The notes beneath the pieces are model-generated. The model worked only from the letters and a program-made list of their open reading frames with translations. It ran no database searches and was not told the DNA's origin. Source: Anaeromyxobacter oryzae (GTDB lineage Bacteria > Myxococcota > Myxococcia > Myxococcales > Anaeromyxobacteraceae). Taken from it: a DNA stretch of 64,000 nucleotides. Location of the stretch: assembly GCF_023169945.1 (NCBI RefSeq), contig NZ_AP025591.1, forward strand, positions 4,460,481 through 4,524,480, written 5' to 3'. Numbering within the stretch: the first letter of the stretch is position 1; each line of letters opens with the position of its first letter. Below are positions 1-64,000 of the stretch, one piece after another. Position numbers and translations under genes: made by a program.

Positions 1-279
1 ATCACGCTCCGCGGCCGCGTGCTGCCCATCGGCGGCCTCAAGGAGAAGGTCCTCGCGGCCCACCGCGGCGGGATCAAGAAGATCCTGATCCCGAAGGAGA
101 ACCAGAAGGACATCCGCGAGATCCCGAAGAAGGTCCGGGACGCGCTCACGATCGTGCCGGTCGAGCACGCGGACGAGGTCCTCCGGGAGGCGCTCGTCCT
201 CGAGCGGCCCGAGGGCTTCCTGAAGAAGCCGGAGCCCGCGCCCGCGGCGCAGCCGCCCGAGGCGACCGCGCAGGCGTAG
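1..279 (+). CDS. lon: ATP-dependent Lon protease, C-terminal fragment
   Basis: This is the 3' end of a lon gene whose start lies left of the window. Lon is a cytoplasmic AAA+ protease that unfolds and degrades damaged and regulatory proteins. The visible part covers the end of the proteolytic domain. It opens with [16 protein letters not shown], the strongly conserved segment holding the lysine of the Ser-Lys catalytic dyad, followed by [14 protein letters not shown]. The serine lies outside the window. The last 20 or so residues are a proline/alanine-rich tail that varies between Lon proteins. The reading frame is continuous from base 1. A Rho-independent terminator follows 21 bases after the stop, so transcription of this gene ends here. 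Confidence 0.97.
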
Positions 280-300
280 CTGGTCCACGGAAGACGCATC

Positions 301-337
301 GAGCGCCCGGCCGTCCACGGCCGGGCGCTCTTTCTTT
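301..337 (+). terminator. Rho-independent terminator after lon
   Basis: A perfect 12-bp GC-rich inverted repeat (301-312 with 319-330) encloses a 6-base spacer and is followed at once by TTTCTTT. It lies 21 bases after the lon stop codon. Confidence 0.9.
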
Positions 338-367
338 GCCGCGCGCGCGTCGTGGTAGACGTGAGGC

Positions 368-1186
368 ATGAGGCTGCGCGCGATGGCGGCGTGGGCGATG
401 CTGGCGGCGTGGGGCGGGGACGCTGCCGCGGACGTTCCCCCGAACCCGAGCCCGAACGCGAATCCGGCGCTCGTGCCCGCGGCCCCTGTCCCCGGTCCCC
501 AGGCCCCCGACCCGACCCCCCCGCCCCCGATCGCCACCGCCGCCGACCTCGGCGATTTCATCACCGGCTACTACCGCTCCCCTCGCCCGGACCGGCTCGT
601 GGAGGCGCTCGTCGCGGCCGACCGGCTCGGCGTCGTCGGCGAGGGCACGCTCGGGCCGTTCTCCGCGTTCGCCGGCGCCGTCCTGCGGGAGCACCCCGAG
701 CTGATCGCCTCCGGGAACCGGGCGATGCAGGGTGCCTCCACGGCGGGGCAGGTCCTGTGGTGGCAGTCGGTCTGGACGAGCGGCACGCCCGCGGCGCTCT
801 CCGCGCTCGCCACGGCCGTCGGGGCGACCGCGCCGGTGCGCGACGCGCTCGAGGCCATGCGGGCGGCGCCTCCACCGGACCCGCTGCTCGCCGCCGTCGG
901 GACGCCCGCGCAGCTCGACGTCCTCTGGGCGTCGTTCTTCGCGACCGGCGACGGTCGCGTCATCGTCCGGATCGCCGCCCACCTCGCCTGGAGCGAGGAC
1001 GCGGATCCGCAGCGCCGCCTCGTCGGCGAGGCGGCGCGCTGGTCCCTCCGCGCGAACGCCGAGGCGCACCCGCGCGTGCGCGAGGTGCTCGAGGCGGCCG
1101 TCGCCGCCGGGGGCGAGGGGGCCGATCCCGCTCGCGTCCGGGCGCTGCTCGCGGAGAAGGGGCCGCCCGCCGCGCCGCCGCGGTAG
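368..1186 (+). CDS. secreted hypothetical protein with proline-rich linker
   Basis: I do not recognise this 272-residue protein. Residues 1-21 look like a signal peptide (short basic start, then an Ala/Leu/Trp-rich stretch ending DAAADV). Residues 22-55 are a Pro/Ala/Asn-rich linker, which suggests an exported protein with a flexible tether. The remainder is predicted helical, Ala/Leu-rich and without a catalytic motif I can name; the region around LWWQSVW is the most distinctive. The ATG at 368 was chosen because it places the signal peptide at the N-terminus; a TAGAC hexamer about 10 bases upstream may be the -10 element. It stands alone between the lon terminator and the next gene. Function unknown. 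Confidence 0.7.
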
Positions 1187-1244
1187 AGGCGCGCACCTGC
1201 GCGAGAGAGGTGCGCTCGCGCCTCGAGCCGCGGTAGAAAGGGGC

Positions 1245-2135
1245 ATGCTCGATCGACCGCGGGGCCGCGCCGCGAGGCCCCTCCCGACCGTCCTGCTGGT
1301 GCTCGCGACCGCCTGCGCCGGCGCCGCGGCGCAGCGCCCGGCCCGTCCCGCGGCGCCGCCCGAGTTCTTCATGAACGTCGACGGCACGGCCGGGAAGCTC
1401 CGCGCGTCCGTCGGTGGTGAGGGCGAGCCCGCGGTGGTGTTCGTGCACGGCCTCGGCTCGGACCTCGAGGTGTGGCGCGCGCAGCTCGATCACGTCCGGC
1501 TGCACCACGCCGCCGTGGCCTACGATCAGCGGGGTCACGGCGAGTCCGACCGCGCGTCCGACGGCGTGTACACCATCGACGCGCTGGCGGCCGATCTCGA
1601 CGCCGTGATCCACGCCCTCAAGCTCCGCAGGGTGGTGCTGGTCGGCCACAGCATGTCGGGCGCGGTGCTCACGACGTACGCGGGCCGCCATCCGGACGTC
1701 GTCGCCGGGCTCGTGTACGTGGACGCGCTCGGGGATCTCCGCGGGCTGCCCAGGCCGGACGTCCAGGCGATGCTGGCGAGCGACGCGACGCGCACGACGA
1801 CCCCCGCGATCCGCGAGGGCTTCGCGCAGATGCTCGGCCCGAGCGCGCGGCCCGCGACGCGCGACCAGGTGCTCGGCGCCGTCGCGCGGCTCGACCCGCC
1901 CGCGTTCGCGGCGCTGCGCCGCAGCCTGACCCAGATCTCGGCCAAGGAGCGGTTCGCGCCCTACCGCGGCCCGGCCATCGCCATCGAGGTGGGTGATCGG
2001 CCGGTCCCGTTCATGGCCGCGGCGATGCTGGGGCTGCCGCGCCTCGAGGTCTCGAACGTCTCGCACTGGCTCCAGCTCGACGAGCCCGACGCGCTGAACG
2101 GGAAGCTCGACGCGTTCCTCGCGGGGATCCGGTAG
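1245..2135 (+). CDS. alpha/beta-hydrolase, exported
   Basis: This is a 296-residue alpha/beta-hydrolase-fold enzyme, probably an esterase or related hydrolase of unknown substrate. A hydrophobic leader (residues 14-29) contains TACAG, so it may be a lipoprotein, though the lipobox is not ideal. Core motifs are in the usual order: the oxyanion loop VHGLG (His68), the nucleophile elbow GHSMSG (Ser136), a candidate acid in VGDRP (Asp251) and the catalytic histidine in NVSHW (His274). The frame is open far upstream, but the ATG at 1245 is preferred because it gives a leader peptide and sits behind a purine-rich AAAGGGG. The gene is monocistronic by spacing. Confidence 0.85.
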   Translation: MLDRPRGRAARPLPTVLLVLATACAGAAAQRPARPAAPPEFFMNVDGTAGKLRASVGGEGEPAVVFVHGLGSDLEVWRAQLDHVRLHHAAVAYDQRGHGESDRASDGVYTIDALAADLDAVIHALKLRRVVLVGHSMSGAVLTTYAGRHPDVVAGLVYVDALGDLRGLPRPDVQAMLASDATRTTTPAIREGFAQMLGPSARPATRDQVLGAVARLDPPAFAALRRSLTQISAKERFAPYRGPAIAIEVGDRPVPFMAAAMLGLPRLEVSNVSHWLQLDEPDALNGKLDAFLAGIR

Positions 2136-2160
2136 GCCCGTCGAGCGGGCCCGCCCTCCG

Positions 2161-2280
2161 CTACTCCGGCATCTGCACGAGGATGTCCTTCAGCGACCCC
2201 TCGACCCAGAGGTCCTTCGCGCGGTCGAGCAAGGCGAGGTACTCGCGGTCCTGCAGGAGCTTGGCGTTGATCGCCGCCGA
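2161..2280 (-). pseudogene. remnant of a gene 3' end
   Basis: On the minus strand a coding-like stretch of about 39 codons ends at a TAG at 2161-2163. Its translation begins around SAAINAKLLQDREYLALL and closes with DILVQMPE. It has charge and hydrophobicity typical of a real C-terminus, unlike the arginine/proline run upstream in the same frame. There is no ATG or GTG in frame before the stop codon of the sulfatase gene (2407-2409), and that sulfatase is in the same frame. I read it as a decayed gene whose 5' part is lost. It could also be a former C-terminal extension of the sulfatase. Confidence 0.4.
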
Positions 2281-2406
2281 CCCCCGCGGCGGGAGCGCGG
2301 CGGAGGGGGAGCTCCGCCCGGCCGCGGGCGAGCGGGCGCCGCGTGGCCGCGTCAGCGCCGGAGCGCGGGCACGCGACCGCCGCGCGAGCCTACGAAAGCG
2401 AGCCTC

Positions 2407-4296
2407 TCACCGCACGAACCGTCGCATCTCGTCGAGGATGCCCATCAGCAGCCTCGGCGCGGCGCTCGGGTCCCGCGGCTCGTAGCGCGGTCCGTGAGCC
2501 GTGAGCCGGGTCGACTCGTCGATGCCGTTCGCGAACACGGTCGTGGTGTCGTCGTCCTCGATGATGGCGCACGCCGCCCAGCCGCAGACGACGGCGTGCC
2601 GGCCGTGCTCCGGCGGCTCGAGCAGCGACCGCCCGAGGGCGCGATCCGCGGCCGGGTCCTCACCTCCGAGGACCTCGACCAGCGTGGGCGCGAGGTCCAC
2701 GTGCCGGGTGAGGTCGTCGCGAACGCCGGGGCCGCGGCCCGGGATCCGCAGGACGAGCGGCACGTGCCACTGTTCCTCCCCGAAGCCGGAGTTGTGGAAC
2801 CAGTGCCCGCCCTCGCCGAAGGCCTCCCCGTGATCGCCCGTGATGACCACGATCGCTTCTCCAGCGCGGGGGCCGAGCGCGGCGAGCACCTCGCCGACGA
2901 GCCGATCCTCGTACCGGAGCGCGTTGCGGTAGCGGTTCCTCATGAGCACCGGGGCCGTCGAGCCCATCTCCGCGACCGCGAGGTTGGGCGCGTATGGGGC
3001 GAACGGCGCGTCTCCTGGCGGGAACGCGTAGGGGGCGTGGCTCGAGTCGAGGAAGAGCGCGAGGAGGAAGGGCGCGGTCCCGCTCGCTCGCTCACGGGCG
3101 AACGCGATGGCGGCGGCCGCAGCGGCGCGATCGCGCATGGCGCCGTCGCCCTCGAAGGCGTCGGCGATGGAGCCGGGCACCTCGGCGAACACCGTCGACC
3201 GCAGGGCGGGGTAGGTCAGGACCGCGGACGAGAACACCCCGAACGCGTAGCCGCGCGCGCGGAGCGCTGCGAGGAGCGCTGGCGGCTGCCGGGCGGCGGC
3301 GAACGCGTCGAGATACACGCCGTGAATCCCGTAGAACATGCTGAAGACGCCGAAACCGGTGCTGTTGCCGCCGCTCGCGTGCCGGCGGAACCACGTCGAC
3401 TCCCGCGCGAAGCGCGCGATCACCGGCGTGGTCTCGTCGTCGAGGGCGTCGGCGCGCCAGCTCTCGAGCACGATCCAAACGATTGGCGGCGTGGGCGCGC
3501 CCGCCCGGAACCGGAGAGGCGCGAGCGGATAGCGCGGCTCACCGACCCCCGGGCGCGAACGATCGAGCAGGTCGAGCGGGTGGTGCGCGCCGCCCGCGCC
3601 GGTCAGGACGCGCCAGAGCTGCCGGACGGGGAGCGGGCCGTAGGCGGGCACCGCGGTGGCCGCGCGCGCGACGTCCGAGCGGGCGGCGACGTCGGCGGCG
3701 GCGTACACGCCGCGGTCCGCGACGAGGAGCGCGAGGGTTGCAGCGAGCGCGCGACGCCACGCGATCCGCTCGGCCCCGTCGTGCGGGCGGCGGGCCGCGC
3801 GCCGGAGGAGCGCGGCGTGCGCGGCGGCCGCCAGGCCGAGCGCGGCGGCGCACGCGGCGGCCGCGAGGGTCACGTCCTTGCGCGTGAGCTCCAGCGAGGC
3901 GAGCCCGCCCGGCGTCAGCAGCAGGTCGACGACCATCCGGTTCACGTGGAAGTGGAACAGCGCGTACACCTTCCGATCGACCTGCAGCGCGAGGTGGAGC
4001 GACGCGAACGCGACCGGCGCGGCGACCCGCAGCGCGGCGCGCGCCGCGGCCGCGAGCGTGAGCGGCAACAGCACGAGCGCCACCGCGATGCACGCGGCGA
4101 GGACCTGCGCTCCGGCCGCGACCCGGACGAACGTCGCCGAGAGGAGCCCCGGCGCGTCCGCCGCGCGCGCATAGCCTTCGGCGACGGGGAGTGCGGCGGC
4201 GGCGCTCCACAGCGCGAGCGCGAGCAGCGCCCGGCGGTGGACGACGGCGTCGGGTGGCGGGCACGGGACGGGCATGCGACGGGCGCCGATCATCAT
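2407..4296 (-). CDS. YejM/LapC-like inner-membrane sulfatase-fold protein
   Basis: This 629-residue protein has five or so hydrophobic segments in its first 220 residues, including FHFHVNRMVVDLL, which resembles the DUF3413 membrane part of YejM (PbgA/LapC). An alkaline-phosphatase/sulfatase domain follows. The nucleophile region SGGNSTGFGVFSMFYG lies near residue 310 and the metal-binding GDHGEAFGEGGH near residue 483. In enteric bacteria YejM controls LPS amount through LapB and FtsH. The periplasmic domain here seems to keep a nucleophile Thr/Ser and metal ligands, so it could be an active hydrolase or phosphotransferase. Start: two adjacent ATGs at 4296/4293, with another at 4275; no clear ribosome site separates them. 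Confidence 0.82.
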   Translation of the reverse strand: MMIGARRMPVPCPPPDAVVHRRALLALALWSAAAALPVAEGYARAADAPGLLSATFVRVAAGAQVLAACIAVALVLLPLTLAAAARAALRVAAPVAFASLHLALQVDRKVYALFHFHVNRMVVDLLLTPGGLASLELTRKDVTLAAAACAAALGLAAAAHAALLRRAARRPHDGAERIAWRRALAATLALLVADRGVYAAADVAARSDVARAATAVPAYGPLPVRQLWRVLTGAGGAHHPLDLLDRSRPGVGEPRYPLAPLRFRAGAPTPPIVWIVLESWRADALDDETTPVIARFARESTWFRRHASGGNSTGFGVFSMFYGIHGVYLDAFAAARQPPALLAALRARGYAFGVFSSAVLTYPALRSTVFAEVPGSIADAFEGDGAMRDRAAAAAAIAFARERASGTAPFLLALFLDSSHAPYAFPPGDAPFAPYAPNLAVAEMGSTAPVLMRNRYRNALRYEDRLVGEVLAALGPRAGEAIVVITGDHGEAFGEGGHWFHNSGFGEEQWHVPLVLRIPGRGPGVRDDLTRHVDLAPTLVEVLGGEDPAADRALGRSLLEPPEHGRHAVVCGWAACAIIEDDDTTTVFANGIDESTRLTAHGPRYEPRDPSAAPRLLMGILDEMRRFVR

Positions 4297-4351
4297 ACAG
4301 GGGCCCGGGGCGGCGAGGAGCGCCGCTCGCGTCGGGGGAACCGCGGCGCCC

Positions 4352-5185
4352 TCAGCGCCCGAGCGCGGGCACGCGCGCGTAGTACCGGTGCGCGCCGCGC
4401 GCGCTCGGCAGCGGCACGAGGCCGAGGCGCGCGAGGTCCCAGCCCGGCGCGCCGTCCTTCACGACGACCCACCGGCGGGCCACCCGCCGCGCGGCGTCGA
4501 GCGCCTCCGGCGCGAGCGGCCGCGCGTCCGCGAGACGCCGGACCACGTCGAACCCGCCGGGCTCGGCGCGGGCGTGGCGGAACATCGGGTCGAAGACGAC
4601 GACGTCGAAGCTCGCCGGCGCCGCGGCCGAGAGGAACGCGAGGTGATCCGCGTGCTGGACCTCGACGCGCCGAGCGGGCTCGAGCGGGAGGCGCCGCATC
4701 CCCTCGCCGGTCCAGGCGGCGAGGGCGCGCGAGGACTCGAGGCCGACGACCCGCCCGCGCGGTCCGGCGGCGGCGGCGGCGACGAGCGCGTCCGCGCCGA
4801 GCCCCGCGGTGCAGTCGAGCACGGCATCCCCCGGCTCGATGCCGGCGGCCTCGGCGAACGGGTCGTGCGTCGTCGCGTCCGCCCGGCTCCCCGCCCGCCG
4901 GGCGAGGACCCGCTTCATCCGGAGCGCGCCCATGCCCGGCGACCAGGCGTGCTCGGCGCCGCCGGCGACCAGCACCGCCTTCGTGGACGAGAGGACGAGG
5001 GCCGCGTCGGCGCCCGCGGCGGCGACCACGCGCGAGAGGGGGCGCCGCTCGCGCGCGACGAACGGGAGCCCGTAGCGCCCGGCCGCCGCGATGGCCGCCT
5101 GCGCCTCGTCGGGGGCGGGGTGCAGCGGGGTGGTGACGACCAGGTCCACGCGGGGGAGGCTCGCCCGGCGCGGGCCCCCGCGCAA
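4352..5185 (-). CDS. RsmJ/YpiP-like SAM-dependent methyltransferase
   Basis: A class I SAM methyltransferase, 277 residues from a TTG at 5185 or 265 from a GTG at 5149; the GTG makes the protein begin VDLVVTTPLHP as homologues do. The second half has motif I (LDCTAGLGADALVA, near residue 120), the acidic loop GLES and a DPMFRH motif near residue 198. DPMF replaces the usual DPPY/NPPY and is typical of the RsmJ/YhiQ and Bacillus YpiP family, in which RsmJ methylates a guanine of 16S rRNA. The N-terminal ~100 residues form the small extra domain of that family. An RNA methyltransferase is therefore likely; the exact target is inferred. It is divergent from the RHH-nadA unit. Confidence 0.78.
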   Translation of the reverse strand: MRGGPRRASLPRVDLVVTTPLHPAPDEAQAAIAAAGRYGLPFVARERRPLSRVVAAAGADAALVLSSTKAVLVAGGAEHAWSPGMGALRMKRVLARRAGSRADATTHDPFAEAAGIEPGDAVLDCTAGLGADALVAAAAAGPRGRVVGLESSRALAAWTGEGMRRLPLEPARRVEVQHADHLAFLSAAAPASFDVVVFDPMFRHARAEPGGFDVVRRLADARPLAPEALDAARRVARRWVVVKDGAPGWDLARLGLVPLPSARGAHRYYARVPALGR

Positions 5186-5199
5186 GGGCGCCGGCGGGG

Positions 5200-5228
5200 T
5201 TGCGCCGGCGCGTCGGGGCGGCTAGGAT
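5200..5228 (+). promoter_or_regulatory. sigma-70-type promoter of the RHH-nadA operon
   Basis: TTGCGC (5200-5205) and TAGGAT (5223-5228) are separated by exactly 17 bases. Transcription would start near 5235, giving a short AT-rich leader. That leader contains the 8-bp palindrome TTATATAA (5246-5253) just before the ATG at 5260, a possible operator. Confidence 0.65.
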
Positions 5229-5259
5229 CTTCGCCTACTCAAGAGTTATATAAATCGTC

Positions 5260-5472
5260 ATGAAAAAGACCAGCGGGAACGGGCGCGCCGCGAAGGTGCG
5301 CAGCTTCTCGGCCACCGACGAGGACGCGGCCATGCTCGACGCCGTGGCCCGTTACCACGGCTTCTCCAAGTCGGCGACGCTCGTCGGCCTCGTGCGGCGG
5401 GAGTTCTGGCGCCTCTTTCCCGCCGGCACGGGCGACATCAAGCCCGCGCGCGGCGCCCGGGTGAAAGCATGA
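5260..5472 (+). CDS. small ribbon-helix-helix-like protein coupled to nadA
   Basis: A 70-residue basic protein. The pattern KVRSFSATDEDAAMLDAVAR, then GFSKSATLVGLVRREFWRL, reads as a beta strand followed by two helices, as in ribbon-helix-helix (MetJ/Arc-type) DNA-binding proteins. The last 15 residues are a disordered tail. The ATG at 5260 follows an AT-rich leader unlike the rest of the window. Its TGA overlaps the nadA ATG (ATGA at 5469-5472), so the two are translated together from one promoter. Context suggests a regulator of NAD biosynthesis or an autoregulator. The fold is inferred from pattern only; a small partner protein without DNA binding is the alternative. Confidence 0.7.
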   Translation: MKKTSGNGRAAKVRSFSATDEDAAMLDAVARYHGFSKSATLVGLVRREFWRLFPAGTGDIKPARGARVKA

Positions 5473-6473
5473 GCCTCCCCGTCGTGCCCATCCACGATCC
5501 CGTCGCGAACCCCGCCTCCGGCAGCGATCTCGCCGCCGCGGACGTCGCCTCCCTCGAGGAGGAGATCCGCGCCCTGGCCCGGGAGAAGGACGCGGTCATC
5601 CTCGCCCACAACTACCAGCTGCCCGAGGTCCAGAAGATCGCCGACCACGTCGGCGACTCGCTGCAGCTCGCCATCATAGGCAAGAAGGTCCCGCAGGCGA
5701 CCATCGTGTTCTGTGGCGTCCACTTCATGGCGGAGTCGGCCAAGGTGCTCGCCCCGGAGAAGCGGGTCCTCCTGCCGAACCTGTCCGCCGGCTGCTCCCT
5801 CGCGGACTCGATCACGGCCGAGTCCCTCGAGGACTGGAAGGCGCGGTACCCCGAGCACGCCGTCGTGACGTACGTGAACTCCACCGCGGAGGTGAAGGCG
5901 CTGTCGGACATCTGCTGCACGAGCGCGAACGCCGCGTCGGTGGTGCGGTCGCTGCCCCAGAAGAAGATCCTCTTCACGCCCGACAAGAACCTCGGGAAGT
6001 GGGTGGCGGCGAAGGTCCCGGAGAAGGAGGTCGTGGTGTACGACGGTTGCTGCCCCGTGCACGACGTCCTCCGCGCCGCGAGCGTGAACCGCGTCAAGGC
6101 CGCGAAGCCCGAGGCCGTCGTCATCGCGCATCCCGAGTGCCGCGCCGACGTCGTGGAGATCGCCGACGAGGTGTGCTCGACGACGGCGATGCTCACCGCG
6201 GTCGAGCGCCACCCGCAGGCGCACACCTTCATCGTCGCGACGGAGCACGGCATCGTCTACCAGATGAAGAAGCGCTGGCCCGACAGGGAGTTCATCGTGG
6301 CCGACGGCTGCATCGGGTGCCGGATGCACTGTCCGTACATGAAGATGATCGACCTCGTCATGGTCCGGGACGCGCTCGTCCGCGGGAAGCACGAGGTGCA
6401 GGTCGAGCTCGACGTCGCCGCCGGGGCGCGCCGCGCGCTCGAGCGGATGATCGCGGTGCCGCGGGACGCGTAG
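5469..6473 (+). CDS. nadA: quinolinate synthase A
   Basis: NadA condenses iminoaspartate with dihydroxyacetone phosphate to give quinolinate, the precursor of NAD. The 334-residue length suits the family. The oxygen-labile [4Fe-4S] cluster ligands are present: Cys109 (LSAGCSLAD), Cys194 or 195 (DGCCPVHD) and Cys281 (DGCIGCRMHCP). Extra cysteines 284 and 288 lie near the third ligand. Other conserved segments are ILAHNYQ near residue 45, FCGVHFMAE and TEHGIVY. The first 30 residues are a non-conserved extension. No nadB or nadC is next to it; instead it is coupled to a small RHH-like gene. It converges on the permease gene with only 20 bases between. Confidence 0.96.
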   Translation: MSLPVVPIHDPVANPASGSDLAAADVASLEEEIRALAREKDAVILAHNYQLPEVQKIADHVGDSLQLAIIGKKVPQATIVFCGVHFMAESAKVLAPEKRVLLPNLSAGCSLADSITAESLEDWKARYPEHAVVTYVNSTAEVKALSDICCTSANAASVVRSLPQKKILFTPDKNLGKWVAAKVPEKEVVVYDGCCPVHDVLRAASVNRVKAAKPEAVVIAHPECRADVVEIADEVCSTTAMLTAVERHPQAHTFIVATEHGIVYQMKKRWPDREFIVADGCIGCRMHCPYMKMIDLVMVRDALVRGKHEVQVELDVAAGARRALERMIAVPRDA

Positions 6474-6493
6474 CGGGGGGATCCCGCGCCGGG

Positions 6494-7897
6494 TCACGCC
6501 AGCGCGAAGTACACGACGAACGCGACGGCGGCCCCCGCCATGAGCGGGTGGACCTCGCGCGTCCGCCCCGTGGCGAGCTTCAGCACGACGAAGGTGACGA
6601 ACCCCGCCCCGATGCCGTTCGTGATCGAGTACGTGAACGGCATCACGGTGAGCGTCAGGAACGCCGGGATCGCCTCGGTGAAGTCGTCCCAGGGGAGCGA
6701 GCCGACCTCGCGCATCATCAGGAATCCCACGAGCACGAGCACCGCCCCGGTCGCCTGCGGCGGGACCACCGCCGCGAGCGGCGAGATGAACAGGCAGAGG
6801 GCGAACAGGAGCCCGGTCACGACCGACGTGAGCCCGGTGCGCCCGCCCGCGGCGGCGCCGGACGCGCTCTCGACGTAGGTCGTCGCGGAGCTCGCGCCCG
6901 CCGCGCCGCCCGCGACCGCGGCGAGCGAGTCGATGAGCAGCACCGTCCCCGGTCGCGGGAAGTTGCCCTGCGCGTCGAGGTACTTCGCCTCCTGCCCGAC
7001 CGCGACGACGGTCCCCACCGTGTCGAAGAAGTCGGAGAGCATGAGGGAGAAGACCACCAGGATCGCCGCCGCGGGGCCCATCGCGCCGAAGAAGGAGAAG
7101 CTGAACTTGCCCAGCTGGCCGAAGTCGGGGAGGGCGACCGGCGACGACGGCAGGACCACCTCGAACGGCTTGAACCCGGCCGCGCTCCCGAGGAGCGCCT
7201 TCGCAACGACCGCGACGACGGTCGACGCGCCGATGCCGATGAGGAGCGCGCCGCGGACGTTCCGGGCGAGGAGCCACGCGGTGAGGAGGAGCGTGGCCAC
7301 GAAGAGCAGCGCCGGGAAGCCGCGGAGGTGACCGGCGGTCCCGAGCGCCACCGGGACCGGATCGGCGGGGCTGCGCGACACGAACCCCGCGTCCACGAAC
7401 CCGATGATCCCGAGGAACAGCCCGATGCCGATCCCGATGGCGCGCTTCATGGCCATCGGCACGGCGCGGACGACGGCCTGCCGGAGCCCGGTCGCGACGA
7501 GCGTCGTGATCGCGAGGCCCTCGGCGACGATGACGCCCATGGCCTGCGGCCAGGTGAGGCCGCGCGCCGCGACGAGCTGGAATGCGACGACCGAGTTCAG
7601 GCCCATCCCCGCCGCGAGCGCGAGGGGGAGGTTCGCGAGGAGCCCCATCGCCACGGTCATGACCGCGGCGACGAGCGCGGTCGAGGTGAGGATCGCCGCG
7701 TGCGAGAGCTGGGCGCCCGTCACGTCCTTCGGGCCGCCGAGGATCGCGGGGTTCACGAAGACGATGTACGCCATCGTGACGAACGTGGTGGCGCCCGCGA
7801 GGACCTCGCGCCGGGCGGTGGTCCCGCGGGCGGTGAGGCCGAAGAAGGCGTCGAGGCCGGAGGCGCGGGTCGCGCGGGCGACGGTCGGGTTCTCCAT
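6494..7897 (-). CDS. AzgA/PbuG-type purine permease (NCS2 family)
   Basis: A 467-residue inner-membrane transporter with 12-14 hydrophobic segments. Near the N-terminus it has ATTFVTMAYIVFVNPAIL, the signature of the AzgA branch of NCS2 transporters. It also has SATTYVESASGAAAGGRTGL, where the TYVES-AAGGRTG motif marks adenine/guanine/hypoxanthine carriers of this branch. Proton symport of purine bases is the expected role; which base cannot be told from sequence. The ATG at 7897 is the natural start. No purine riboswitch is evident in the short upstream region. It is a single gene, separated from the peptidase by a terminator-like hairpin. Confidence 0.9.
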   Translation of the reverse strand: MENPTVARATRASGLDAFFGLTARGTTARREVLAGATTFVTMAYIVFVNPAILGGPKDVTGAQLSHAAILTSTALVAAVMTVAMGLLANLPLALAAGMGLNSVVAFQLVAARGLTWPQAMGVIVAEGLAITTLVATGLRQAVVRAVPMAMKRAIGIGIGLFLGIIGFVDAGFVSRSPADPVPVALGTAGHLRGFPALLFVATLLLTAWLLARNVRGALLIGIGASTVVAVVAKALLGSAAGFKPFEVVLPSSPVALPDFGQLGKFSFSFFGAMGPAAAILVVFSLMLSDFFDTVGTVVAVGQEAKYLDAQGNFPRPGTVLLIDSLAAVAGGAAGASSATTYVESASGAAAGGRTGLTSVVTGLLFALCLFISPLAAVVPPQATGAVLVLVGFLMMREVGSLPWDDFTEAIPAFLTLTVMPFTYSITNGIGAGFVTFVVLKLATGRTREVHPLMAGAAVAFVVYFALA

Positions 7898-7946
7898 GCG
7901 TGCGATATAAGCCGCCGCCCCGCGCGGGCCCGAGCGGAAAAGCGAA

Positions 7947-7980
7947 GCCCCTCCCCCGCCGGCACCGGCAGGGGAGGGGC
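7947..7980 (-). terminator. hairpin terminator after the S46 peptidase gene
   Basis: A perfect 10-bp stem (7947-7956 with 7971-7980) encloses a second GCCGG/CCGGC pairing. Read on the minus strand it lies 18 bases past the peptidase stop codon and is followed by CTTCGCTTTT, a moderate T-rich tail. Confidence 0.65.
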
Positions 7981-7998
7981 GGTGGGGACGGGCGCCCG

Positions 7999-10104
7999 CT
8001 ACTGCGCGCCCGTGGCGGCCGCGGCGCGGCCCGGTGCGCCCGACGGCGCACCGCGGAGCTCGTCGACGATCCGCGTCGCGCCGTAGATCTTCGAGAGCGC
8101 CTCGATGAGCGCGCGCGAGTCCACCGCGACGGTGCGGTTCACGGCCTCGTCGAACCCGTAGTCTCCGCCCAGCGACAGGATGTTCCCGTCGAAGACGAGG
8201 CCGACGATCTGGAGGTCCTTGTCGAACACGGGCGACCCGGAGTTGCCGCCGATGATGTCGTTCGTCGTCACGAAATCGAACGGCGTCGCGAGCTCGACGT
8301 GGTCCCTGGCCGTGATCCAGGAGGGCGGGAGCGCGAACGGGTCGCGCCCGGTCGCGCGCTCGTACCCGCCGGCGAAGGTCGTGAACGGCGCGATCTCGCG
8401 GTCGCCCTCGCGCCAGCCCTTCACCTGACCGTACGAGAGCCGGAGCGTGAACGTCGCGTCGGGGTACGTCGAGCGGCCGTACGCCGCGAAGCGGGCCTCG
8501 GCGATGAGCCCCTGGTTCTTCTTCTCGACCGCCTCGACCTCGTCCTCGTAGACCTTCCGGATCGCCCGCGCGTCGGCGTCGGAAAGGCGCGCGAGCGCGA
8601 CCATCGGATCGGCGCTGGCCGCGATCGCCGCGGCGCCGCCGTCCCAGAGCTTCCGGCGGGCCGCGACGTCCCTGAGCTGCGTCCCGTCCACCACGTGCTG
8701 CGCGATCTCGTCGGGAGACTCCTTCCCGAGGAGCTTCTTCACCGCGGGGTGATCGGCCCCGAGGAGCTCGCGGACCTTGGTGAGCCAGAAGGCGAGCCGG
8801 AGCTTCTCGAAGTCGAGGTTGACGGGCGCCGCGCTGAAGAGCTCCTGCTCGAGCGCAGGCAGCGCCGACTGGTGGTAGTCGCTGAGCCGCTCACCGTCGG
8901 GCTTCGCCCGCTCTTCGCCGCCGCGCACCAGGTGGCGCGCGATCCAGAAGAGGTCGCCGCCGATCCGCGGGCGACCGCCCAGGGCCTCGAGCCACGTGTA
9001 CGGGCGGCGGATCTGCTCGTACCGCGCCTGGGCCTTCGCGATGGCGTCGAACGCGGGGAGGTACCGCCGGGCCTTCGCCGGATCCTTCGAGATCCGGGCG
9101 CGGAGCGCCTCCTCCTCCTTCACCTTCTGCCCGAAGAACGCCGGATCGCGGAGCGCGTCGAACATTCCGCGGCGGGCCTTCACGCTGTTCTCCGTGTAGA
9201 ACAGCCGCGCCGTCGAGACGCGCTTCTGCTCGGGTCCGAGGAGCTGGAAGCCGCTGATGAGCCCGCGCTCCTCCGCGAGCCGCTGCAGGATGTCCGGCAT
9301 CGAGAAGTCCCGGAGCTCCTTCAGCTGGGCGATGGTGAGCAGGCGGTCCGTCCGGCCCGGGTGGCCGGACACGAACGTGAGCTCGCCCGCCTTCGCTCCC
9401 GCCGGGGACCAGCGGAAGTGGTTCGGCGTCTTGGCGGGCTTCCCGCCGTCGTAGACGCGGAGGAAGGAGACGTCGAGGTCGTACCGCGGGAACATGAAGT
9501 TGTCCGGGTCGCCGCCGAAGAACGCGATGGCGAACTCGGGCGCGAACACGAGGCGGACGTCCTGGAAGCGGCGGTAGCGGTACAGGCCGTACTCGCCGCC
9601 GTGGTACAGCGTCACGACCTCGCACCGGAGCGACGCGTCGGTCTGGCACTCCCGCTCGAGCGCCGCCTTCTCCGCCTGGAACGCGGCCGTGAACCGGGCG
9701 CCCTCCGCGCCGGCGGTGGCCTTCTGGATCCGGGCGGTGACGTCCGTGATCGCGAGGAGCTGGTTCACCTCGATCTCGGGGCACTTCACCTCGTCCGCGC
9801 CGGTCTTCGCGTAGAAGCCGTCCTTCACGAAGTCCTTCTGCGCGGTCGAGAGCTGCTCGATGCACTCGTGCGCGCAGTGGTGGTTCGTCATCACGAGGCC
9901 GTCCTCGGAGACGAAGCTCGCCGAGCACCCGCCGGCGAGGCGCGCGGAGGCGAGGCGGGCCTGCTCGAGCCACGCGGGCGTCGGCGTGAAGCCGTACTTC
10001 TTCGCGACCCGGCTCGACGGGAAGTTGTCGTACGTCCACATGCCCTCGTCGGCGGTCGCGAGGAACGGCGCGGCGACGAGGAGCAGGGTGATGAGTCTCT
10101 TCAT
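7999..10104 (-). CDS. S46 family dipeptidyl-peptidase, DPP7-like
   Basis: A secreted serine dipeptidyl-peptidase of 701 residues, a typical length for MEROPS family S46. The start at 10104 (MKRLITLLLVAAPFLATA) gives a clean signal peptide. The catalytic histidine lies in TNHHC (near residue 72) and the serine in GGNSGSP (Ser622). Eighteen residues after that serine, in GLVFDGN, is Gly640. In this family that position is Gly in DPP7 (hydrophobic or broad P1 preference) and Arg in DPP11 (Asp/Glu preference), so a DPP7-like specificity is inferred. The enzyme would release dipeptides from peptides in the periplasm, fitting an organism that lives on peptides. Confidence 0.93.
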   Translation of the reverse strand: MKRLITLLLVAAPFLATADEGMWTYDNFPSSRVAKKYGFTPTPAWLEQARLASARLAGGCSASFVSEDGLVMTNHHCAHECIEQLSTAQKDFVKDGFYAKTGADEVKCPEIEVNQLLAITDVTARIQKATAGAEGARFTAAFQAEKAALERECQTDASLRCEVVTLYHGGEYGLYRYRRFQDVRLVFAPEFAIAFFGGDPDNFMFPRYDLDVSFLRVYDGGKPAKTPNHFRWSPAGAKAGELTFVSGHPGRTDRLLTIAQLKELRDFSMPDILQRLAEERGLISGFQLLGPEQKRVSTARLFYTENSVKARRGMFDALRDPAFFGQKVKEEEALRARISKDPAKARRYLPAFDAIAKAQARYEQIRRPYTWLEALGGRPRIGGDLFWIARHLVRGGEERAKPDGERLSDYHQSALPALEQELFSAAPVNLDFEKLRLAFWLTKVRELLGADHPAVKKLLGKESPDEIAQHVVDGTQLRDVAARRKLWDGGAAAIAASADPMVALARLSDADARAIRKVYEDEVEAVEKKNQGLIAEARFAAYGRSTYPDATFTLRLSYGQVKGWREGDREIAPFTTFAGGYERATGRDPFALPPSWITARDHVELATPFDFVTTNDIIGGNSGSPVFDKDLQIVGLVFDGNILSLGGDYGFDEAVNRTVAVDSRALIEALSKIYGATRIVDELRGAPSGAPGRAAAATGAQ

Positions 10105-10276
10105 CGGTGGTCTCCGGGGAGAGGAGGTCGAGGCCCCGTCCACTCCGGAGAGAGCCCCTCGATGCGCGGACCCCGTGAATGTAGGGTCGGTCGATTGATG
10201 AGTCGAGAAGCAGGCGAACGTGACATCTCCCGCCCGGCGACCGCGCGGGGGCGAGCGGCGCTACGATGCCCGGGTG

Positions 10277-11455
10277 ATGCTCTCGCGCCGAACCGGCTGG
10301 AACCTCGCGGGCAACCGGCTCGCGGCCCGGCTCGACGCGGCGCGTAGCGCGGGGCGGCCGCTCCTCGATCTCGCCGAGTCCAATCCGACCCGGGCCGGGC
10401 TCGCCTGGCCTGCGGATGCGCTCGGGGCGGCGCTCTCGGACCCGCGGATCGCGGCCTACGACCCCGAGCCGCGGGGGCTGCCCGCGGCGCGGGAGGCGGT
10501 CGCGGCGTACCTCGCCGCGCGCGGCCACGCCGTCGACCCGGGGCGGATCGTGCTCACGGCGTCCACGAGCGAGGGGTACGCGCTCCTGCTGAAGCTCCTC
10601 TGCGACCCCGGCGACGAGGTCCTCGTGCCGGCCCCGAGCTATCCGCTCCTCGACCTGCTCGCCGACCTCGAGTCGGTCCGGCTCGTCCGGTACCCGCTCC
10701 GCTACGACGGCGCGTGGCACCTGGACGTCCCCGCGCTCGAGGCCGCGGTGACGGCGAGCACGCGCGCGGTCGTGGTCGTGTCGCCGTCGAACCCCACCGG
10801 CGCGGTGCTCGGCGCCGCCGAGCGGGAGGCGATCGACCGCCTGTGTGCCGCGCGCGACCTCGCGCTCGTCGGCGACGAGGTGTTCGCGGACACCGCCCTG
10901 GTCCCGCCCGCGGGCGTGCTCGGCGCCTCGCGCGCGCTCGCGTTCCACCTGTCCGGCCTGTCGAAGGTGTGCGGGCTCCCGCAGGTGAAGGCGGCGTGGA
11001 TCGCCGCCGGCGGTCCGGAAGCGCCCGTCGCGGCCGCGCTGGAGCGGCTCGAGGTGATCGCGGACGCCTACCTGTCGATCTCCGGCCCCGCGCAGCTCGC
11101 GCTGCCCCGCCTCCTCGCGGACCGGGAGCGGTTCCTCGGGCCGCTCCGCGCGCGGCTCGCGGCGAACCGGGCGGCGCTGGCCGCGGCGGCGTCTGGCGCC
11201 CCGTTCGACGCGCTCCCGTCGGCGGGCGGCTGGAGCGCGGTCCTCAGGATCGGCGAGACCATCGACGAGGAGGGGCTCTGCCTGGCGCTGCTCGACGACG
11301 GCGTGGCGGTGCAGCCCGGCTTCTTCTACGACTTCGAGCGCGCCGGGCACCTGGTCGTGTCGCTCCTCGCGCCGCCGGATGCCTTCGCCGCGGGGCTCGC
11401 CCGCGTCCGCGATCGCGTCGCTCGCGCAGCCGCCGGGATCTGGGACCCGAAGTGA
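10277..11455 (+). CDS. PLP-dependent aminotransferase, class I/II
   Basis: A fold-type I aminotransferase of 392 residues. Diagnostic features are the Pro-rich substrate loop VSPSNPTGAVLG, DEVFAD (PLP ring-binding Asp) and the Schiff-base lysine in LSGLSKVCGLPQ (Lys230). The overall arrangement resembles alanine or aromatic/branched-chain aminotransferases; the substrate cannot be fixed. An upstream GTG at 10220 is possible, but the ATG at 10277 starts the protein at MLSRRTGWNLAGNRL as in homologues. TACGAT at 10262-10267 lies so close to this ATG that the transcript may be nearly leaderless. Divergent from the S46 peptidase. Confidence 0.88.
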   Translation: MLSRRTGWNLAGNRLAARLDAARSAGRPLLDLAESNPTRAGLAWPADALGAALSDPRIAAYDPEPRGLPAAREAVAAYLAARGHAVDPGRIVLTASTSEGYALLLKLLCDPGDEVLVPAPSYPLLDLLADLESVRLVRYPLRYDGAWHLDVPALEAAVTASTRAVVVVSPSNPTGAVLGAAEREAIDRLCAARDLALVGDEVFADTALVPPAGVLGASRALAFHLSGLSKVCGLPQVKAAWIAAGGPEAPVAAALERLEVIADAYLSISGPAQLALPRLLADRERFLGPLRARLAANRAALAAAASGAPFDALPSAGGWSAVLRIGETIDEEGLCLALLDDGVAVQPGFFYDFERAGHLVVSLLAPPDAFAAGLARVRDRVARAAAGIWDPK

Positions 11456-11533
11456 AATCTCACCTTGGGCGAAAGCGGGGAATTCCTCCCTCTTTCCGCG
11501 GATGAACGTGCGCCTGCTCGCTCTGCCGCTCGT

Positions 11534-11562
11534 TTGACACCCCCTCGGTCCCCGCCTATAAG
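11534..11562 (+). promoter_or_regulatory. near-consensus promoter giving a near-leaderless transcript
   Basis: TTGACA (11534-11539) and TATAAG (11557-11562) are separated by 17 bases. The ATG at 11571 begins 8 bases after the -10 hexamer, so the expected transcription start leaves a leader of 0-3 bases. Confidence 0.85.
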
Positions 11563-11570
11563 GGCGGACG

Positions 11571-13202
11571 ATGAACCGGCTCAAGGTCTGGCTCTTCGTG
11601 CTGCTCGTGGGCGCCGCAGCGGTTGCGGCGGTGTGGTTCACGGCCGTCGCCGAGCGAGGCGTCGCCACGCGCGCGCTGGATGCGCGCCTCGAGGCGGCCT
11701 CGGCGCAGCTCACGCTCGCGGTCCGCGCGCTCTCGAACGAGACCGCGTCGGTCGCCGCCCTCGCCGCGCGCGACCCGAAGCTCGTCGAGCTCCTCCACGC
11801 CAAGGAGGCCCCGTCGCCCCGCGGCCGCAGGACCCCGCCCCCCGCGGCCGATCCCGCCGCCGAGGAGGCCGCGATCCAGGCCGCCGCCCACGCCGCGCGC
11901 GCCGCCGCCGAGCAGGCGGCCGGGTTCGCGGTCTCCGACGGCACGACGATCGTCGCAGCGAGCCGCGAGGCCTACGCGCGCAAGGCGCAGGACGCGGGCG
12001 CCGGCGAGAAGGAGCTCGTGGACGCCCTCGGCGCCGCCGTCGGCGGCGAGACCCGGCGCGGCTGGATCCGCTGGTCCGAGAAGCTCTGGTATGCGGCCGC
12101 CGTCCCGGCCGGCGAGGGCGCGGGGCTCGTCCTGCTCCAGCCGGTCGACGCCGAGTGGCTGCGCGCCGCGATGGCCGGGGCGGGCGCCGAGCTCGTCGTG
12201 GTCGCGCCCGACGTGAAGCCGATCTCGGCGGGCGCCCGCGACGTCGCGGCGCTCGTCGCGGTCGCGTCCCGCGCCGGCGCGGCGAGGGACGTCGGACGCC
12301 TCGCCCCCGCGTTCGTGAACGTGCTCGGGTTCCGCATCCAGAAGCCCAGCCTCCTGTTCCTCTCCGGCGCGCCGGCGAACCGGGCGCTCACCTTCCCCGT
12401 GCCGGGGCTGGCGGGCGGCACCGCGGTCGCGGCGGCTCCCACGGCCGCGGTCCTCGCGCCCTTCCTCGACGTGCAGTGGACGCTCCTCGCCGGCGCCCTC
12501 GCGCTGGTGGTGATCGGCTTCCTGTTCGGGCTGCTCGTCCGGCCCGCCGAGGTCGCCGCACCGGTGCCGCCCGACCTGCTCGCGGCCGCCGACAAGATCC
12601 GCCGCGGCGATCTCAACGCCCGCGCGCCCGTGCTCGCCGGCCAGCTCGGCACGGTGTCCGCGGCGATGAACCAGGCGCTCGACGCCGCGGCAGCGGCCGC
12701 CCGCGCGCCCGCGCCCTCCCTCACGCAGGAGTTCTTCGCCGGGGGCGAGAAGCCCGCCCTGACGCCCGACCCGCCCGCGTTCGAGTTCCCGGTCCGCCCG
12801 CGCGCGGCGCCCGCGGCCGATCCCGCGCCGGCGCCGGCGGCCACCGGCCCCACGCTCGGAGGCGGCGCGTTCGAGGCCGCTCCCGTCCCCGCGCCGGCCC
12901 GCGCGGTTCCCACGCCCGCGCCGGTCGCGGCCGCCCCGGCGCTGCTCCAGGCCGCGGCCCGCGCCGCCCCGCCCGCCGAGGCCGGCGGCGAGGAGCAGCA
13001 CTGGCGGGACGTCTTCCAGGACTTCCTCCGCGTCCGCACCGAGTGCGGCGAGCCCGCGGAGGGGCTGACCTTCGAGCGGTTCCGCGCGAAGCTCGAGTCG
13101 AACAAGGCGACCCTGGTCGCGAAGTACGCGTGCCGGACGGTGCGGTTCCAGGTCTATGTGAAGGAAGGCAAGGCGGCGCTGAAGGCGACGCCGGTGCGGT
13201 AA
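11571..13202 (+). CDS. two-TM membrane protein with HAMP-like region and conserved C-terminal domain
   Basis: A 543-residue protein with the layout of a sensor but no kinase or methyl-accepting domain. TM1 is residues 5-28 (VWLFVLLVGAAAVAAVWF). A periplasmic, Ala-rich, partly coiled region of about 270 residues follows, then TM2 (about 303-324). A HAMP-like stretch (ADKIRRGDLNARAPV, about 340-375) leads into a long Pro/Ala linker. A compact C-terminal domain (about 475-543) begins HWRDVFQDFLRVRTECGEP. This C-terminal domain recalls a myxobacterial family known to me under the locus-style name MXAN_5187; that is from memory. Its role is unknown; cytoplasmic output through the small domain is likely. 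Confidence 0.75.
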   Translation: MNRLKVWLFVLLVGAAAVAAVWFTAVAERGVATRALDARLEAASAQLTLAVRALSNETASVAALAARDPKLVELLHAKEAPSPRGRRTPPPAADPAAEEAAIQAAAHAARAAAEQAAGFAVSDGTTIVAASREAYARKAQDAGAGEKELVDALGAAVGGETRRGWIRWSEKLWYAAAVPAGEGAGLVLLQPVDAEWLRAAMAGAGAELVVVAPDVKPISAGARDVAALVAVASRAGAARDVGRLAPAFVNVLGFRIQKPSLLFLSGAPANRALTFPVPGLAGGTAVAAAPTAAVLAPFLDVQWTLLAGALALVVIGFLFGLLVRPAEVAAPVPPDLLAAADKIRRGDLNARAPVLAGQLGTVSAAMNQALDAAAAAARAPAPSLTQEFFAGGEKPALTPDPPAFEFPVRPRAAPAADPAPAPAATGPTLGGGAFEAAPVPAPARAVPTPAPVAAAPALLQAAARAAPPAEAGGEEQHWRDVFQDFLRVRTECGEPAEGLTFERFRAKLESNKATLVAKYACRTVRFQVYVKEGKAALKATPVR

Positions 13203-13231
13203 CGGCCTTCCAGCTGAGCGGGACGTTTCGG

Positions 13232-13268
13232 CCGGGCGCGCCCTCTGGGGCGCGCCCGGTCTCGTTTT
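13232..13268 (+). terminator. Rho-independent terminator
   Basis: A perfect 12-bp stem (13232-13243 with 13248-13259) with a TCTG loop is followed by TCTCGTTTT. It lies 30 bases after the stop of the preceding gene. Confidence 0.88.
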
Positions 13269-13454
13269 CCGGGGCGGGAGGGATCGGGGGCGGGCGGGAT
13301 CGGGGGCGGGGTCGTGGGTCGGGATCGGGGGCGGGGGCGGGCGGGATCGGGGTCGGGATCGAGGGCGGCGTCGGGGTCGGGATCGGGGGCGGCGCCGGGG
13401 TCGGTGGCGGGCGGGATCGGGGGCGGGCGGGATCGGGGTCGGGGTGCGATCGCC
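13268..13454. repeat. G-rich hexamer array
   Basis: About 190 bases built from tandem GGGATC and GGGGGC/GGGGTC hexamers in irregular order on the plus strand. Many runs of four or five G lie within 7 bases of each other, so G-quadruplex formation is plausible. No gene is supported here. Confidence 0.85.
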
Positions 13455-13466
13455 GTCGGCGAGAGG

Positions 13467-13737
13467 ATTCCTCCCTCTCCCCCCGCGAAGCGAAGCGCAG
13501 CGGGGGGAGAGGGGTGGGGTGAGGGGGGCCGCCTGCCGCTCGCCATCCGACTCGCCTTTCGTCAGAGGCTCGAACCGCACGCGTGAAACGACGAACGTCA
13601 CTGGGTGCCGGCCTGCGTGACGGCGGCTCCTCGCCGCGCGCAGGCTATGACTGAGAGCGAAACGTGCGAGTGAGGCAAGCGGCCCCCCTCACCCCGACCC
13701 TCTCCCCCCACACTGCGGGGGGAGAGGGGGAACTACT
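13467..13737. repeat. large imperfect inverted repeat (REPIN- or MITE-like)
   Basis: Left arm about 13467-13575 and right arm about 13645-13737 are imperfect inverted copies. Shared blocks, left arm read forward and right arm read on the minus strand, are CCCTCTCCCCCCGC, GGGGGGAGAGGG, GGGTGAGGGGGGCCGC and CTCGC...TTTCG. Each arm also folds on itself (CTCTCCCCCC with GGGGGGAGAG). About 70 bases of unrelated sequence separate the arms. No ORF lies inside. The pair resembles two REP elements facing each other. Confidence 0.7.
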
Positions 13738-13740
13738 CCA

Positions 13741-13921
13741 GGCGCTCGCGCTCCGTTCGCGTCATAGTCGCGTCCTGCTCGCGATCGTTCGCGTTCGCTC
13801 CCGCCCCCGTTCGCGTCCCCGTTCCCGCCCCCGTTCGCGACCCCGTTCCCGCTCCCGTTCGCGTTCGCTCCCGCTCCCGTTCGCGACCCCGTTCCCGTTC
13901 CCGTTCGCGCTCCATTCGCGG
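13741..13921. repeat. C-rich hexamer array
   Basis: About 180 bases of tandem hexamers of the types CGTTCG, CGTCCC, CGTTCC and CGCCCC. On the minus strand this reads as Arg-Glu and Gly-Arg dipeptides in open frames, but there is no ribosome site or homology. From 13922 to the end of the kinase gene at 14074 I see nothing else. Confidence 0.8.
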
Positions 13922-14073
13922 TCGACCTCGACGTCGCCGCGCAGTCGCACTCGGGGTCGGCTGACCGCGTCGGGGTCAGTCAGGGGATCGGTCCAGGGCC
14001 ACCGGTCGCGGGACGCGAGTCCCGGGCACGGAGAAGGCGGGTACGGTCACGGCCACGAGGAGGGCGCCCGTTC

Positions 14074-15813
14074 TCACGCCTTGGCCGCCACCCCCGCGCC
14101 CGCCGCGACCGGCAACGTCAGCGTGAACGTCGCACCCTCTCCCTCCCTGGATGCCACCTCGAGCGCTCCGCCGTGCTCCTCCGCGATCCGCCGCGCGATG
14201 GCGAGCCCGAGGCCGGTCCCCCCTTCCTTCGTCGTGAAGTAGGGCTCGAACACGCGGTCGAGGTCCTCCGCCGGGACCCCGGCACCGGAGTCCGCCACCT
14301 CGAACGCGACCGCGTCCCCGGCGCGCCGGGCGGCGAGGCGGAGCGTGCCGCCGGCGGGCATCGCGTCGAGCGCGTTCCGGACGAGGTTCAGGAGGACCTG
14401 GAGCACCTGGTCGCGGTCCGCGAGGACGGCGGGGAGGCCCGGCGCGATCTCGCGGCGGACCTCGACGCCGGGCGGCGGCGCGGGGAAGAGCGCGAGCACG
14501 GCGGCGACGAGATCCTCCGCCGCGACGGGCTCCTTCTCCGGGGCGGGGAGGCGCGCGAACCGGCTGAACTCGTCCACGATCCGCTTGAGGCGCCGAACCT
14601 CCTCGCCGATCGCCTGCGTGCCCTCGTCGAAGATCTCCGGGAAGTCGGCGCGTCCCTTCGCGTGCGCGTCGCGGAGGGTCTCGACGCTCATCGCGATGGG
14701 CGTGAGCGGGTTCTTGATCTCGTGCGCCAGGCGCCGCGCCACCTCGCGCCACGCGGCGATCCGCTCCGCCTGCGCGAGCTTCGCGCGCCCGGCGACGAGG
14801 TCCTGGGTCATCGCGTTGAACGCCCGGACGAGCTCCCCGACCTCGCCCGCCGCGCGGACCTCGACGTGGGCGCCGAGGTCGCCGCCCGCGACGCGCGCCG
14901 CGCCGGCGCGGAGCGCCTCGAGGGGCCGCGTGACGCGCGCGGCGAGCAGGGTGCCGACCGCGGCGGCGGCGGCCGTCCCGAGGCCGAGCGCGGCGAGGAA
15001 CGCGAGCACCACCGTCGCGCCCGCCCGGACGAGCCCCTCCGACGCGACCGACACGTCCACCCGGGCGATCGGTGCCTCCGGCGGACCGACCGGGAACGTC
15101 CGGCGCGCCGCGCCGAGGCCCCCGAAGACGCGCGCCAGCCGCCGCCACAGGCGCGATCCCTCCGCGCCGGGCGCGCCGGCCTCGGCGAGCACCGCGCCGT
15201 CCGCGCCGCGGATCGCGACCTCGCCGCCGGTGAGCGCCGCGAGGCGCTCGGCGCGCTCGGCTCCCAGCGCGAGCCCGCCCACGACCCGGAGCGCGGGCGC
15301 GGCGGGGGCCGGCGTCCAGGCGACGACGGCGAGGACCGGCGCGACGCCCTCCGGGCCGGCGCGCGAGACCAGCCGCGGGACGGCGCGGCCCGCCGGCGCC
15401 GTCGCGAGCAGCCCGCCCAGCTCGGGGTCGACGTCCCCGGCGCGGCCGGGGAGGTGGCCCGACGACACGACCCGCCCGTCGGCGTCCACGAGGGCGAGGA
15501 CGTCGAGGCCGCGCGAGGTCATCCACTCGCCGGCGCGTCCGGCCGCCTCGGCGGGCGGGAGCAGTCCCGCGTCGCGCTCGCGGGCGAAGGCCTCCAGCTC
15601 CGGCGCGCGGGCGAGATCCCGGACGGCGGCCGCGGCGTCGTCGCCGAGCCGGTCGAGCTCGCCCTGGAGCGCGGCGGCGGCGCCGTCGAGGCGGGCGGCG
15701 TGCTCCGACGCCAGGGCTCGGGCGAGCGCGCGCGAGACCGGCACGAGGGCGGCGGCGAGCGGCACCGCCGCGAACAGCGCGAACGCGACGGCGAGCTTCG
15801 TGCGGAGCGTCAT
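14074..15813 (-). CDS. NtrY-like sensor histidine kinase
   Basis: A 579-residue membrane sensor kinase. TM1 is about residues 6-28 and TM2 about 265-290; between them lies a periplasmic sensor of some 230 residues. A HAMP region follows (RVTRPLEALRAGAARVAGGDL). The phosphoacceptor is His364 in HEIKNPLTPIAMSVE, the form typical of NtrY/NtrB-class kinases. The ATP-binding domain has NLVRNALDAM (N box), DSGAGVP (G1) and GGTGLGLAIARRI (G2). It is last in a minus-strand unit, and its ATG overlaps the stop of the peptide-binding gene (ATGA at 15810-15813). The likely partner is the NtrX-like activator at 21603-22967, four genes upstream. The periplasmic binding protein next door may present its ligand. 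Confidence 0.9.
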   Translation of the reverse strand: MTLRTKLAVAFALFAAVPLAAALVPVSRALARALASEHAARLDGAAAALQGELDRLGDDAAAAVRDLARAPELEAFARERDAGLLPPAEAAGRAGEWMTSRGLDVLALVDADGRVVSSGHLPGRAGDVDPELGGLLATAPAGRAVPRLVSRAGPEGVAPVLAVVAWTPAPAAPALRVVGGLALGAERAERLAALTGGEVAIRGADGAVLAEAGAPGAEGSRLWRRLARVFGGLGAARRTFPVGPPEAPIARVDVSVASEGLVRAGATVVLAFLAALGLGTAAAAAVGTLLAARVTRPLEALRAGAARVAGGDLGAHVEVRAAGEVGELVRAFNAMTQDLVAGRAKLAQAERIAAWREVARRLAHEIKNPLTPIAMSVETLRDAHAKGRADFPEIFDEGTQAIGEEVRRLKRIVDEFSRFARLPAPEKEPVAAEDLVAAVLALFPAPPPGVEVRREIAPGLPAVLADRDQVLQVLLNLVRNALDAMPAGGTLRLAARRAGDAVAFEVADSGAGVPAEDLDRVFEPYFTTKEGGTGLGLAIARRIAEEHGGALEVASREGEGATFTLTLPVAAGAGVAAKA

Positions 15814-17246
15814 CGGCCGCCTCCGAGGAGCCACAGGTCGCCGGGGTCGACGCCGCCGTCGGGCCGCGGGGCGACGCCCTGGAGCGCCGGCGCCGCGCTC
15901 GCGCGGAGCCCGGTCGCGACGAGCGGGACCACGTCGAGGGCGCGGGCGAGCCCGGCGAGCCGGTCGCGCAGGCTCTCCGGCGGCGCGCCGGCGAGGTCGG
16001 CCATCGCGCGCCGCGCCGCAGCCGGGCCGCGGACGGCGAGCGCGATCTCGCCCGCCGCGAGCGCCGGGGCGAGCGCGAGCACCGGCACGGGCACGAGCGC
16101 GACGTCGTAGTCCTCGGCCGCCACGCGCGCGGCGAACCGCGCGGCCGGCTCCTCCTCCACGCTCGCCCGGACGCCGCGATCGAACAGCTTCACCTGGAGC
16201 CGCTCCGCCAGCGCGCGCTGATCGGGCACGCCCGCCGACACGAGCAGGACGACGCGCGCGGGCGGCGGACCGCCGCCTCCGTCGGGCTCCGGCGCCCGCT
16301 GCCCGGCGATCAGCGCCGGCGGGACGACCGTCTCGAGCGGCGCCGCCGGGCCGCGCGCGAACAGCCGCGCGAGCTCGCCGCGGTCCACGCGCGCCAGGGC
16401 GCGCCGGACCGCAGGCGCGCCGGCCCCGAGGCGGGGGCCGTTCACGGCGGCGACCGTCGCGAGCAGCGCCGGGGTCGCGCCCGCCGCGACGCCGCCCGCG
16501 GGCTCGGGGCGGAGGACGAGGTCCACGTCGCCCGCGCCGAGCGCGCGCGCCGCGCCGCGGGCGTCGGCGCCCGAGAGCACGAGCGCGTCCGCGAACGGCC
16601 GCCCGCGCCGGGCGTTCGGGTTCGGCGCGAGCCGCGCCTGCCGCGCGTCCTGCGTCACGAGCACGAACGGGCCGGCGCCCGCGCCCCGCGGCGAGACCAC
16701 CGAGGCGGGCAGCGTCGCGAGCGCCCACGGGAACTCCGGCAGCGGGAAGGCGAGGGTGACGAGCAGCTCGCGCTCCGAGAGCACCTGCAGCCCCGCCATC
16801 ACCGGCGCCCGGCCCTCGAGCACCGCGTCCGCGCCGAGGATCGGCAGCGCCACCCAGGCGTGCGGCGACGGCGGCTCGCGCGCGAGCAGCCGCGCGAGGC
16901 TCGCGCCCACGTCGGCGGCCGTGATCGGCGTCCCGTCGGAGAAGCGCAGCCCGGGCGCGAGCCGGAGCCGGAACGCGCGGGCGCCCGCCTCGGGCAGCGG
17001 AACCTCGGCGAGCAGCCCCGGCGCGAGCCTCCCGTCGGGGCCCACGTCGAGGAGCGGCGCGTGCAGCGCGCGGACCGCCGCGAGGTCCGCCGGCTCCCAG
17101 GCGCGGGCCGGATCGAGGACGCGCGGGACGGCGGGCAGGGACATCCGCACCGTCCCGCCGTACGCGGGCCGGACGCCCGCGAGCGCGGGCGCGGCGAGGA
17201 GGGCGGCCGCGGCGGCCGCCGCGAGCCGGCGAGCCGGCGAGCTCAT
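15810..17246 (-). CDS. orphan peptide/oligopeptide-binding protein (SBP_bac_5 type)
   Basis: A 478-residue periplasmic solute-binding protein of the oligopeptide/nickel-binding (SBP_bac_5) family. The signal peptide is residues 1-22. Family features are GGTVRMSLP near the mature start, a DPA...LHAPLLDVGPDGRLAPGLL block and LRLAPGLRFSDGTPITAADV, the most conserved part of the family. The C-terminal half is shorter and more degenerate than OppA or DppA. No permease or ATPase gene is nearby. It overlaps its neighbours on both sides by ATGA and sits between an FG-GAP-like protein and a sensor kinase. I infer a sensing role, perhaps for cell-wall peptides as for MppA, rather than import. Confidence 0.82.
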   Translation of the reverse strand: MSSPARRLAAAAAAALLAAPALAGVRPAYGGTVRMSLPAVPRVLDPARAWEPADLAAVRALHAPLLDVGPDGRLAPGLLAEVPLPEAGARAFRLRLAPGLRFSDGTPITAADVGASLARLLAREPPSPHAWVALPILGADAVLEGRAPVMAGLQVLSERELLVTLAFPLPEFPWALATLPASVVSPRGAGAGPFVLVTQDARQARLAPNPNARRGRPFADALVLSGADARGAARALGAGDVDLVLRPEPAGGVAAGATPALLATVAAVNGPRLGAGAPAVRRALARVDRGELARLFARGPAAPLETVVPPALIAGQRAPEPDGGGGPPPARVVLLVSAGVPDQRALAERLQVKLFDRGVRASVEEEPAARFAARVAAEDYDVALVPVPVLALAPALAAGEIALAVRGPAAARRAMADLAGAPPESLRDRLAGLARALDVVPLVATGLRASAAPALQGVAPRPDGGVDPGDLWLLGGGR

Positions 17247-18646
17247 GGCGCCTCCCTGGGATCGGTGGTGACGATCCAGAGGTCGGTCGCCACCTTGCCG
17301 CCCGGCGCCGTGACGACGGCGGCGAGCACCGCGTCGTCCACGCCGTCTCCGGTGAGGTCGCCCGCGGCGCCGGCGAGGATGACGCCGTCGACGGGCGGCG
17401 ACTCGAGCAGGAGCGGCGCCTCGGCGCGCGGCGCGAGGATCCGCACGCGATCCGGGCCGGCGACGGAGGGCGCGGAGGCGATCACCTCCGCGGTGCCGTC
17501 GCCGTCGAGGTCGGCGAGCGCGAACCCCGCGCCGACGCCGTCGAGCGGTGCGCCCGCGGGACCGAGGTCCTGGCCGAGCAGCTCGAGCCGCAGGTCCTGG
17601 CCGAGCGCGGCGAAGGCGAGGGGACCGCCGCGCGGCGCGGCGGCGACGCCGTAGAGGAGGCGGGACGACCGCGGGCGCGCCTCCGGATCCGAGAAGGGCG
17701 AGAGCACGTCGAGCAGGACGCCCGTCCCGGGCGCGAACGCGCCGAAGAGGCGCGCGCCCTCCGCCGCGCAGAGGGGCGGCGTCGAGATCGTGCCCGCGGG
17801 CTCGAGGCGGCCGCCGCGCACCGCGAGCACGTCGCCCTGCGGAGCGCCGGCGTGTTGCACGGCGATCCGCCCCCCGCCGAACGCGCCGACCGCGATCGCC
17901 GCGGCCGGGTCGCGGACCGGCCGCGCCGCGGCGGCGTCGAGCGCGCGGGCCGCCACCGGCGCGCCCGTCGCGGAGAGCACGAGGTCCGCGTCCGGCGTCG
18001 CAACGGCGATCACCACGCCGCCGGCCTCGGGAACCTCGCCGATCGCGAGGGCGAGGACGCGCCCCTCGACGCGCGCGAGCCGCCGGACCGCCGCGAACGG
18101 CGCGCCGGGCGGGCGGCCCTCGCGGCCGAGGAGGAGCGTCTCGGGATCGGCGGGCGCGCGGGCCTGCACCACCCGCGGCGGGATCGCGCGCGCGCCGGGC
18201 CGGCGTTGCAGGAAGAAGGAAGCCCACGCCGGCACGAGCTCGCCGACGAGCGCCAGCTCGCGCCGGCCCGGGACGAGCCCGGCCTGCACGCGGAGGAGCC
18301 AGTCCTGGCCGCCGGAGCGCGCGGCCAGCTCGGCGTCGGCGGCACCGCGGAGCGGCGTGACCGCGTACCCGCGCCGCGCGAGCGCCGCCTCGACCGCGGC
18401 CTCGACGGGAGCGGCGAGGGCGGGGACGCGCGCCTCCACCGCGAGGGCGAGGGCGCGGCGGCCCTCGGCGGGCGGGCCGATGCCGTCCGCGAGCCCCTCG
18501 GCGGCGGCGGTCAGCGCCGGCGGCTGGGCGGCCGCGCGGGTGGACGCGGCTCCGTCCGCTCGCCCCGAGCCTGGCGAAGGGCGATCGGCAGCGCGCGTGC
18601 CTGGCGCGGTGGCGAGGACGGCGACGGCGAAAGCGAGGAGGCGCAT
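17243..18646 (-). CDS. secreted protein with FG-GAP-like repeats
   Basis: A 467-residue exported protein. The start at 18646 is supported by GGAGGGAGG just upstream, and it yields a signal peptide (MRLLAFAVAVLATAPGTRA). The N-terminal domain (about 50-160) is an alpha/beta region whose outline (paired subunit-like helices, then a strand-rich part) loosely recalls CsgG/LpoB-type domains; this is weak. The C-terminal half looks like a beta propeller: LADLDGDGTAEVIAS and GDLTGDGVDDAVL are calcium-binding FG-GAP-type loops. It follows mrcA by 25 bases and overlaps the peptide-binding gene (17243-17246). A role with PBP1A in the envelope is inferred from position. A dispersed palindrome lies in its 5' coding region. 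Confidence 0.75.
   Translation of the reverse strand: MRLLAFAVAVLATAPGTRAADRPSPGSGRADGAASTRAAAQPPALTAAAEGLADGIGPPAEGRRALALAVEARVPALAAPVEAAVEAALARRGYAVTPLRGAADAELAARSGGQDWLLRVQAGLVPGRRELALVGELVPAWASFFLQRRPGARAIPPRVVQARAPADPETLLLGREGRPPGAPFAAVRRLARVEGRVLALAIGEVPEAGGVVIAVATPDADLVLSATGAPVAARALDAAAARPVRDPAAAIAVGAFGGGRIAVQHAGAPQGDVLAVRGGRLEPAGTISTPPLCAAEGARLFGAFAPGTGVLLDVLSPFSDPEARPRSSRLLYGVAAAPRGGPLAFAALGQDLRLELLGQDLGPAGAPLDGVGAGFALADLDGDGTAEVIASAPSVAGPDRVRILAPRAEAPLLLESPPVDGVILAGAAGDLTGDGVDDAVLAAVVTAPGGKVATDLWIVTTDPREAP
18563..18582. repeat. dispersed palindromic element, coding copy
   Basis: The 20-base core CCCCGAGCCTGGCGAAGGGC closely matches the copy at 27898-27921. Here it lies inside the signal-peptide-proximal coding region of the FG-GAP-like gene and codes for part of a Pro/Gly/Ser linker. 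Confidence 0.55.
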
Positions 18647-18671
18647 CGAGCCTCCCTCCATCTCAAGTCGT

Positions 18672-21404
18672 TCACCGATCGTCCATGAAGAAGTTCTGCG
18701 GCGCGGACCCTGGCGAGGTCGACGCCGCCTGCGCGGGCGCCGTCCGGGCGAGGAACGGCACGAACGGCGCGTCCGCCTGGCCCTCGGGCGCGAGGAGCCC
18801 GGTCGCCGGATCGATGCGGGCGAACTCGACGCCCGCGACCGGCTGGAACTCCGTCACGGGGCGCGCGCCGACCGCCGCCTGCATGAACGCGAGCCAGGGC
18901 GGCAGGGCCGCGCCCGCGCCCGTCTCGCGGGCACCCATCGGCGAGTTGTCGTCGAAGCCGACCCACACGCCGGTGACGAGCTCGGGCGTGAAGCCCACGA
19001 ACCAGGCGTCGCGGTGGTCCTGCGCCGTGCCGGTCTTCGCGGCGATGGGCCGGCCGAGCGCCTTCGCGGCCACGCCGGTGCCGGACTCGACCACCTGGCG
19101 CATGAGGCCGCTCAGCACGAACGCGACGTCCGGGCGCGTACCGCTCTCGGGGAGCAAGAACGACGGCGGCGCGGCCGGATCGGCGGCGGGCGGCGGCGCG
19201 GCGCCGTCCGGGGCTGGAGGCGTCGCCGCGGCCTGGGGGCCCGGCGCTGCGACGGCGGTCCCGCTCGCCGGGACGATGGCGCTGCCGTCCGCCGCGATCG
19301 CGGGCGGCCGCGCAGGCCGGGTCTCCTCGAGCACCTTCCCGAACCGGTCGCGGACGCGCAGGACGAGGAGCGGCGGCGTGGTGAAGCCGTGCGCCGCGAT
19401 GGACGCGTACGCGTTCACGAGCTCGATGGGGAACACCTCGCCCGTCCCGAGCGCCAGCGTGAGGTTCCGCGGCAGGTCGGAGGCGATCCCCATCCGCCGC
19501 GCGAACGCGATCACCGCGTCGACGCCGAGGCTGTCGACGAGCTTCACCGAGACCGTGTTCTTCGAGTGCGCGAGCGCCGCGCCCAGGAGCATCGGGCCGT
19601 CGAACTGGTCCTTCTCGAAGTTCCGCGGCTTCCACTCCTTGCCGGTCCACGGATCCCGGTAGAGGTCGGGCGTGTCGTAGACCACGGTCGCCGGGGTGAA
19701 CCGGCGCGACTCGAGCGCGGCGCCCCAGACGAACGGCTTCATCGCGCTGCCCGGCTGCCGCTTGGCCTGGAGCGCGCGGTTGAACTGCGAGGCCTGGTAG
19801 TCGAGGCCGCCGACGAGCGCGCGGACGCCGCGCGTGTCCGGATCGATGGCCACGAGGGCGCCCTGGACCTTGGGCGTCTGCTCGAGCGAGAGGACCAGCG
19901 CCCTGTTCTCGCGGGCGGCGCGCTCCGCCGGGACCTTCGCGGGCATCACGCGCACGAGCACCACGTCGCCGGCCGAGAGGACCGACGCCATCCGCTTCGG
20001 GGCCGCGGTCGCGACGGTCGGGTTCCACTTCCGCGCCCAGGCGACGTCGGCGAACGGGATCTCCCCGTGCGCGTTGCCGAGGTCCACCGTGGCGGTCTTC
20101 TCGTCCACCCTGGTGACGAGGCCCGCGTACACCTCGCCCGTCTCGAGCGGCTTCGCGCGCGCCATCCGCGCCACGTCCTTCTCCTGCTCCTCGCCCGGCT
20201 CGATCTGCTCCGGGTTCACGCGCCCGAGGTCCCACACGATGATCTGCCCGGGCCGCGGCTCGACCGCCTCGAGCCGCTTCCGCCAGAGCGGCAGCGCCGC
20301 CGCGAGGCGATCCTTGTCGAGGTGGAGGAGAGGGCCGCGCCAGCCCTGGCGCTTGTCGACCTGGCGGAGCCCGGCCTCGAGCGCCGACTCGGCGTAGCGC
20401 TGCAGGAGCGGATCCATGGCGACGTCGACCTGCAGCCCGTCGGTCTCGACGGCCTCCTCGCCGTACTTCTCCACGAGGTACTTGCGGACCGCGTCCTGGT
20501 ACCAGACGCCGGGCGGCTCCGCCTCGGGCGGCGAGACGGCGATGGGCCGCGCCAGCTCGGCCTCCTCCTGCTTCTTCGAGATGAAGCCCTCCTCCATCAT
20601 CCGGCGGAGGACGTATCGCTGCCGCTCCTTCGCCGCGGTCGGGTGGTTCACCGGCGACCAGCGCATGGGCGACTGGATGACGCCCGCGAGCGTCGCCGCC
20701 TCGCCGAGCGTGAGCTGCTTCACGCCCTTCGCGAAGTAGAACCGGCTCGCCTCCTCGACGCCGTAGCGGAGGTGCCCGAGGTAGATCTGGTTCAGGTACA
20801 GGTAGAGGATCTCGTCCTTCGAGAGGTTCTGCTCGAGGCGCGGCGCGAGGACGAGCTCCTTCACCTTCCGCTTCACCCGCCACTCGCTCTGGAGCAGGAA
20901 CGTCTTCACCACCTGCTGCGTGATGGTGGACCCGCCGCACTTCACGCCGCCGCCGAGGAGCCCCTTCACGGCGCAGCGCCCGATGGCGAGGTAGTTGAGC
21001 CCCTCGTGCTCGTAGAAGTGGGCGTCCTCGGCGGCGAGGACCGCCTTCTTGAGGACGTCCGGGATCTCCTGGATCGGGACGACCGTCCGGCGCTCCCGCG
21101 CGAACTGGAAGGCCTCCTTGCCGTCGCTGCCGAAGACGCGGGTCGAGACGAGCGGCTCGTAGTCCTTGAGCCCGTCGAAGGCCGGTAGCTCGCGGGTCCA
21201 GGCGAAGAGGACGCCCCCGCCGAGGAGCAGCGCGCCGAGCGCGCTGATCGCGGTGGCGCGGAGGGCCTTGCGGGCGCGGGGCGAGAGGCGACGACGAGAC
21301 ACGCGGGGCTCCTCGTCCGCCTGGTCGCCCGCCGGCCCCAGGGGCGGGGGAGCGGGCGCAGGCAAGGTGGTGTCCTGGGGGGTTTCCACGGGGGCTCGAA
21401 CCAT
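18672..21404 (-). CDS. mrcA: penicillin-binding protein 1A
   Basis: A bifunctional class A PBP of 910 residues that polymerises glycan strands and cross-links peptides. After a 50-residue cytoplasmic tail and one TM helix (about 50-72), the glycosyltransferase domain has EDAHFYEHEG (catalytic Glu near residue 126) and GGSTITQQVVKTFLL. An OB-like insert follows (DLGNAHGEIPFADVAW), as in PBP1A. The transpeptidase domain has the acyl-serine in GSAMKPF (Ser553), SKN and KTGTAQDHRDAWFVG. The last 90 residues include a Pro/Ala linker between motif regions and a flexible tail. The start at 21404 was preferred over 21455 because the sigma-54-type promoter at 21472-21487 would place transcription start near 21460. 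First gene of a four-gene unit. Confidence 0.95.
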   Translation of the reverse strand: MVRAPVETPQDTTLPAPAPPPLGPAGDQADEEPRVSRRRLSPRARKALRATAISALGALLLGGGVLFAWTRELPAFDGLKDYEPLVSTRVFGSDGKEAFQFARERRTVVPIQEIPDVLKKAVLAAEDAHFYEHEGLNYLAIGRCAVKGLLGGGVKCGGSTITQQVVKTFLLQSEWRVKRKVKELVLAPRLEQNLSKDEILYLYLNQIYLGHLRYGVEEASRFYFAKGVKQLTLGEAATLAGVIQSPMRWSPVNHPTAAKERQRYVLRRMMEEGFISKKQEEAELARPIAVSPPEAEPPGVWYQDAVRKYLVEKYGEEAVETDGLQVDVAMDPLLQRYAESALEAGLRQVDKRQGWRGPLLHLDKDRLAAALPLWRKRLEAVEPRPGQIIVWDLGRVNPEQIEPGEEQEKDVARMARAKPLETGEVYAGLVTRVDEKTATVDLGNAHGEIPFADVAWARKWNPTVATAAPKRMASVLSAGDVVLVRVMPAKVPAERAARENRALVLSLEQTPKVQGALVAIDPDTRGVRALVGGLDYQASQFNRALQAKRQPGSAMKPFVWGAALESRRFTPATVVYDTPDLYRDPWTGKEWKPRNFEKDQFDGPMLLGAALAHSKNTVSVKLVDSLGVDAVIAFARRMGIASDLPRNLTLALGTGEVFPIELVNAYASIAAHGFTTPPLLVLRVRDRFGKVLEETRPARPPAIAADGSAIVPASGTAVAAPGPQAAATPPAPDGAAPPPAADPAAPPSFLLPESGTRPDVAFVLSGLMRQVVESGTGVAAKALGRPIAAKTGTAQDHRDAWFVGFTPELVTGVWVGFDDNSPMGARETGAGAALPPWLAFMQAAVGARPVTEFQPVAGVEFARIDPATGLLAPEGQADAPFVPFLARTAPAQAASTSPGSAPQNFFMDDR

Positions 21405-21471
21405 AGCGCCAGGCAGGGCGACGGGGAAGGCAGCGGGGCGGTCGCGGGGAGGCATTCGTCCACGACGCCAG

Positions 21472-21487
21472 AGCAGCGGGCGTGCCA
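21472..21487 (-). promoter_or_regulatory. sigma-54-type promoter of the mrcA operon
   Basis: On the minus strand TGGCACG (21487-21481), four bases, then CTGCT (21476-21472). The -24 element is a perfect match and the -12 element matches 4 of 5 (TTGCW), with the essential GG and GC at the correct spacing. Expected start near 21460, about 57 bases before the mrcA ATG. Confidence 0.75.
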
Positions 21488-21602
21488 GGCGCTCCGCGAG
21501 TGGGAAACGCGCGGGCGGCGGGGTGATTCCGCGGAACGTGTCAGGAGCGACACGGAGGGGTGCGGAACGGGGGACTCGGGTTCGAGGTCGCGCCCGGTCG
21601 GC

Positions 21603-22967
21603 CTACTCGCCCGTACCCCGCTTGATCCCGAGCCCCCGCATCTTCTTGTAGAGGTGGCTCCGCTCGAGGCCGAGGGTGCGGGCGGTGTCCGACACGTTGT
21701 CGCCGTGCGCGTCGAGGGCGCCGAGGATGATCTCGCGCTCCGCCTCGTCCACCAGCTCGTGGAACGACGCCCCCGCCCGGAAGCGATCCGCACGGGGCTT
21801 GCGGGCGTCGGGGAGCACGGTCGCGACGTCGTCGGCGGAGATCTCCGGGCCGTCGCAGAGGATCGCGAGCCGCTCGACGAGGTTGCGGAGCTCGCGGACG
21901 TTGCCCGGCCAGCCGTGCGCCTGGAGCGCGAGGACCGCGTCGCGCGCGAGGCGCATCGGGCGGCGGCCGTTCCGCTCGCACGCCTCGGCGAGGAAGCGCG
22001 TCGAGAGCTCCGGGACGTCCTCCTTCCGCTCGCGGAGCGGCGGCGCGTGGATGGGGACGACGTTGAGGCGGTAGTACAGGTCCTCGCGGAAGCGCCCCGC
22101 CTGCACCTCCGCCTGCAGGTCCTTGTTCGTCGCCGCGACGACGCGGACGTCGCACTTCAGCGTCTGCCCGCCGCCGACGCGCTCGAACTCGCCCTCCTGG
22201 AGGACACGGAGCACCTTCGCCTGCATCGCGGCGGGCATGTCGCCCACTTCGTCGAGGAAGAGCGTCCCGCCGTCGGCGAGCTCGAACTTGCCCTTGCGCG
22301 CCGCGACCGCGCCGGTGAACGCGCCGCGCTCGTGCCCGAACAGCTCGCTCTCGATCAGGTCGGCCGGCACCGCCGCGCAGTTCAGCTTCACGAACGGCCC
22401 GTCCTTGCGCCGCGAGTTCTCGTGGATCGCGCGCGCGACGAGCTCCTTGCCCGTGCCGTTCTCGCCGGTGACGAGGACCCGCCCCTCGGAAGGCGCGGCG
22501 CGCCGCACGAGATCGAACAGCCGCTGCATCGCCGGACCGCCGCCGACCATCTCGGAGAGGCCGGCCTCCCGGCGGAGCGCCGCGTTCTCCGCGCGGAGGC
22601 TCTGCAGCGCGAGCGCGTTCTTCACGGCGACGAGGAGCTTCTCCTTCTCCGTGATGGGCTTCTCGAGGTAGTCGAACGCCCCGAGCTTGAACGCGCTCCG
22701 GACGGTCTCGATCGAGCCGTGCCCGGACATGATCACGACCGGCAGGTCGGGCCGCGTCTCGCGCGCCTGCTGGAGGACGGATAACCCATCCAGGTCAGGC
22801 ATCCGGACGTCCATCACGACCACGTCGACGGGGCGTGCGGAGATCTTCTCCAGCGCCTCGCGTCCGCCGCTCGCCGTCTCCACCGCGTACCCTTCCATCG
22901 AGAGCGCGCGCGAGAGCGTGAGCTGGATGTTCCTCTCGTCGTCGACGACGAGCACCGTGACGGGCAT
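21603..22967 (-). CDS. NtrX-like sigma-54-dependent response regulator
   Basis: A 454-residue NtrC-family activator. Residues 1-118 are a receiver domain with DDE at 9-11 and the phospho-acceptor Asp53 (VVMDVRMPDLDG). Residues about 140-370 are the AAA+ domain: Walker A GENGTGKE, the sigma-54-contacting GAFTGA loop, Walker B GTLFLDEVGDM and arginine-finger region. The C-terminus carries a Fis-type helix-turn-helix (NVSDTARTLGLERSHLYKKM). GENGTGKE and the HTH wording are closer to NtrX than NtrC. It lies directly upstream of, and on the same strand as, mrcA and the kinase operon. A sigma-54 promoter between them makes it the prime candidate to control that operon. Confidence 0.92.
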   Translation of the reverse strand: MPVTVLVVDDERNIQLTLSRALSMEGYAVETASGGREALEKISARPVDVVVMDVRMPDLDGLSVLQQARETRPDLPVVIMSGHGSIETVRSAFKLGAFDYLEKPITEKEKLLVAVKNALALQSLRAENAALRREAGLSEMVGGGPAMQRLFDLVRRAAPSEGRVLVTGENGTGKELVARAIHENSRRKDGPFVKLNCAAVPADLIESELFGHERGAFTGAVAARKGKFELADGGTLFLDEVGDMPAAMQAKVLRVLQEGEFERVGGGQTLKCDVRVVAATNKDLQAEVQAGRFREDLYYRLNVVPIHAPPLRERKEDVPELSTRFLAEACERNGRRPMRLARDAVLALQAHGWPGNVRELRNLVERLAILCDGPEISADDVATVLPDARKPRADRFRAGASFHELVDEAEREIILGALDAHGDNVSDTARTLGLERSHLYKKMRGLGIKRGTGE

Positions 22968-23011
22968 GCGCTGGATGTTAATCCCGGATGGTCAGGCGGG
23001 AAGGAAATCCT

Positions 23012-23040
23012 TTGACACCCGTTCAGAATGGAGCAAATAA
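23012..23040 (+). promoter_or_regulatory. promoter of pal-cpoB
   Basis: TTGACA (23012-23017) is perfect; 17 bases later comes AAATAA (23035-23040). The leader then carries GGAGG six bases before the pal ATG at 23083. Confidence 0.65.
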
Positions 23041-23082
23041 GCGAGGACCCACTCCAAGTATCGGTGTATCCCCGGAGGTCCC

Positions 23083-23763
23083 ATGCGTCGCGTCCTGCTT
23101 GCCGCACTGTCCGTCTCTGCCGTTCTCGCGCTCGCGGGGTGTCCGCCCAAGGTGAAGAAGGGCGAGTGCAAGTCCAGCGCGGACTGCGCGAGCCAGGAGG
23201 GCGTCGGGAAGGTGTGCGTCGAGGGGCGCTGCCAGGAGTGCGGCCAGGACTCCGACTGCCGCGAGGGTTTCGTGTGCCGCGAGAACCGCTGCGCGCCGAA
23301 GCCCCAGTGCGGGCCGGACACGCCTTGCCCCGCCGGCCAGGAGTGCGTGGCGGAGCGCTGCGTGGCGAAGCAGGCCGAGGCGCCGGCCGCCGGCGCCGGC
23401 GCCGCCGCCGCGGTCCCGCCCGAGTGCGCCGATCCGTCCGCGTTCACGATCCGCTTCGACTTCGACAAGTACACCATCACCTCGCAGTCGCAGCAGACGC
23501 TCCAGAAGTTCGCGGACTGCCTGAAGCGCGCGCCTGCCAAGGCGCTCACCGCGAACGGCTACGCGGACGAGCGCGGCACCGCGCAGTACAACGTGGCGCT
23601 CTCGGCGAAGCGCGCCGAGGCCGCGAAGAAGTACCTCGGCGATCTCGGGGTCCAGTCGAGCATGCAGACCGTCGGGTACGGCGAGGAGAACCCCCTCTGC
23701 ACGGACTCGAACGAGGCGTGCTGGAGCCGCAACCGCCGCGTAGAGTTCCAGGTCAGCCGATGA
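23083..23763 (+). CDS. pal: peptidoglycan-associated lipoprotein with Cys-rich insert
   Basis: Pal anchors the outer membrane to peptidoglycan. The lipobox LAGC puts the lipidated cysteine at residue 20. The C-terminal OmpA-type domain (about 110-226) shows IRFDFDKYTI and NGYADERGTAQYNVALSAKR, the meso-diaminopimelate-binding region, ending RRVEFQVSR. Between lipid anchor and OmpA domain lies an unusual segment (about 28-93) with a dozen cysteines in repeated C-x(4-6)-C spacing, probably disulfide-bonded, which enteric Pal lacks. A strong GGAGG ribosome site supports the start. No tolQ, tolR, tolA or tolB is present beside it. The downstream cpoB gene was probably once overlapped by its stop codon. 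Confidence 0.9.
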   Translation: MRRVLLAALSVSAVLALAGCPPKVKKGECKSSADCASQEGVGKVCVEGRCQECGQDSDCREGFVCRENRCAPKPQCGPDTPCPAGQECVAERCVAKQAEAPAAGAGAAAAVPPECADPSAFTIRFDFDKYTITSQSQQTLQKFADCLKRAPAKALTANGYADERGTAQYNVALSAKRAEAAKKYLGDLGVQSSMQTVGYGEENPLCTDSNEACWSRNRRVEFQVSR

Positions 23764-23790
23764 TCGCGTAGAGTTCCAGGTCACCGATGA
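23737..23790 (+). repeat. 27-bp tandem duplication at the pal-cpoB junction
   Basis: The 19-base string CGCGTAGAGTTCCAGGTCA followed by (G)CCGATGA occurs twice, 27 bases apart. The first copy holds the pal stop as ATGA; the second holds the cpoB start as ATGA. Confidence 0.85.
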
Positions 23791-24686
23791 CGCTCCGCAC
23801 CACCACGCTCGCCGCGCCCGCGCTCGTCCTGGCGCTCTCCGCCTGCTGGGTTCCGCTGGAGCAGGGGCGCCAGATGGAGGCGCGCCTCGACCGGATCGAG
23901 TCGACGCAGTCCGATCACGGACGCCGCATCGACGAGCAGCAGAAGGTCCTCCAGGGGCGTGTCGCCGCGGTCGACAAGAAGATCGTCGAGGTCCAGCAGA
24001 AGATCGACGAGCTGAACCAGGCCGCGCGCCGGAGCGGCGCCGATCTCGGCGTGCAGCTGTCGCGCCTCCAGGACGAGGTCGCGCGGCTGCGGGGCGAGGA
24101 GGAGGTCGCGCGGCACGACCTCTCCGAGCTCGACAAGAGCATCGCCACGTACCGCGCGAGGACCGACAAGCGCTTCGCGGGCCTGCAGGGGAAGGGCGCG
24201 CTCGACGAGGTGCTCGCGCAGGAGAAGCTCGAGACCCTCCCGAAGCAGGACGACAAGGCGGCGTTCTTCCAGCTGGCGCAGAAGACCGAGGGGGACGGTG
24301 ACACGGCCGTCGCCCGCGCGCTCTACGACGAGTACGTGAAGCGGTTCCCGAACGATCCGAACGCTGCGGAGGCGGCGTACCGGTCCGGCGAGCTGCTCAG
24401 CGCCCAGAAGCGCTGGCGCGACGCGGTCGTCGCGTACGGCTGGGTCTACGAGCACGCCCCGAAGTCGGATCGCCTCCCGGACTCGATGCTCGGGATGGGG
24501 AACGCGATGCTCGAGCTCGAGGACCTCCGGAAGGACGCGCCGGTCGTCCTGCGGGAGCTCGTCGACCGCTTCCCGAAGACCCCCGCCGCGGCGCGCGCGA
24601 AGGAGCGCCTCGCGCGCCTGCAGGCGTCGGAGTCGCCGCCCCCTCCCGCCGAGGGGAAGAAGAAGGCCGCGGCGAAGAAGAAGTAG
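23787..24686 (+). CDS. cpoB: CpoB/YbgF-like TPR lipoprotein
   Basis: A 299-residue envelope protein of the YbgF/CpoB type, which in other Proteobacteria coordinates PBP1B and Tol-Pal during outer-membrane constriction. The leader ends LALSAC (Cys20), so unlike E. coli CpoB it is a predicted lipoprotein. Residues 25-130 form a coiled coil (heptads with many Gln, Arg and Glu). Residues 150-275 carry three TPRs (AFFQLAQKTEGDG, RALYDEYVKRFPNDPNAAEA and following). The tail is lysine-rich (KKKAAAKKK). It follows pal after a short duplicated segment and shares its promoter. Synteny with pal makes the assignment firm. Confidence 0.88.
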   Translation: MTLRTTTLAAPALVLALSACWVPLEQGRQMEARLDRIESTQSDHGRRIDEQQKVLQGRVAAVDKKIVEVQQKIDELNQAARRSGADLGVQLSRLQDEVARLRGEEEVARHDLSELDKSIATYRARTDKRFAGLQGKGALDEVLAQEKLETLPKQDDKAAFFQLAQKTEGDGDTAVARALYDEYVKRFPNDPNAAEAAYRSGELLSAQKRWRDAVVAYGWVYEHAPKSDRLPDSMLGMGNAMLELEDLRKDAPVVLRELVDRFPKTPAAARAKERLARLQASESPPPPAEGKKKAAAKKK

Positions 24687-24856
24687 GGCACTCGACCCCC
24701 GCCTCACCCGGGACGTTGCAGCGCCGCCCCCTGCGAGTCACACCGTACATGTAGGTGCCGCGACGTAACCCGGCGAGATCACGCCGGGCCATCCGCCGGA
24801 ATGGGCGGCACGTCACTCGCACAGGCATGGCGCGAGGTACGTCCAGGGAGGTCGCG

Positions 24857-25402
24857 ATGGCACGGGTGCGCATCGGTGAGCTGCTCGTCGCCCGGGGGGC
24901 GCTCGATCCCGTCCAGCTGGAGAGCGCCCTCGCGCACCAGCGGCAGTGGGGCGGACGGATCGGCCGCTCGATCGTGAGCCTCGGGTTCATGAAGGAGCGC
25001 GCCGTGCTCGACGCCGTCGGCGCGCAGCTCGGCGTGCCCGTCGTGGATCTCCGCGATCGGGAGGTGCCGCGCGAGGTCCTGGCGCTCGTCCCGCAGAAGC
25101 TCATCCGCTCGCGGCGCGTCCTCCCGCTCGCGCGGCTCTCCGAGGCGCGCCGCGGGCCGCTCCAGGTCGCCGTCCCCGACGCCGGCGACCTCGGGGTCCT
25201 CGACGAGCTCGCGTTCGCGACGGGGATGGTCGTGCAGCCGTTGCTCGCGGCGGACTCCGAACTCGACGAGGCGATCGCGTACCACCTCGACGGCGTCCCG
25301 CGCCGCGGCGACGCCTCCGCGCGGCGCGACGCGATCGACCTGCCGGAGGACACGAACCCGCTCACGGTCCTCCGGCGGGGCGAGGACGAGCCGCGGAACT
25401 AG
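24857..25402 (+). CDS. stand-alone MshEN / GspE N-terminal domain protein
   Basis: A 181-residue protein consisting almost entirely of a GspE N-terminal (MshEN) domain without the secretion ATPase that normally follows. Two motif copies are visible: RIGELLVARGALDPVQL then RIGRSIVSLGFMKERAVL, each ending near a Gln. In MshE-type proteins this pair of about 24-residue motifs binds cyclic-di-GMP. A central PVVDL...ALVPQKLIRSRRVLPL segment is also typical of the family. The start at 24857 is set by GGGAGG six bases upstream; the frame is open further 5' but without a ribosome site. It could act as a c-di-GMP receptor for pili, secretion or gliding. Converges on the next gene with 1 base between. 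Confidence 0.83.
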   Translation: MARVRIGELLVARGALDPVQLESALAHQRQWGGRIGRSIVSLGFMKERAVLDAVGAQLGVPVVDLRDREVPREVLALVPQKLIRSRRVLPLARLSEARRGPLQVAVPDAGDLGVLDELAFATGMVVQPLLAADSELDEAIAYHLDGVPRRGDASARRDAIDLPEDTNPLTVLRRGEDEPRN

Positions 25403-25403
25403 G

Positions 25404-27071
25404 CTAGGCGTCGGCCGGATCGTCCTCGAGCTCCGCCGCGTCGCCCGGCGCGCGGCCTTCCTCGTGCAGCCCCCACTGGCCGATCCGCTTCATCACGGTG
25501 CTCTTCGCGATCTGCAGCTCCTTCACGACCGCGGCGCGCTTGCCGCGGTTCCGCCGCAGCGAGAGCCGGATCGCCTCGCGCTCGATCTCCTCCAGCGTGA
25601 GGCCGCGCACGTAGAGCGTGTCGTCGTCACCGGTGTCGCCGGGGGCGGCGCGGGTGTCCTCGAAGGTGATCGCCGACGCGGGGACGTGCTGGCCCTCGCC
25701 GCGGAAGAGGAGGGCGCGCTGGACGACGTTGCGGAGCTGCCGGACGTTGCCGGGCCAGTCGTAGCCCTCGAGCTTCGCGAGGGCCTCGTCGGTGAACCGG
25801 ACCGCCACGCCGCGGGGCGCGGCCCGGGCGAGGAACGCCTCGGCGAGCGCGCGGACGTCCCCGCGCCGCCGCCGGAGCGGCGGGACGGTGATCGGCACGA
25901 CGCAGAGCCGGTAGAACAGGTCCTCGCGGAACTTCCCGGCCCGGACCTGCGCGCGGAGATCCCGGTGTGTCGCCGCGACGATGCGGACGCTCACCTGCAG
26001 CGGCCGCGACGCGCCGACCCGCTTCACCTCGCCGAGCTCGAGGACCCGCAGGAGCTTCGGCTGGAGGTCGAGCGGGAGCTCGCCGATCTCGTCGAGGAAG
26101 ATGGTCCCGCGGTCCGCCTCCTCGAAGGCGCCCTTCCGGAGCCGCTCGGCGCCGGAGAACGCGCCCTTCTCGTGCCCGAACAGCTCCGACTCGATGAGGG
26201 TCTCCGCGATGGCCGAGCAGTTCACCGGGATGAACGGCGCGTCTCGCCGCGTCGACCGCGCGTGCAGGGCGCGCGCGACGAGCTCCTTCCCGGTGCCGGT
26301 CTCGCCGAGGATCGTCACGGCCGCGTCCGAGGCGCCCACGCGCTCGACGAGCTCGAACACCTGCCGCATCCCGGGGTCGCGGGAGATCATCCCCTCGAAG
26401 GCCTCGGCGCGCGGCGGCTCGGGCGCGTCGCGCGGCTCGAGCACGAGCTCCGCGTCGCCGAGCGTCACGGTGACGCCGAACGGCAGCTCGGCCTGGGCGA
26501 CGCGCGCGCCGGAGATGAACGTGCCGTTCGTCGAGCCGAGGTCGACGAGGTGCCAGCGGCCCGCCTGCGGCGCGATCCGGAGGTGGCGCGCCGAGACGAA
26601 CGGGTCGTCGACGGGCGCGTCGCACGTCGGCTCCTTGCCGACGATCACGCCCGCGGAGGTGACCGGCACCGTCCGCTCGCGCCCGCCCGCGCGCACGCGG
26701 AGGCGCGCCGCGGGGATCGGGGCGGACGCGCCCGGGGCGGCGCGGACCTCGGTCCCGCCGGAGAGCCGCGTCTCGTCGCCGCCGTCCGCGACCGCCGCCC
26801 GGAACAGGGCGCGCCAGGTGCCGAGGCCGATCTCGGCGCCGTCGTCGAGCCGCGCCTCCGGGACGTCGGCCCCCCCGACGCGCGTGCCGCGCCCGGAGCG
26901 GTCGACCAGGTGGAAGGCGTCGCCGCGCCGCTCGACGACGGCGTGCACGCGGGAGAGCGCGGGATCGGGCAGGGAGACGTCGCAGTCGGGGGCGCGGCCG
27001 ATGGCGGTCCGGTCCCCGAGGGCCACGCGGAGGAGCTCCTCCCCGTGGCGGAAGAACGCCAGCTCGGGCAT
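25404..27071 (-). CDS. sigma-54-dependent activator with two FHA domains
   Basis: A 555-residue enhancer-binding protein that replaces the receiver domain with two tandem forkhead-associated domains. FHA1 (about 20-95) has IGRAPDCDV, LSRVHA and DRSGRGTRVGG. FHA2 (about 140-215) has VGKEPTCDAPV, VSARHLRI and DLGSTNGTFISG. The AAA+ domain (about 232-455) has GETGTGKE, the sigma-54 loop written GAFSGA instead of GAFTGA, and GTIFLDEIGEL. A Fis-type HTH (KRAAVVKELQIAKSTVMKRI) and acidic tail end the protein. Such proteins are a myxobacterial speciality and usually answer Ser/Thr kinases through phosphothreonine binding. No kinase gene is adjacent. The ATG at 27071 is the obvious start. Confidence 0.93.
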   Translation of the reverse strand: MPELAFFRHGEELLRVALGDRTAIGRAPDCDVSLPDPALSRVHAVVERRGDAFHLVDRSGRGTRVGGADVPEARLDDGAEIGLGTWRALFRAAVADGGDETRLSGGTEVRAAPGASAPIPAARLRVRAGGRERTVPVTSAGVIVGKEPTCDAPVDDPFVSARHLRIAPQAGRWHLVDLGSTNGTFISGARVAQAELPFGVTVTLGDAELVLEPRDAPEPPRAEAFEGMISRDPGMRQVFELVERVGASDAAVTILGETGTGKELVARALHARSTRRDAPFIPVNCSAIAETLIESELFGHEKGAFSGAERLRKGAFEEADRGTIFLDEIGELPLDLQPKLLRVLELGEVKRVGASRPLQVSVRIVAATHRDLRAQVRAGKFREDLFYRLCVVPITVPPLRRRRGDVRALAEAFLARAAPRGVAVRFTDEALAKLEGYDWPGNVRQLRNVVQRALLFRGEGQHVPASAITFEDTRAAPGDTGDDDTLYVRGLTLEEIEREAIRLSLRRNRGKRAAVVKELQIAKSTVMKRIGQWGLHEEGRAPGDAAELEDDPADA

Positions 27072-27185
27072 GGAGCCGAGGCTAGCGGAGCCGCAGCGCT
27101 GTTGGGAAGGGGGAACTTTCCCCTGAGTGTCTGGGACGCAGGGTCGTAGCGGCGCCGTCGCAGGGAGACGGCCGACCGGCGTCCG

Positions 27186-27800
27186 CTACTCGCCGATCCG
27201 CCGGCTCGCCTCGCCGATCGCGGCCGCGAGGCCCGGGTAGTCGCGGACGACGGGGAACTGCGGGAACTCGGCGACGACGTTCGCGGGCGGGCGGAACAGG
27301 ATCCCGGCGTGCGCCTCGGCGAGCATGGCCGTGTCGTTGTACGAGTCGCCCGCCGCGATCACCTTGAACGCGAGCTGCTTCAGGGCCCGGACCGAGGCGC
27401 GCTTCTGGTCGGGCATGCGGAGCCGGTACCCGGTGACGAAGCCGCTCGCGTCCGTCTCGAGGCGATGGCAGAAGAGCGTCGGCATCCCGAGCTGCGCCAT
27501 GAGCGGCATGGCGAACTCGTAGAAGGTGTCCGAGAGGATGATCACCTGGTGGCGCGTGCGGATCGCGTCGAGGAAGTCCTTCGCGCCCGGCTCGGGCCCC
27601 ATCTGCGCGATGACCCGCTGGATGTCCAGGAGCCCGAGGCCATGCTTCTTCAGGATCTCGAGCCGGAACCGCATGAGCTTGTCGTAGTCCGGCTCGTCCC
27701 GCGTCGTCCGTCGCAGCTCGGGGATGCCGGTGCGCTCGGAGAACGCGATCCAGATCTCGGGGACGAGCACACCTTCGAGGTCGAGGGCGACGATCTGCAC
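27186..27800 (-). CDS. thrH: bifunctional phosphoserine phosphatase / homoserine phosphotransferase
   Basis: A HAD-superfamily enzyme of 204 residues, the normal ThrH length. The opening [14 protein letters not shown] (nucleophile Asp7), [14 protein letters not shown] and [18 protein letters not shown] match Pseudomonas ThrH very closely. ThrH dephosphorylates phosphoserine and can pass the phosphate to homoserine, linking serine and threonine synthesis. A conventional type II homoserine kinase gene lies 1.7 kb away, so homoserine could be phosphorylated by two routes. The ATG at 27800 starts at [10 protein letters not shown] as in homologues. Minus strand, single gene. Confidence 0.93.
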
Positions 27801-27897
27801 GTTTCGGGCTCCTGGCGATGCGGGCCGCGCAGTGTAGCACTTCTCGGTCGCGGTCCGGATCGGGCGACGCCCGTCGGGCGCCCCGCGACTCCGCCTC

Positions 27898-27921
27898 CCC
27901 CGACCCTCGACAGGCTCGGGG
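27898..27921. repeat. dispersed palindromic element, intergenic copy
   Basis: CCCCGA (27898-27903) pairs with TCGGGG (27916-27921) around CCCTCGACAGGC. The core matches the element at 18563-18582 on the opposite strand. Similar palindromes are common in GC-rich Proteobacteria. It may also end transcription of the TPR gene. Confidence 0.55.
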
Positions 27922-27942
27922 AAAGGCTCGAGGCGAGCGGCG

Positions 27943-28767
27943 TCAGCCGTGCGCGAGCTCGTCGTACTCGGGCGTACCCTTGAGCCCGTCGAACATCGGG
28001 TCCGACTGCAGCCACCCGCGGACCTTGGCGGCGTCCTGGGCGACCGCCTTCCGGAGCGCCTCGAGGGCGTCGCGCGGCTTGCCCCACAGCGCGTACAGCG
28101 CGGCGATGTTGTAGTTCAGCAGGAGGTCCTCGGGCTGGATCGCCTTCGCCTTCGCGTACGCTCGCTCGGCCTCGGCGTAGAAGCCCTTCTGCGCGTAGCA
28201 GATGCCGAGGTCGAGCTCCGCCTCGAAGTTCCCCGGCTCGAGCCGGACCACGTCCTTCAGCTGCGTGATGGCACCCCGGAAGTCGCCCTCGTCCATGAGC
28301 AGCGCGGCGAGCTCGTGGCGCGGGAACGGATCCTTCGGGTCGAGCTCGATCGCCAGCCCGAGCTCCCTGGCCGCCTCGTCGTTCTTGCCCTGGTCGGCGT
28401 AGGTGAGGCCGAGGTTCAGGTGCGCGTCCGGGTACTCGGGGTCGAGCTGGATCGCCTCGCGGTACTCGGCGACCGCCATGTCGGCGCCGTGCGAGGAGAG
28501 GAAGCAGGCGAGGTTGTAGTGGGCCGTCGCGCTGTCGGGCTCGAGCGTGATCGCCGTGAGGTACTCGTGCAACGCCTCCCGGAAGAGCTTCTTCTCGGAG
28601 TAGACCGTCGCGAGGTTGTCATGCGCATGCGCCGAGCTCGGGTCGAGCTCGATCGCCTTCTTGAACTCCTTGATGGCCTCGTCGAGCCACCCGCGGTCGG
28701 CAAGCTCGATCCCCCGCGAGTTGTGCTCGTCGGAGAGCGCGATGTGGTCCTTCTTGTCCCGGCTCAC
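27943..28767 (-). CDS. TPR-repeat protein
   Basis: A cytoplasmic protein of about 274 residues made of seven tetratricopeptide repeats of 34 residues, from [20 protein letters not shown] through [21 protein letters not shown]. Each repeat has the usual Gly/Ala at position 8, Ala at 20 and Pro at 32 ([30 protein letters not shown]). No signal peptide, membrane segment or enzymatic domain is seen, so it should be a scaffold; partners are unknown. The start is uncertain: GTG at 28767 begins the recognisable protein, and a GTG at 28821 would add 18 residues of non-conserved sequence. Neither has a good ribosome site. Confidence 0.8.
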
Positions 28768-28905
28768 GGCGGCGAGTCTACTTTCGATCGCCCCCCGGCG
28801 GGGGGACGACGGGCGGCCCACGGAAATCTAACCGGCGGGCAGGCGCGCCGGCCACGGAAGGAACGGGAGCGCCCGCCTGCTCGGCGGCTCCGGAGGTGAA
28901 CGCGG

Positions 28906-29436
28906 ATGTCCAGGCGCAGCGCGGTCCAGCTCCTTGCGGCGGCCGCCGTCGCGCTCGCCGCGACCGTCACCTGGCGCCTGACCCGGGCGCCGCCCCGCGA
29001 CGAGGACCGGATCCGCGCGCTGCTCGACTCGGCCGCGCGCGCCGCGGAGGAGCGGCGGCCGGCCGAAGTGGTGATCGCGCTGTCGGAGCGGTTCCGGGGG
29101 CAGGGGCTCGACCGGCAAGGCGTGAAGCAGCTCGTCGCGTGGCAGGTCCTCCGCGGCGAGTGGGTCGCCGTCTCGATCGCCGGCGCCGCCGTCGCGGTGG
29201 AGGGCGACGCGGCGCGCGCGAACGTGGACGCGATCCTGTCGCGCGCGGCAGGGAAGGGGAAGACGCTCGCGGGCCTCCTGCCCGGCGAGGCGACCGCGCA
29301 CCGCTTCGCGTGCCGCCTCGAGCGGGAGGACGGCGAGTGGCGCGTCGTCTCCGCCGAGTGGCGCCCCATCTCGCTCGCCGAGGCGATCGCGGGTCCGCCC
29401 GATCCGGGCGCGCCGGCGCCGGGCGGCGGGCATTGA
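28906..29436 (+). CDS. membrane-anchored NTF2-like protein
   Basis: A 176-residue protein with a single N-terminal anchor or uncleaved signal (residues 6-22, Ala/Val/Leu-rich). A globular domain follows, with helices DRIRALLDSAARAAEERRP then strands (EWVAVSIAGAAVAVEGDAARANV, CRLEREDGEWRVVSAEW). That order fits an NTF2-like cone fold, often a ligand-binding or accessory domain. The tail is Pro/Gly-rich. The ATG follows GGAGGTGA by 9 bases, the best ribosome site in this stretch. It precedes thrB by 62 bases; a shared transcript is possible. Function unknown. Confidence 0.7.
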   Translation: MSRRSAVQLLAAAAVALAATVTWRLTRAPPRDEDRIRALLDSAARAAEERRPAEVVIALSERFRGQGLDRQGVKQLVAWQVLRGEWVAVSIAGAAVAVEGDAARANVDAILSRAAGKGKTLAGLLPGEATAHRFACRLEREDGEWRVVSAEWRPISLAEAIAGPPDPGAPAPGGGH

Positions 29437-29498
29437 CGCCGCCGCGGCCGAGCGGGCATTCTCCCCGTCCCGGCGCGCCCGCGGCGCACCCCGACCCG

Positions 29499-30467
29499 AT
29501 GGCCCTCTACACCGTCCTCACCCCCGAAGAGATCGCGGCGGTCGTTCGCCGGTTCGGGCTACCCGCGCCCGACCGCGTGAAGCCCGAGCCGAAGGGCGCG
29601 GTGAACACGAACTACCACGTGTGGGCGGGCGGCGAGCGGTACTTCCTCCGCATCAACGAGGGCAAGACCGAGGCCGACGTGCGGTTCGAGGCCGAGGTGC
29701 AGCGCTACCTGTTCGACGCGCGCTTCCCGGTCCCGCACCTGCACCTCGCCGACGACGGCCGCCCGTTCGTGCCGTTCGCAGGCAAGCCGGCGATGCTGTT
29801 CTCCTACGCCCCGGGCGAGGAGATCGCGCTCGGGGCGGCCGGCCCGGACCGGTGCCGGCGCGTCGGCGAGCAGCTCGGGCGCCTCCACGATCTGTCGGCC
29901 GGCTTCACGCACGAGCGCGCGAACCCGTACGCGGTGCCGCGCGTGGCCGGCTGGATCGCCGAGCTGCGGCCGGAGGGCGACGGCGACGCGGACGTGAAGG
30001 CCGCGCTCCCGGTGCTGGAGGACGAGCTCGCGCGTGCCGCGGCGCTGCCGGGCGCGCCGCGCGGCCTCGTGCACGGCGACCTGTTCGTCGACAACGTGCT
30101 CTGGGTGGGCGACCGGGTGAGCTTCGTGCTCGACTGGGAGATGAGCTGCGTCGACCCGTTCGCCTACGACCTCGGGGTCGCGGTGAACGCGTGGTGCTAC
30201 GTGCACGGCTACGATTCCGCGCGCGCGAGGGCGCTCGTCTCGGGCTACCGCTCCAAGCGCCGCCTCGAGCCGGAGACCGTGGACGCCGTGTACGCCTGGG
30301 CGAGGTACGCGGCGCTGCGCTTCACGGCCTCGCGGATCCACGCCTTCCACCGCGCCGCGCTCGGGGAGGACCGGCTCGCGTGGAAGGACTGGCGCCGCTA
30401 CCGGGACCGGCTGCTCGCGCTCCGCGCGATGGGCGAGGGCGGCTACCGCGAGCTGCTCGGGCTGTGA
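29499..30467 (+). CDS. thrB: homoserine kinase, type II (APH fold)
   Basis: A 322-residue kinase of the aminoglycoside-phosphotransferase fold, resembling type II homoserine kinase, which phosphorylates homoserine on the way to threonine. The N-lobe shows GAVNTNYHVWAGGERYFLRINEG, with the conserved NTNY. The C-lobe has the catalytic loop LVHGDLFVDNVLW (His192, Asp194, Asn199) and the metal motif DWEMSCVDPFAYDLGVAVNAW. The frame is open upstream but the ATG at 29499 gives MALYTVLTPEEIAAV, the expected family start. Choline or other small-molecule kinases share this fold, so substrate is inferred. Gene order with thrH nearby supports threonine metabolism. Confidence 0.85.
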   Translation: MALYTVLTPEEIAAVVRRFGLPAPDRVKPEPKGAVNTNYHVWAGGERYFLRINEGKTEADVRFEAEVQRYLFDARFPVPHLHLADDGRPFVPFAGKPAMLFSYAPGEEIALGAAGPDRCRRVGEQLGRLHDLSAGFTHERANPYAVPRVAGWIAELRPEGDGDADVKAALPVLEDELARAAALPGAPRGLVHGDLFVDNVLWVGDRVSFVLDWEMSCVDPFAYDLGVAVNAWCYVHGYDSARARALVSGYRSKRRLEPETVDAVYAWARYAALRFTASRIHAFHRAALGEDRLAWKDWRRYRDRLLALRAMGEGGYRELLGL

Positions 30468-30486
30468 GCCGGGGCGGCGGTCGCTG

Positions 30487-30966
30487 CTAGAGCCCGCCCG
30501 CGAACAGCCACTTCCCGCCGAGCTTCCGGAGGCGGAACTGGTGGATGTCGGAGTCGCGGCGCGCGACGTCCCCCGCCGGCGTCTTCACGCGGTACCACGA
30601 ATCGTAGAACACCTCCGCGACCGCGCGGTCGTTCTGCACCTGGATGTTCCGGAGGGTGAGGTCGAGGTTCATCGCGTCGACCTTCTCGAGGTCCTGGGGG
30701 AGCCGCTTCTCGAGGATCGCGCGATCCACGTCGTCCTCGGGCTCGGGCGTGCCGGAGTTGTCGAAGTAGTCGGGCGAGACCATCGCCAGGATCGCCGCGG
30801 CGTCCCGCTGGCGCATCGCGTCGCGGTACGCCCGGATGAGCTCGAAGATCGCGCGGGTGTCCGGATCGTCCTTGATCTCCGTGCCGGGCAGGAGGCGCGG
30901 GCTGCACGCCGCGGCGGCGAGGGCGAGCAGCACGAGGGGGAGGCGGAGCAGCGCGGAAGCTCTCAT
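30487..30966 (-). CDS. NTF2-like lipoprotein
   Basis: A 159-residue predicted lipoprotein (lipobox AAAAC, Cys21). After a short linker comes one domain: a long helix (TRAIFELIRAYRDAMRQRDAAAILAMVSPDYFDNSG), then strands (DLTLRNIQVQNDRAVAEVFYDSWYRV and RKLGGKWLFAGGL). This helix-plus-curved-sheet order is that of NTF2-like/SnoaL domains. No catalytic residues can be named. The gene is divergent from the SCP2-like gene and convergent with thrB, with 19 bases between stops. Probable envelope protein of unknown role. Confidence 0.72.
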   Translation of the reverse strand: MRASALLRLPLVLLALAAAACSPRLLPGTEIKDDPDTRAIFELIRAYRDAMRQRDAAAILAMVSPDYFDNSGTPEPEDDVDRAILEKRLPQDLEKVDAMNLDLTLRNIQVQNDRAVAEVFYDSWYRVKTPAGDVARRDSDIHQFRLRKLGGKWLFAGGL

Positions 30967-31092
30967 GGGGCCGGACTTTGGCCCGGTCCGGGGAGGCCGT
31001 CAACGAGGGAAACCGCGCTCCTGCGACGCGCCCCGCGCGGCGCGCGCGACGCCTCTCGCCGGAGGGCCGCCGGGCTGTTTAGATTCGGCCCC

Positions 31093-31563
31093 ATGCCCGC
31101 CAAGAGCTTCGAGGCCCTGCGCACCTTCTTCGAGACGGCGCCCGCCGCGCGGAAGGCGGCCCGCCCGCTCTCCCGCAACGCGTGCGTCAACGTCGCCCTC
31201 GAGGGTGGCCCCGCGTGCTTCACGATGGAGAGCGGGGGGCCGGCGCTCCGGGAGGGAGCGGCACCCGACCCGGACTTCACCCTGACGCTGCCCGACGGGG
31301 CCGTGCAGCGGCTCACCACCCTCGCGTCGGACGACGTGGGCGAGTTCGGGATCGCCTTCTTCAAGCTCGTCCTGGAGCACGATCCCGCCTACAAGGTCCG
31401 CGTCCGGATCGACGCCCCGACCACCCGCCTGCTCGGGCACGGCTACCTCGGCGTGCTCGCCATCGGCGGCATGAAGGTGAGCTGGTGGCTGCTCAAGAAC
31501 GGCGTGAAGAACCCGAAGGCCGCGATCGATCGGCTCCGCGGCGGCGGCGCGCAGGGCGCGTAG
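31093..31563 (+). CDS. SCP2-like lipid-binding protein
   Basis: A 156-residue cytoplasmic protein. The sequence VNVALEGGPACFTMESGGP, then DPDFTLTLPDGAVQRLTT and FKLVLEHDPAYKVRVRI, follows the strand-helix pattern of sterol carrier protein 2 domains, in which DVTLTLSDEDFLAL-like segments occur. The C-terminal third (LLGHGYLGVLAIGGMKVSWWLL) is a hydrophobic helix that could line a lipid pocket. Start at 31093 is the first ATG in a sensible position; TAGATT ending 7 bases before it looks like a -10 element, so the transcript may be leaderless. SCP2 assignment is tentative. Confidence 0.6.
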   Translation: MPAKSFEALRTFFETAPAARKAARPLSRNACVNVALEGGPACFTMESGGPALREGAAPDPDFTLTLPDGAVQRLTTLASDDVGEFGIAFFKLVLEHDPAYKVRVRIDAPTTRLLGHGYLGVLAIGGMKVSWWLLKNGVKNPKAAIDRLRGGGAQGA

Positions 31564-31567
31564 CCGT

Positions 31568-33880
31568 TCACCCACCGTCAATCAGCGGCGCGCCGGGGCC
31601 CGCGTCGAACCGGCACCGCCGGAGCGCGGCCTCGACGCGCGCGCGGTCGGCCGCGCCCTGCGGCGCCGCGAGCAGCTCCCTGAGCGTCGCCGCGCCGGCG
31701 TCCGTGGCGCCCGAGGCGCAGCGCGCCTCGCCGAGCCCGAGCCGCGCCTCGCGCTCCAGGACGGGCGGGAGCGCGCCCTCCGTCGCGCGCGCGAGCTCGA
31801 CCGCGGCGGCGGCGTCGTCGCCGCGCGACGCGAGCGTGCGGCCGACGAGGTAGGCGGAGAGCGGATGACGCACGCGCGCGACCCGGGCCAGCGCGGTCGC
31901 GGGGTCCTCGAGCCCGAGCAGGTAGGGCCGCGCCGCCGTCGCGAGGTCGGGGTCGCCCGCGGCGACGAGCTTGGCCTGGAGCAGCCGCGTCTCGGCGCGG
32001 TCCGGGTGCGTGCCGAGCACCTGCAGCCACGCCGACGCGGCGCCGGCGACGTCGTCGCGGCGCCAGGCGAGATCCCCCTCCGCTCCCAGGATCGCGGCCC
32101 GGAGCGCCGCGTCGCCGTCCGCGCGCCGGGACGCGAGGTGATAGGCCTCGAGCGCCGGCTCGAGCGCGCCGGCGCGGGCGAGCACGTCGGCCCGCGCCTT
32201 GAGCGCGCCCGCGGAGCCGGTGAGCGCCGCGGTGCGATCGTACAGCGCGCACGCCTCCTCCACGCGCCCCGCTGCGGCCGCGTCCGCCGCCTGCCCCTCC
32301 AGCGCCGCCGCCTCGCGCGCGCACGGGCGGGCGAACACGCTCGGCCGGGTCAGCCGCGCGCGCGCCGCGATCCGGAGCCCGTCCGGCACCGCCGTGCCGT
32401 CCAGGAACCGCTGCCACTCCGCGACGAGCGCCGGGAGCGGCTTCCCGATGGCGACCGCGAGGTCCCCCGAGCCATACGCGTCCCGGACGTGGTCCGCGCC
32501 GTAGCGATCGACGAGGAAGGAGATGAAGCTGCCCGCGGCGGTGTACGCGCGCGCCGGGGCCTGCGCCCAGAAGCCGGCCGGCCCGACGATCCGGGCGACG
32601 TCGGGGAGGAGGTCGAGGTCGCGCGCCGCGCGCGACCACTCGTGCACGGTCCAGGCGCTCCGCGGGATCTCCATGGCGACCGCGAGCCCTTCGACGAGCC
32701 CCATCGAGACCAGCACCCCGGCCCGCGCCGGCACGCGGAGCGGTCCGTGCGCCGCCGCGGCGGCCACCGCGTGGGCGACCTCGTGGCGGAGGACCGGGTG
32801 CGGCAGGGGCGCGTCCCCGAGGTGGATCTCGGCGAGCCACGGCTTCGTGTACTCGGTCGCGGCGGCGCCGACGAGGCGCCGCTTCTCCTCCGCGCTCCGG
32901 TAGACGAACACGGTGACGTGCGGCGGGGCGGCGATGGCGAGGGCGCGCGCGACGTCCGCGACGTGGAACTCGCACTCGCGGAGCAGCTCCGCCGCCGCCG
33001 CCGGGGGCTTCTCGGCGGGGAGCACGAGCGTGCAGCGGGGGCCGCCGCGCGTCGCGCCGAGCGCGCGCACGATGGCCGCGCGCGTCGCCGCCGGGCTCCG
33101 CCCCTCGCCGGCGGCGGTGCGCGCGAGGGAGAGCGCCGTGAGGGCCGCCGTCGCGAGGAGGAGCGCGATCCAGGGCGCGCGGGGGGCGCGGATCGGCCCC
33201 GTCCCGGGCGCGACCGCGACGGGCCGGCGGACGAGCGCCGCGGTCCACGCGAGGACCACGACGGCCCAGGCCGTGGACTCCGCCGCGGCGGCGAGCAGGC
33301 GCGGATCGAGCGGCAGCCGCTCGTCGTAGAGCGGCCCCGGCCAGTATCCGAGGAGCGGGTCGAGCGCGGACGCGGCGGGGCCGAGGTACAGCGCCCGGAG
33401 CGTCAGCGCCAGGGAGCCGGCGACCACGGCCGCATAGAGCAGCACGGCCACGGCGCGGCGGCCCCCCGCGAGGAACGTCGCCGCGACGGCGAGCGCCGTC
33501 CCGAGGAGGAGCGACGGCGCCGCGAGGACCGGGAGGAACCCCGAGGACGGGAGGACGCGGCACGGGCCGAGCGCCGCGCGCGCCGCGTTCGACGCGAAGA
33601 GGAGCGCGAGGAGGAGCCCGCCCGTCGCGGCCGCCGCCCCGAACGCGGCGCCGGGCGACGGCGTCGCGCGGGCGCGCTCGATCCGCGCCGCGGCGACGCC
33701 GAGCCACGGCGCGAGCGCGAGCGCCGCGAGGAGCGCGCCCGCCTCGCCGAGCTCGTACCCGGGGGCGTCGAGCAGCGGCACCCAGCCGCCCGCGAACCCG
33801 AGCGCGATCAGCGCGATCGCGGCCACGGCCACGGAGGGACGCCGGGCGAGCGTGCGCAAGGTCTCTGGCGGTCGGCTCAC
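31568..33880 (-). CDS. membrane metallopeptidase (HExxH, peptidase MA-like) with TPR tail
   Basis: A 770-residue three-part protein. The first ~260 residues contain seven or more hydrophobic helices. A domain with the zinc-peptidase motif RHEVAHA (His366, Glu367, His370) follows; about 28 residues on is VEGLA, whose Glu (about 398) suits the third zinc ligand of a gluzincin. Upstream strands (HVTVFVYRSAEEKRRLVG) and the downstream AGSFISFLVDRYG segment are typical of peptidase MA-like domains. Residues about 530-760 are TPR/SEL-like helices (ACALYDRTAALTG). The catalytic domain is probably periplasmic. The GTG at 33880 was chosen since the upstream extension is not protein-like. Divergent from the PilZ gene. 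Confidence 0.72.
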   Translation of the reverse strand: MSRPPETLRTLARRPSVAVAAIALIALGFAGGWVPLLDAPGYELGEAGALLAALALAPWLGVAAARIERARATPSPGAAFGAAAATGGLLLALLFASNAARAALGPCRVLPSSGFLPVLAAPSLLLGTALAVAATFLAGGRRAVAVLLYAAVVAGSLALTLRALYLGPAASALDPLLGYWPGPLYDERLPLDPRLLAAAAESTAWAVVVLAWTAALVRRPVAVAPGTGPIRAPRAPWIALLLATAALTALSLARTAAGEGRSPAATRAAIVRALGATRGGPRCTLVLPAEKPPAAAAELLRECEFHVADVARALAIAAPPHVTVFVYRSAEEKRRLVGAAATEYTKPWLAEIHLGDAPLPHPVLRHEVAHAVAAAAAHGPLRVPARAGVLVSMGLVEGLAVAMEIPRSAWTVHEWSRAARDLDLLPDVARIVGPAGFWAQAPARAYTAAGSFISFLVDRYGADHVRDAYGSGDLAVAIGKPLPALVAEWQRFLDGTAVPDGLRIAARARLTRPSVFARPCAREAAALEGQAADAAAAGRVEEACALYDRTAALTGSAGALKARADVLARAGALEPALEAYHLASRRADGDAALRAAILGAEGDLAWRRDDVAGAASAWLQVLGTHPDRAETRLLQAKLVAAGDPDLATAARPYLLGLEDPATALARVARVRHPLSAYLVGRTLASRGDDAAAAVELARATEGALPPVLEREARLGLGEARCASGATDAGAATLRELLAAPQGAADRARVEAALRRCRFDAGPGAPLIDGG

Positions 33881-33947
33881 GCGGACACGATATCGGAACG
33901 GGGCGGAACTACCGCGCCCCGGCGAGGGCGGGATAACATGCCGCCCG

Positions 33948-34313
33948 ATGCCGGAACACCGCGAGCACGGGCGCGCGCCCATCGAGCTCAAGGTCGACTA
34001 CAAGAAGCTCAACAGCTTCTTCGCCGACTACACGAGGAACATCTCGAAGGGCGGCACGTTCATCCGGACCAAGAAGACGCTCCCCGTCGGGACGCGCTTC
34101 CTGTTCCGCCTCGTCGTGCCCGGCCGCGCGTCGCCGTTCGAGCTGAACGGCGAGGTCGTTCACGCGAGCGCGAACGCCGACGAGCCCGGGATGGGCATCC
34201 GCTTCGTCTGGTCCGACGACCGCGAGCGCGCGGAGTTCGAGGCGATCGTCGAGCGGCTCATGAACGAGTCCCTCGGGCCGCTCGTCGCGCAGCGGCTGCT
34301 GCGGAAGCAGTAG
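33948..34313 (+). CDS. PilZ-domain cyclic-di-GMP receptor, Myxococcus type
   Basis: A 121-residue single-domain PilZ protein. The c-di-GMP-binding residues are visible: an arginine motif at the N-terminus (REHGRAP) and NISKGGTFI, the N-x-S-x-GG motif. The stretch TRNISKGGTFIRTKKTLPVG is characteristic of the PilZ subgroup defined from Myxococcus (TIGR02266). Nothing else is attached, so it should act by docking on a partner when c-di-GMP rises. The ATG at 33948 is the start; GATAAC 10 bases upstream may be a -10 element. Position next to the gliding locus and the MshEN protein 9 kb away suggests c-di-GMP input into motility or surface behaviour, an inference. Confidence 0.88.
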   Translation: MPEHREHGRAPIELKVDYKKLNSFFADYTRNISKGGTFIRTKKTLPVGTRFLFRLVVPGRASPFELNGEVVHASANADEPGMGIRFVWSDDRERAEFEAIVERLMNESLGPLVAQRLLRKQ

Positions 34314-34318
34314 GTCGC

Positions 34319-34783
34319 CTACTGCACTCCCTCGAAGCGGACCATGTCGCCCCTGGCGATGCCGTGCGCCTTGGCCCATCCGCCGTTGACCTCGAGGACG
34401 TAGCGGCTCGGGGCGCCGACGTCCCGCGTGGTGAGCGTCCGCGGCTCCGCGTTCTCGACGATGCCGACGATGCGGCCCGTGTCGTCGATGAAGATCATGT
34501 CGAGCGGGATGAGGGTGTTCTTCATCCAGAACCCGTGCGGCTCGCTCTCGTCGAAGACGAAGAGCATCCCCGCGTCGGGATCGAGCTTCTCGCGGTACAT
34601 GAGCCCGCGCGTCCGGGACTCCGGCGTGCGCGCGACCTCGACGGCGACGGCGTGGCGCGCGCCCGCGGCGGTCGTCAAGACGACGCGCCCGGTGGGGCGC
34701 GCGGGCTCCGAGGTGCTCTTGCCGGAGGCGCAGGCCACGGTGGCGAGGACGGCGGCGGCCAGCGCGGCCCCTCGCACGATCAC
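34319..34783 (-). CDS. DUF192-family lipoprotein
   Basis: A 154-residue predicted lipoprotein (leader ending ATVAC, Cys18) with one DUF192 domain (PF02643). Family hallmarks are RTRGLMYREKLDPDAGMLFVF, FWMKNTLIPLDMIFID and GGWAKAHGIARGDMVRF. DUF192 proteins are small secreted beta-barrel-like proteins of unknown function. The GTG at 34783 overlaps the stop of the upstream Cys-rich lipoprotein gene (GTGA at 34780-34783), so the two are translationally coupled and may work together in the envelope. The gene ends 5 bases from the PilZ stop on the other strand. Confidence 0.88.
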   Translation of the reverse strand: MIVRGAALAAAVLATVACASGKSTSEPARPTGRVVLTTAAGARHAVAVEVARTPESRTRGLMYREKLDPDAGMLFVFDESEPHGFWMKNTLIPLDMIFIDDTGRIVGIVENAEPRTLTTRDVGAPSRYVLEVNGGWAKAHGIARGDMVRFEGVQ

Positions 34784-35211
34784 TGGCGCGGGACCACGCA
34801 GTACGACGAGAACCGGATCTCGCCGAGGTAGCGCTGCTTCGTCGTCTCGTCGAGGGTGGCGAGGAACGCCGGATCGAGGACGATCTGATCGCAGACGAGC
34901 CCCGTGCTCGACGAGTAGCAGTCCGCGTTCGAGACGCACGGCTTCGAGCAGTACCCGCACGCTTCCCCCGAGCAGGAGCCGTACTTCGAGCCCTCCGGTG
35001 CGGGGGAGACGATGCAGGTGAGGTCGTCGCAGCCGATGTTGCCCGACTCGAAGTAGTCGCCCTGCGCCGTGGAGGGCGTCGGCGGCGGGATCGAGCCATC
35101 GGCGCGATTCCATGTGAGGGTGCAGCGCGAGCCCACGGCGGGGCGCTGGCACGCCGCGATCGCGGTGACGCCGGACACTACGAGTAGGAGCCGCGCAAGT
35201 CGGATGGACAT
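34780..35211 (-). CDS. cglC: Cys-rich gliding lipoprotein, CglC/GltK-like
   Basis: A 143-residue predicted outer-membrane lipoprotein (leader ends AIAAC, Cys21) with eleven cysteines in all, several in the cluster GSCSGEACGYCSKPC and NADCYSSSTGLVCD, so a disulfide-rich fold is likely. In Myxococcus a Cys-rich lipoprotein, CglC (GltK), is encoded next to gltB-gltA-gltC and is needed for adventurous gliding. Here the gene stands divergently beside the same three genes. The symbol rests on that synteny and general resemblance, not on an alignment. The start at 35211 places the leader correctly. It is coupled to the DUF192 gene downstream. Confidence 0.6.
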   Translation of the reverse strand: MSIRLARLLLVVSGVTAIAACQRPAVGSRCTLTWNRADGSIPPPTPSTAQGDYFESGNIGCDDLTCIVSPAPEGSKYGSCSGEACGYCSKPCVSNADCYSSSTGLVCDQIVLDPAFLATLDETTKQRYLGEIRFSSYCVVPRQ

Positions 35212-35324
35212 GGCTCGACGGCAATCGTTAGCACGCGATCGTGAATGCGACAAGGAACGCTCCGGGTGAAGCCACAGCGCCCTACAACCGCGCACGATCT
35301 CGCCTTTCCGCGAAGGTCGGTCCG

Positions 35325-35353
35325 TTGCCCCTCCACCGACCTTTGGCTAGGAT
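35325..35353 (+). promoter_or_regulatory. promoter of the glt operon
   Basis: TTGCCC (35325-35330), 17 bases, TAGGAT (35348-35353). The predicted start near 35360 leaves a leader of about 25 bases before the ATG at 35385. It is the first promoter of the plus-strand gliding genes. Confidence 0.65.
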
Positions 35354-35384
35354 GCCCCGAGGACGCGGGACAACAAGAGACCAG

Positions 35385-36245
35385 ATGAGAACAACGATCG
35401 CCATCGCGTGCCTCATCGCCTCGGCTCCCGCGTTCGCGCAGGAGATACCGGGCATCGACCTGTCGCAGCCTCCACCTCCGCAGCGCGAGCAGCCCCCGGC
35501 GGAGAAGCAACCCTCCGATGAGGGCGAGCTCCCGCCGGTGGATCTCTCGAAGCCGCAGGGCGAGCCGAAGCCGCCGCCCGCGCCGAGCGCCGCGAAGGAG
35601 GAGGAGAAGAAGGGGGGCGCCCCGTTCTCGGAGAAGGACGTCGCGCTCGGAGACAAGGTGAAGGCGGTCCAGCGAAAGGGCTTCCTGAAGCGCGGCCGCT
35701 TCGAGCTCACGCCGACCTTCGCGGCGACCGTGAACGACGCCTTCTACGAGAAGTTCGGCGGCGGTCTCCGGTTCGCGTACAGCCTCCAGGACAGCTTCGC
35801 GCTCGCGCTCCGCGGCAACTGGTTCACCCCGTACCGCACCGACAACGTGCGCGTCGGGAAGCTCGCGATGCAGAGCCAGCTGCTCTCGTCGCAGCTCACC
35901 GGCCAGGTGATGCTCGACGGCGTGTGGTCGCCCATCTACGGGAAGGCCGCGTTCCTCGGGAAGAACATCGTCCACTTCGACCTGTATCTCGCGGCGGGCT
36001 TCGGGGCCGTGTGGAGCGCGACGAGCTTCGCGCCGCGCAACGAGGGGCCGCACTTCGCCACCGATCTCGGCGGCGGCGTCCGCTTCTATCCGAAGGAGTG
36101 GTTCGCGTTCGACCTCGGGCTGATGGCGACGCTCTACCCGGATCAGCCGGTGGAGTCGGTGCCCGGCACGGTCCAGAAGGTGTTCGTGGCGAACGTGGGC
36201 ATCTCGTTCTTCTTCCCGACGACCTTCGAGTACTACTACCCATGA
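35385..36245 (+). CDS. gltB: outer-membrane barrel protein of the Glt complex (GltB-like)
   Basis: A 286-residue envelope protein. The signal peptide (residues 1-18, ending AFAQ) is followed by an 85-residue Pro/Lys/Glu-rich disordered segment with two IDLSQP/VDLSKP repeats. A beta barrel of about 190 residues follows, beginning RGRFELTPTFAATVNDAFY and ending with the aromatic terminus typical of BamA substrates (FFFPTTFEYYYP). In Myxococcus two paralogous barrels, GltA and GltB, with GltC form the outer-membrane module of the gliding machine. This first barrel is called GltB by gene order after CglC/GltK. The ATG at 35385 follows a good promoter. Overlaps the next gene by ATGA. Confidence 0.65.
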   Translation: MRTTIAIACLIASAPAFAQEIPGIDLSQPPPPQREQPPAEKQPSDEGELPPVDLSKPQGEPKPPPAPSAAKEEEKKGGAPFSEKDVALGDKVKAVQRKGFLKRGRFELTPTFAATVNDAFYEKFGGGLRFAYSLQDSFALALRGNWFTPYRTDNVRVGKLAMQSQLLSSQLTGQVMLDGVWSPIYGKAAFLGKNIVHFDLYLAAGFGAVWSATSFAPRNEGPHFATDLGGGVRFYPKEWFAFDLGLMATLYPDQPVESVPGTVQKVFVANVGISFFFPTTFEYYYP

Positions 36246-37018
36246 CCGCGCCTCGCTCCCGCGCCCGCGCCGCCCTCGTCGCCCTCGCCGCCGTCGCGGC
36301 GCTCGCGGCGCCCGCCGCGGCGCGCGCCCAGTCCAAGTCCGACGCGTTCGCCGGGAAGATTCCGCCCGTCTCGGGCCAGCTGTACCGCACGGGCGGGCGC
36401 TTCGAGCTCACGCTCGGCGGGAACCTCTCGCTGAACGACGCGTTCTTCTCGAAGTACTTCGGCGGCGTGAAGCTCGCGTACCACCTGAACGACTACTTCT
36501 TCGTCGGCGCGCAGGTCGCGACGGGCACGGCGGTCCGCGCGGGCTCCGCGGTGGTCTGCGACACGCGCAACGGCTGCTCGAACGCGTCGGACCAGGCCCT
36601 GTACCAGGTGCCGGGCGACCTCAAGATGATGGGCGGGCTCGAGGTGGGCTGGTCGCCGATCTACGGGAAGCTGAGCCTGGCCGCGGAGCGCGTCGCGCAC
36701 TTCGACCTCTCGCTGCTCCTCGGCGCGGACTACATCACCTACGAGAAGGTGCTCTCCGCGGGCGACGCCGCGGTCCTCGCCGCCGCCGGCCAGCACCCGC
36801 CCGACGCGTCGACGATCGGCGGGCACGTCGGCGTCGGGCTGCGGTTCTTCTTCTCCGAGTGGCTCGCCGCCCGCATCGAGTTCAAGGACTACGTGTACGT
36901 GGTCCCGGTGCCGAACTGGCAGGAGGGCGGCGGCGCCCGGAAGGACGTGCAGAACCAGCTCTTCACCGAGCTCGGGCTGTCGGTCTTCTTCCCGTTCCAG
37001 AACCGCTCGACCCCCTAG
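36242..37018 (+). CDS. gltA: outer-membrane barrel protein of the Glt complex (GltA-like)
   Basis: A 258-residue paralogue of the preceding protein: signal peptide (ending AARAQ, about residue 29), then a barrel starting TGGRFELTLGGNLSLNDAFFSKYFGG and ending LGLSVFFPFQNRSTP. The two barrels share GRFELT, NDAF and WSPIYGK, which supports duplication. It lacks the proline-rich insert. A pair of cysteines (CDTRNGC) in one loop may form a disulfide. In the Myxococcus model GltA/GltB connect the periplasmic machine to surface adhesin. Named GltA by order. ATGA overlap with gltB and only 6 bases to gltC show a single operon. Confidence 0.65.
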   Translation: MTAPRSRARAALVALAAVAALAAPAAARAQSKSDAFAGKIPPVSGQLYRTGGRFELTLGGNLSLNDAFFSKYFGGVKLAYHLNDYFFVGAQVATGTAVRAGSAVVCDTRNGCSNASDQALYQVPGDLKMMGGLEVGWSPIYGKLSLAAERVAHFDLSLLLGADYITYEKVLSAGDAAVLAAAGQHPPDASTIGGHVGVGLRFFFSEWLAARIEFKDYVYVVPVPNWQEGGGARKDVQNQLFTELGLSVFFPFQNRSTP

Positions 37019-37024
37019 GCCTCC

Positions 37025-38989
37025 ATGCGCGCGCCCATGCCCTACGACTCGCGGTCGAAGCGCCCGCTCGCCCGGGCCGGTCTCGCCCTGCGGCTCGCCG
37101 CGGTCGCGATCCTCCTCGCCGCGGCCGCCGACGCGCGCGCGCAGCTCGGGCTCGATCTGTCCGAGCCGCCGCCGAAGGCCGACAAGCACAAGAAGGACAA
37201 GAAGAAGGCGCCGGCGAAGAAGAAGCCGGCGGCGCCCGCGGCGGAGCCGGAGGCCGAGACGCCCCCGCCCGCGCCGCCGAAGGCCGAGCCGCAGCCGCTC
37301 TCCCAGCCGCTCCCGCCGCCGCAGCCCGCGCCTGCGCCTGCGCGGCCCGCGCCCGCGCGGCCGGCGCAGTCCGGCGACGGGCTCGGGATCGACCTCGGCA
37401 AGGCCACCGCGGCGAGCGGCGTCGCGAAGGAGCGGCTCGAGGCCGCGAAGCGGCTCCTCCAGGACGGCGCGAACGACACCGCCGCCATCGCCTTCGACCA
37501 GATCCTCCGCGACCCGGCGCTCGCGCCGGCGCACGACGAGGCCCGGTACCAGCTCGGGAAGACGCTCGTCCGGATGGGCCTGTACCACTCCGCGCTCGCC
37601 ACGTTCGACGAGGTCCTCGACCTCGGCCCGCAGGGCCGCTTCTACGGCTCGTCGATGGAGTGGCTCTTCTTCGTGGGGAGGAAGCTCAAGAACGAGCAGC
37701 CGCTCCTCTCGCGCGTGGCCCGTCACGCCCGCGACGCGTTCCCCCCGGGCTACGAGGACAAGTTCCACTTCCTCCTCGCCAAGTACGAGTTCGAGCGCGG
37801 GCGCGCGCTGCAGGAGGCGGGGCGCGCCGGCGAGGCGAAGACGGCCTGGACCGAGGCGCGGCGCCTCGCGTCGCTCGTGCGCGAGCAGGCCGGCGCCGCG
37901 GCCGCGCCGTCGGGCGACGCCCCCGCGGTCGACGAGGGCGACGTGTTCGCCAAGGCGCGGTTCGTGGACGGCCTGGTCCTCTACTCCGAGGGTGACGCGC
38001 AGTCGGCGTCGAACGCCTTCAAGGACGTGGTCCGGCTCACGAACCCGAAGCGCGGCCGCCGCGCCGATCCGGAGCTGCGCGAGCTCGCGTTCCTGCAGCT
38101 CGCCCGGATCCACTACGAGAACCGCCAGAATCGCTACGCCATCTTCTACTACGACAAGATGCCGTGGGGCGGCGAGAGCTGGCTCGAGGGGCTGTGGGAG
38201 GCCTCGTACGCGCACTATCGCATCGGCGACTACGAGAAGACCCTCGGCAACCTCCTCACGCTGCAGTCGCCGTACTTCGAGGACGAGTACTACCCGGAGT
38301 CGTACGTCCTCAAGGCGATCGTCTACTACGAGAACTGCCGGTACCCGGAGGCGCGCCTCGTGCTCGAGACGTTCTCCGGGCGCTACGAGTCCGTGTACGA
38401 CGAGCTCACGAAGATCACCGCCGGGTCGCAGCCGCCGGCGTACTACTACGACCTCATCGCCGACGCGCAGCGCGCGGGCAGCAGCATCACCCGCAAGATC
38501 ATGAAGCTGGCCTTCACGGACCAGAACGTCCGGCGGCTCGCCGAGTCCATCCAGGAGGTCGACGACGAGGTCGACCTCCGGGTCGGCGCGCAGCGCCCGG
38601 CGTTCCGGGAGTCGGCGCTCGCGAAGCGGCTCGGCGACGCGCTCGCCGCGGAGAAGCGCGGGCTCGTCGAGGAGGCCGGGGCGCGGGCGCGCGCGAAGCT
38701 CGAGTACGAGCGCGACGGCCTCCGGACGCTGCTCGCCCAGGCGCTGCGCATCAAGATCGAGGTGTCGCGCAAGGAGCGCGAGGCGCTCGAGGGCTCCCTC
38801 GCGAAGGGCAGCCAGGTCGAGGTCGTGCGGGATCTCAAGTACTCGCACGCGGTCTCGGACGAGCACCTCTACTGGCCCTACGAGGGCGAGTTCTGGCGCG
38901 ACGAGCTCGGCACGTACTCGTACACGCTCACGAAGGGCTGCAAGGACCGCCTGCCGCGCACCGAAGGCAAGGCCGCCGCGAGCCGCTAG
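37025..38989 (+). CDS. gltC: gliding motility periplasmic protein GltC
   Basis: A 654-residue exported protein. After a signal peptide (ending ADARAQ, about residue 38) comes LDLSEPPPK and a 75-residue Lys/Pro/Ala-rich disordered linker. TPR-type helical repeats follow (AKRLLQDGANDTAAIAFDQI, KTLVRMGLYHSALATFDEV, LARIHYENRQNRYAIFYYDK, SYAHYRIGDYEKTLGNLLTL), then a C-terminal coiled region and a Trp/Tyr-rich end (YWPYEGEFWRDELGTYSY). In Myxococcus GltC is a periplasmic TPR protein that works with the GltA and GltB barrels. The IDL/LDLS motifs shared with the neighbouring barrel protein may be short docking motifs. Start at 37025; a second ATG at 37037 is possible. Confidence 0.8.
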   Translation: MRAPMPYDSRSKRPLARAGLALRLAAVAILLAAAADARAQLGLDLSEPPPKADKHKKDKKKAPAKKKPAAPAAEPEAETPPPAPPKAEPQPLSQPLPPPQPAPAPARPAPARPAQSGDGLGIDLGKATAASGVAKERLEAAKRLLQDGANDTAAIAFDQILRDPALAPAHDEARYQLGKTLVRMGLYHSALATFDEVLDLGPQGRFYGSSMEWLFFVGRKLKNEQPLLSRVARHARDAFPPGYEDKFHFLLAKYEFERGRALQEAGRAGEAKTAWTEARRLASLVREQAGAAAAPSGDAPAVDEGDVFAKARFVDGLVLYSEGDAQSASNAFKDVVRLTNPKRGRRADPELRELAFLQLARIHYENRQNRYAIFYYDKMPWGGESWLEGLWEASYAHYRIGDYEKTLGNLLTLQSPYFEDEYYPESYVLKAIVYYENCRYPEARLVLETFSGRYESVYDELTKITAGSQPPAYYYDLIADAQRAGSSITRKIMKLAFTDQNVRRLAESIQEVDDEVDLRVGAQRPAFRESALAKRLGDALAAEKRGLVEEAGARARAKLEYERDGLRTLLAQALRIKIEVSRKEREALEGSLAKGSQVEVVRDLKYSHAVSDEHLYWPYEGEFWRDELGTYSYTLTKGCKDRLPRTEGKAAASR

Positions 38990-39016
38990 CGCGCGAGAGC
39001 CACGGAGACCCCGCGA

Positions 39017-42000
39017 ATGTCCCGTCCCCTCGTCCTCGGCGTCGCCGCGCTGGCGCTCGCCGCTGGCGCGACCGCGGCCCGCGCGGCTGATCGCGCGCCG
39101 CCCCCGGCGGCCGACCTCGGCCAGAAGCGGTCGGTCGCGCCCGACGCGTCGCTCGGCGGCAGCCTCCAGGCGAAGAAGCCGAAGACGGCGGAGGCCGGCG
39201 GCCCGGCGCTCGACTTCGAGACGTTCCGGAAGACCGTGGAGTTCGACATCTCGGAGAAGCGGCGCGAGGAGATCGCGAGCCTCCAGAAGCTCATCCGGCT
39301 CGGCGGCGGGAGCGAGGTCGAGACGCCCCAGTGGTACTTCCGGCTCGCCGAGCTGCTCTGGGAGGAGTCGCAGTACTTCTTCTTCGAGGCGAACCGGCGC
39401 GACGACCGGATCATCGCGCTCGGGAAGGCGAACCCGGCGGAGCGGGAGCGGCTCGAGGCCGAGAAGCGCGACTTCGATTCGCAGTCGCGGGACCGCCAGG
39501 ACCAGGCGGTCGCGCTCTACAAGGCCATCATCTCGAAGTACCCGAAGTACCCGCGCCTCGACGAGGTGCTCTTCTTCCTCGCCGAGAACCTCACGAAGCG
39601 GAACCGGAACGATCCGGACGCGATGAAGGCGTACCGCGCCCTCATCCAGCGCTACCCGCAGTCGCGCTTCGTGCCCGACGCCTGGATGGCGTTCGGCGAG
39701 TACTACTTCGACCGCGCGAACAAGGGAGACCGCGCCGGCAACCTCGCCAAGGCCCTCGAGGCGTACAGGAAGGCGGCGGGTTACCAGGAGAGCAACGTCT
39801 ACGGGTACGCGCTCTACAAGCAGGCCTGGGTCCACTACAACCTCGGCAACTGGAGCGAGGCGCTCGAGCTGTTCCGGTCCGTCATCTTCCTCGGCGAGAT
39901 GCCGACCTCGACGATCCCGGCGGATCGCAAGCTCGCGCTCGTGAAGGAGGCGCGGAAGGACTACGTCCGCACCTACAGCCACGTCGGGAGCGCCGAGGGC
40001 GCCTGGGACGAGTTCCGGCGCGTCGGCGGCGAGACCGGCTGGTGGGACATGCTGAAGTCCCTCGCCGGCCTCTACTTCGACGAGGGCAAGGACCGCGACG
40101 CCGTGCTGGTGTACGCGCGGATGATCCGGGAGAAGCCGCGCTCGTTCGAGGCGCCCTTCTTCCAGTCGCGCGTCGTCACCTGCGCCGGCCGGATGGGTCG
40201 CAAGGACGCCGCCGTCCAGCAGGCGCACGTGTTCGTCTCGATGATCCGGGAGCTCGAGGCGCTCCCGGAGGCGAAGGACGAGAAGAACCGCAAGCTCCTG
40301 GTCGAGGCGCGCCGCGACGCGGAGAACACGCTCCGCGTCCTCGCGGTGCAGTACCACAACGAGTGGAAGAAGACGCGCGACGAGCCGGTGGCGGGCTACG
40401 CCGCGGCCGTCTACAAGGACTACCTCGACGTCTTCCCCGGCGAGCCGACCGCGTACGAGATGCGGTTCTTCCACGCCGAGCTGCTCTACGCCCTCGCCCA
40501 GTTCGCCGACGCCGGCGCCGAGTACGAGCGGGTCGTCCTCGCCGACATCGCCGCCGCGGAGGGCAAGGCGGGCAAGGACGCGAAGCCCGGCAAGTTCTTC
40601 AGGGACGCGCTCGAGAACGCCGTGTTCGCCTGGGACGTCGTCGTGAAGAAGCTCGACGACTCCGAGAAGCGCGTGCCGAGCGATCCCCGGAAGAAGCTCG
40701 CCATCGGTCCGGAGCGGCAGCGGCTCCTCGACGCCTGCGAGCGCTACCTCAAGTGGCAGCCCAAGGGCGACAAGTGGGTGGAGATCGCCTACAAGACCGC
40801 GAACCTCTACTACCGCCACAACGCGTTCGCGGAGGCGACCGACCTCTTCACGCGCATCGCGCTCGACCACCCGACGCACGAGCTCGCCGGCTACTCCACG
40901 AACCTCGTCCTCGACGCGTACAACCTGCTGGGCGACTGGCGGAACGTGAACGGCTGGGCGAAGCGGTTCTACGCGAACAAGGCGCTCGTCGAGGCGCACC
41001 CGGCGCTGAAGGACGACCTCGCCCGGATCATCGAGCAGAGCGCGTTCAAGGTGATCGAGGAGAAGGAGCGCGCGAAGGACCACGAGGGCGCCGCCGAGGA
41101 GTACCTCGCGTTCGCCCGCGACTGGCCCGGCTCGCGCCTCGCCCCGACCGCCCTCTACAACGCCTCCGTCGACTACGTGCGCGCCCACAGGCTCGACCGC
41201 GCCGTCGAGATCCGCGAGCAGCTCATCCAGCGGTTCCCCGCCGATCCGCTCGCGCCGAAGTGCCTGTACGACGACGCCGAGGCGTACGAGGCGGTCGCGG
41301 ACTTCGCGGAGGCCGCCGACCGGTACGAGCGGTACTTCCGCGAGTGGCGGAAGTCGACCGGCCAGAAGCCCGTCGCGCGCGGACACGCGAAGCCGGCGAA
41401 GGGCAAGGCCGCGAAGGCGGACGACGCGCCCGCCGCGCCCGTGGCGCGCTGGGAGGAGAAGAAGGCGAACGACGCGATCGTGAACGCCGCGGTGTTCCGC
41501 GCGGGCCTGCGCGAGTGGGCGCGCGCCGAGGCCGCGACCGAGGCCTACCTCGAGGCCTGGCCGGACGGCGCCGACGCGCCCCGCCTGTTCCTCGGCCTCG
41601 CGGACCTCTACGCGCGGCAGGGCCACGCGGCCAAGGAGCTGAAGCAGCTCGAGGAGTACCAGCGCCGCTACGCGAAGGACCCCGACGAGTGGCTCGGGAT
41701 CCAGCAGCGGATCGCGGTCCTCATGGAGAAGACCGGCAACGCCGCCGGGGCGCGCCGCGCATACCAGCTCGGGCTCGAGCACTGGAAGCGGAACAAGGGC
41801 GCGGTGAAGGATCGCGGCCTCGCCCTCGTCGCGCAGGCGATGTACCTCGACCTCGAGCCGGCGTTCGCCGAGTACGACCGGATCACGCTGAACGTCGCCC
41901 CCAAGTTCCTCGCCGGCCAGGTCCAGACGAAGGGTCGGAAGCTGAAGCAGCTCGAGGAGGCGTACGGGCAGGTCGTGAAGCTCAAGCAGGCGGAGCCGGC

Positions 42001-42556
42001 GATCTGCGCCCTCTACAAGATCGGCCTCGGCTACAAGCGCTTCGCGCAGGCGCTCTGGGACGTTCCGATGCCGCGCGAGTACCGGGGCAAGCAGGAGTAC
42101 GAGGAGGAGTACAAGGCCGGCATCGCCCAGTACGCCGAGCCGCTCGAGCAGAAGGCGGTCGAGGGGCTCGAGCTCGCGATGAACGCGTCGCGCGACTACG
42201 GCGTGGTGAACGCCTGCGCGCGCGAGGCGACGGCGATCCTGCTCAAGGTGAAGCCGGACCGCTACGGCCCGTCGCCGGAGATCGTCCCGCAGCTCGCCGC
42301 GGCCGCGCCGGCCGAGGCGCCCGCCGGGTACGGCATCCTCGCCGAGGTCCAGCCCGTGCCCGCCGCGAAGGGCGCGCGCCGCAGCTCCGACGCGGCGCTC
42401 CCTCCGCTCCGGGCGAAGGCAGCCCCGGGCCGGAGCGGCGAGGCGGCGGACGCGGATCCGCAGCGGCGGGTGGTCGAGGACGAGCCCGCGCCGGCGCGGA
42501 AGGCGCACAAGAAGAAGGGGAGCAGCACCGACGAAGACGAGGACCTCCTCCCGTGA
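39017..42556 (+). CDS. gltD: gliding motility TPR protein GltD (AgmU)
   Basis: A 1,179-residue exported TPR-rich protein matching AgmU/GltD in size and place. Residues 1-24 are a signal peptide. Helical repeats run through most of it, for example ALYKAIISKYPKYPRLDEVLFFLAE, AYRALIQRYPQSRFVPDAW and LFTRIALDHPTHELAGYST, many with YP at the turn. A Lys/Ala-rich linker lies near residue 800 (HAKPAKGKAAKADDAPAAP). The C-terminal 60 residues are disordered and end in an acidic run. In Myxococcus AgmU is a periplasmic core component needed for assembly at focal adhesions. Starts 27 bases after gltC and overlaps gltE by GTGA. Confidence 0.85.
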   Translation: MSRPLVLGVAALALAAGATAARAADRAPPPAADLGQKRSVAPDASLGGSLQAKKPKTAEAGGPALDFETFRKTVEFDISEKRREEIASLQKLIRLGGGSEVETPQWYFRLAELLWEESQYFFFEANRRDDRIIALGKANPAERERLEAEKRDFDSQSRDRQDQAVALYKAIISKYPKYPRLDEVLFFLAENLTKRNRNDPDAMKAYRALIQRYPQSRFVPDAWMAFGEYYFDRANKGDRAGNLAKALEAYRKAAGYQESNVYGYALYKQAWVHYNLGNWSEALELFRSVIFLGEMPTSTIPADRKLALVKEARKDYVRTYSHVGSAEGAWDEFRRVGGETGWWDMLKSLAGLYFDEGKDRDAVLVYARMIREKPRSFEAPFFQSRVVTCAGRMGRKDAAVQQAHVFVSMIRELEALPEAKDEKNRKLLVEARRDAENTLRVLAVQYHNEWKKTRDEPVAGYAAAVYKDYLDVFPGEPTAYEMRFFHAELLYALAQFADAGAEYERVVLADIAAAEGKAGKDAKPGKFFRDALENAVFAWDVVVKKLDDSEKRVPSDPRKKLAIGPERQRLLDACERYLKWQPKGDKWVEIAYKTANLYYRHNAFAEATDLFTRIALDHPTHELAGYSTNLVLDAYNLLGDWRNVNGWAKRFYANKALVEAHPALKDDLARIIEQSAFKVIEEKERAKDHEGAAEEYLAFARDWPGSRLAPTALYNASVDYVRAHRLDRAVEIREQLIQRFPADPLAPKCLYDDAEAYEAVADFAEAADRYERYFREWRKSTGQKPVARGHAKPAKGKAAKADDAPAAPVARWEEKKANDAIVNAAVFRAGLREWARAEAATEAYLEAWPDGADAPRLFLGLADLYARQGHAAKELKQLEEYQRRYAKDPDEWLGIQQRIAVLMEKTGNAAGARRAYQLGLEHWKRNKGAVKDRGLALVAQAMYLDLEPAFAEYDRITLNVAPKFLAGQVQTKGRKLKQLEEAYGQVVKLKQAEPAICALYKIGLGYKRFAQALWDVPMPREYRGKQEYEEEYKAGIAQYAEPLEQKAVEGLELAMNASRDYGVVNACAREATAILLKVKPDRYGPSPEIVPQLAAAAPAEAPAGYGILAEVQPVPAAKGARRSSDAALPPLRAKAAPGRSGEAADADPQRRVVEDEPAPARKAHKKKGSSTDEDEDLLP

Positions 42557-43905
42557 AGACCCCGTTCATCGCGCGCCCGCTCCTGCTCGCCGCCGTGCTC
42601 GGCTGCGCGAGCGCCCCGCAGCGCCCCGCCCCGGCCGCCCCGGTCCAGCGCGACGCCGCTCCCCAGCGCCGCACCGAGGCCGGTGCCCCCGGCCCCGCCG
42701 CGGACGCCCAGGCGCCCGAGGCCCTCTCCGCGCGCGCGCAGCGGCTGTTCGCGGAGGCGGTGCGCGCTCAGGAGGACCAGAAGAAGCTGCAGGTGCCCAC
42801 CGACTGGGCCGTCCTCGAGCGGCGCTGGCGCGCCGTCCTCGACGCCGCGGACGTGGCCGAGGTCCACTTCAACGTGGGCGTCGCGCTGGAGCAGCAGGGC
42901 CGGCTCGACGAGGCGCGCGCTGAGTACGAGCGCGCCCTCGCCTCGAAGCCGTCGCTCCGGCAGGCGGCCGTGAACCTGGGCGTGCTGCTCGAGAAGCGCG
43001 GCGACGTCCAGGGCGCGCAGGCGATCTACGCGGGCGTCGTCCGCGACTTCCCCGAGGACGCTCGCGCTCGCGCGCGGCTCGCCGCGCTCTACCGCGACGC
43101 GGGGCAGCTCGACGACGCGTGGCGGCTCGCGCGCGAGGCGCTGCTCCGCGATCCCCGGTCCGTCGGAGCGTACGAGGTGCTCGTCCGCGTCGCCGCGCAG
43201 CGGAACAACCTCGATCTCGCGAAGCTCATCGCGCTCCGTGCGCAGAAGCTGGACGGGGCGGATCCCGAGCTCCCCTACCTGCTCGGCGTGATCGCGGCGC
43301 GGCAGGGCGACGACGCGGCCGCGACCGTCCAGCTCCGGAAGGCGCTCGCGCTCGACGGACACTACCTCCCCGCGCGGTACGCCCTGCTCCAGGCGGCCGT
43401 GAAGAAGGAGAGCTGGAAGCAGGTCGCCGAGCACACGCAGGCGATCCTCGCGCAGGACCCGAAGAACGCGCCCGTCCAGCTCGCGTACGGCATCGCGCTC
43501 CGTCACCTCGACAAGCCGGACGACGCGCTCGCCGCGTACGACCGCGCCGAGCAGGTCTCCGCGGGTCGCCTCCCGGAGGTGCACCTCGCGCGCGGCGTCC
43601 TCTACATGCGGGTGAAGAGCGAGTGCGAGCCCGCCCTCAAGGAGTTCCGCGCGTACGCACAGGCCGCGGGGCCGATGGCGACGACCGACTCGCCCGTGCT
43701 GAAGCTCCAGCGCGAGTGCGAGCAGGCCGTCGAGGAGGGGCGGCGCGCGGCGGAGGTCGCGAACGAGCTGAAGCGCAAGGCGGAGCAGAAGGCGGCGGAG
43801 GAAGCCGCGCGGAAGGCGGCGGAGAAGGGCGAGGCGTCGCCGGTGCCGGTGCCCACTCAGGGGGGAGCGGTGTCGCCCACATCCGCCCAGAGCCCCACAC
43901 GGTGA
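42553..43905 (+). CDS. gltE: gliding motility TPR lipoprotein GltE (AglT)
   Basis: A 450-residue predicted lipoprotein: the leader ends AAVLGC (Cys18), followed by a Pro/Ala-rich tether. Eight or so TPRs span about 85-370 (HFNVGVALEQQGRLDEARAE, NLGVLLEKRGDVQGAQAIYA, LGVIAARQGDDAATVQL-like and GIALRHLDKPDDALAAYDRA). The end is a charged helix (KRKAEQKAAEEAARKAAEKG) and a Pro/Thr tail. AglT/GltE is an outer-membrane lipoprotein of the gliding complex. The GTG at 42553 overlaps the gltD stop, fixing the start despite a long open frame upstream. Confidence 0.85.
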   Translation: MKTPFIARPLLLAAVLGCASAPQRPAPAAPVQRDAAPQRRTEAGAPGPAADAQAPEALSARAQRLFAEAVRAQEDQKKLQVPTDWAVLERRWRAVLDAADVAEVHFNVGVALEQQGRLDEARAEYERALASKPSLRQAAVNLGVLLEKRGDVQGAQAIYAGVVRDFPEDARARARLAALYRDAGQLDDAWRLAREALLRDPRSVGAYEVLVRVAAQRNNLDLAKLIALRAQKLDGADPELPYLLGVIAARQGDDAAATVQLRKALALDGHYLPARYALLQAAVKKESWKQVAEHTQAILAQDPKNAPVQLAYGIALRHLDKPDDALAAYDRAEQVSAGRLPEVHLARGVLYMRVKSECEPALKEFRAYAQAAGPMATTDSPVLKLQRECEQAVEEGRRAAEVANELKRKAEQKAAEEAARKAAEKGEASPVPVPTQGGAVSPTSAQSPTR

Positions 43906-43963
43906 GCGAAAAGGAGCACGCCGGTTGCTTCTAGGTCTCTCGGCCGGGGTGGTAAGCTCGGCC

Positions 43964-44254
43964 ATGGCACGCGGGGTCACGACGATGCGCACGCTGGTGC
44001 TCACGATGGCGCTGTTCCTTCCTCTGTCGGCGGTCGCTCAGTCGGCCGGCGGCAAGAGCGGGAGCCAGCCCCAACCGAAGGTCGAGTACGAGAAGAAGAC
44101 CGTCATCAACTTCGAGGACGACACGATCGAGGGTGACCTGAAGCGGCCGGATGGCGAGTACGTCGAGTCGCGCCGGAAGGTCGATCACTCGAACCTCATC
44201 AAGATCCGCGAGAACTGGCGCGACAAGGTCATGCAGGCCTCCGGCGACCTCTAG
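43964..44254 (+). CDS. gltF: small exported gliding protein GltF
   Basis: A 96-residue protein by position GltF, a small component of the Glt complex. It has a signal peptide or anchor (MARGVTTMRTLVLTMALFLPLSAVAQ). A charged region of about 70 residues follows, containing KTVINFEDDTIEGDLKRPDGEYV and KIRENWRDKVMQASGDL. FEDDTIEGDL and the C-terminal helix are the most conserved-looking parts. ATG at 43964 or 43985 are both workable; neither has a strong ribosome site. Gap to gltG is 27 bases. No enzymatic motif. Identification is by size and locus order. Confidence 0.65.
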   Translation: MARGVTTMRTLVLTMALFLPLSAVAQSAGGKSGSQPQPKVEYEKKTVINFEDDTIEGDLKRPDGEYVESRRKVDHSNLIKIRENWRDKVMQASGDL

Positions 44255-44281
44255 CCGGATCGCGCGCCCCTCCGAGCGACC

Positions 44282-46303
44282 ATGCCCACCCCCATCACCC
44301 TCAAGGTCTTTCGCGGGAACGAGCTCGTCCGGACCGAGCAGTTCAACCGCGAGATCATCAAGATCGGGCGGCTCGCGTCGGCGCACCTCTGCCTCGACGA
44401 CGAGAAGATCTCGCGCATCCACTCGGTCATCGAGGTGGGCTCGGACGGCGCGATCTCCATCATCGACATGGGCAGCGCCGAGGGGACGTTCGTCAACGGC
44501 AAGAAGGTGAGCCGCGGCGCGCTCCGCCTGGGCGATCAGATCACCCTCGGTGGGCTCCGGATCGTGCTCGAGGGGCCGGACGGGGCGAACACCGCGGCGG
44601 TCGAGCCGGTGAACCGCGCCGTCGCGGCGCCGGTCGTGGCCGCGCCGAGGGCGAGCCCGAAGAACGGCACGAACGGGCACGCCAACGGCCACGCGAACGG
44701 GAAGAACGGCACGAACGGGCACACGCACGAGCTGCCCGCCGGGGTCAGCGTTCCCGAGGTGTCCCTGCCGGCGGCGGTCGCCGCGCCCGCGCCCGCGCCG
44801 GCTCCCGCCGAGCGGCCCGTGGCCGTCGAGCGCCCTGCCGCGGTCGTGCGCGCGCCGGCGACGTCCGAGCCGCGTGGACGGTTCCACCTCCGCCCGGCCG
44901 ACCGGGCGATCGAGGATCTCTCCGCCGCCTCCGATCTCGGCGTCGAGCTGCGCCTGCTCTGGGGCGAGACGCTCCTCGAGGCCGCGACGTTCATCCGGCC
45001 GAAGCAGCCGGTCCTCGTCGGCGAGGGGCGCGACTGCGCGATCCGCGTCGAGGGCCTCCCGGTCCCGCAGTTCCCGATGCTCCGCTGCGAGGGCAGCGAG
45101 TACCAGTTCGCGTTCGGCACCGGGATGACGGGCGTCGTCGAGGAGAGGGGCGGGCGCACCGCGTTCGGCGAGCTCGTGAAGTCGCGGAAGGCGCTCCCCG
45201 ACTCGGCGGTGAAGGGCGCGTACTGGATCCCGGTCCCGAAGGCGGGCGCGATCCGCGCCGAGGTCGGCAGCCACCTCGCCATCGAGGCCCGGCCGCGCGT
45301 CCCCGAGCGCGTGAAGCAGGCGCCGATCTGGGAGCGGCTCAACTACCAGCTCCTGAACCTCTTCCTCGTCCTCTTCTTCCTGCAGTCCGGCTTCATCGTG
45401 ATGGCGCGCGACTATCCGTACGACTCGGACGTCGTCGCCGACGATCTGTTCAAGAACCCCTCGCGGATGGCGAAGTTCATCATCAAGCCGCCGGAGGCGC
45501 CGAAGCCGCAGCCGATGGACAAGTCGGCCGGCGACAAGAAGGACGATCCCGGCGAGATGGCCGAGAAGCACAAGGGCGACGAGGGGAAGATGGGGAAGAA
45601 GGACGCCCCGAAGACCAACGGGCGCTCGGCCCCGAAGGCCATCGATCCCAACGCGAAGGACGTCGTGCGGAACAGCGGCCTCCTCGGCGCGCTCGGGCGC
45701 GGCGCGGGCGGCGGCCTCTCCACCGTGTTCGGCCAGGGCGGCCTCGGCGGCGACCTCAAGGGCGCGGTCGGCAACATGTTCGGCCCCGTGGTCGGCGACT
45801 CGCAGGGGCTCGGCGGTCTCGGCATCCGCGGCTCCGGGTCGGGCGGCGGCGGCAGCGGCGAGACCATCGGCATCGGCGCGGTCGGTACGAAGGGCCGCGG
45901 CGGCGGGCTCGGCAGCTACGGCACCGGCGTGGGCGGGCTCGGCAAGAAGGGCGACCACGCGGTGAGCATCGCGACGGGGACCGCCCAGGTGATGGGCTCC
46001 ATCGACCGCGAGCTCGTGCGCAAGGTGATCCAGGATCACGCCGCGCAGATCCGCTACTGCTACGAGCAGCAGCTCGCGCTCAATCCGAAGCTCAGCGGCA
46101 AGGTCTCGATCAAGTGGGTCATCAACGGCGACGGCAGCGCGTCGCTGCCCGAGGTGGAACGCGGGGCGACGACGCTCGAGGACTCGAAGGTCCACGAGTG
46201 CATGATGAGCCGCATCACCAGCTGGCAGTTCCCGAAGCCGAAGGGCGGCGGCATCGCCGTGATCACGTACCCCTGGATCCTCCGGTCCGCCGGCGGCGAG
46301 TAG
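44282..46303 (+). CDS. gltG: gliding motility FHA protein GltG (PglI type)
   Basis: A 673-residue inner-membrane protein. The cytoplasmic FHA domain (about 5-100) shows IKIGRLASAHLCLDD, ISRIHSVIE and GSAEGTFVNGKKV, suggesting phosphothreonine binding. An Asn-Gly-His-Ala repeat linker (about 120-150) and a second FHA-like domain (about 215-330, FIRPKQPVLVGEGRDC) follow. One TM helix is at about 354-375 (LLNLFLVLFFLQSGFIVM). The periplasmic part has a Lys/Pro linker, a long Gly-rich stretch (about 475-560) and an AgmX/PglI C-terminal domain (about 570-670, RYCYEQQLALNPKLSGKV), TonB-C-like, also found in GltJ. It should bridge cytoplasmic signals and the periplasmic machine. Confidence 0.88.
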   Translation: MPTPITLKVFRGNELVRTEQFNREIIKIGRLASAHLCLDDEKISRIHSVIEVGSDGAISIIDMGSAEGTFVNGKKVSRGALRLGDQITLGGLRIVLEGPDGANTAAVEPVNRAVAAPVVAAPRASPKNGTNGHANGHANGKNGTNGHTHELPAGVSVPEVSLPAAVAAPAPAPAPAERPVAVERPAAVVRAPATSEPRGRFHLRPADRAIEDLSAASDLGVELRLLWGETLLEAATFIRPKQPVLVGEGRDCAIRVEGLPVPQFPMLRCEGSEYQFAFGTGMTGVVEERGGRTAFGELVKSRKALPDSAVKGAYWIPVPKAGAIRAEVGSHLAIEARPRVPERVKQAPIWERLNYQLLNLFLVLFFLQSGFIVMARDYPYDSDVVADDLFKNPSRMAKFIIKPPEAPKPQPMDKSAGDKKDDPGEMAEKHKGDEGKMGKKDAPKTNGRSAPKAIDPNAKDVVRNSGLLGALGRGAGGGLSTVFGQGGLGGDLKGAVGNMFGPVVGDSQGLGGLGIRGSGSGGGGSGETIGIGAVGTKGRGGGLGSYGTGVGGLGKKGDHAVSIATGTAQVMGSIDRELVRKVIQDHAAQIRYCYEQQLALNPKLSGKVSIKWVINGDGSASLPEVERGATTLEDSKVHECMMSRITSWQFPKPKGGGIAVITYPWILRSAGGE

Positions 46304-46317
46304 GGGAGGGCACCACC

Positions 46318-46935
46318 GTGAAGAGGATCCTCGCCGCGCTCGCGCTCGCCGTCCCGCTCCTCGCGGGCGCCCAGGACGCCGCCCCGACGCTCCAGCAGGA
46401 TCCGCGCGCGCCGCGGTTCGGCGACGTGGAGCGCGGGTTCTTCATCGGGTTCGAGGCGGGCTACCTCGGAATGCTCGACACGCCGGTCGCCGACCCCGCG
46501 AAGTTCCCGACGGCGGGGACGTCCGGCGGCTCCGCCGGCGGTCTCGTCGTCGGCCTGACGATGGGCGTGGACCTCGGGAGCCGCGTCTCGGTCGCGTTGT
46601 TCGGCCAGGGCGGCAACGAGAAGGCGAACGCGAACTACGGCGCGTTCAGTCTGCTCTCCACCGGCCTCGACCTCCGCGTCTCCGTGATCGGCGAGAAGGA
46701 CCGGAACGGCTGGGATCGGTTCTTCGTCTACCTGCACGGTCGCGGCGGCTACGCGAAGTCGTTCCCGACCGGCCTCTTCGGCGACACGGACACCGTCGTC
46801 CAGGGCGGCCTCGGGCTCGAGTACTACACGCAGCTGCGGCACTTCTCGGTCGGGTTCGCCGGCGACTACGTCTACGCCACGAAGGCCAAGGCGAGCGGCG
46901 TCGCCGTGTACCCGACGATCCGGTACACCTTCTAG
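46318..46935 (+). CDS. gltH: gliding motility outer-membrane barrel-like protein GltH
   Basis: A 205-residue exported protein, GltH by place. The GTG at 46318 is supported by GGGGAGGG seven bases upstream and by the signal peptide it creates (ending LLAGAQ). The mature part is a beta-strand-rich, Gly/aromatic domain (FFIGFEAGYLGMLDTP, GGLVVGLTMGVDLGSRVSVAL, GGLGLEYYTQLRHFSVGF) ending IRYTF, a standard BamA-recognised C-terminal aromatic. It is probably an eight-stranded outer-membrane barrel. It is the last gene before a 409-base gap that carries its own promoter for gltI. Confidence 0.8.
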   Translation: MKRILAALALAVPLLAGAQDAAPTLQQDPRAPRFGDVERGFFIGFEAGYLGMLDTPVADPAKFPTAGTSGGSAGGLVVGLTMGVDLGSRVSVALFGQGGNEKANANYGAFSLLSTGLDLRVSVIGEKDRNGWDRFFVYLHGRGGYAKSFPTGLFGDTDTVVQGGLGLEYYTQLRHFSVGFAGDYVYATKAKASGVAVYPTIRYTF

Positions 46936-47186
46936 GGCGCGGTCCTCGGTCGCGGGCGGCTGGGCGGGGCTACGTCTCCAGCAACCGCGCGTGAAGCAAC
47001 CGCGGGTCACCGCGAACCCGTCTTCCGCGCGCGCCGCGAGGCGGACGGCGGATCGGTACCGACGCGTTCCCTCTCGCCGGCCGGGGGAGCGCGCCACGGG
47101 GAGGGGGCTCGTCGCAGGCTCTCGTAGCCCTCGGTCTGAACGCCGAGCCTCACGGTGAGGGTGCCATCGGCGCGTGCGCGACAGCG

Positions 47187-47211
47187 CCGCGCGGTACGCC
47201 CCACCGCGCGG
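47187..47211 (+). other. hairpin in the gltH-gltI gap
   Basis: Perfect 9-bp inverted repeat (47187-47195 with 47203-47211), 7-base loop, no T-run. The 409-base gap 46936-47344 also holds the 13-base palindrome-like CCTCACGGTGAGG near 47145-47157 and the gltI promoter; I see no gene in it. Confidence 0.6.
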
Positions 47212-47263
47212 ATCCAATGTAGGCAAACGCCCGTAAGGGCTCGGGAATCCGGGAGTCGTGTCG

Positions 47264-47293
47264 TTGACCCTCCCGCGGAGCGAGGCCTATACT
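47264..47293 (+). promoter_or_regulatory. promoter of gltI
   Basis: TTGACC (47264-47269), 18 bases, TATACT (47288-47293), one of the best promoter matches in the window. Predicted start near 47300 lies downstream of the GTG at 47258 and so rules out that start for this transcript. Confidence 0.8.
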
Positions 47294-47344
47294 TCCGCGA
47301 CGTCTGGCGTTTTTCTCGCCCAACCCTCCCCGGCGAAGCCAACT

Positions 47345-50300
47345 TTGAGCGCACCCTCCCTGGACGACCAGATCCGTTCGCACCTCGAGATCCTCGAGGT
47401 GGCTCCTGGAGATCAGCAGGCGTTTCACGCGCTCGTGGGACTTTACGAGCAGGCCTCGCGCTGGGAGGACCTGATCGCGCTCTACGAGGGGCGCGCGCGG
47501 CTCGCGCCCGGTCCGGGTGCGCCGCTCCTCGCGCAGGCCGCGAACCTCGCGCACCGGAAGCTCCGCAACGTCGCTCGCGCGGAGGAGCTGTACCGGCAGC
47601 TGCTGCAGACCGATCCGGGGCACGCGGACGCCGTTCGCGCGATGGTGGCGCTCCTCGAGGAGAAGGGCGACTGGGGCGCGCTGGCCGCGACCCTCGAGCG
47701 CGAGGCGACCCGCGCGAGCGAACCCACCGAGGCCGCGCGGCTCACGCTCCGGCTGGGCCAGGTGCAGGAGGAGCGGCTCGGCCGCCGCGACCGCGCCGCG
47801 CTGCTCTACGCCCGCGCGAACCGGCTCGATCCGGCGCTCGCCGAGGCCCGCACGCGCGGCCTCGCGTGCTTCGTCGCGCTCCGCCGGTTCGGGCAGGCCC
47901 GCCGGATGCTCGACGCCGCGCGCGACGCCGGCGCGGATCCCCGCGCGATCGCCGCCGAGTACGCGGCGCTCGGGGCGCGGCTCGTGGACGAGCCGCTCGA
48001 GCACGGCCTCGCGATGGACGCGCTCATCGAGGCGCTCACGCTCGACCGCAACGCGCCCGGCGCGGCCGCGGCCCGCGAGCGGCTCAGGGCCATGCCGCGC
48101 ACGTGGCGCGAGGAGGCCGCCCGCCTCGGCCAGGCCGTGACGCGGGCGGCGGACCGGCGCGAAGCGGCGGCGCTGCAGCTCCGGCTCGCGCAGCTCCACG
48201 CCGCCTACGATCCCGAGGGCGCCTCTCGCGCCCTCGAGCGGATCGACCGGGCCTGGGCCGCCGCGCCGGGGAACCCGTTCGCGCTCGAGCTGCTCGCACG
48301 GCTCTTCGCGGAGCGCGGGGACCACCGCGGCCACGCCGACGCCCTCGCGCGGCTCGCGGCGCAGACCCGCGATCGCGCCGCCCTCGTCGCGCTGCACCTC
48401 GAGATGGCGCGCGTCGACCTCGTCCGGTTCGGCGACACCGAGTCCTTCGTCGCCGCCCTGGGGCGCGCGCTCGAGCTCGACCCTGCCTGCGAGAGCGCCG
48501 CGCTCCAGGTCTTCGAGCACCACGTGGACGCCGGCCGCTTCGCCGACGCCCTCGCGGTCCTCGAGCGGCACCTCGCGGCCGCGCCGGAGAAGGCCGCGCA
48601 CGCGCCCCTGCGCGTCCGGGCCGCCGCGCTCGCGCGCGAGAAGCTCGGCGACCCCGCGCGCGCCGGGCAGCACCTCGAGGCCGCGCTGCGCGCCGATCCC
48701 GGCCACGGCCCCGCCGCGGCGGCGCTCGCGCCGCTCCTCGCCGACGCCGGCGCGTGGCAGCGCCTCGCCGAGGTGCTCGACCTCTCCGCGCGCTGGGAGC
48801 GCGATCCCTCCGAGCGGGTGCGCCTCCTCGAGCGGCTCGCCGACGTCCAGCAGGAGCAGCTCGGCAGGCCGCGCGACGCGCTCCGGACGCTCGCTCGCGC
48901 GCTCGCCATCGATCCGGCCCGCGCCGCCACGCGCAAGGCGATGGAGGGCGCCGCGGCCCGCGCCGACGCGTTCCTCGAGCTCACGCGGGCGTACCGCGCC
49001 GCCGCCGAGGCGGTCGACGGCGACCTCAAGGCGAGGAAGACCCTCCTCCGCCGCGTGGCCGAGATCCTGGATCGCGACCTCTCCCTCCCCGAGGAGGCGG
49101 TGCGCGCGTGGCGCGCCCTCGTCGCGCTGGACCCCGAGGACCGGGGCGCGGCGAACGCGCTCGAGGCGTGCCTCGCCCGCGCCGGGCAGCAGGAGGAGCT
49201 CGCGCGCGAGCTCGAGGAGAAGCGCGCCCGGGCGACCGGGGACGAGCGGCGCGCGCTCTCCGCGAAGCTCGCGAAGCTGTGGGCCGACGCGGGAGAGGTG
49301 GAGCGCGCGGCCGCCGGGTGGCGCGACGTGCTCGAGCACGCGCCCGACGACGACGAGGCGCTCTGGGGCCTGCACGCTGCCCTCGAGGGGCAGGGCGGGC
49401 CGCGCGCCGCCGAGGAGCGCGTGTCGATCCTGGGGCGGCTCGAGGCTCGCGCGAAGGGGGTCGCGGAGCGGGGCGCCATCTCCCTCGCCCGCGCCGAGTC
49501 GCTCGCGGAGCCGCTCGGCCGCCTCGCCGACGCCGCGGAGATCGCCACCGGGCTCGTCCAGGCCGCCGGGGTCGGCGCGTCGCAGCGCGCGGACGCCGCG
49601 GCGTTGCTCGAGCGCCTCCTGGCGCGCGGCGTGGCCCCGCTCCCGGTCGCGCAGGTGCTCGCCCCCGCGTACGCGGCCGCCGGCGACGCGGCGAAGCACG
49701 CCGCGATGCTGGAGCTCCTCGCGCGGTCGCTGCCCGCCGGCGCCGACCCGCGGGAGCGGGCGCGCCACCTGCTCGACGCGTCGTCCGTCCGGGCGGAGCG
49801 CCTCGGCGATCGCCGCGGCGCGCTCTCCGCCGCGGCGGCGGCGCTCAGGGCCTGCCCGGATCACCTCGAGGCTCGCCGCCGCTGCGAGGACCTCGCCCGC
49901 GAGGTCGGCGCCGAGCGCGAGCTCCTCGCGCTGCTCGACGAGGCCGCTGGCCGCCTGGAGGGGCGCCCCGAGGAGGCGGCGCTCCGGCTCCGCGCCGCGG
50001 CGGTCGCGGAGGAGGATCTCGGGGCGTACGACGACGCAGCCGTGCAGCTCCGCCGCGCCGTCGCGCTCCGCCCCGGCGATCCCGGCATCCTCGCCGCCCT
50101 CACCCGCACGGCGCTCGCCGGCGAGCGCTGGGCGGAGGCCGCGACGCTGCTCGACGAGCGCGCCGCCGCCGCCGAGGGCGCGGAGAAGGTCGCGCTCCTC
50201 GCCCAGGAGGCGGAGGTCCTGCACGAGCGGCTCGACGACCCCGCAGGCGCGGCGCAGGCCGCCCGCGACGCGCTCGCCGTGGCGGCCCCGGAGCAGCGGC

Positions 50301-53300
50301 CCCGGCTCCTCGCCCGCCTCGCGGCGGCGCTCGGCGACGCGGGCGACGCCCCCGGGCGCGCCGACGCGCTCGCGGAGCTGGCGGCGCAGGCCGCGAACCC
50401 CGCCGAGGCGTCCCGCGCCGCGCTCGAGAGCGCGCGGATCCGCGCCGGCCTCGGGGACGAGAAGGCGGCGGTCGAGCGGACCGTCCTCGCGCTGCGCGCG
50501 TCCCCCGACGACCCCGCCGCGCTCTCCGCCCTGGAGGCCCACCTCGAGGGCGGCGATCCGGAGGCGGTCCGCGCCGCCGCCGCCGCGCTCGCGCGCCACC
50601 CGGACCCGCGCCGGCGCGTCCGCGCGCTCGAGGCCGAGGCGCGCGTCGCGCCGGACGTCGCGGGCAAGGTCGCCGCGCGCCGCGCGGCCGCCCGGATCGC
50701 CGAGCAGGAGCTGCGGCAGGCGTCGCTCGCGTTCGCCGCCCTCGCCGCCGCCTCGCGCCTCGCGCCCGCGGACGCGGAGCTCCGCGCCGAGCTCCGCCGG
50801 GTCGCCGCCGAGGCCGGCGACGTCGAGGCGTGCGCCCGGCTCCACGCCGAGCTCGCCGAGCTCGCGCCGCCCGAGCAGCGGCTGCCCATCCTGCGGGAGC
50901 GGGCGGACCTCGCCGAGCGGCGGCTCGACCCGGATCGCGCCGCCGAGGCGTGGGCCCAGGTCGCGCGGGCCGCGCCCGCAGACCGGGAGGCGCTCGCCGC
51001 GCTCCGGCGCCTGCACCGCGCCCGCGAGCGCTGGGGCGAGCTCGCCGACGTCTGCGCGGAGATCGCGCGCCGCTCGCAGGAGCCCGCGGTCCGGGAGGAC
51101 GCGCTCCGCGAGGAGGGCGCCGTCGCCGAGGCGCGCCTCGCCGACGCGCCGCGGGCCGCGCAGGCGTGGGCGGAGGTCGCGGCGCTCGCGCCCCAGGACG
51201 CCGAGGCCGCCGCGGCCCTCGAGCGGCTCTACGACCGGCTCGACCGGCCGGACGCGCTCGCCGCGGTGCTCGAGCGCCGCCTCGCCCGCGCGTTCGAGGT
51301 GGACGCCGCGGCCCGCCTCGCGGAGCTGCGCCGCACGCGCCTCGACGATCCGGCCGGCGCGCTCGCGCTCCACGCCGAGCTGGTCCGGCGCGATCCACGG
51401 CGGACCGCGTCGCGCGACGCGCTCGCCGAGCTCGCCGCCGTGCCGGGCCCCGTCGGGCGCGAGGCGCTCGAGGCGGCCGACCGCGTGCTCCGCGCCGCGG
51501 GCGAGCACACCCGCCGGGTGGCCGCGCGCGAGGCGCGCCTCGCCGCGGTGACCGATCCCGGCGAGCGGGCGCGCCTCCTCGCCGAGCTGCGCACCATCCT
51601 CGAGACCGAGCTCGACGATCCCGGGCTCGCGTTCCTCGCCGCGTGCCGCGCGTTCGCGGAGGGCGGGCCGGCGCGCGAGGGCGCGGGCGCGGACCTCGTC
51701 CGGCTCGCCGCCGCGACCGGGAGCGAGGCCGAGGTCGCCGACGTGTACGAGCAGGCCGCGGGCGGCGCGGAGCCCGAGGAGGCGCTCGCGCTCCGGCGCC
51801 GCGCGGCCCGCGTCCGGACCGAGCGCGGCGGCGGCGCGGCGGCCATCGAGGCCTGGAACCGCGTCCTCGCCGACGCGCCCGACGACGCGGAGGCGCTCGA
51901 GGCGCTCGCGGGGCTCTACGAGACCGCTCGCTCCGCCCGGGAGCTGCTCGACGTCGCGCGCCGCCGGGCGGCGCTCGCCGTGGGCGCGGACCGCGCGGGT
52001 CACCTCCTCCACGCCGGCGCGCTCGCGGAGGCGCTCGAGGATCCGGGTGCCGCGGCGGAGGCGTACCGCGCCGTGCTCGAGGAGGCGCCGCTCGACGTCG
52101 CCGCGCTCGAGGGGCTCGATCGCATCCTCTCGCGCGGACCCGCGGTGCCCGAGCTGGAGTGGGTCATCGAGGCGCTCGCGCGCGCGGTCGCCGACGACCC
52201 GGCGCGGCGCACGGCGCTCCTCCTCCGCCGCGCCGGGCTGCTCGAGACGGACCCGGACCCGCGCCGGGCGGTGGAGGCCTACGCCGAGGTGCTCGCCGAG
52301 AGCCCCCGCGAGCCGGGCGCCGTCGCCGGCCTGGAGCGCCTCCTCGACCGCGCCGACGCGCGCGAGACCGCGGCGCGCGTCCTCGAGGACGTGCTGCGGA
52401 CCGCGGGCGACGCCCGCCGGCTCGCGGCGCTGCTCGAGGTGCGCCTCGAGGTGGCGGACGCCTCGGAGCACGGCCCGCTCCTCGCGGAGATCGCCGCGCT
52501 GCACGAGCGGCTCGGCGATCGCGACGGCGCGTTCCGCTCCAAGGCGCGCGAGCTCGCCGAGGCGGCCCGGGCCGGGCGCGACGCGCCCGGCGCGCGGGCG
52601 GATCTCGAGCGGCTCGCCGCCGCCTCCGGAGCGTGGGAGGCGCTCGCCGCGGCTCTCGAGGAGGCGATCGAGGCGGGGCTCCCCGCCGGCGCCGCGCTCG
52701 AGGTGCGGCGCCGCCTCGCGGCGATCCACGTCGAGCGGCTCGGGAAGCCCGACGTGGCGGCGCGCTTCTACGAGGAGGTCGCCGCCGCGGCGCCCTCCGC
52801 AGAGACGCTCGGCGCGCTCGCGCGCGTCTATCGCCGGCTCGGCGCGCACCGGGATCTCGCCCGGACGCTCGAGCGGCTCGCGGATGTCGCGCCCGCACCC
52901 GCGGCGCGGAAGGAACTCCTGCTCGAGGTGGCGAAGATCATGGCCGAACACCTCTCCGATCGCGAAGGCGCCATCCAGGCGTACCGGAAGATCCTCGCCG
53001 TCGATCCCGAGGACCCGCAGGCGCTGCGACTCCTCGGGCGACTGCTCGGCTCGGCCGAACGGTGGGAGGATCTCGTCGACGTCCTCGGACGCGAGCTCGC
53101 GGTGGCCGAGCGCCAGCCGAACCTCGTCGCCGAGGCCGCCGAGCTGCGCTACCGCCTCGGCAAGATCCGGCACCAGCGGCTCGCCGACGCCGCCGGCGCG
53201 CTCGCCGCCTACCGGGAGGTGCTCGCGAAGGTGCCCCGCCACCCGGCGGCGCTCGCCGCCCTCGAGGAGCTCGCGCGCTCGACCGGGCCCGCCGCCCTCG

Positions 53301-56300
53301 AGGCGGCGCTCCTCCTCGAGCCGGTCTACTCCGCCGAGGGCGAGCACGGGAAGGTGGTCGAGACGCTCGAGGCCCGCGCCGCGAACGAGACGGACCCGGC
53401 GCGCCGGGCCGCGCTCCTCCGCCGCGTGGCGGCGACCTATGCCGGCCCCCTCCGCAACGCGGAGATGGCCTTCCTCGCCGCGAGCCGCGCCCTCGCCGCG
53501 GACCCGGACTCCATCGAGTCGCTGGACCTCGCCGCCAGCGGCGCCGAGGCCGCCGGGCTCGGCGACGAGCTGCAGGGGCTCCTCGCCGAGCACGCCGACC
53601 GCGCCCGCGACCCGTCCGCGCGCGCCGAGTACCAGCGCCGGATCGCGCGGCTCGCGCGGGGCGGCGACGCGGCCCGCGCCGCCGAGGCCTGGCAGCGGCT
53701 CCTCGACCTCGCGCCGGACGATCGCGAGGCGCTCGTCGGGCTCATCGACGCGCTCGAGGCCGGCACCGATCCCGACGCGCTCGCCCAGGCGCTGCGCCGC
53801 GCGCTCGCGGTCGAGGAGCTGCCCGAGGGGCGCGCCCACCTGCTCCGCCGCCTCGCGGCGGTGCTCGACGAGCGGCTCGACGACGCCGCCGGCGCGATCC
53901 AGGCGCTGCGGCGCCTCCTCGAGCTCGCTGCGTCGGATCGCGACGCCCTTGCGCGCCTCGACCGCCTGTGCCTGCGCACGGAGCGGTGGGTCGACCTCGC
54001 GGAGGTGCTCGAGCGGGAGGTCGCCGCCGCCGCCGACGCGGGCGACGAGGCCGCGCTGGTCGTGCTCCGGCAGCGACTCGCCGAGCTCAAGGACGCGCGG
54101 CTCCTCGATCGCGACGGCGCGCTCGGGCTGTACGAGGAGGTCCTGCAGGCGCGCCCGGATCACCCCGAGGCGATCGCGCGCCTCGAGGCGCTGCTCCAGA
54201 AGGATCCCGGCAACGCCCGCGCCGCGCTCGCGCTCGAGCGCGCGTACGCGGCCGGCGGCGACGCGCTGAAGCAGGCGGCGGTCCTCGAGGTCCGCGCCGG
54301 CGAGCGGCCCGACCCCGAGGAGCGCAAGGCGCTGTACCTCGAGCTCGCCGACCTCCGCGAGCGCGCGCTCGCGGATCCGGAGCTCGCCTTCCTCGCGCTC
54401 TGCAAGGCGTTCCGCGAGGACCCCGCCGACGCGGCGGTGCGCGCGCGCATGGAGGCGCTCGCCGGCGCGAGCGGCCACGAGGAGGAGCTCGCGGCGATCT
54501 ACGAGGACGAGATCGACCGCCTCCCGCCCGCGGAGACCGCCGCGGTCGCGCTCCGGCTCGGCGCGCTGTACGAGGAGCGGCTCGGCGATCCCGGCCGCGC
54601 GGCCGGGTTCCTCCGCCGCGCGCTCGCGCTGGATCCCGCCGCCGCGCCCGAGGCGCTGCCCGCGCTCGAGCGGATCCACGCGCGCCTCGAGAGCTGGCCG
54701 GAGCTCGCCGACACGCTCGCGGCCCGCGCGGCCGCTGCCCAGGGGCCGGAGCGCGTCCAGCTCCTCTTCCGGGTGGGGCAGCTCTGCGAGGAGAAGCTCG
54801 CGTCCCCGGATCGGGCCGCCGAGGCGTACGAGGCGGCCGTCCAGGCGGATCCCCGCCACGTCCCGTCGCTCCGCGCCCTCGAGGCGCTCTACGAGGGCGC
54901 GGGCCGGCGCGAGGACCTCGTGAAGAACCTCGCCGCGCAGCGCGCGGTCGCCCAGGACGCGGCGTCGAAGGAGCGCGTCCTCGCGAAGATGGCGGCGCTC
55001 GTCGCCGACCTCGGCCGCCTCGACGAGGCGGTGGCGCTCTGGAAGGAGCTGCTCGTGCTGCGGCCGCGGCACGAGGCGGCGCTCCCGGCGCTCGAGGACC
55101 TCTACGAGTCGCTGGAGCGGTGGCAGGATCTCGCGCAGCACCTCCGGATCCGGATCGGCGCCACCGTGGATCGGCGCGAGATCGCGCGGCTGAACGACAA
55201 GCTCGGCCAGGTCCTCGGGACGCGCCTCGGCGACGCGACGCAGGCCGTCCAGTCGTACAAGGCGGTCCTCGACTCGGATCCGAAGAACCGGCGCGCCCTG
55301 GAGGCGCTCCGGGACATCCACGCCGCCCAGGGCGACCAGGACGCGCTCGTCTCGGTCTACCGGCGCCTGGTGCCGCTGCAGGAGGACGCGGCGGGCGTGA
55401 AGCGCGCGCGCCTCGAGCTCGCCGAGGTGCTGCTCCGCGCCGGGCAGAAGCGCGACGCGGTGGAGCAGGCGAAGCTCGCGTTCGACATCGAGCCGCACGG
55501 CGCCGACGACCTCGTCCGCATCGAGGAGATCTTCCGGCAGGGCGGCGCTGCGCAGGACGGCGTGCGCGCCGCCGAGGCCCGCGCGGCCCTGCTCGCCGCC
55601 CAGGGCGGGCCCGCCGAGGCGGTGCCGGCCTGGCTCGCGGTGGCCGACCTCTGGCGGCAGCAGAAGCGGCCGGACGCGGCGGCGGCGGCGCTCGACAAGG
55701 TGCTCGAGCTCGATCCGAGGAACCGCACCGCGTACGACGGGCTGCGCGCGCTCCACCAGGAGGCGGGCAACTGGCGCGCCTTCGCCCGCGTCTGCGATCT
55801 GTTCGCGCCGCAGCTCGGCGATCCGGCGGAGAAGGTCGTCCTGCTGAAGGAGGTCGCGGCGGTCCACGAGAAGCGGCTCGGGCAGAAGGAGATGAGCTTC
55901 CTCTCCTGGTGCCGCGCGCTCGCCGAGGCGCCCGGTGACGCCGAGGCCCTCGCGGAGGCCGAGCGGCTCGCCGCGGACACGGAGGCGTTCGAGGAGCTGT
56001 CTTCGGTGCTCGAGGAGATCGCGGAGAAGTCCCGCGGCATGGTGAAGGCGAAGCTCCTCCTCCACCTCGGGAGCTTGCAGGACGCGAAGCTCGACGACGC
56101 CGCCGCGGCGGAGGGCGCCTACCGGCGCGCCCTCGAGGCCGACCCGGCCAGCCCCGAGGCGCTCGACGCGCTCACGCAGCTCTTCAAGCGCCGCGGCCGC
56201 GTCCGCGACCTCGTGATCACGCTCGAGCAGCGGCTCGAGGCGGCGGCGGCCCTCGAGGAGAAGAAGGCGCTCCTCCTCGAGGTGGCGAAGATCTACGACG

Positions 56301-59300
56301 CCGAGCTGCACGACGTGGACGAGGCCGTCGGCGCCCTGCGTCGGGTGCTGGAGCTCGACGGCGGCGACGCCGCTGCGCTCGAGGCGCTCTCGACCCTGTA
56401 CCGGCGCGAGCAGCGCTGGGCCGATCTCGCGGGCATCCTCGCCCGCGCCCGCGACCTCGCGGCGACCGACGCCGCGCGGATCGCGTACCAGCTCCAGATC
56501 GGGGCGCTCCACGAGAACGAGATCGGCGACGACGAGGCGGCCGTCGAGGCGTACCGGACGGTGCTCGGGCTCGACGACCGGTCGAAGGACGCGCTCGCCG
56601 GGCTCGAGCGGCTCTACACGAAGCTCGACCGCTTCGCCGAGCTCAACCGCGTCTACGAGCGCCAGATCGCCCTCGCGGCGGACCCGCGCGAGCAGGTCCG
56701 GATCCTCGCGAAGAGCGCGGCGATCCACGAGGAGAAGCTGCACGACCCGCGCTCGGCCATCGAGCGGAACGAGCAGATCCTCCGCCTCGACGGGGCGAAC
56801 GGCCCCGCCGTGAAGAACCTCGAGCGGCTCTACCGCGACGAGGGGCTCTGGGACCGGCTCATCACGGTCATGCAGCACCACCTCTCCCTCGTGCAGGAGC
56901 GGCGCGAGCAGGTCGCGCTCGAGGTCGCCATCGGGGAGGTGTGGTGGAAGGAGATGTCGCGCGTCGACCGCGCCGAGGCGATCTTCAACCACGCCCTCCA
57001 GCTCGACCCGGACTCCCGCACCGCCGTCGCGGCGCTCGGGCGGCTCTACGAGCGCAGCGGGAACTGGAACCTCGCGCTCGACATGCTGCGCCGCGAGGCG
57101 CGCGTCGCCGGCGGCTCCAAGGATGCGGTGGAGCTGTACGTCCGGATGGGGGCGATCCACGAGGAGATGCTCCTCGACGTGGCGAGCGCGAAGGAGGCCT
57201 ACTCCCGCGCCCTGCAGCTCGATCCCGGCCACCTCCCCGCCATCAAGGCGCTGAAGGGACTCTTCGAGCGCGAGCGGAACCGCGACCGCTACCTCGAGCT
57301 TCTCGTGGACGAGGCGCGGTACGAGACCGACGTCGAGGCGAAGACGGAGCGCTACACGGAGGCCGCGCGCGTCTACCAGGAGGAGCGCGACGATCGCGAG
57401 AGCGCGGCGCGCTACTACGAGGAGGCGCTGAAGCGGACCCCGGGGCACCTCGCCGCGGCCCGCCCGCTCTCGGACATCTACGTCGCCCAGGCGCGGTGGC
57501 CCGACGCGGAGCGCGTCCTCGACGGCATCGTCGAGGCGCTCTCGCAGGGCGGCGACGCGAAGGAGCTCTGCCGCCAGTCCTACCGCCAGGGCTACGTGGC
57601 GGAGAAGCTCGGGAACCGCGAGAAGGCGCTCGCCGCCTACCGGCGCGCGTACGAGCTCGACTCGACGTACCTGCCCGCGCTCGAGGGGCTCGGGAACCTC
57701 CTCGTGCAGGAGCAGCAGTGGGAGGAGGCGCTCCGGATCTTCACGACGGTGATCATCCACCACCGCGACGGGCTCACCGACCTCGAGGTGGTCGAGACGC
57801 ACTGGCAGATCGGCGAGATCGCCGCGAAGCTCGCGCAGGTCGAGCGCGCCGCGAACGCCTTCCGGAAGGCGCTGGAGATCGACCAGAACCACGAGCCCTC
57901 CCGCCGGAGCCTCACCCGGATCCTCGAGTCGACCGGCGACTTCGAGGGCGCGGTCGAGCAGCGGCAGCGGCTGCTGCCCCTCCTCGAGGGCCAGGCGAAG
58001 CTCGAGAACCTCGTCGCGATCGGCGAGATCTGCCGCGACCGGCTCCAGGATCCGTACCAGGCCATCGACGCCTTCCTGGGCGCGTCGAGGCTCGATCCCA
58101 CCTCGCTCCCGGTGACGGAGGCGCTCCTCGGGCTCTACCGCGAGACGCGCCAGGGCCAGAAGGCGGCCGACGTGCTGGCGCAGATCGTCGCGCGGCCCGA
58201 GGTGCAGGCCGATCCGGCGCGGGCGGCGAAGCTGCACCTCTCGCTCGCCGAGATCCTCCGGGACGAGGTGAAGGACGAGGGCGCGGCGGTCCTGGAGCTC
58301 GAGAAGGCCCTCGACAAGAACTGGCGGCTCGTCCAGGCGTTCGCGGCCATCGAGGAGATCCTCGGCCGGCAGAAGCGGTGGACCGACCTCGAGCAGGCCT
58401 ATCTCCGGATGGTGCAGCGGCTGCCGAAGACGCCCGACGCCGCCCAGGCGCGCCTCGCGCTCTGGAAGACGCTCGGCGACCTGTACCGGAACGTGCTCCG
58501 CAACGACGACGGCGCCCGGATGGCGTACCAGGTCGTGGCGAAGGCGGACCCGGAGGACGCGGTGGCGGTCGAGACCTTCGCCGACCTCGCGGCGCGGAAG
58601 CCCGGCGCCGAGCGCGAGGCGATCGCGGCGTACCGCCAGCTCCTGCGGACCGGCGCGAAGGCGCCGAAGGCGGCGCAGGCGCTCGTGAAGCTGCACGCGA
58701 CGGCGAAGCAGTACGACCCGGCCTACTCGGCGGCGCAGGTGCTCGTCCACCTCCTCGGCCAGGCCGGCGGCGAGGAGGTGCAGGTGGTGGCGCGGCTCCG
58801 GAAGTTCGCGCGCGACCAGGCCAGCCGCCCGCTCGACGACCAGCTCTGGGGGATGCTGCTCCACGAGCGCGTGAAGGGACCGCTCGCGGACATCATGACC
58901 CTGCTCGCGCTGCACGCGCGGCCGTTGTTCGTGCAGAAGGAGAAGGACCTCGGCGTGAACCCGAAGAAGGACGAGCTCGACGTCCAGGGCTCGATGCTCT
59001 TCTTCGCGAACATGTTCAAGTACGTCGAGCGGACGCTGGGTCTGAAGGGGCTCCGGCTGTTCCGCAAGGGCGGCGTCCCCGCGCTCCTGCAGCTCGTCCC
59101 CACCGATCCCCCCGGCTTCCTCGCCGCCGACGAGATGTTCGAGGAGCGGCCGAAGAAGGAGCTGTGGTTCGCCATCGGGAAGGCGCTCGCGTTCGCGAGG
59201 CCCGAGCTGCTCATGGCCCGGCTCATGCCGCACGACCAGCTCGACCTCGTGTTCCAGGCGGCGTGCTCGGCGGGGACGTCGCGGTTCGTCGTCACCGCGG

Positions 59301-59641
59301 ATCCCCACCTCGTGGCGAAGCTGAAGCGGGAGCTCGAGAAGACGCTGCCGGAGCCGGTGCGGAAGAACACCCTGAAGCTCCTCGCCCGCGCGTACTGCGA
59401 CGTGCAGCATCCGGGCGACGTCCGGTCGTACCTGGACGGCGCCGAGCTGACGTCGAACCGCGCCGGCGCGCTGCTCGCGGGGGATCTCGAGGTGGTGCGC
59501 CGGGCGGTGCTGGAGGAGCGGCCGCAGGTCTCCAAGCTGCGCGACGAGACCCGGCTGCGGGACCTGGCGCTGTTCTGCGTCTCCGAGGAGTACGCCGCCC
59601 TGCGGGAGCGGCTCGGCCTGTCGTGCCTCGTGCCCGCGTGA
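47345..59641 (+). CDS. gltI: giant TPR protein GltI (AgmK type)
   Basis: A protein of about 4,098 residues made almost wholly of TPR-like helical repeats, matching Myxococcus AgmK/GltI in size and place. Repeats group into units of about 70 residues with a shared pattern: W-x-DL at the start, an E-K/R-L mid-helix, A-x-x-AY and then LDP-x(5)-AL-x-AL. Two successive units near residues 2450-2590 measure 71 and 72. The N-terminal half is Ala/Arg/Glu-rich and more degenerate. The last ~270 residues differ (LALHARPLFVQKEKDLGVN to LGLSCLVPA) and form a separate domain. No signal peptide is seen, fitting a cytoplasmic scaffold. TTG at 47345 is preferred over GTG 47258, which lies upstream of the predicted transcription start. 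Confidence 0.88.
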   Translation: MSAPSLDDQIRSHLEILEVAPGDQQAFHALVGLYEQASRWEDLIALYEGRARLAPGPGAPLLAQAANLAHRKLRNVARAEELYRQLLQTDPGHADAVRAMVALLEEKGDWGALAATLEREATRASEPTEAARLTLRLGQVQEERLGRRDRAALLYARANRLDPALAEARTRGLACFVALRRFGQARRMLDAARDAGADPRAIAAEYAALGARLVDEPLEHGLAMDALIEALTLDRNAPGAAAARERLRAMPRTWREEAARLGQAVTRAADRREAAALQLRLAQLHAAYDPEGASRALERIDRAWAAAPGNPFALELLARLFAERGDHRGHADALARLAAQTRDRAALVALHLEMARVDLVRFGDTESFVAALGRALELDPACESAALQVFEHHVDAGRFADALAVLERHLAAAPEKAAHAPLRVRAAALAREKLGDPARAGQHLEAALRADPGHGPAAAALAPLLADAGAWQRLAEVLDLSARWERDPSERVRLLERLADVQQEQLGRPRDALRTLARALAIDPARAATRKAMEGAAARADAFLELTRAYRAAAEAVDGDLKARKTLLRRVAEILDRDLSLPEEAVRAWRALVALDPEDRGAANALEACLARAGQQEELARELEEKRARATGDERRALSAKLAKLWADAGEVERAAAGWRDVLEHAPDDDEALWGLHAALEGQGGPRAAEERVSILGRLEARAKGVAERGAISLARAESLAEPLGRLADAAEIATGLVQAAGVGASQRADAAALLERLLARGVAPLPVAQVLAPAYAAAGDAAKHAAMLELLARSLPAGADPRERARHLLDASSVRAERLGDRRGALSAAAAALRACPDHLEARRRCEDLAREVGAERELLALLDEAAGRLEGRPEEAALRLRAAAVAEEDLGAYDDAAVQLRRAVALRPGDPGILAALTRTALAGERWAEAATLLDERAAAAEGAEKVALLAQEAEVLHERLDDPAGAAQAARDALAVAAPEQRPRLLARLAAALGDAGDAPGRADALAELAAQAANPAEASRAALESARIRAGLGDEKAAVERTVLALRASPDDPAALSALEAHLEGGDPEAVRAAAAALARHPDPRRRVRALEAEARVAPDVAGKVAARRAAARIAEQELRQASLAFAALAAASRLAPADAELRAELRRVAAEAGDVEACARLHAELAELAPPEQRLPILRERADLAERRLDPDRAAEAWAQVARAAPADREALAALRRLHRARERWGELADVCAEIARRSQEPAVREDALREEGAVAEARLADAPRAAQAWAEVAALAPQDAEAAAALERLYDRLDRPDALAAVLERRLARAFEVDAAARLAELRRTRLDDPAGALALHAELVRRDPRRTASRDALAELAAVPGPVGREALEAADRVLRAAGEHTRRVAAREARLAAVTDPGERARLLAELRTILETELDDPGLAFLAACRAFAEGGPAREGAGADLVRLAAATGSEAEVADVYEQAAGGAEPEEALALRRRAARVRTERGGGAAAIEAWNRVLADAPDDAEALEALAGLYETARSARELLDVARRRAALAVGADRAGHLLHAGALAEALEDPGAAAEAYRAVLEEAPLDVAALEGLDRILSRGPAVPELEWVIEALARAVADDPARRTALLLRRAGLLETDPDPRRAVEAYAEVLAESPREPGAVAGLERLLDRADARETAARVLEDVLRTAGDARRLAALLEVRLEVADASEHGPLLAEIAALHERLGDRDGAFRSKARELAEAARAGRDAPGARADLERLAAASGAWEALAAALEEAIEAGLPAGAALEVRRRLAAIHVERLGKPDVAARFYEEVAAAAPSAETLGALARVYRRLGAHRDLARTLERLADVAPAPAARKELLLEVAKIMAEHLSDREGAIQAYRKILAVDPEDPQALRLLGRLLGSAERWEDLVDVLGRELAVAERQPNLVAEAAELRYRLGKIRHQRLADAAGALAAYREVLAKVPRHPAALAALEELARSTGPAALEAALLLEPVYSAEGEHGKVVETLEARAANETDPARRAALLRRVAATYAGPLRNAEMAFLAASRALAADPDSIESLDLAASGAEAAGLGDELQGLLAEHADRARDPSARAEYQRRIARLARGGDAARAAEAWQRLLDLAPDDREALVGLIDALEAGTDPDALAQALRRALAVEELPEGRAHLLRRLAAVLDERLDDAAGAIQALRRLLELAASDRDALARLDRLCLRTERWVDLAEVLEREVAAAADAGDEAALVVLRQRLAELKDARLLDRDGALGLYEEVLQARPDHPEAIARLEALLQKDPGNARAALALERAYAAGGDALKQAAVLEVRAGERPDPEERKALYLELADLRERALADPELAFLALCKAFREDPADAAVRARMEALAGASGHEEELAAIYEDEIDRLPPAETAAVALRLGALYEERLGDPGRAAGFLRRALALDPAAAPEALPALERIHARLESWPELADTLAARAAAAQGPERVQLLFRVGQLCEEKLASPDRAAEAYEAAVQADPRHVPSLRALEALYEGAGRREDLVKNLAAQRAVAQDAASKERVLAKMAALVADLGRLDEAVALWKELLVLRPRHEAALPALEDLYESLERWQDLAQHLRIRIGATVDRREIARLNDKLGQVLGTRLGDATQAVQSYKAVLDSDPKNRRALEALRDIHAAQGDQDALVSVYRRLVPLQEDAAGVKRARLELAEVLLRAGQKRDAVEQAKLAFDIEPHGADDLVRIEEIFRQGGAAQDGVRAAEARAALLAAQGGPAEAVPAWLAVADLWRQQKRPDAAAAALDKVLELDPRNRTAYDGLRALHQEAGNWRAFARVCDLFAPQLGDPAEKVVLLKEVAAVHEKRLGQKEMSFLSWCRALAEAPGDAEALAEAERLAADTEAFEELSSVLEEIAEKSRGMVKAKLLLHLGSLQDAKLDDAAAAEGAYRRALEADPASPEALDALTQLFKRRGRVRDLVITLEQRLEAAAALEEKKALLLEVAKIYDAELHDVDEAVGALRRVLELDGGDAAALEALSTLYRREQRWADLAGILARARDLAATDAARIAYQLQIGALHENEIGDDEAAVEAYRTVLGLDDRSKDALAGLERLYTKLDRFAELNRVYERQIALAADPREQVRILAKSAAIHEEKLHDPRSAIERNEQILRLDGANGPAVKNLERLYRDEGLWDRLITVMQHHLSLVQERREQVALEVAIGEVWWKEMSRVDRAEAIFNHALQLDPDSRTAVAALGRLYERSGNWNLALDMLRREARVAGGSKDAVELYVRMGAIHEEMLLDVASAKEAYSRALQLDPGHLPAIKALKGLFERERNRDRYLELLVDEARYETDVEAKTERYTEAARVYQEERDDRESAARYYEEALKRTPGHLAAARPLSDIYVAQARWPDAERVLDGIVEALSQGGDAKELCRQSYRQGYVAEKLGNREKALAAYRRAYELDSTYLPALEGLGNLLVQEQQWEEALRIFTTVIIHHRDGLTDLEVVETHWQIGEIAAKLAQVERAANAFRKALEIDQNHEPSRRSLTRILESTGDFEGAVEQRQRLLPLLEGQAKLENLVAIGEICRDRLQDPYQAIDAFLGASRLDPTSLPVTEALLGLYRETRQGQKAADVLAQIVARPEVQADPARAAKLHLSLAEILRDEVKDEGAAVLELEKALDKNWRLVQAFAAIEEILGRQKRWTDLEQAYLRMVQRLPKTPDAAQARLALWKTLGDLYRNVLRNDDGARMAYQVVAKADPEDAVAVETFADLAARKPGAEREAIAAYRQLLRTGAKAPKAAQALVKLHATAKQYDPAYSAAQVLVHLLGQAGGEEVQVVARLRKFARDQASRPLDDQLWGMLLHERVKGPLADIMTLLALHARPLFVQKEKDLGVNPKKDELDVQGSMLFFANMFKYVERTLGLKGLRLFRKGGVPALLQLVPTDPPGFLAADEMFEERPKKELWFAIGKALAFARPELLMARLMPHDQLDLVFQAACSAGTSRFVVTADPHLVAKLKRELEKTLPEPVRKNTLKLLARAYCDVQHPGDVRSYLDGAELTSNRAGALLAGDLEVVRRAVLEERPQVSKLRDETRLRDLALFCVSEEYAALRERLGLSCLVPA

Positions 59642-59655
59642 CGCGGGCGGGTTTG

Positions 59656-59685
59656 TTGACCGTCGGACGGATGGAAACCTAGGAT
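59656..59685 (+). promoter_or_regulatory. promoter of gltJ
   Basis: TTGACC (59656-59661), 18 bases, TAGGAT (59680-59685). Predicted start near 59692, 12 bases before the ATG. It gives gltJ expression independent of the 12-kb gltI transcript. Confidence 0.65.
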
Positions 59686-59703
59686 CGAAGCGGGATCGAG
59701 GAC

Positions 59704-61515
59704 ATGAAATTCACCTGCGAGCGCTGTGACGCCCAGTACATGATCTCGGACGAGAAGGTCGGTCCGAACGGCGTCAAGGTCCGCTGCAAGAAGTGCAGCA
59801 ACGTGATCCTGGTCCGGCGCGCCGTGGAGAACGGCGCCGTCGCGGCCGAGGCCCCCGCGCGGGCCGCGGAGGCGCCGGCGCCGGCGCCGGGCGGCACCGG
59901 CGAGCACGCGCTGGAGCGCGAGCTGGGTCACGCCTTCGATCAGGCGTTCGGCGACGCCCCCGCGCCGGCGGCCGCCCCGGCCCCCGATCTCGACGCGACG
60001 CAGGGCGTCTCGGCGGAGGAGGCGGCGCGCATCGCCGCGGCGTCGGCCGCGTCCGCATCGCCGCCCGCGACCGAGTGGTACGTCGCCATCGGGCAGGCGC
60101 AGGTCGGGCCGCTGCCGCTCGCCGAGGTGAGGCGCAAGTGGGAGGCGGGCGACGTCGGCCCCGACTCCCTCGTGTGGCGCCCCGGCATGGGCGACTGGGC
60201 GCCGCTGTCGTCGATGTCGGACCTCGCGACGTACCTCGCGCCGGTGCCACAGGCCTCGCGCACACCGTCGCGCGCCGAGCCGGCGCCGGTCGTCGCCCGG
60301 GCCGAGCACGCGCAGCCCGGGTCCGCCGCCGCGAGCGCCTCCGCGGCGCCCGCGCCGGAGGTCACGTGGAAGCCGGTCGCGGCGAGCGCGCTGGCCGCCC
60401 TCGCGAGCGAGGAGATCGCCGCGCGCGAGCGGCCCGAGCCGCGCGCGGAGGCCCAGCGGCCGGCGCCGAACGGCGTGAAGTCGCTCGTCGAGGAGCTGCC
60501 GGACGGTGGCGGCGTCGACCCGACCGGCGCGATCCCGCTCCCCATCAAGGCGCTCGAGCGGACGGACGAGCAGAAGATCGAGAAGCGGTCGTCGGTGGCC
60601 CGCGGCGCGGAGGAGCTCCGGCACAAGCGGAGCGCCGCGCGCGCGGTGCTGATCGGCGCCGCGGCGGTCGTGGTCGTCGTCGCGGCCGCGGCCGTCATCG
60701 TCGTCCGGTCCATGAACCAGAAGGCTGCGCCGGCGGTGGCCGCCGTCACCGCGCCCGTCGCCCCGGCGCCCGCGCCCGCGCCGCCCGCGGCGGCGCCGGA
60801 ACCGGCGTCCGCCGCGCCGACCCCCTCCGCCGCGGCGCCCGCCGCCGTCGCCGCCGCGCCGGAGGCGCCGAGGTCGGCGCCCGCGCCGGAGGCGGTCCCC
60901 GCCAAGGCCGAGCCTCCGCCCGCGCCCGAGCCGGTGGCGAAGGCGCCCGAGCCGGGCCACGCGCCCGGCAAGATCGCGCACCACGAGCCGGTCGCCCCGA
61001 AGCACAAGGAGGCGCCGCTGCCGCGGAAGGAGAAGGAGCCCGTCCGCGTCGCCCAGGCGTCGCCTCCGCCCGCCGCGGCGCCGCCCCCGCCTGCGCCGAG
61101 GCCGGCGGCCAAGAAGGACTCGCTGCTCGACTTCGACGGCGGCGGCGGTGGCAGCGATCCCGCCCTGGACGAGGCGCTCGGCGGAGGCCGGAAGGTGTAC
61201 GTCCCCGCCGCCCCGGGCGGCGGCACCGTGCCGCAGCGGCTCACCGACTCGCAGGTGAACGAGACCATCCTCGCGCGCGTCTCCGCGCTGCAGCAGTGCG
61301 TGCAGGAGCAGAAGGCGCGCGATCCGGGGGCGAGCGGCGTCCTCAAGATGCGGTGGACGATCGCGCCGGACGGCGGCGTGCAGGCGATCTCGTGCGCGAC
61401 GCCCGAGTACGCCTCGAGCCCGATCGCCCAGTGTCTCACCGGGGTCCTCCGGGGGATGAAGTTCCCGAGGTCGGTGAGCGGGCGACCTGATGTCACCTTC
61501 CCGATAAAGTTCTGA
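59704..61515 (+). CDS. gltJ: gliding motility protein GltJ (AgmX)
   Basis: A 603-residue inner-membrane protein with the full AgmX/GltJ architecture. An N-terminal zinc ribbon (residues 1-40; CERC and CKKC) is followed by an Ala/Pro linker. A GYF domain comes next (about 123-180; EWYVAIGQAQVGPLPLAEV ... PGMGDWAPL), then a second linker, one TM helix (about 314-336, VVVVVAAAAVIVV), a 150-residue Pro/Ala/Lys periplasmic segment and an AgmX/PglI TonB-C-like domain (about 513-603, CVQEQKARDPGASGVLKMRW). In Myxococcus the cytoplasmic zinc ribbon and GYF domains receive MglA-GTP and control focal adhesion assembly, while the periplasmic part contacts the outer-membrane module. Own promoter upstream. 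Confidence 0.92.
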   Translation: MKFTCERCDAQYMISDEKVGPNGVKVRCKKCSNVILVRRAVENGAVAAEAPARAAEAPAPAPGGTGEHALERELGHAFDQAFGDAPAPAAAPAPDLDATQGVSAEEAARIAAASAASASPPATEWYVAIGQAQVGPLPLAEVRRKWEAGDVGPDSLVWRPGMGDWAPLSSMSDLATYLAPVPQASRTPSRAEPAPVVARAEHAQPGSAAASASAAPAPEVTWKPVAASALAALASEEIAARERPEPRAEAQRPAPNGVKSLVEELPDGGGVDPTGAIPLPIKALERTDEQKIEKRSSVARGAEELRHKRSAARAVLIGAAAVVVVVAAAAVIVVRSMNQKAAPAVAAVTAPVAPAPAPAPPAAAPEPASAAPTPSAAAPAAVAAAPEAPRSAPAPEAVPAKAEPPPAPEPVAKAPEPGHAPGKIAHHEPVAPKHKEAPLPRKEKEPVRVAQASPPPAAAPPPPAPRPAAKKDSLLDFDGGGGGSDPALDEALGGGRKVYVPAAPGGGTVPQRLTDSQVNETILARVSALQQCVQEQKARDPGASGVLKMRWTIAPDGGVQAISCATPEYASSPIAQCLTGVLRGMKFPRSVSGRPDVTFPIKF

Positions 61516-61571
61516 GGGAGTCGACGACGTAGGTGCGCAGGGGTGGGGCCCGACCCGCTTTTGCTGGCGGG

Positions 61572-61632
61572 GCGAGGGCGCCAGCCCTCGCTTCCATGGC
61601 TCCGCCCGCGCTCCCGGTTCGCTTGACCGGGA
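61572..61632 (+). other. paired hairpins between gltJ and the RSH-like gene
   Basis: GCGAGGGC (61572-61579) pairs with GCCCTCGC (61584-61591) around GCCA; TCCCGGT (61612-61618) pairs with ACCGGGA (61626-61632) around 7 bases. A third potential stem, GCCGGC twice around CGACA, lies near 61660. None has a T-run. They could end the gltJ message or structure the leader of the next gene. No gene is seen in 61516-61699. Confidence 0.5.
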
Positions 61633-61699
61633 CCGCGGGCGCTGCCATGTTCAGCGCCGCCGGCCGACAGCCGGCGCCCTCCACCACAGAGGCCCCTCT

Positions 61700-62812
61700 T
61701 TGGCGTTCGAGCTGAAGCGCGCCCCCGGCCCTTCCGCCCCTTTCCGCTCGCTCGAGCAGATGGGCGTGGCGGAGCTGGAGGAGCTCAGGCTGCTGCTCCG
61801 CGGCGGCTCGGTCATCGACTGGCGGCGCCTCGAATTCACCGCGGCGGCGGAGGTCGACGCGTTCCTGCGGCTCAACCTGTTCGACCTCGACGACTCGCGC
61901 GACGATCGGCGGCTCCGCGCCATCCTCGGCCAGGCGGTGGACTACCTCCGGAACGCCTTCGGTTACCGGGTCGCCGCGCCGGTGGCGGCGCCGGAGGACG
62001 TGCGCGACGTGTTCCTGCTCGCGTCCGGCGCGCTGGAGCCGAAGAAGTACCGGCGGATCGCGTGCGTGGTCCTGAAGGTGATGCACGTCATCCACCACCT
62101 CGAGGCCCGCGAGCTGCTGTTCCGGACCCCGATCCGCGAGGCGGACCTCGCGGATCGCGTGCACCGGCGGATCATGGCCGAGGCCGAGCGGATGAAGGCC
62201 TCGGGCATGCCCATCGTCGAGTTCGCGGGCAGCGTGAAGGGCCGGTCGTCGCTCGTGACGAAGCTGCTCGCGAAGAAGGAGTCCGTCGCCGCCCAGGTGT
62301 TCGATCGCGTGCGGTACCGGATCGTCACCGAGACGACCGACCAGATCGCGCCGATCGTCCACCACCTCGCCCGGCACCTGTTCCCGTTCAACTACGCGGT
62401 GCCCGGGCAGACGCAGAACAGCCTGGTCCGCTTCGCGGACCTGATCCTCGGGCACCCGCAGGGCTCCGCGGTCGCGGCGCAGCTCCAGCTCCCGCCCGAC
62501 CTCGAGGGGCGGGACCCCGCCGCGCCCCGCAACGAGTTCAGCGGGAAGGACTACCGCGTGCTCAACTTCGTCGTCGACCTGCCGGTCCGGATCGACGACC
62601 TCATGTCGCCGCTCGATCCGATGGCGGACGAGCTCGGGCGGATCGTCTTCTCGCTGGTCGAGTTCCAGGTGGTCGATCGCGCCACGGCCCGCATCAACGA
62701 GGAGGGCGACTCCTCGCACGAGCGGTACAAGCGGCGCCAGCTGAAGCGCGTGCTGCGGCGCCTGTCCCGCGGCCTGGTGGTCCCGAAGAAGAGGAAGCGA
62801 GGTGGATCGTGA
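61700..62812 (+). CDS. divergent RelA/SpoT-like synthetase-domain protein
   Basis: A 370-residue cytoplasmic protein. Its second half follows the order and spacing of a RelA/SpoT (p)ppGpp synthetase domain. K180-x(3)-S184-x(3)-K188 (VKGRSSLVTK) is followed by FDRVRYRIVTET (Asp202, Arg207; compare FDLIAIRCVMET in Rel). Then come VEFQ (Glu321, Gln323) and E-x-G-x(3)-H-x-x-YK (Glu334, Gly336, His340, Lys344). Glu321 to His340 is 19 residues, as in Rel. Differences: the first Arg of the RxK motif is Ser, IRT after ExQ is VVD, and about 60 residues are inserted between Asp202 and Glu321. The N-terminal ~165 residues are helical. TTG start with AGAGG 7 bases upstream. Activity unknown. Confidence 0.72.
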   Translation: MAFELKRAPGPSAPFRSLEQMGVAELEELRLLLRGGSVIDWRRLEFTAAAEVDAFLRLNLFDLDDSRDDRRLRAILGQAVDYLRNAFGYRVAAPVAAPEDVRDVFLLASGALEPKKYRRIACVVLKVMHVIHHLEARELLFRTPIREADLADRVHRRIMAEAERMKASGMPIVEFAGSVKGRSSLVTKLLAKKESVAAQVFDRVRYRIVTETTDQIAPIVHHLARHLFPFNYAVPGQTQNSLVRFADLILGHPQGSAVAAQLQLPPDLEGRDPAAPRNEFSGKDYRVLNFVVDLPVRIDDLMSPLDPMADELGRIVFSLVEFQVVDRATARINEEGDSSHERYKRRQLKRVLRRLSRGLVVPKKRKRGGS

Positions 62813-62991
62813 GAGAGCCGACGAAGGAGAGCCCGATCGACCGCGGCGAGGTCCTCGTCCCGGGCGTGTGCCAGGTCTGCGGCGCCGAGGGGCCCACCAT
62901 CGAGATCCCGGGCGCGGACGCGCCGAACGCGTTCTGCCCGGCCTGCGCCATCGAGTACGGCGAGGGCGCGGCGGAAGACGACGAGGCGTAG
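62809..62991 (+). CDS. tiny zinc-ribbon protein
   Basis: A 60-residue acidic protein whose GTG start overlaps the stop of the RSH-like gene (GTGA at 62809-62812), so it is translationally coupled. Two CxxC knuckles (CQVC and CPAC, 22 residues apart, in VPGVCQVCGAEGPTIEIPG and NAFCPACAIEYG) should hold one zinc ion. The tail is Glu/Asp-rich. It may be a partner or regulator of the RSH-like protein. No larger domain is present. Confidence 0.75.
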   Translation: MREPTKESPIDRGEVLVPGVCQVCGAEGPTIEIPGADAPNAFCPACAIEYGEGAAEDDEA

Positions 62992-63062
62992 GCGGGGCAG
63001 GCCGCTCGCGGCCCGGCACGCGCGGCGTGCGGACCGAGCGATCGTCGACCCGGCGCGGACGC

Positions 63063-63449
63063 TCACCGCTCGCGCGCGAGCTCGCGGACGCGCGACACGA
63101 GGTCGCCGCGCGAGAACGGCTTGAACAGGACGGGCGCGGGGGAGAGCGCGTCGCGCACGGCGGGCGGCGAGAGGCCCGTGATGAACAGGACCGGCACCGG
63201 GTGACGCGGGTGCTCCCGCCGGAACGCGCGGGCGAGGCCGAGGCCACCCGAGTCCGGGAGGATCACGTCGAGCACGACCACGTCCGGCTCGTGCGCGCGC
63301 GCGAGCTCGAGCGCGTCGGCCCCGGAGGCCGCGGGGAGCACGTCGAACCCGGCGTGTGCCAGCGCCCGGGTCATCGCTTCCCGGTTCGCGTCGTCGTCGT
63401 CGACGAGGAGCACCGTGACGCAGGGCTGCGGTTCGGCGGTCGCGGACAT
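63063..63449 (-). CDS. single-domain response regulator
   Basis: A 128-residue stand-alone receiver domain. Conserved residues are the acidic run at 17-20 (LLVDDDDANREAM), the phospho-acceptor Asp61 (VVVLDVILPDSGG), Thr in LFITG and Lys in LFKPFSRGDL. There is no output domain, so it probably works as a CheY/DivK-like protein or a phosphorelay step. The start at 63449 places MSATAEPQP before the receiver; the open frame upstream is not protein-like. No kinase gene is adjacent. It converges on the zinc-ribbon gene and is the last clear backbone gene in the window. Confidence 0.9.
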   Translation of the reverse strand: MSATAEPQPCVTVLLVDDDDANREAMTRALAHAGFDVLPAASGADALELARAHEPDVVVLDVILPDSGGLGLARAFRREHPRHPVPVLFITGLSPPAVRDALSPAPVLFKPFSRGDLVSRVRELARER

Positions 63450-63802
63450 GTGCCCACGCTGGACGGCCCGCGTCGCTGCGAGATGTCGCGACTGCGTCGG
63501 GATGTTACGGGGGGACGAGCGGGCCGAACGAGACGCGTGCTGGCCCGGGCGGGCCGCGTCGCGTCCCAATCCAGGCGGGCCGCGCCTCGCGATCAGAACA
63601 GCTGGTACTTGTTGGAGTGATTACGCCTGACTACCGCCAGTAGCCGGGCGTAGTCATTCCGAGCGCTTCCGCGTCGCCCCGTGGGCACGCCTGACCGGCC
63701 GAGATGGGCGCTTCAGCGGGGCGAACGGGCCACGAATGGTCCACGGGCGGTGAGGGGACGGGGGCGTGCCTCGGGGACGCGACGTGTGCACCGTCCAGGG
63801 GC
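63450..63802. other. intergenic region at the backbone/accessory boundary
   Basis: About 350 bases without a supported gene between the response regulator and the right-edge ORF. It holds the stable hairpin at 63617-63657 and a locally lower GC patch around 63595-63660. No promoter, tRNA or integrase attachment site could be recognised. Confidence 0.55.
63617..63657. repeat. nested inverted repeat
   Basis: An 11-bp stem (63617-63627 with 63647-63657, two G-T wobbles if RNA) encloses an inner CTAC/GTAG stem (63631-63634 with 63640-63643). It lies in AT-richer sequence than its surroundings. Confidence 0.65.
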
Positions 63803-64000
63803 ATGCCGACGCCCGTGCCCGAGATCCCCGCCTACTACGACACCGCCGAGGCCAGGAAGAAACTATTGAAACACCTCGCGAGCAGGCAGCCGCTAAGCCG
63901 GGGGCGTCAACCCTTCGGGCCGCAAGCCCCGCCGCCGAGGACCGAAGACGATGCCGAGCGGCCCTTCCGGCTCTTCTTCTACGCCATCCAGCGCGACCTC
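63803..64000 (+). CDS. unknown protein, 5' part only
   Basis: An ORF of 66 codons open to the window edge, beginning MPTPVPEIPAYYDTAEARKK and containing a Pro/Arg/Gln-rich stretch and RPFRLFFYAIQRDL. I do not recognise it. Codon use differs from the backbone: it has two CTA codons and a TTG leucine within 35 codons, while the 4,099-codon gltI gene next to it has no CTA, TTA or TCA at all (its antisense frame is fully open). This suggests recently acquired DNA. AGGGG lies almost directly before the ATG, which is tight for a ribosome site, so the real start may be elsewhere. Confidence 0.5.
   Translation, partial: MPTPVPEIPAYYDTAEARKKLLKHLASRQPLSRGRQPFGPQAPPPRTEDDAERPFRLFFYAIQRDL

Follow-up and report, generated by a model that had tools for sequence, protein, structure and literature searches.

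Which reaction is carried out by the product of a 370-codon reading frame that lies beside the gliding genes of Anaeromyxobacter oryzae? The frame is situated in an analysed stretch of 64,000 nucleotides (hereafter the window) of a 6.72-Mb genome assembled as a single contig, and an initial annotation described its product as a cryptic RelA/SpoT-type (RSH) synthetase that could be a new class of small alarmone synthetase, an enzyme making a different nucleotide or a dead sensor. The residues on which this description relied are present in the reading frame at the positions used here, and the start of the gene (TTG, ending at TGA) aligns with an ATG in the close relative L003. By predicted fold and by descent as read from sequence profiles, the protein is real, conserved and distantly related to the (p)ppGpp synthetases. 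The features of the locus are listed in Table 1.

Table 1. Features of the synthetase locus, with positions counted from the first nucleotide of the window
Feature	Position	Strand	Evidence
GltG homologue, upstream of giant TPR gene	44282-46303		NF033760, E 1.1e-235
Giant TPR protein of glt cluster, 4127 aa	47258-59641	+	TPR families
gltJ homologue, directly upstream of synthetase	59704-61515	+	NF033761, E 4.8e-147
Predicted RSH-type synthetase of the TIGR04552 family, 370 aa, TTG start	61700-62812	+	NCBIfam TIGR04552 and TIGR04562
Predicted all-helical N-terminal domain, residues 14-170	61739-62209	+	AlphaFold, Foldseek, hhalign
Predicted RSH synthetase-fold domain, residues 171-356	62210-62767	+	Order of secondary structure in the model; Foldseek matches to RelP, RelQ, Rel
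Putative donor triphosphate motif K180-S184-K188	62237-62263	+	Kept in 89/89 distinct homologues
D202-R205-R207, putative catalytic Asp and adenine-side Arg	62303-62320	+	D 88/89, R205 89/89, R207 86/89
Variable insertion, residues 236-277, between P235 and N278	62405-62530	+	Alignment A1; mostly unmatched in Rel
Putative acceptor-side (G-loop) segment N278...S281...Y285-R-x-L-N289	62531-62566	+	Weak alignment to YwaC/SAS2 NGYRSLH
E321-x-Q323-x-x-D326	62660-62677	+	E, Q, D in 88/88 homologues reaching there
N333-E-x-G-x-x-x-H340-x-x-Y343-K344, equivalent to Rel AExGxAAHWxYK	62696-62731	+	hhalign; own-genome Rel against TIGR04552
Zinc ribbon (CxxC...CxxC), 60 aa, GTG start	62809-62991	+	Clade-restricted homologues

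Searching NCBIfam, we found that the protein is a full-length member of TIGR04552 (E 3.7e-112; 375.1 bits against a cut-off of 125; positions 3-352 of 352) and that it also matches the sister model TIGR04562 (E 3.3e-104; 349 bits against a cut-off of 140). TIGR04552 is a named family whose function is uncharacterised and whose description assigns none, so the new class proposed initially is borne out in part: the family was already named, and what is new is its relationship to RSH enzymes, for which a literature search, largely at the level of titles, surfaced no linking paper. The literature searched contained no mention of TIGR04562 and no relevant paper for a small alarmone synthetase (SAS) subgroup named 'MxRel'; in PMC3153485 (Atkinson et al. 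2011) 'bdRel' stands for beta/delta-proteobacteria, and section 6 and part of section 9 of that paper, on RSH, carry no gene lists. Among 195 Myxococcota genomes, 157 carried a TIGR04552 match at E<=0.001 and 153 a match above the cut-off. The family was found in 128 of the 149 good genomes (at least 90% complete, at most 5% contaminated) and in 64 of 90 genera, while none of 14 control genomes matched. A single match was present in 148 of the 157 matching genomes, the other nine having two to four, some of which are pieces of one gene; two genomes of one genus (G084 and G086) have three and four matches, possibly paralogues or mixed assemblies. In PMC9888234, TIGR04552 appears as the name of a Bdellovibrio sp. 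NC01 gene in which one evolved population carries a small indel; given this listing, the family may extend to another predatory lineage. A PHROG search gave no match, and searching viral contigs with the family alignment A1 returned 14 stretches without a confirmed relative. In Myxococcus, multicellular development is set off by (p)ppGpp as a signal of starvation (PMC12288465); if most myxobacteria, as judged by the good genomes, carry a second alarmone-synthetase-like enzyme, the nucleotide signalling of the phylum would be incompletely mapped.

To relate TIGR04552 to known folds and profiles we used A1, which contains 46 of 104 TIGR04552 locus hits after removal of duplicates, of the truncated L080 and L081 and of any sequence with 82% or more identity to a retained one. 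The AlphaFold model (46 family members; pLDDT 88.6, pTM 0.86) gave 137 Foldseek matches in the PDB at E<=10, 36 of them at E<=0.001, the best being RelP (6ewz, E 1.8e-5). Of the best 50 among these 137 matches, 48 are named RSH or GTP pyrophosphokinase (RelP, RelQ, RelSeq, Rel, RelA) and the remaining two (3l9d, smu.1046c) we take to be RelQ; TM-scores within the best 50 are modest, 0.22-0.30 by query length and at most 0.53 by target length. The model runs through strand 172-179, helix 182-191, strand 204-210, helix 213-226, strands 288-297 and 315-326 and helices 327-334 and 340-356, and this order of elements puts K180/S184/K188, D202/R205/R207, Y285, E321/Q323 and H340/Y343 in RSH order. 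Alignment of A1 by hhalign with 22 Rel synthetase domains (A2) yielded probability 82, E 1e-5 and a score of 46.5 over 137 columns, whereas 100 versions of A2 with shuffled columns scored no higher than 22.1 (lowest E 0.042), indicating that the motif likeness pointed out initially exceeds chance. A2 holds 22 of 30 Rel loci, omitting L142 and L143 (without sequence), L132, L139 and L150 (out of frame), L133 (short) and L131 and L152 (close copies); a further set, A6, holds 16.

Pfam searches pointed the same way at lower strength. Among the 46 members, RelA_SpoT was matched by 36 at E<=1 (best 7.3e-6) and was the sole recurring family, every other one being matched by one member. A closer scan of 10 members found RelA_SpoT at E<=0.1 in seven, six of which cover only the first half of the domain, and no such match in three. 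The 27-bit gathering cut-off of RelA_SpoT was not reached by the window protein (15.9 bits) or by the members' listed scores (up to 24.1); the RSH superfamily is thus widened by a group whose listed Pfam scores lie under the cut-off. Two members cover nearly the whole domain: L076 (positions 4-112 of 113, E 4.6e-5) and a homologue on MW495066 (positions 3-111 of 113, E 5e-5). The latter also carries DLVGVR, YRSLH and EIQ and, on account of these motifs and its near-full RelA_SpoT match, bridges TIGR04552 and canonical RSH. Reciprocally, the synthetase region of the Rel encoded in the same genome matched TIGR04552 in the ExQ...H..YK part (E 0.0062). The family profile searched against PDB sequences gave YwaC (SAS2) as its best match (whole-sequence E 0.01), made of two colinear segments, each weak by itself (i-Evalues 1.6 and 88). 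A PF04607 search of the genome detected the canonical Rel and one match of E 1.8, the window protein being absent even at E<=10; across 58 Myxococcota genomes, several TIGR04552 genes scored weakly with this model (E 0.035 to 0.57). With phmmer against the PDB, the window protein retrieved no RSH chain (two unrelated chains, E 1.3 and 2) and the bridging homologue nothing. Comparison by hhalign with three Myxococcota small synthetases is suggestive at most (E 0.0069, probability 5.6). Among viral models, the one Foldseek match at E<=0.001 was to a phage protein named DdrB-like (8.7e-4); several proteins named RelA/SpoT followed at weaker E-values. Together, predicted structure, profiles and the conservation described below support the RelA/SpoT-type assignment.

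Analysis of conservation in 89 distinct proteins, in which the truncated L080 and L081 were included as gaps, revealed that the catalytic K, S, K, D, R, E and Q are each kept in 86 to 89 of 89. K180, S184 and K188 are invariant, D202 is present in 88 and R207 in 86, and E321, Q323, H340 and Y343 occur in all 88 homologues that reach these positions, one truncated copy ending before them. Tyr occupies position 285 in 78 homologues and Phe in the other 11, and N240, N278 and S281 are found in 89 of 89. The spacing from E321 to H340 is 19 residues, identical to E165-H184 of Rel in A2, and D202 to E321 spans 119 residues against 60 (D105-E165) in Rel, in agreement with the insertion of about 60 residues noticed initially. 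The change of the RxK arginine and of the IRT motif, noticed initially, is likewise real and family-wide: the first arginine of RxKxxxSxxxK is never kept (Ser 55, Asn 20, Gly 14 of 89), and the RT that follows ExQ is replaced by a hydrophobic residue and Asp326 in 88 of 88. At position 289, the histidine of YxSxH, 82 of 88 members have Asn, three His and three Ser. In one member (L082:5956-7020) the catalytic Asp is replaced by Pro, possibly marking an inactive copy or an assembly error.

Comparison with characterised enzymes places these residues in context. RelP/SAS2 (YwaC) and RelQ/SAS1 (YjbM), the best PDB matches of the family by fold and by sequence profile, share with it the fold and the order K/S/K, D..R, YR.L, ExQ and H..YK. 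They differ from the window protein, which has 370 residues, a helical N-terminal domain of 150 residues and a long insertion before the G-loop; the family also lacks their first Arg and carries the Asn and Asp replacements given above. Long RSH enzymes (Rel/RelA/SpoT) align with it over the 137 hhalign columns, which end in AExG.AAHW.YK in the former and NExG..SH..YK in the latter; unlike them, the window protein has no similarity to the HD hydrolase and ends soon after the synthetase domain. In the toxSAS FaRel2, K66/S70/K74/D90/R95/E145/Q147 bind the ATP donor and Mg as described in PMC11782079, and all have counterparts of the same spacing in the window protein, where R64 and G93 of FaRel2 correspond to S178 and R205. 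R205, an Arg in 89 of 89, may (with K192) substitute for the first arginine that the donor site lacks; in the bridging homologue position 205 is Gly, and the swap is therefore a suggestion rather than a rule. In contrast to FaRel2 and CapRel, the window protein is found outside a toxin-antitoxin setting.

The N-terminal domain of about 150 residues is without recognisable relative in the PDB folds and in the HD comparison, as judged from its model. Modelled alone (residues 14-170) it is all-helical (AlphaFold pLDDT 87.2), and Foldseek gave 16 matches in the PDB at E<=10, with a best E of 2.2 and hence none at E<=0.001. That it is a degenerate HD hydrolase was rejected on this null together with that of hhalign against the RSH HD domain (probability 0.7, E 0.076); in addition, the Rel HD domain showed no likeness to the TIGR04552 family, nor did the N-terminal part of the family to the Rel synthetase domain. 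G35, S37, D40, Y82 and K126 are invariant in A1, and H129 and H133 are kept in 87 and 86 of 89 homologues. Given that the domain is placed where long RSH enzymes carry HD, a regulatory role is suggested.

We consider that the window protein is probably a divergent, active, chromosomal small alarmone synthetase of the RSH superfamily with a helical N-terminal domain. With the retained set, i.e. donor residues K180/S184/K188, metal ligand D202, base-side R207, E321/Q323, Tyr/Phe 285 of the acceptor loop and H340/Y343/K344, it would bind ATP-Mg and pass the beta,gamma-pyrophosphate on to an acceptor, a purine nucleotide or the like, at its 3'-OH. Regulation, for which long Rel has its HD and regulatory parts, would here fall to the N-terminal domain. 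Its chromosomal and conserved setting argues for a housekeeping signalling enzyme rather than a toxin. Since the genome also encodes one canonical Rel, the protein would be a second alarmone-type synthetase. The RSH relationship thereby gives a family without function a concrete question, namely which acceptor it uses. The change of His to Asn289, that of RT to a hydrophobic residue and Asp326, and the insertion 236-277 suggest a non-standard one, (p)ppGpp being possible as well; from the family-wide changes at donor and acceptor sites a product other than (p)ppGpp is plausible, and the altered substrate-binding residues mean that the enzyme may make a signal molecule related to, yet different from, ppGpp.

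Two proposals address the acceptor. We tentatively put first the pyrophosphorylation of another acceptor, be it an adenosine nucleotide, an RNA 3' end or a new metabolite, which would be a new activity in the RSH superfamily. The acceptor-side replacements, the invariant N240, N278 and S281 and the large insertion are consistent with it, and adenosine nucleotides and tRNA CCA ends are known acceptors of RSH enzymes (PMC11782079); however, the adenosine and tRNA users named there are toxins, in a setting unlike this one. Slightly more doubtful is a second (p)ppGpp synthetase that uses ATP and GDP or GTP as RelP and RelQ do and whose sequence drift is cosmetic. Its closest solved relatives are SAS1 and SAS2, Y285-R286 resembles the SAS G-loop YRSLH, and three of 88 members keep His at 289, all of which would suit such an enzyme, but phylum-wide changes of both donor and acceptor sites look like altered specificity. 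On the side of physiology, PMC12288465 names RelA for (p)ppGpp in Myxococcus development, and the part of PMC4320627 that discusses ppGpp in this process names no further synthetase.

The dead sensor offered by the initial annotation, a catalytically inert RSH-fold protein that would sense a nucleotide or alarmone, has the loss of the first donor-site Arg in 89 of 89 homologues in its favour, together with a new conserved helical domain that could act as effector. We regard it as improbable given that 88 or 89 of 89 homologues retain the catalytic residues, the Asp in all except L082 and the Glu, His and Tyr in every protein that extends to them. From sequence, the window protein is most likely active as an enzyme.

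The overlapping zinc ribbon is present as described, a 60-codon ORF that shares four bases (GTGA) with the end of the synthetase gene. Its claimed standing as the natural partner of the synthetase held up poorly, as a homologue immediately follows the synthetase gene in 16 of 97 distinct loci, counted from 124 after identical or short downstream flanks were dropped and with four further loci of unrelated CxxC patterns excluded. Thirteen of the 16 belong to the family-level taxon of the window; the others are L073 and L118, in other families, and L072, without family assignment. Within the window's own taxonomic family, six loci (L010, L011, L015, L016, L017 and L019) have no downstream ribbon. 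A genome search found the ribbon in 10 of 117 genomes, all of this taxonomic family; in each, its coordinates place it next to the synthetase. This linkage wherever it was found supports a local accessory role, and its limitation to a small clade shows that the ribbon is not an obligate partner; as a general partner of the synthetase it was rejected.

A toxSAS-type toxin with the ribbon as antitoxin is highly improbable: pseudo-Zn-finger domains neutralise FaRel2 and CapRel (PMC11782079), the small ORF overlaps the synthetase gene, and the bridging homologue weakly matches the PADLOC candidate PDC-S33 (E 0.018), as do two Myxococcota small synthetases, but the ribbon is adjacent in so few loci, the YxxY motif of pseudo-Zn-finger antitoxins is absent from all 12 aligned ribbons (A4), the synthetase is a largely single-copy gene of 153 of 195 genomes without a plasmid match, and neither it nor the ribbon matched a PADLOC family.

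The gliding locus alongside, recognised initially, is borne out by GltJ and the TPR protein directly upstream and GltG further upstream. A 184-base gap separates gltJ from the synthetase ORF, and downstream of the zinc ribbon lies a gene for a receiver-domain protein on the opposite strand. Neighbourhoods were compared in the 46 of 51 loci with 4 kb or more of upstream sequence, L100 and L073 being the same contig. A GltJ/GltG cluster protein is found upstream on the same strand in 28 of 46; two of these (L122 and L123) begin like GltG, L122 matching best with the GltG model, and we therefore took 26 of 46 as GltJ-like. Three distant GltJ-like proteins matched the GltJ model under its cut-off (E 1.6e-55 to 4.7e-77). 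The giant TPR homologue is upstream in 23 of 46 loci, and ffh is downstream in 18 of 43 (one example was checked, TIGR00959, E 5.4e-146). Linkage of the synthetase with glt is old, though not universal, and the bridging homologue on MW495066 has secDF and glyS nearby, which together make a purely gliding-specific role unlikely. The most specific picture of the putative synthetase, in which TIGR04552 would be a widespread Myxococcota pyrophosphokinase derived from RSH, making a 3'-pyrophosphorylated signal other than (p)ppGpp under a helical N-terminal sensor of new fold, parallel to canonical Rel and beside an envelope/gliding cluster, is unlikely to hold in all its parts.

Inspection of the gap between gltJ and the synthetase (61537-61596) revealed an element of about 55 bases with nine further matches in the genome at 80-85% identity, adjoined by a 24-base inverted repeat at 61595-61649; the element is probably a dispersed REP-like repeat. 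Myxococcota also hold a second divergent RelA/SpoT-like family that differs from TIGR04552 (L159:279-1370 in G069 and L160:2-1339 in G184). Its PF04607 scores are 27.2 and 20.2 bits, it contains the segments RIKAEEEIWNKVVD, KD-FG-KIVVGTA and TFEIQVQ, and L159 has no meaningful NCBIfam match. The source of the bridging homologue, MW495066.1 (L174 and L175; 95000-140000), gave the sole hit among phage records and is recorded in GenBank as the 274-kb Microcystis phage MaAM05. The 45-kb stretch shown carries smc, scpAB, secDF, glyS, murJ, fliM, pcnB and similar genes, and the record looks like a fragment of a bacterial chromosome filed as a phage.
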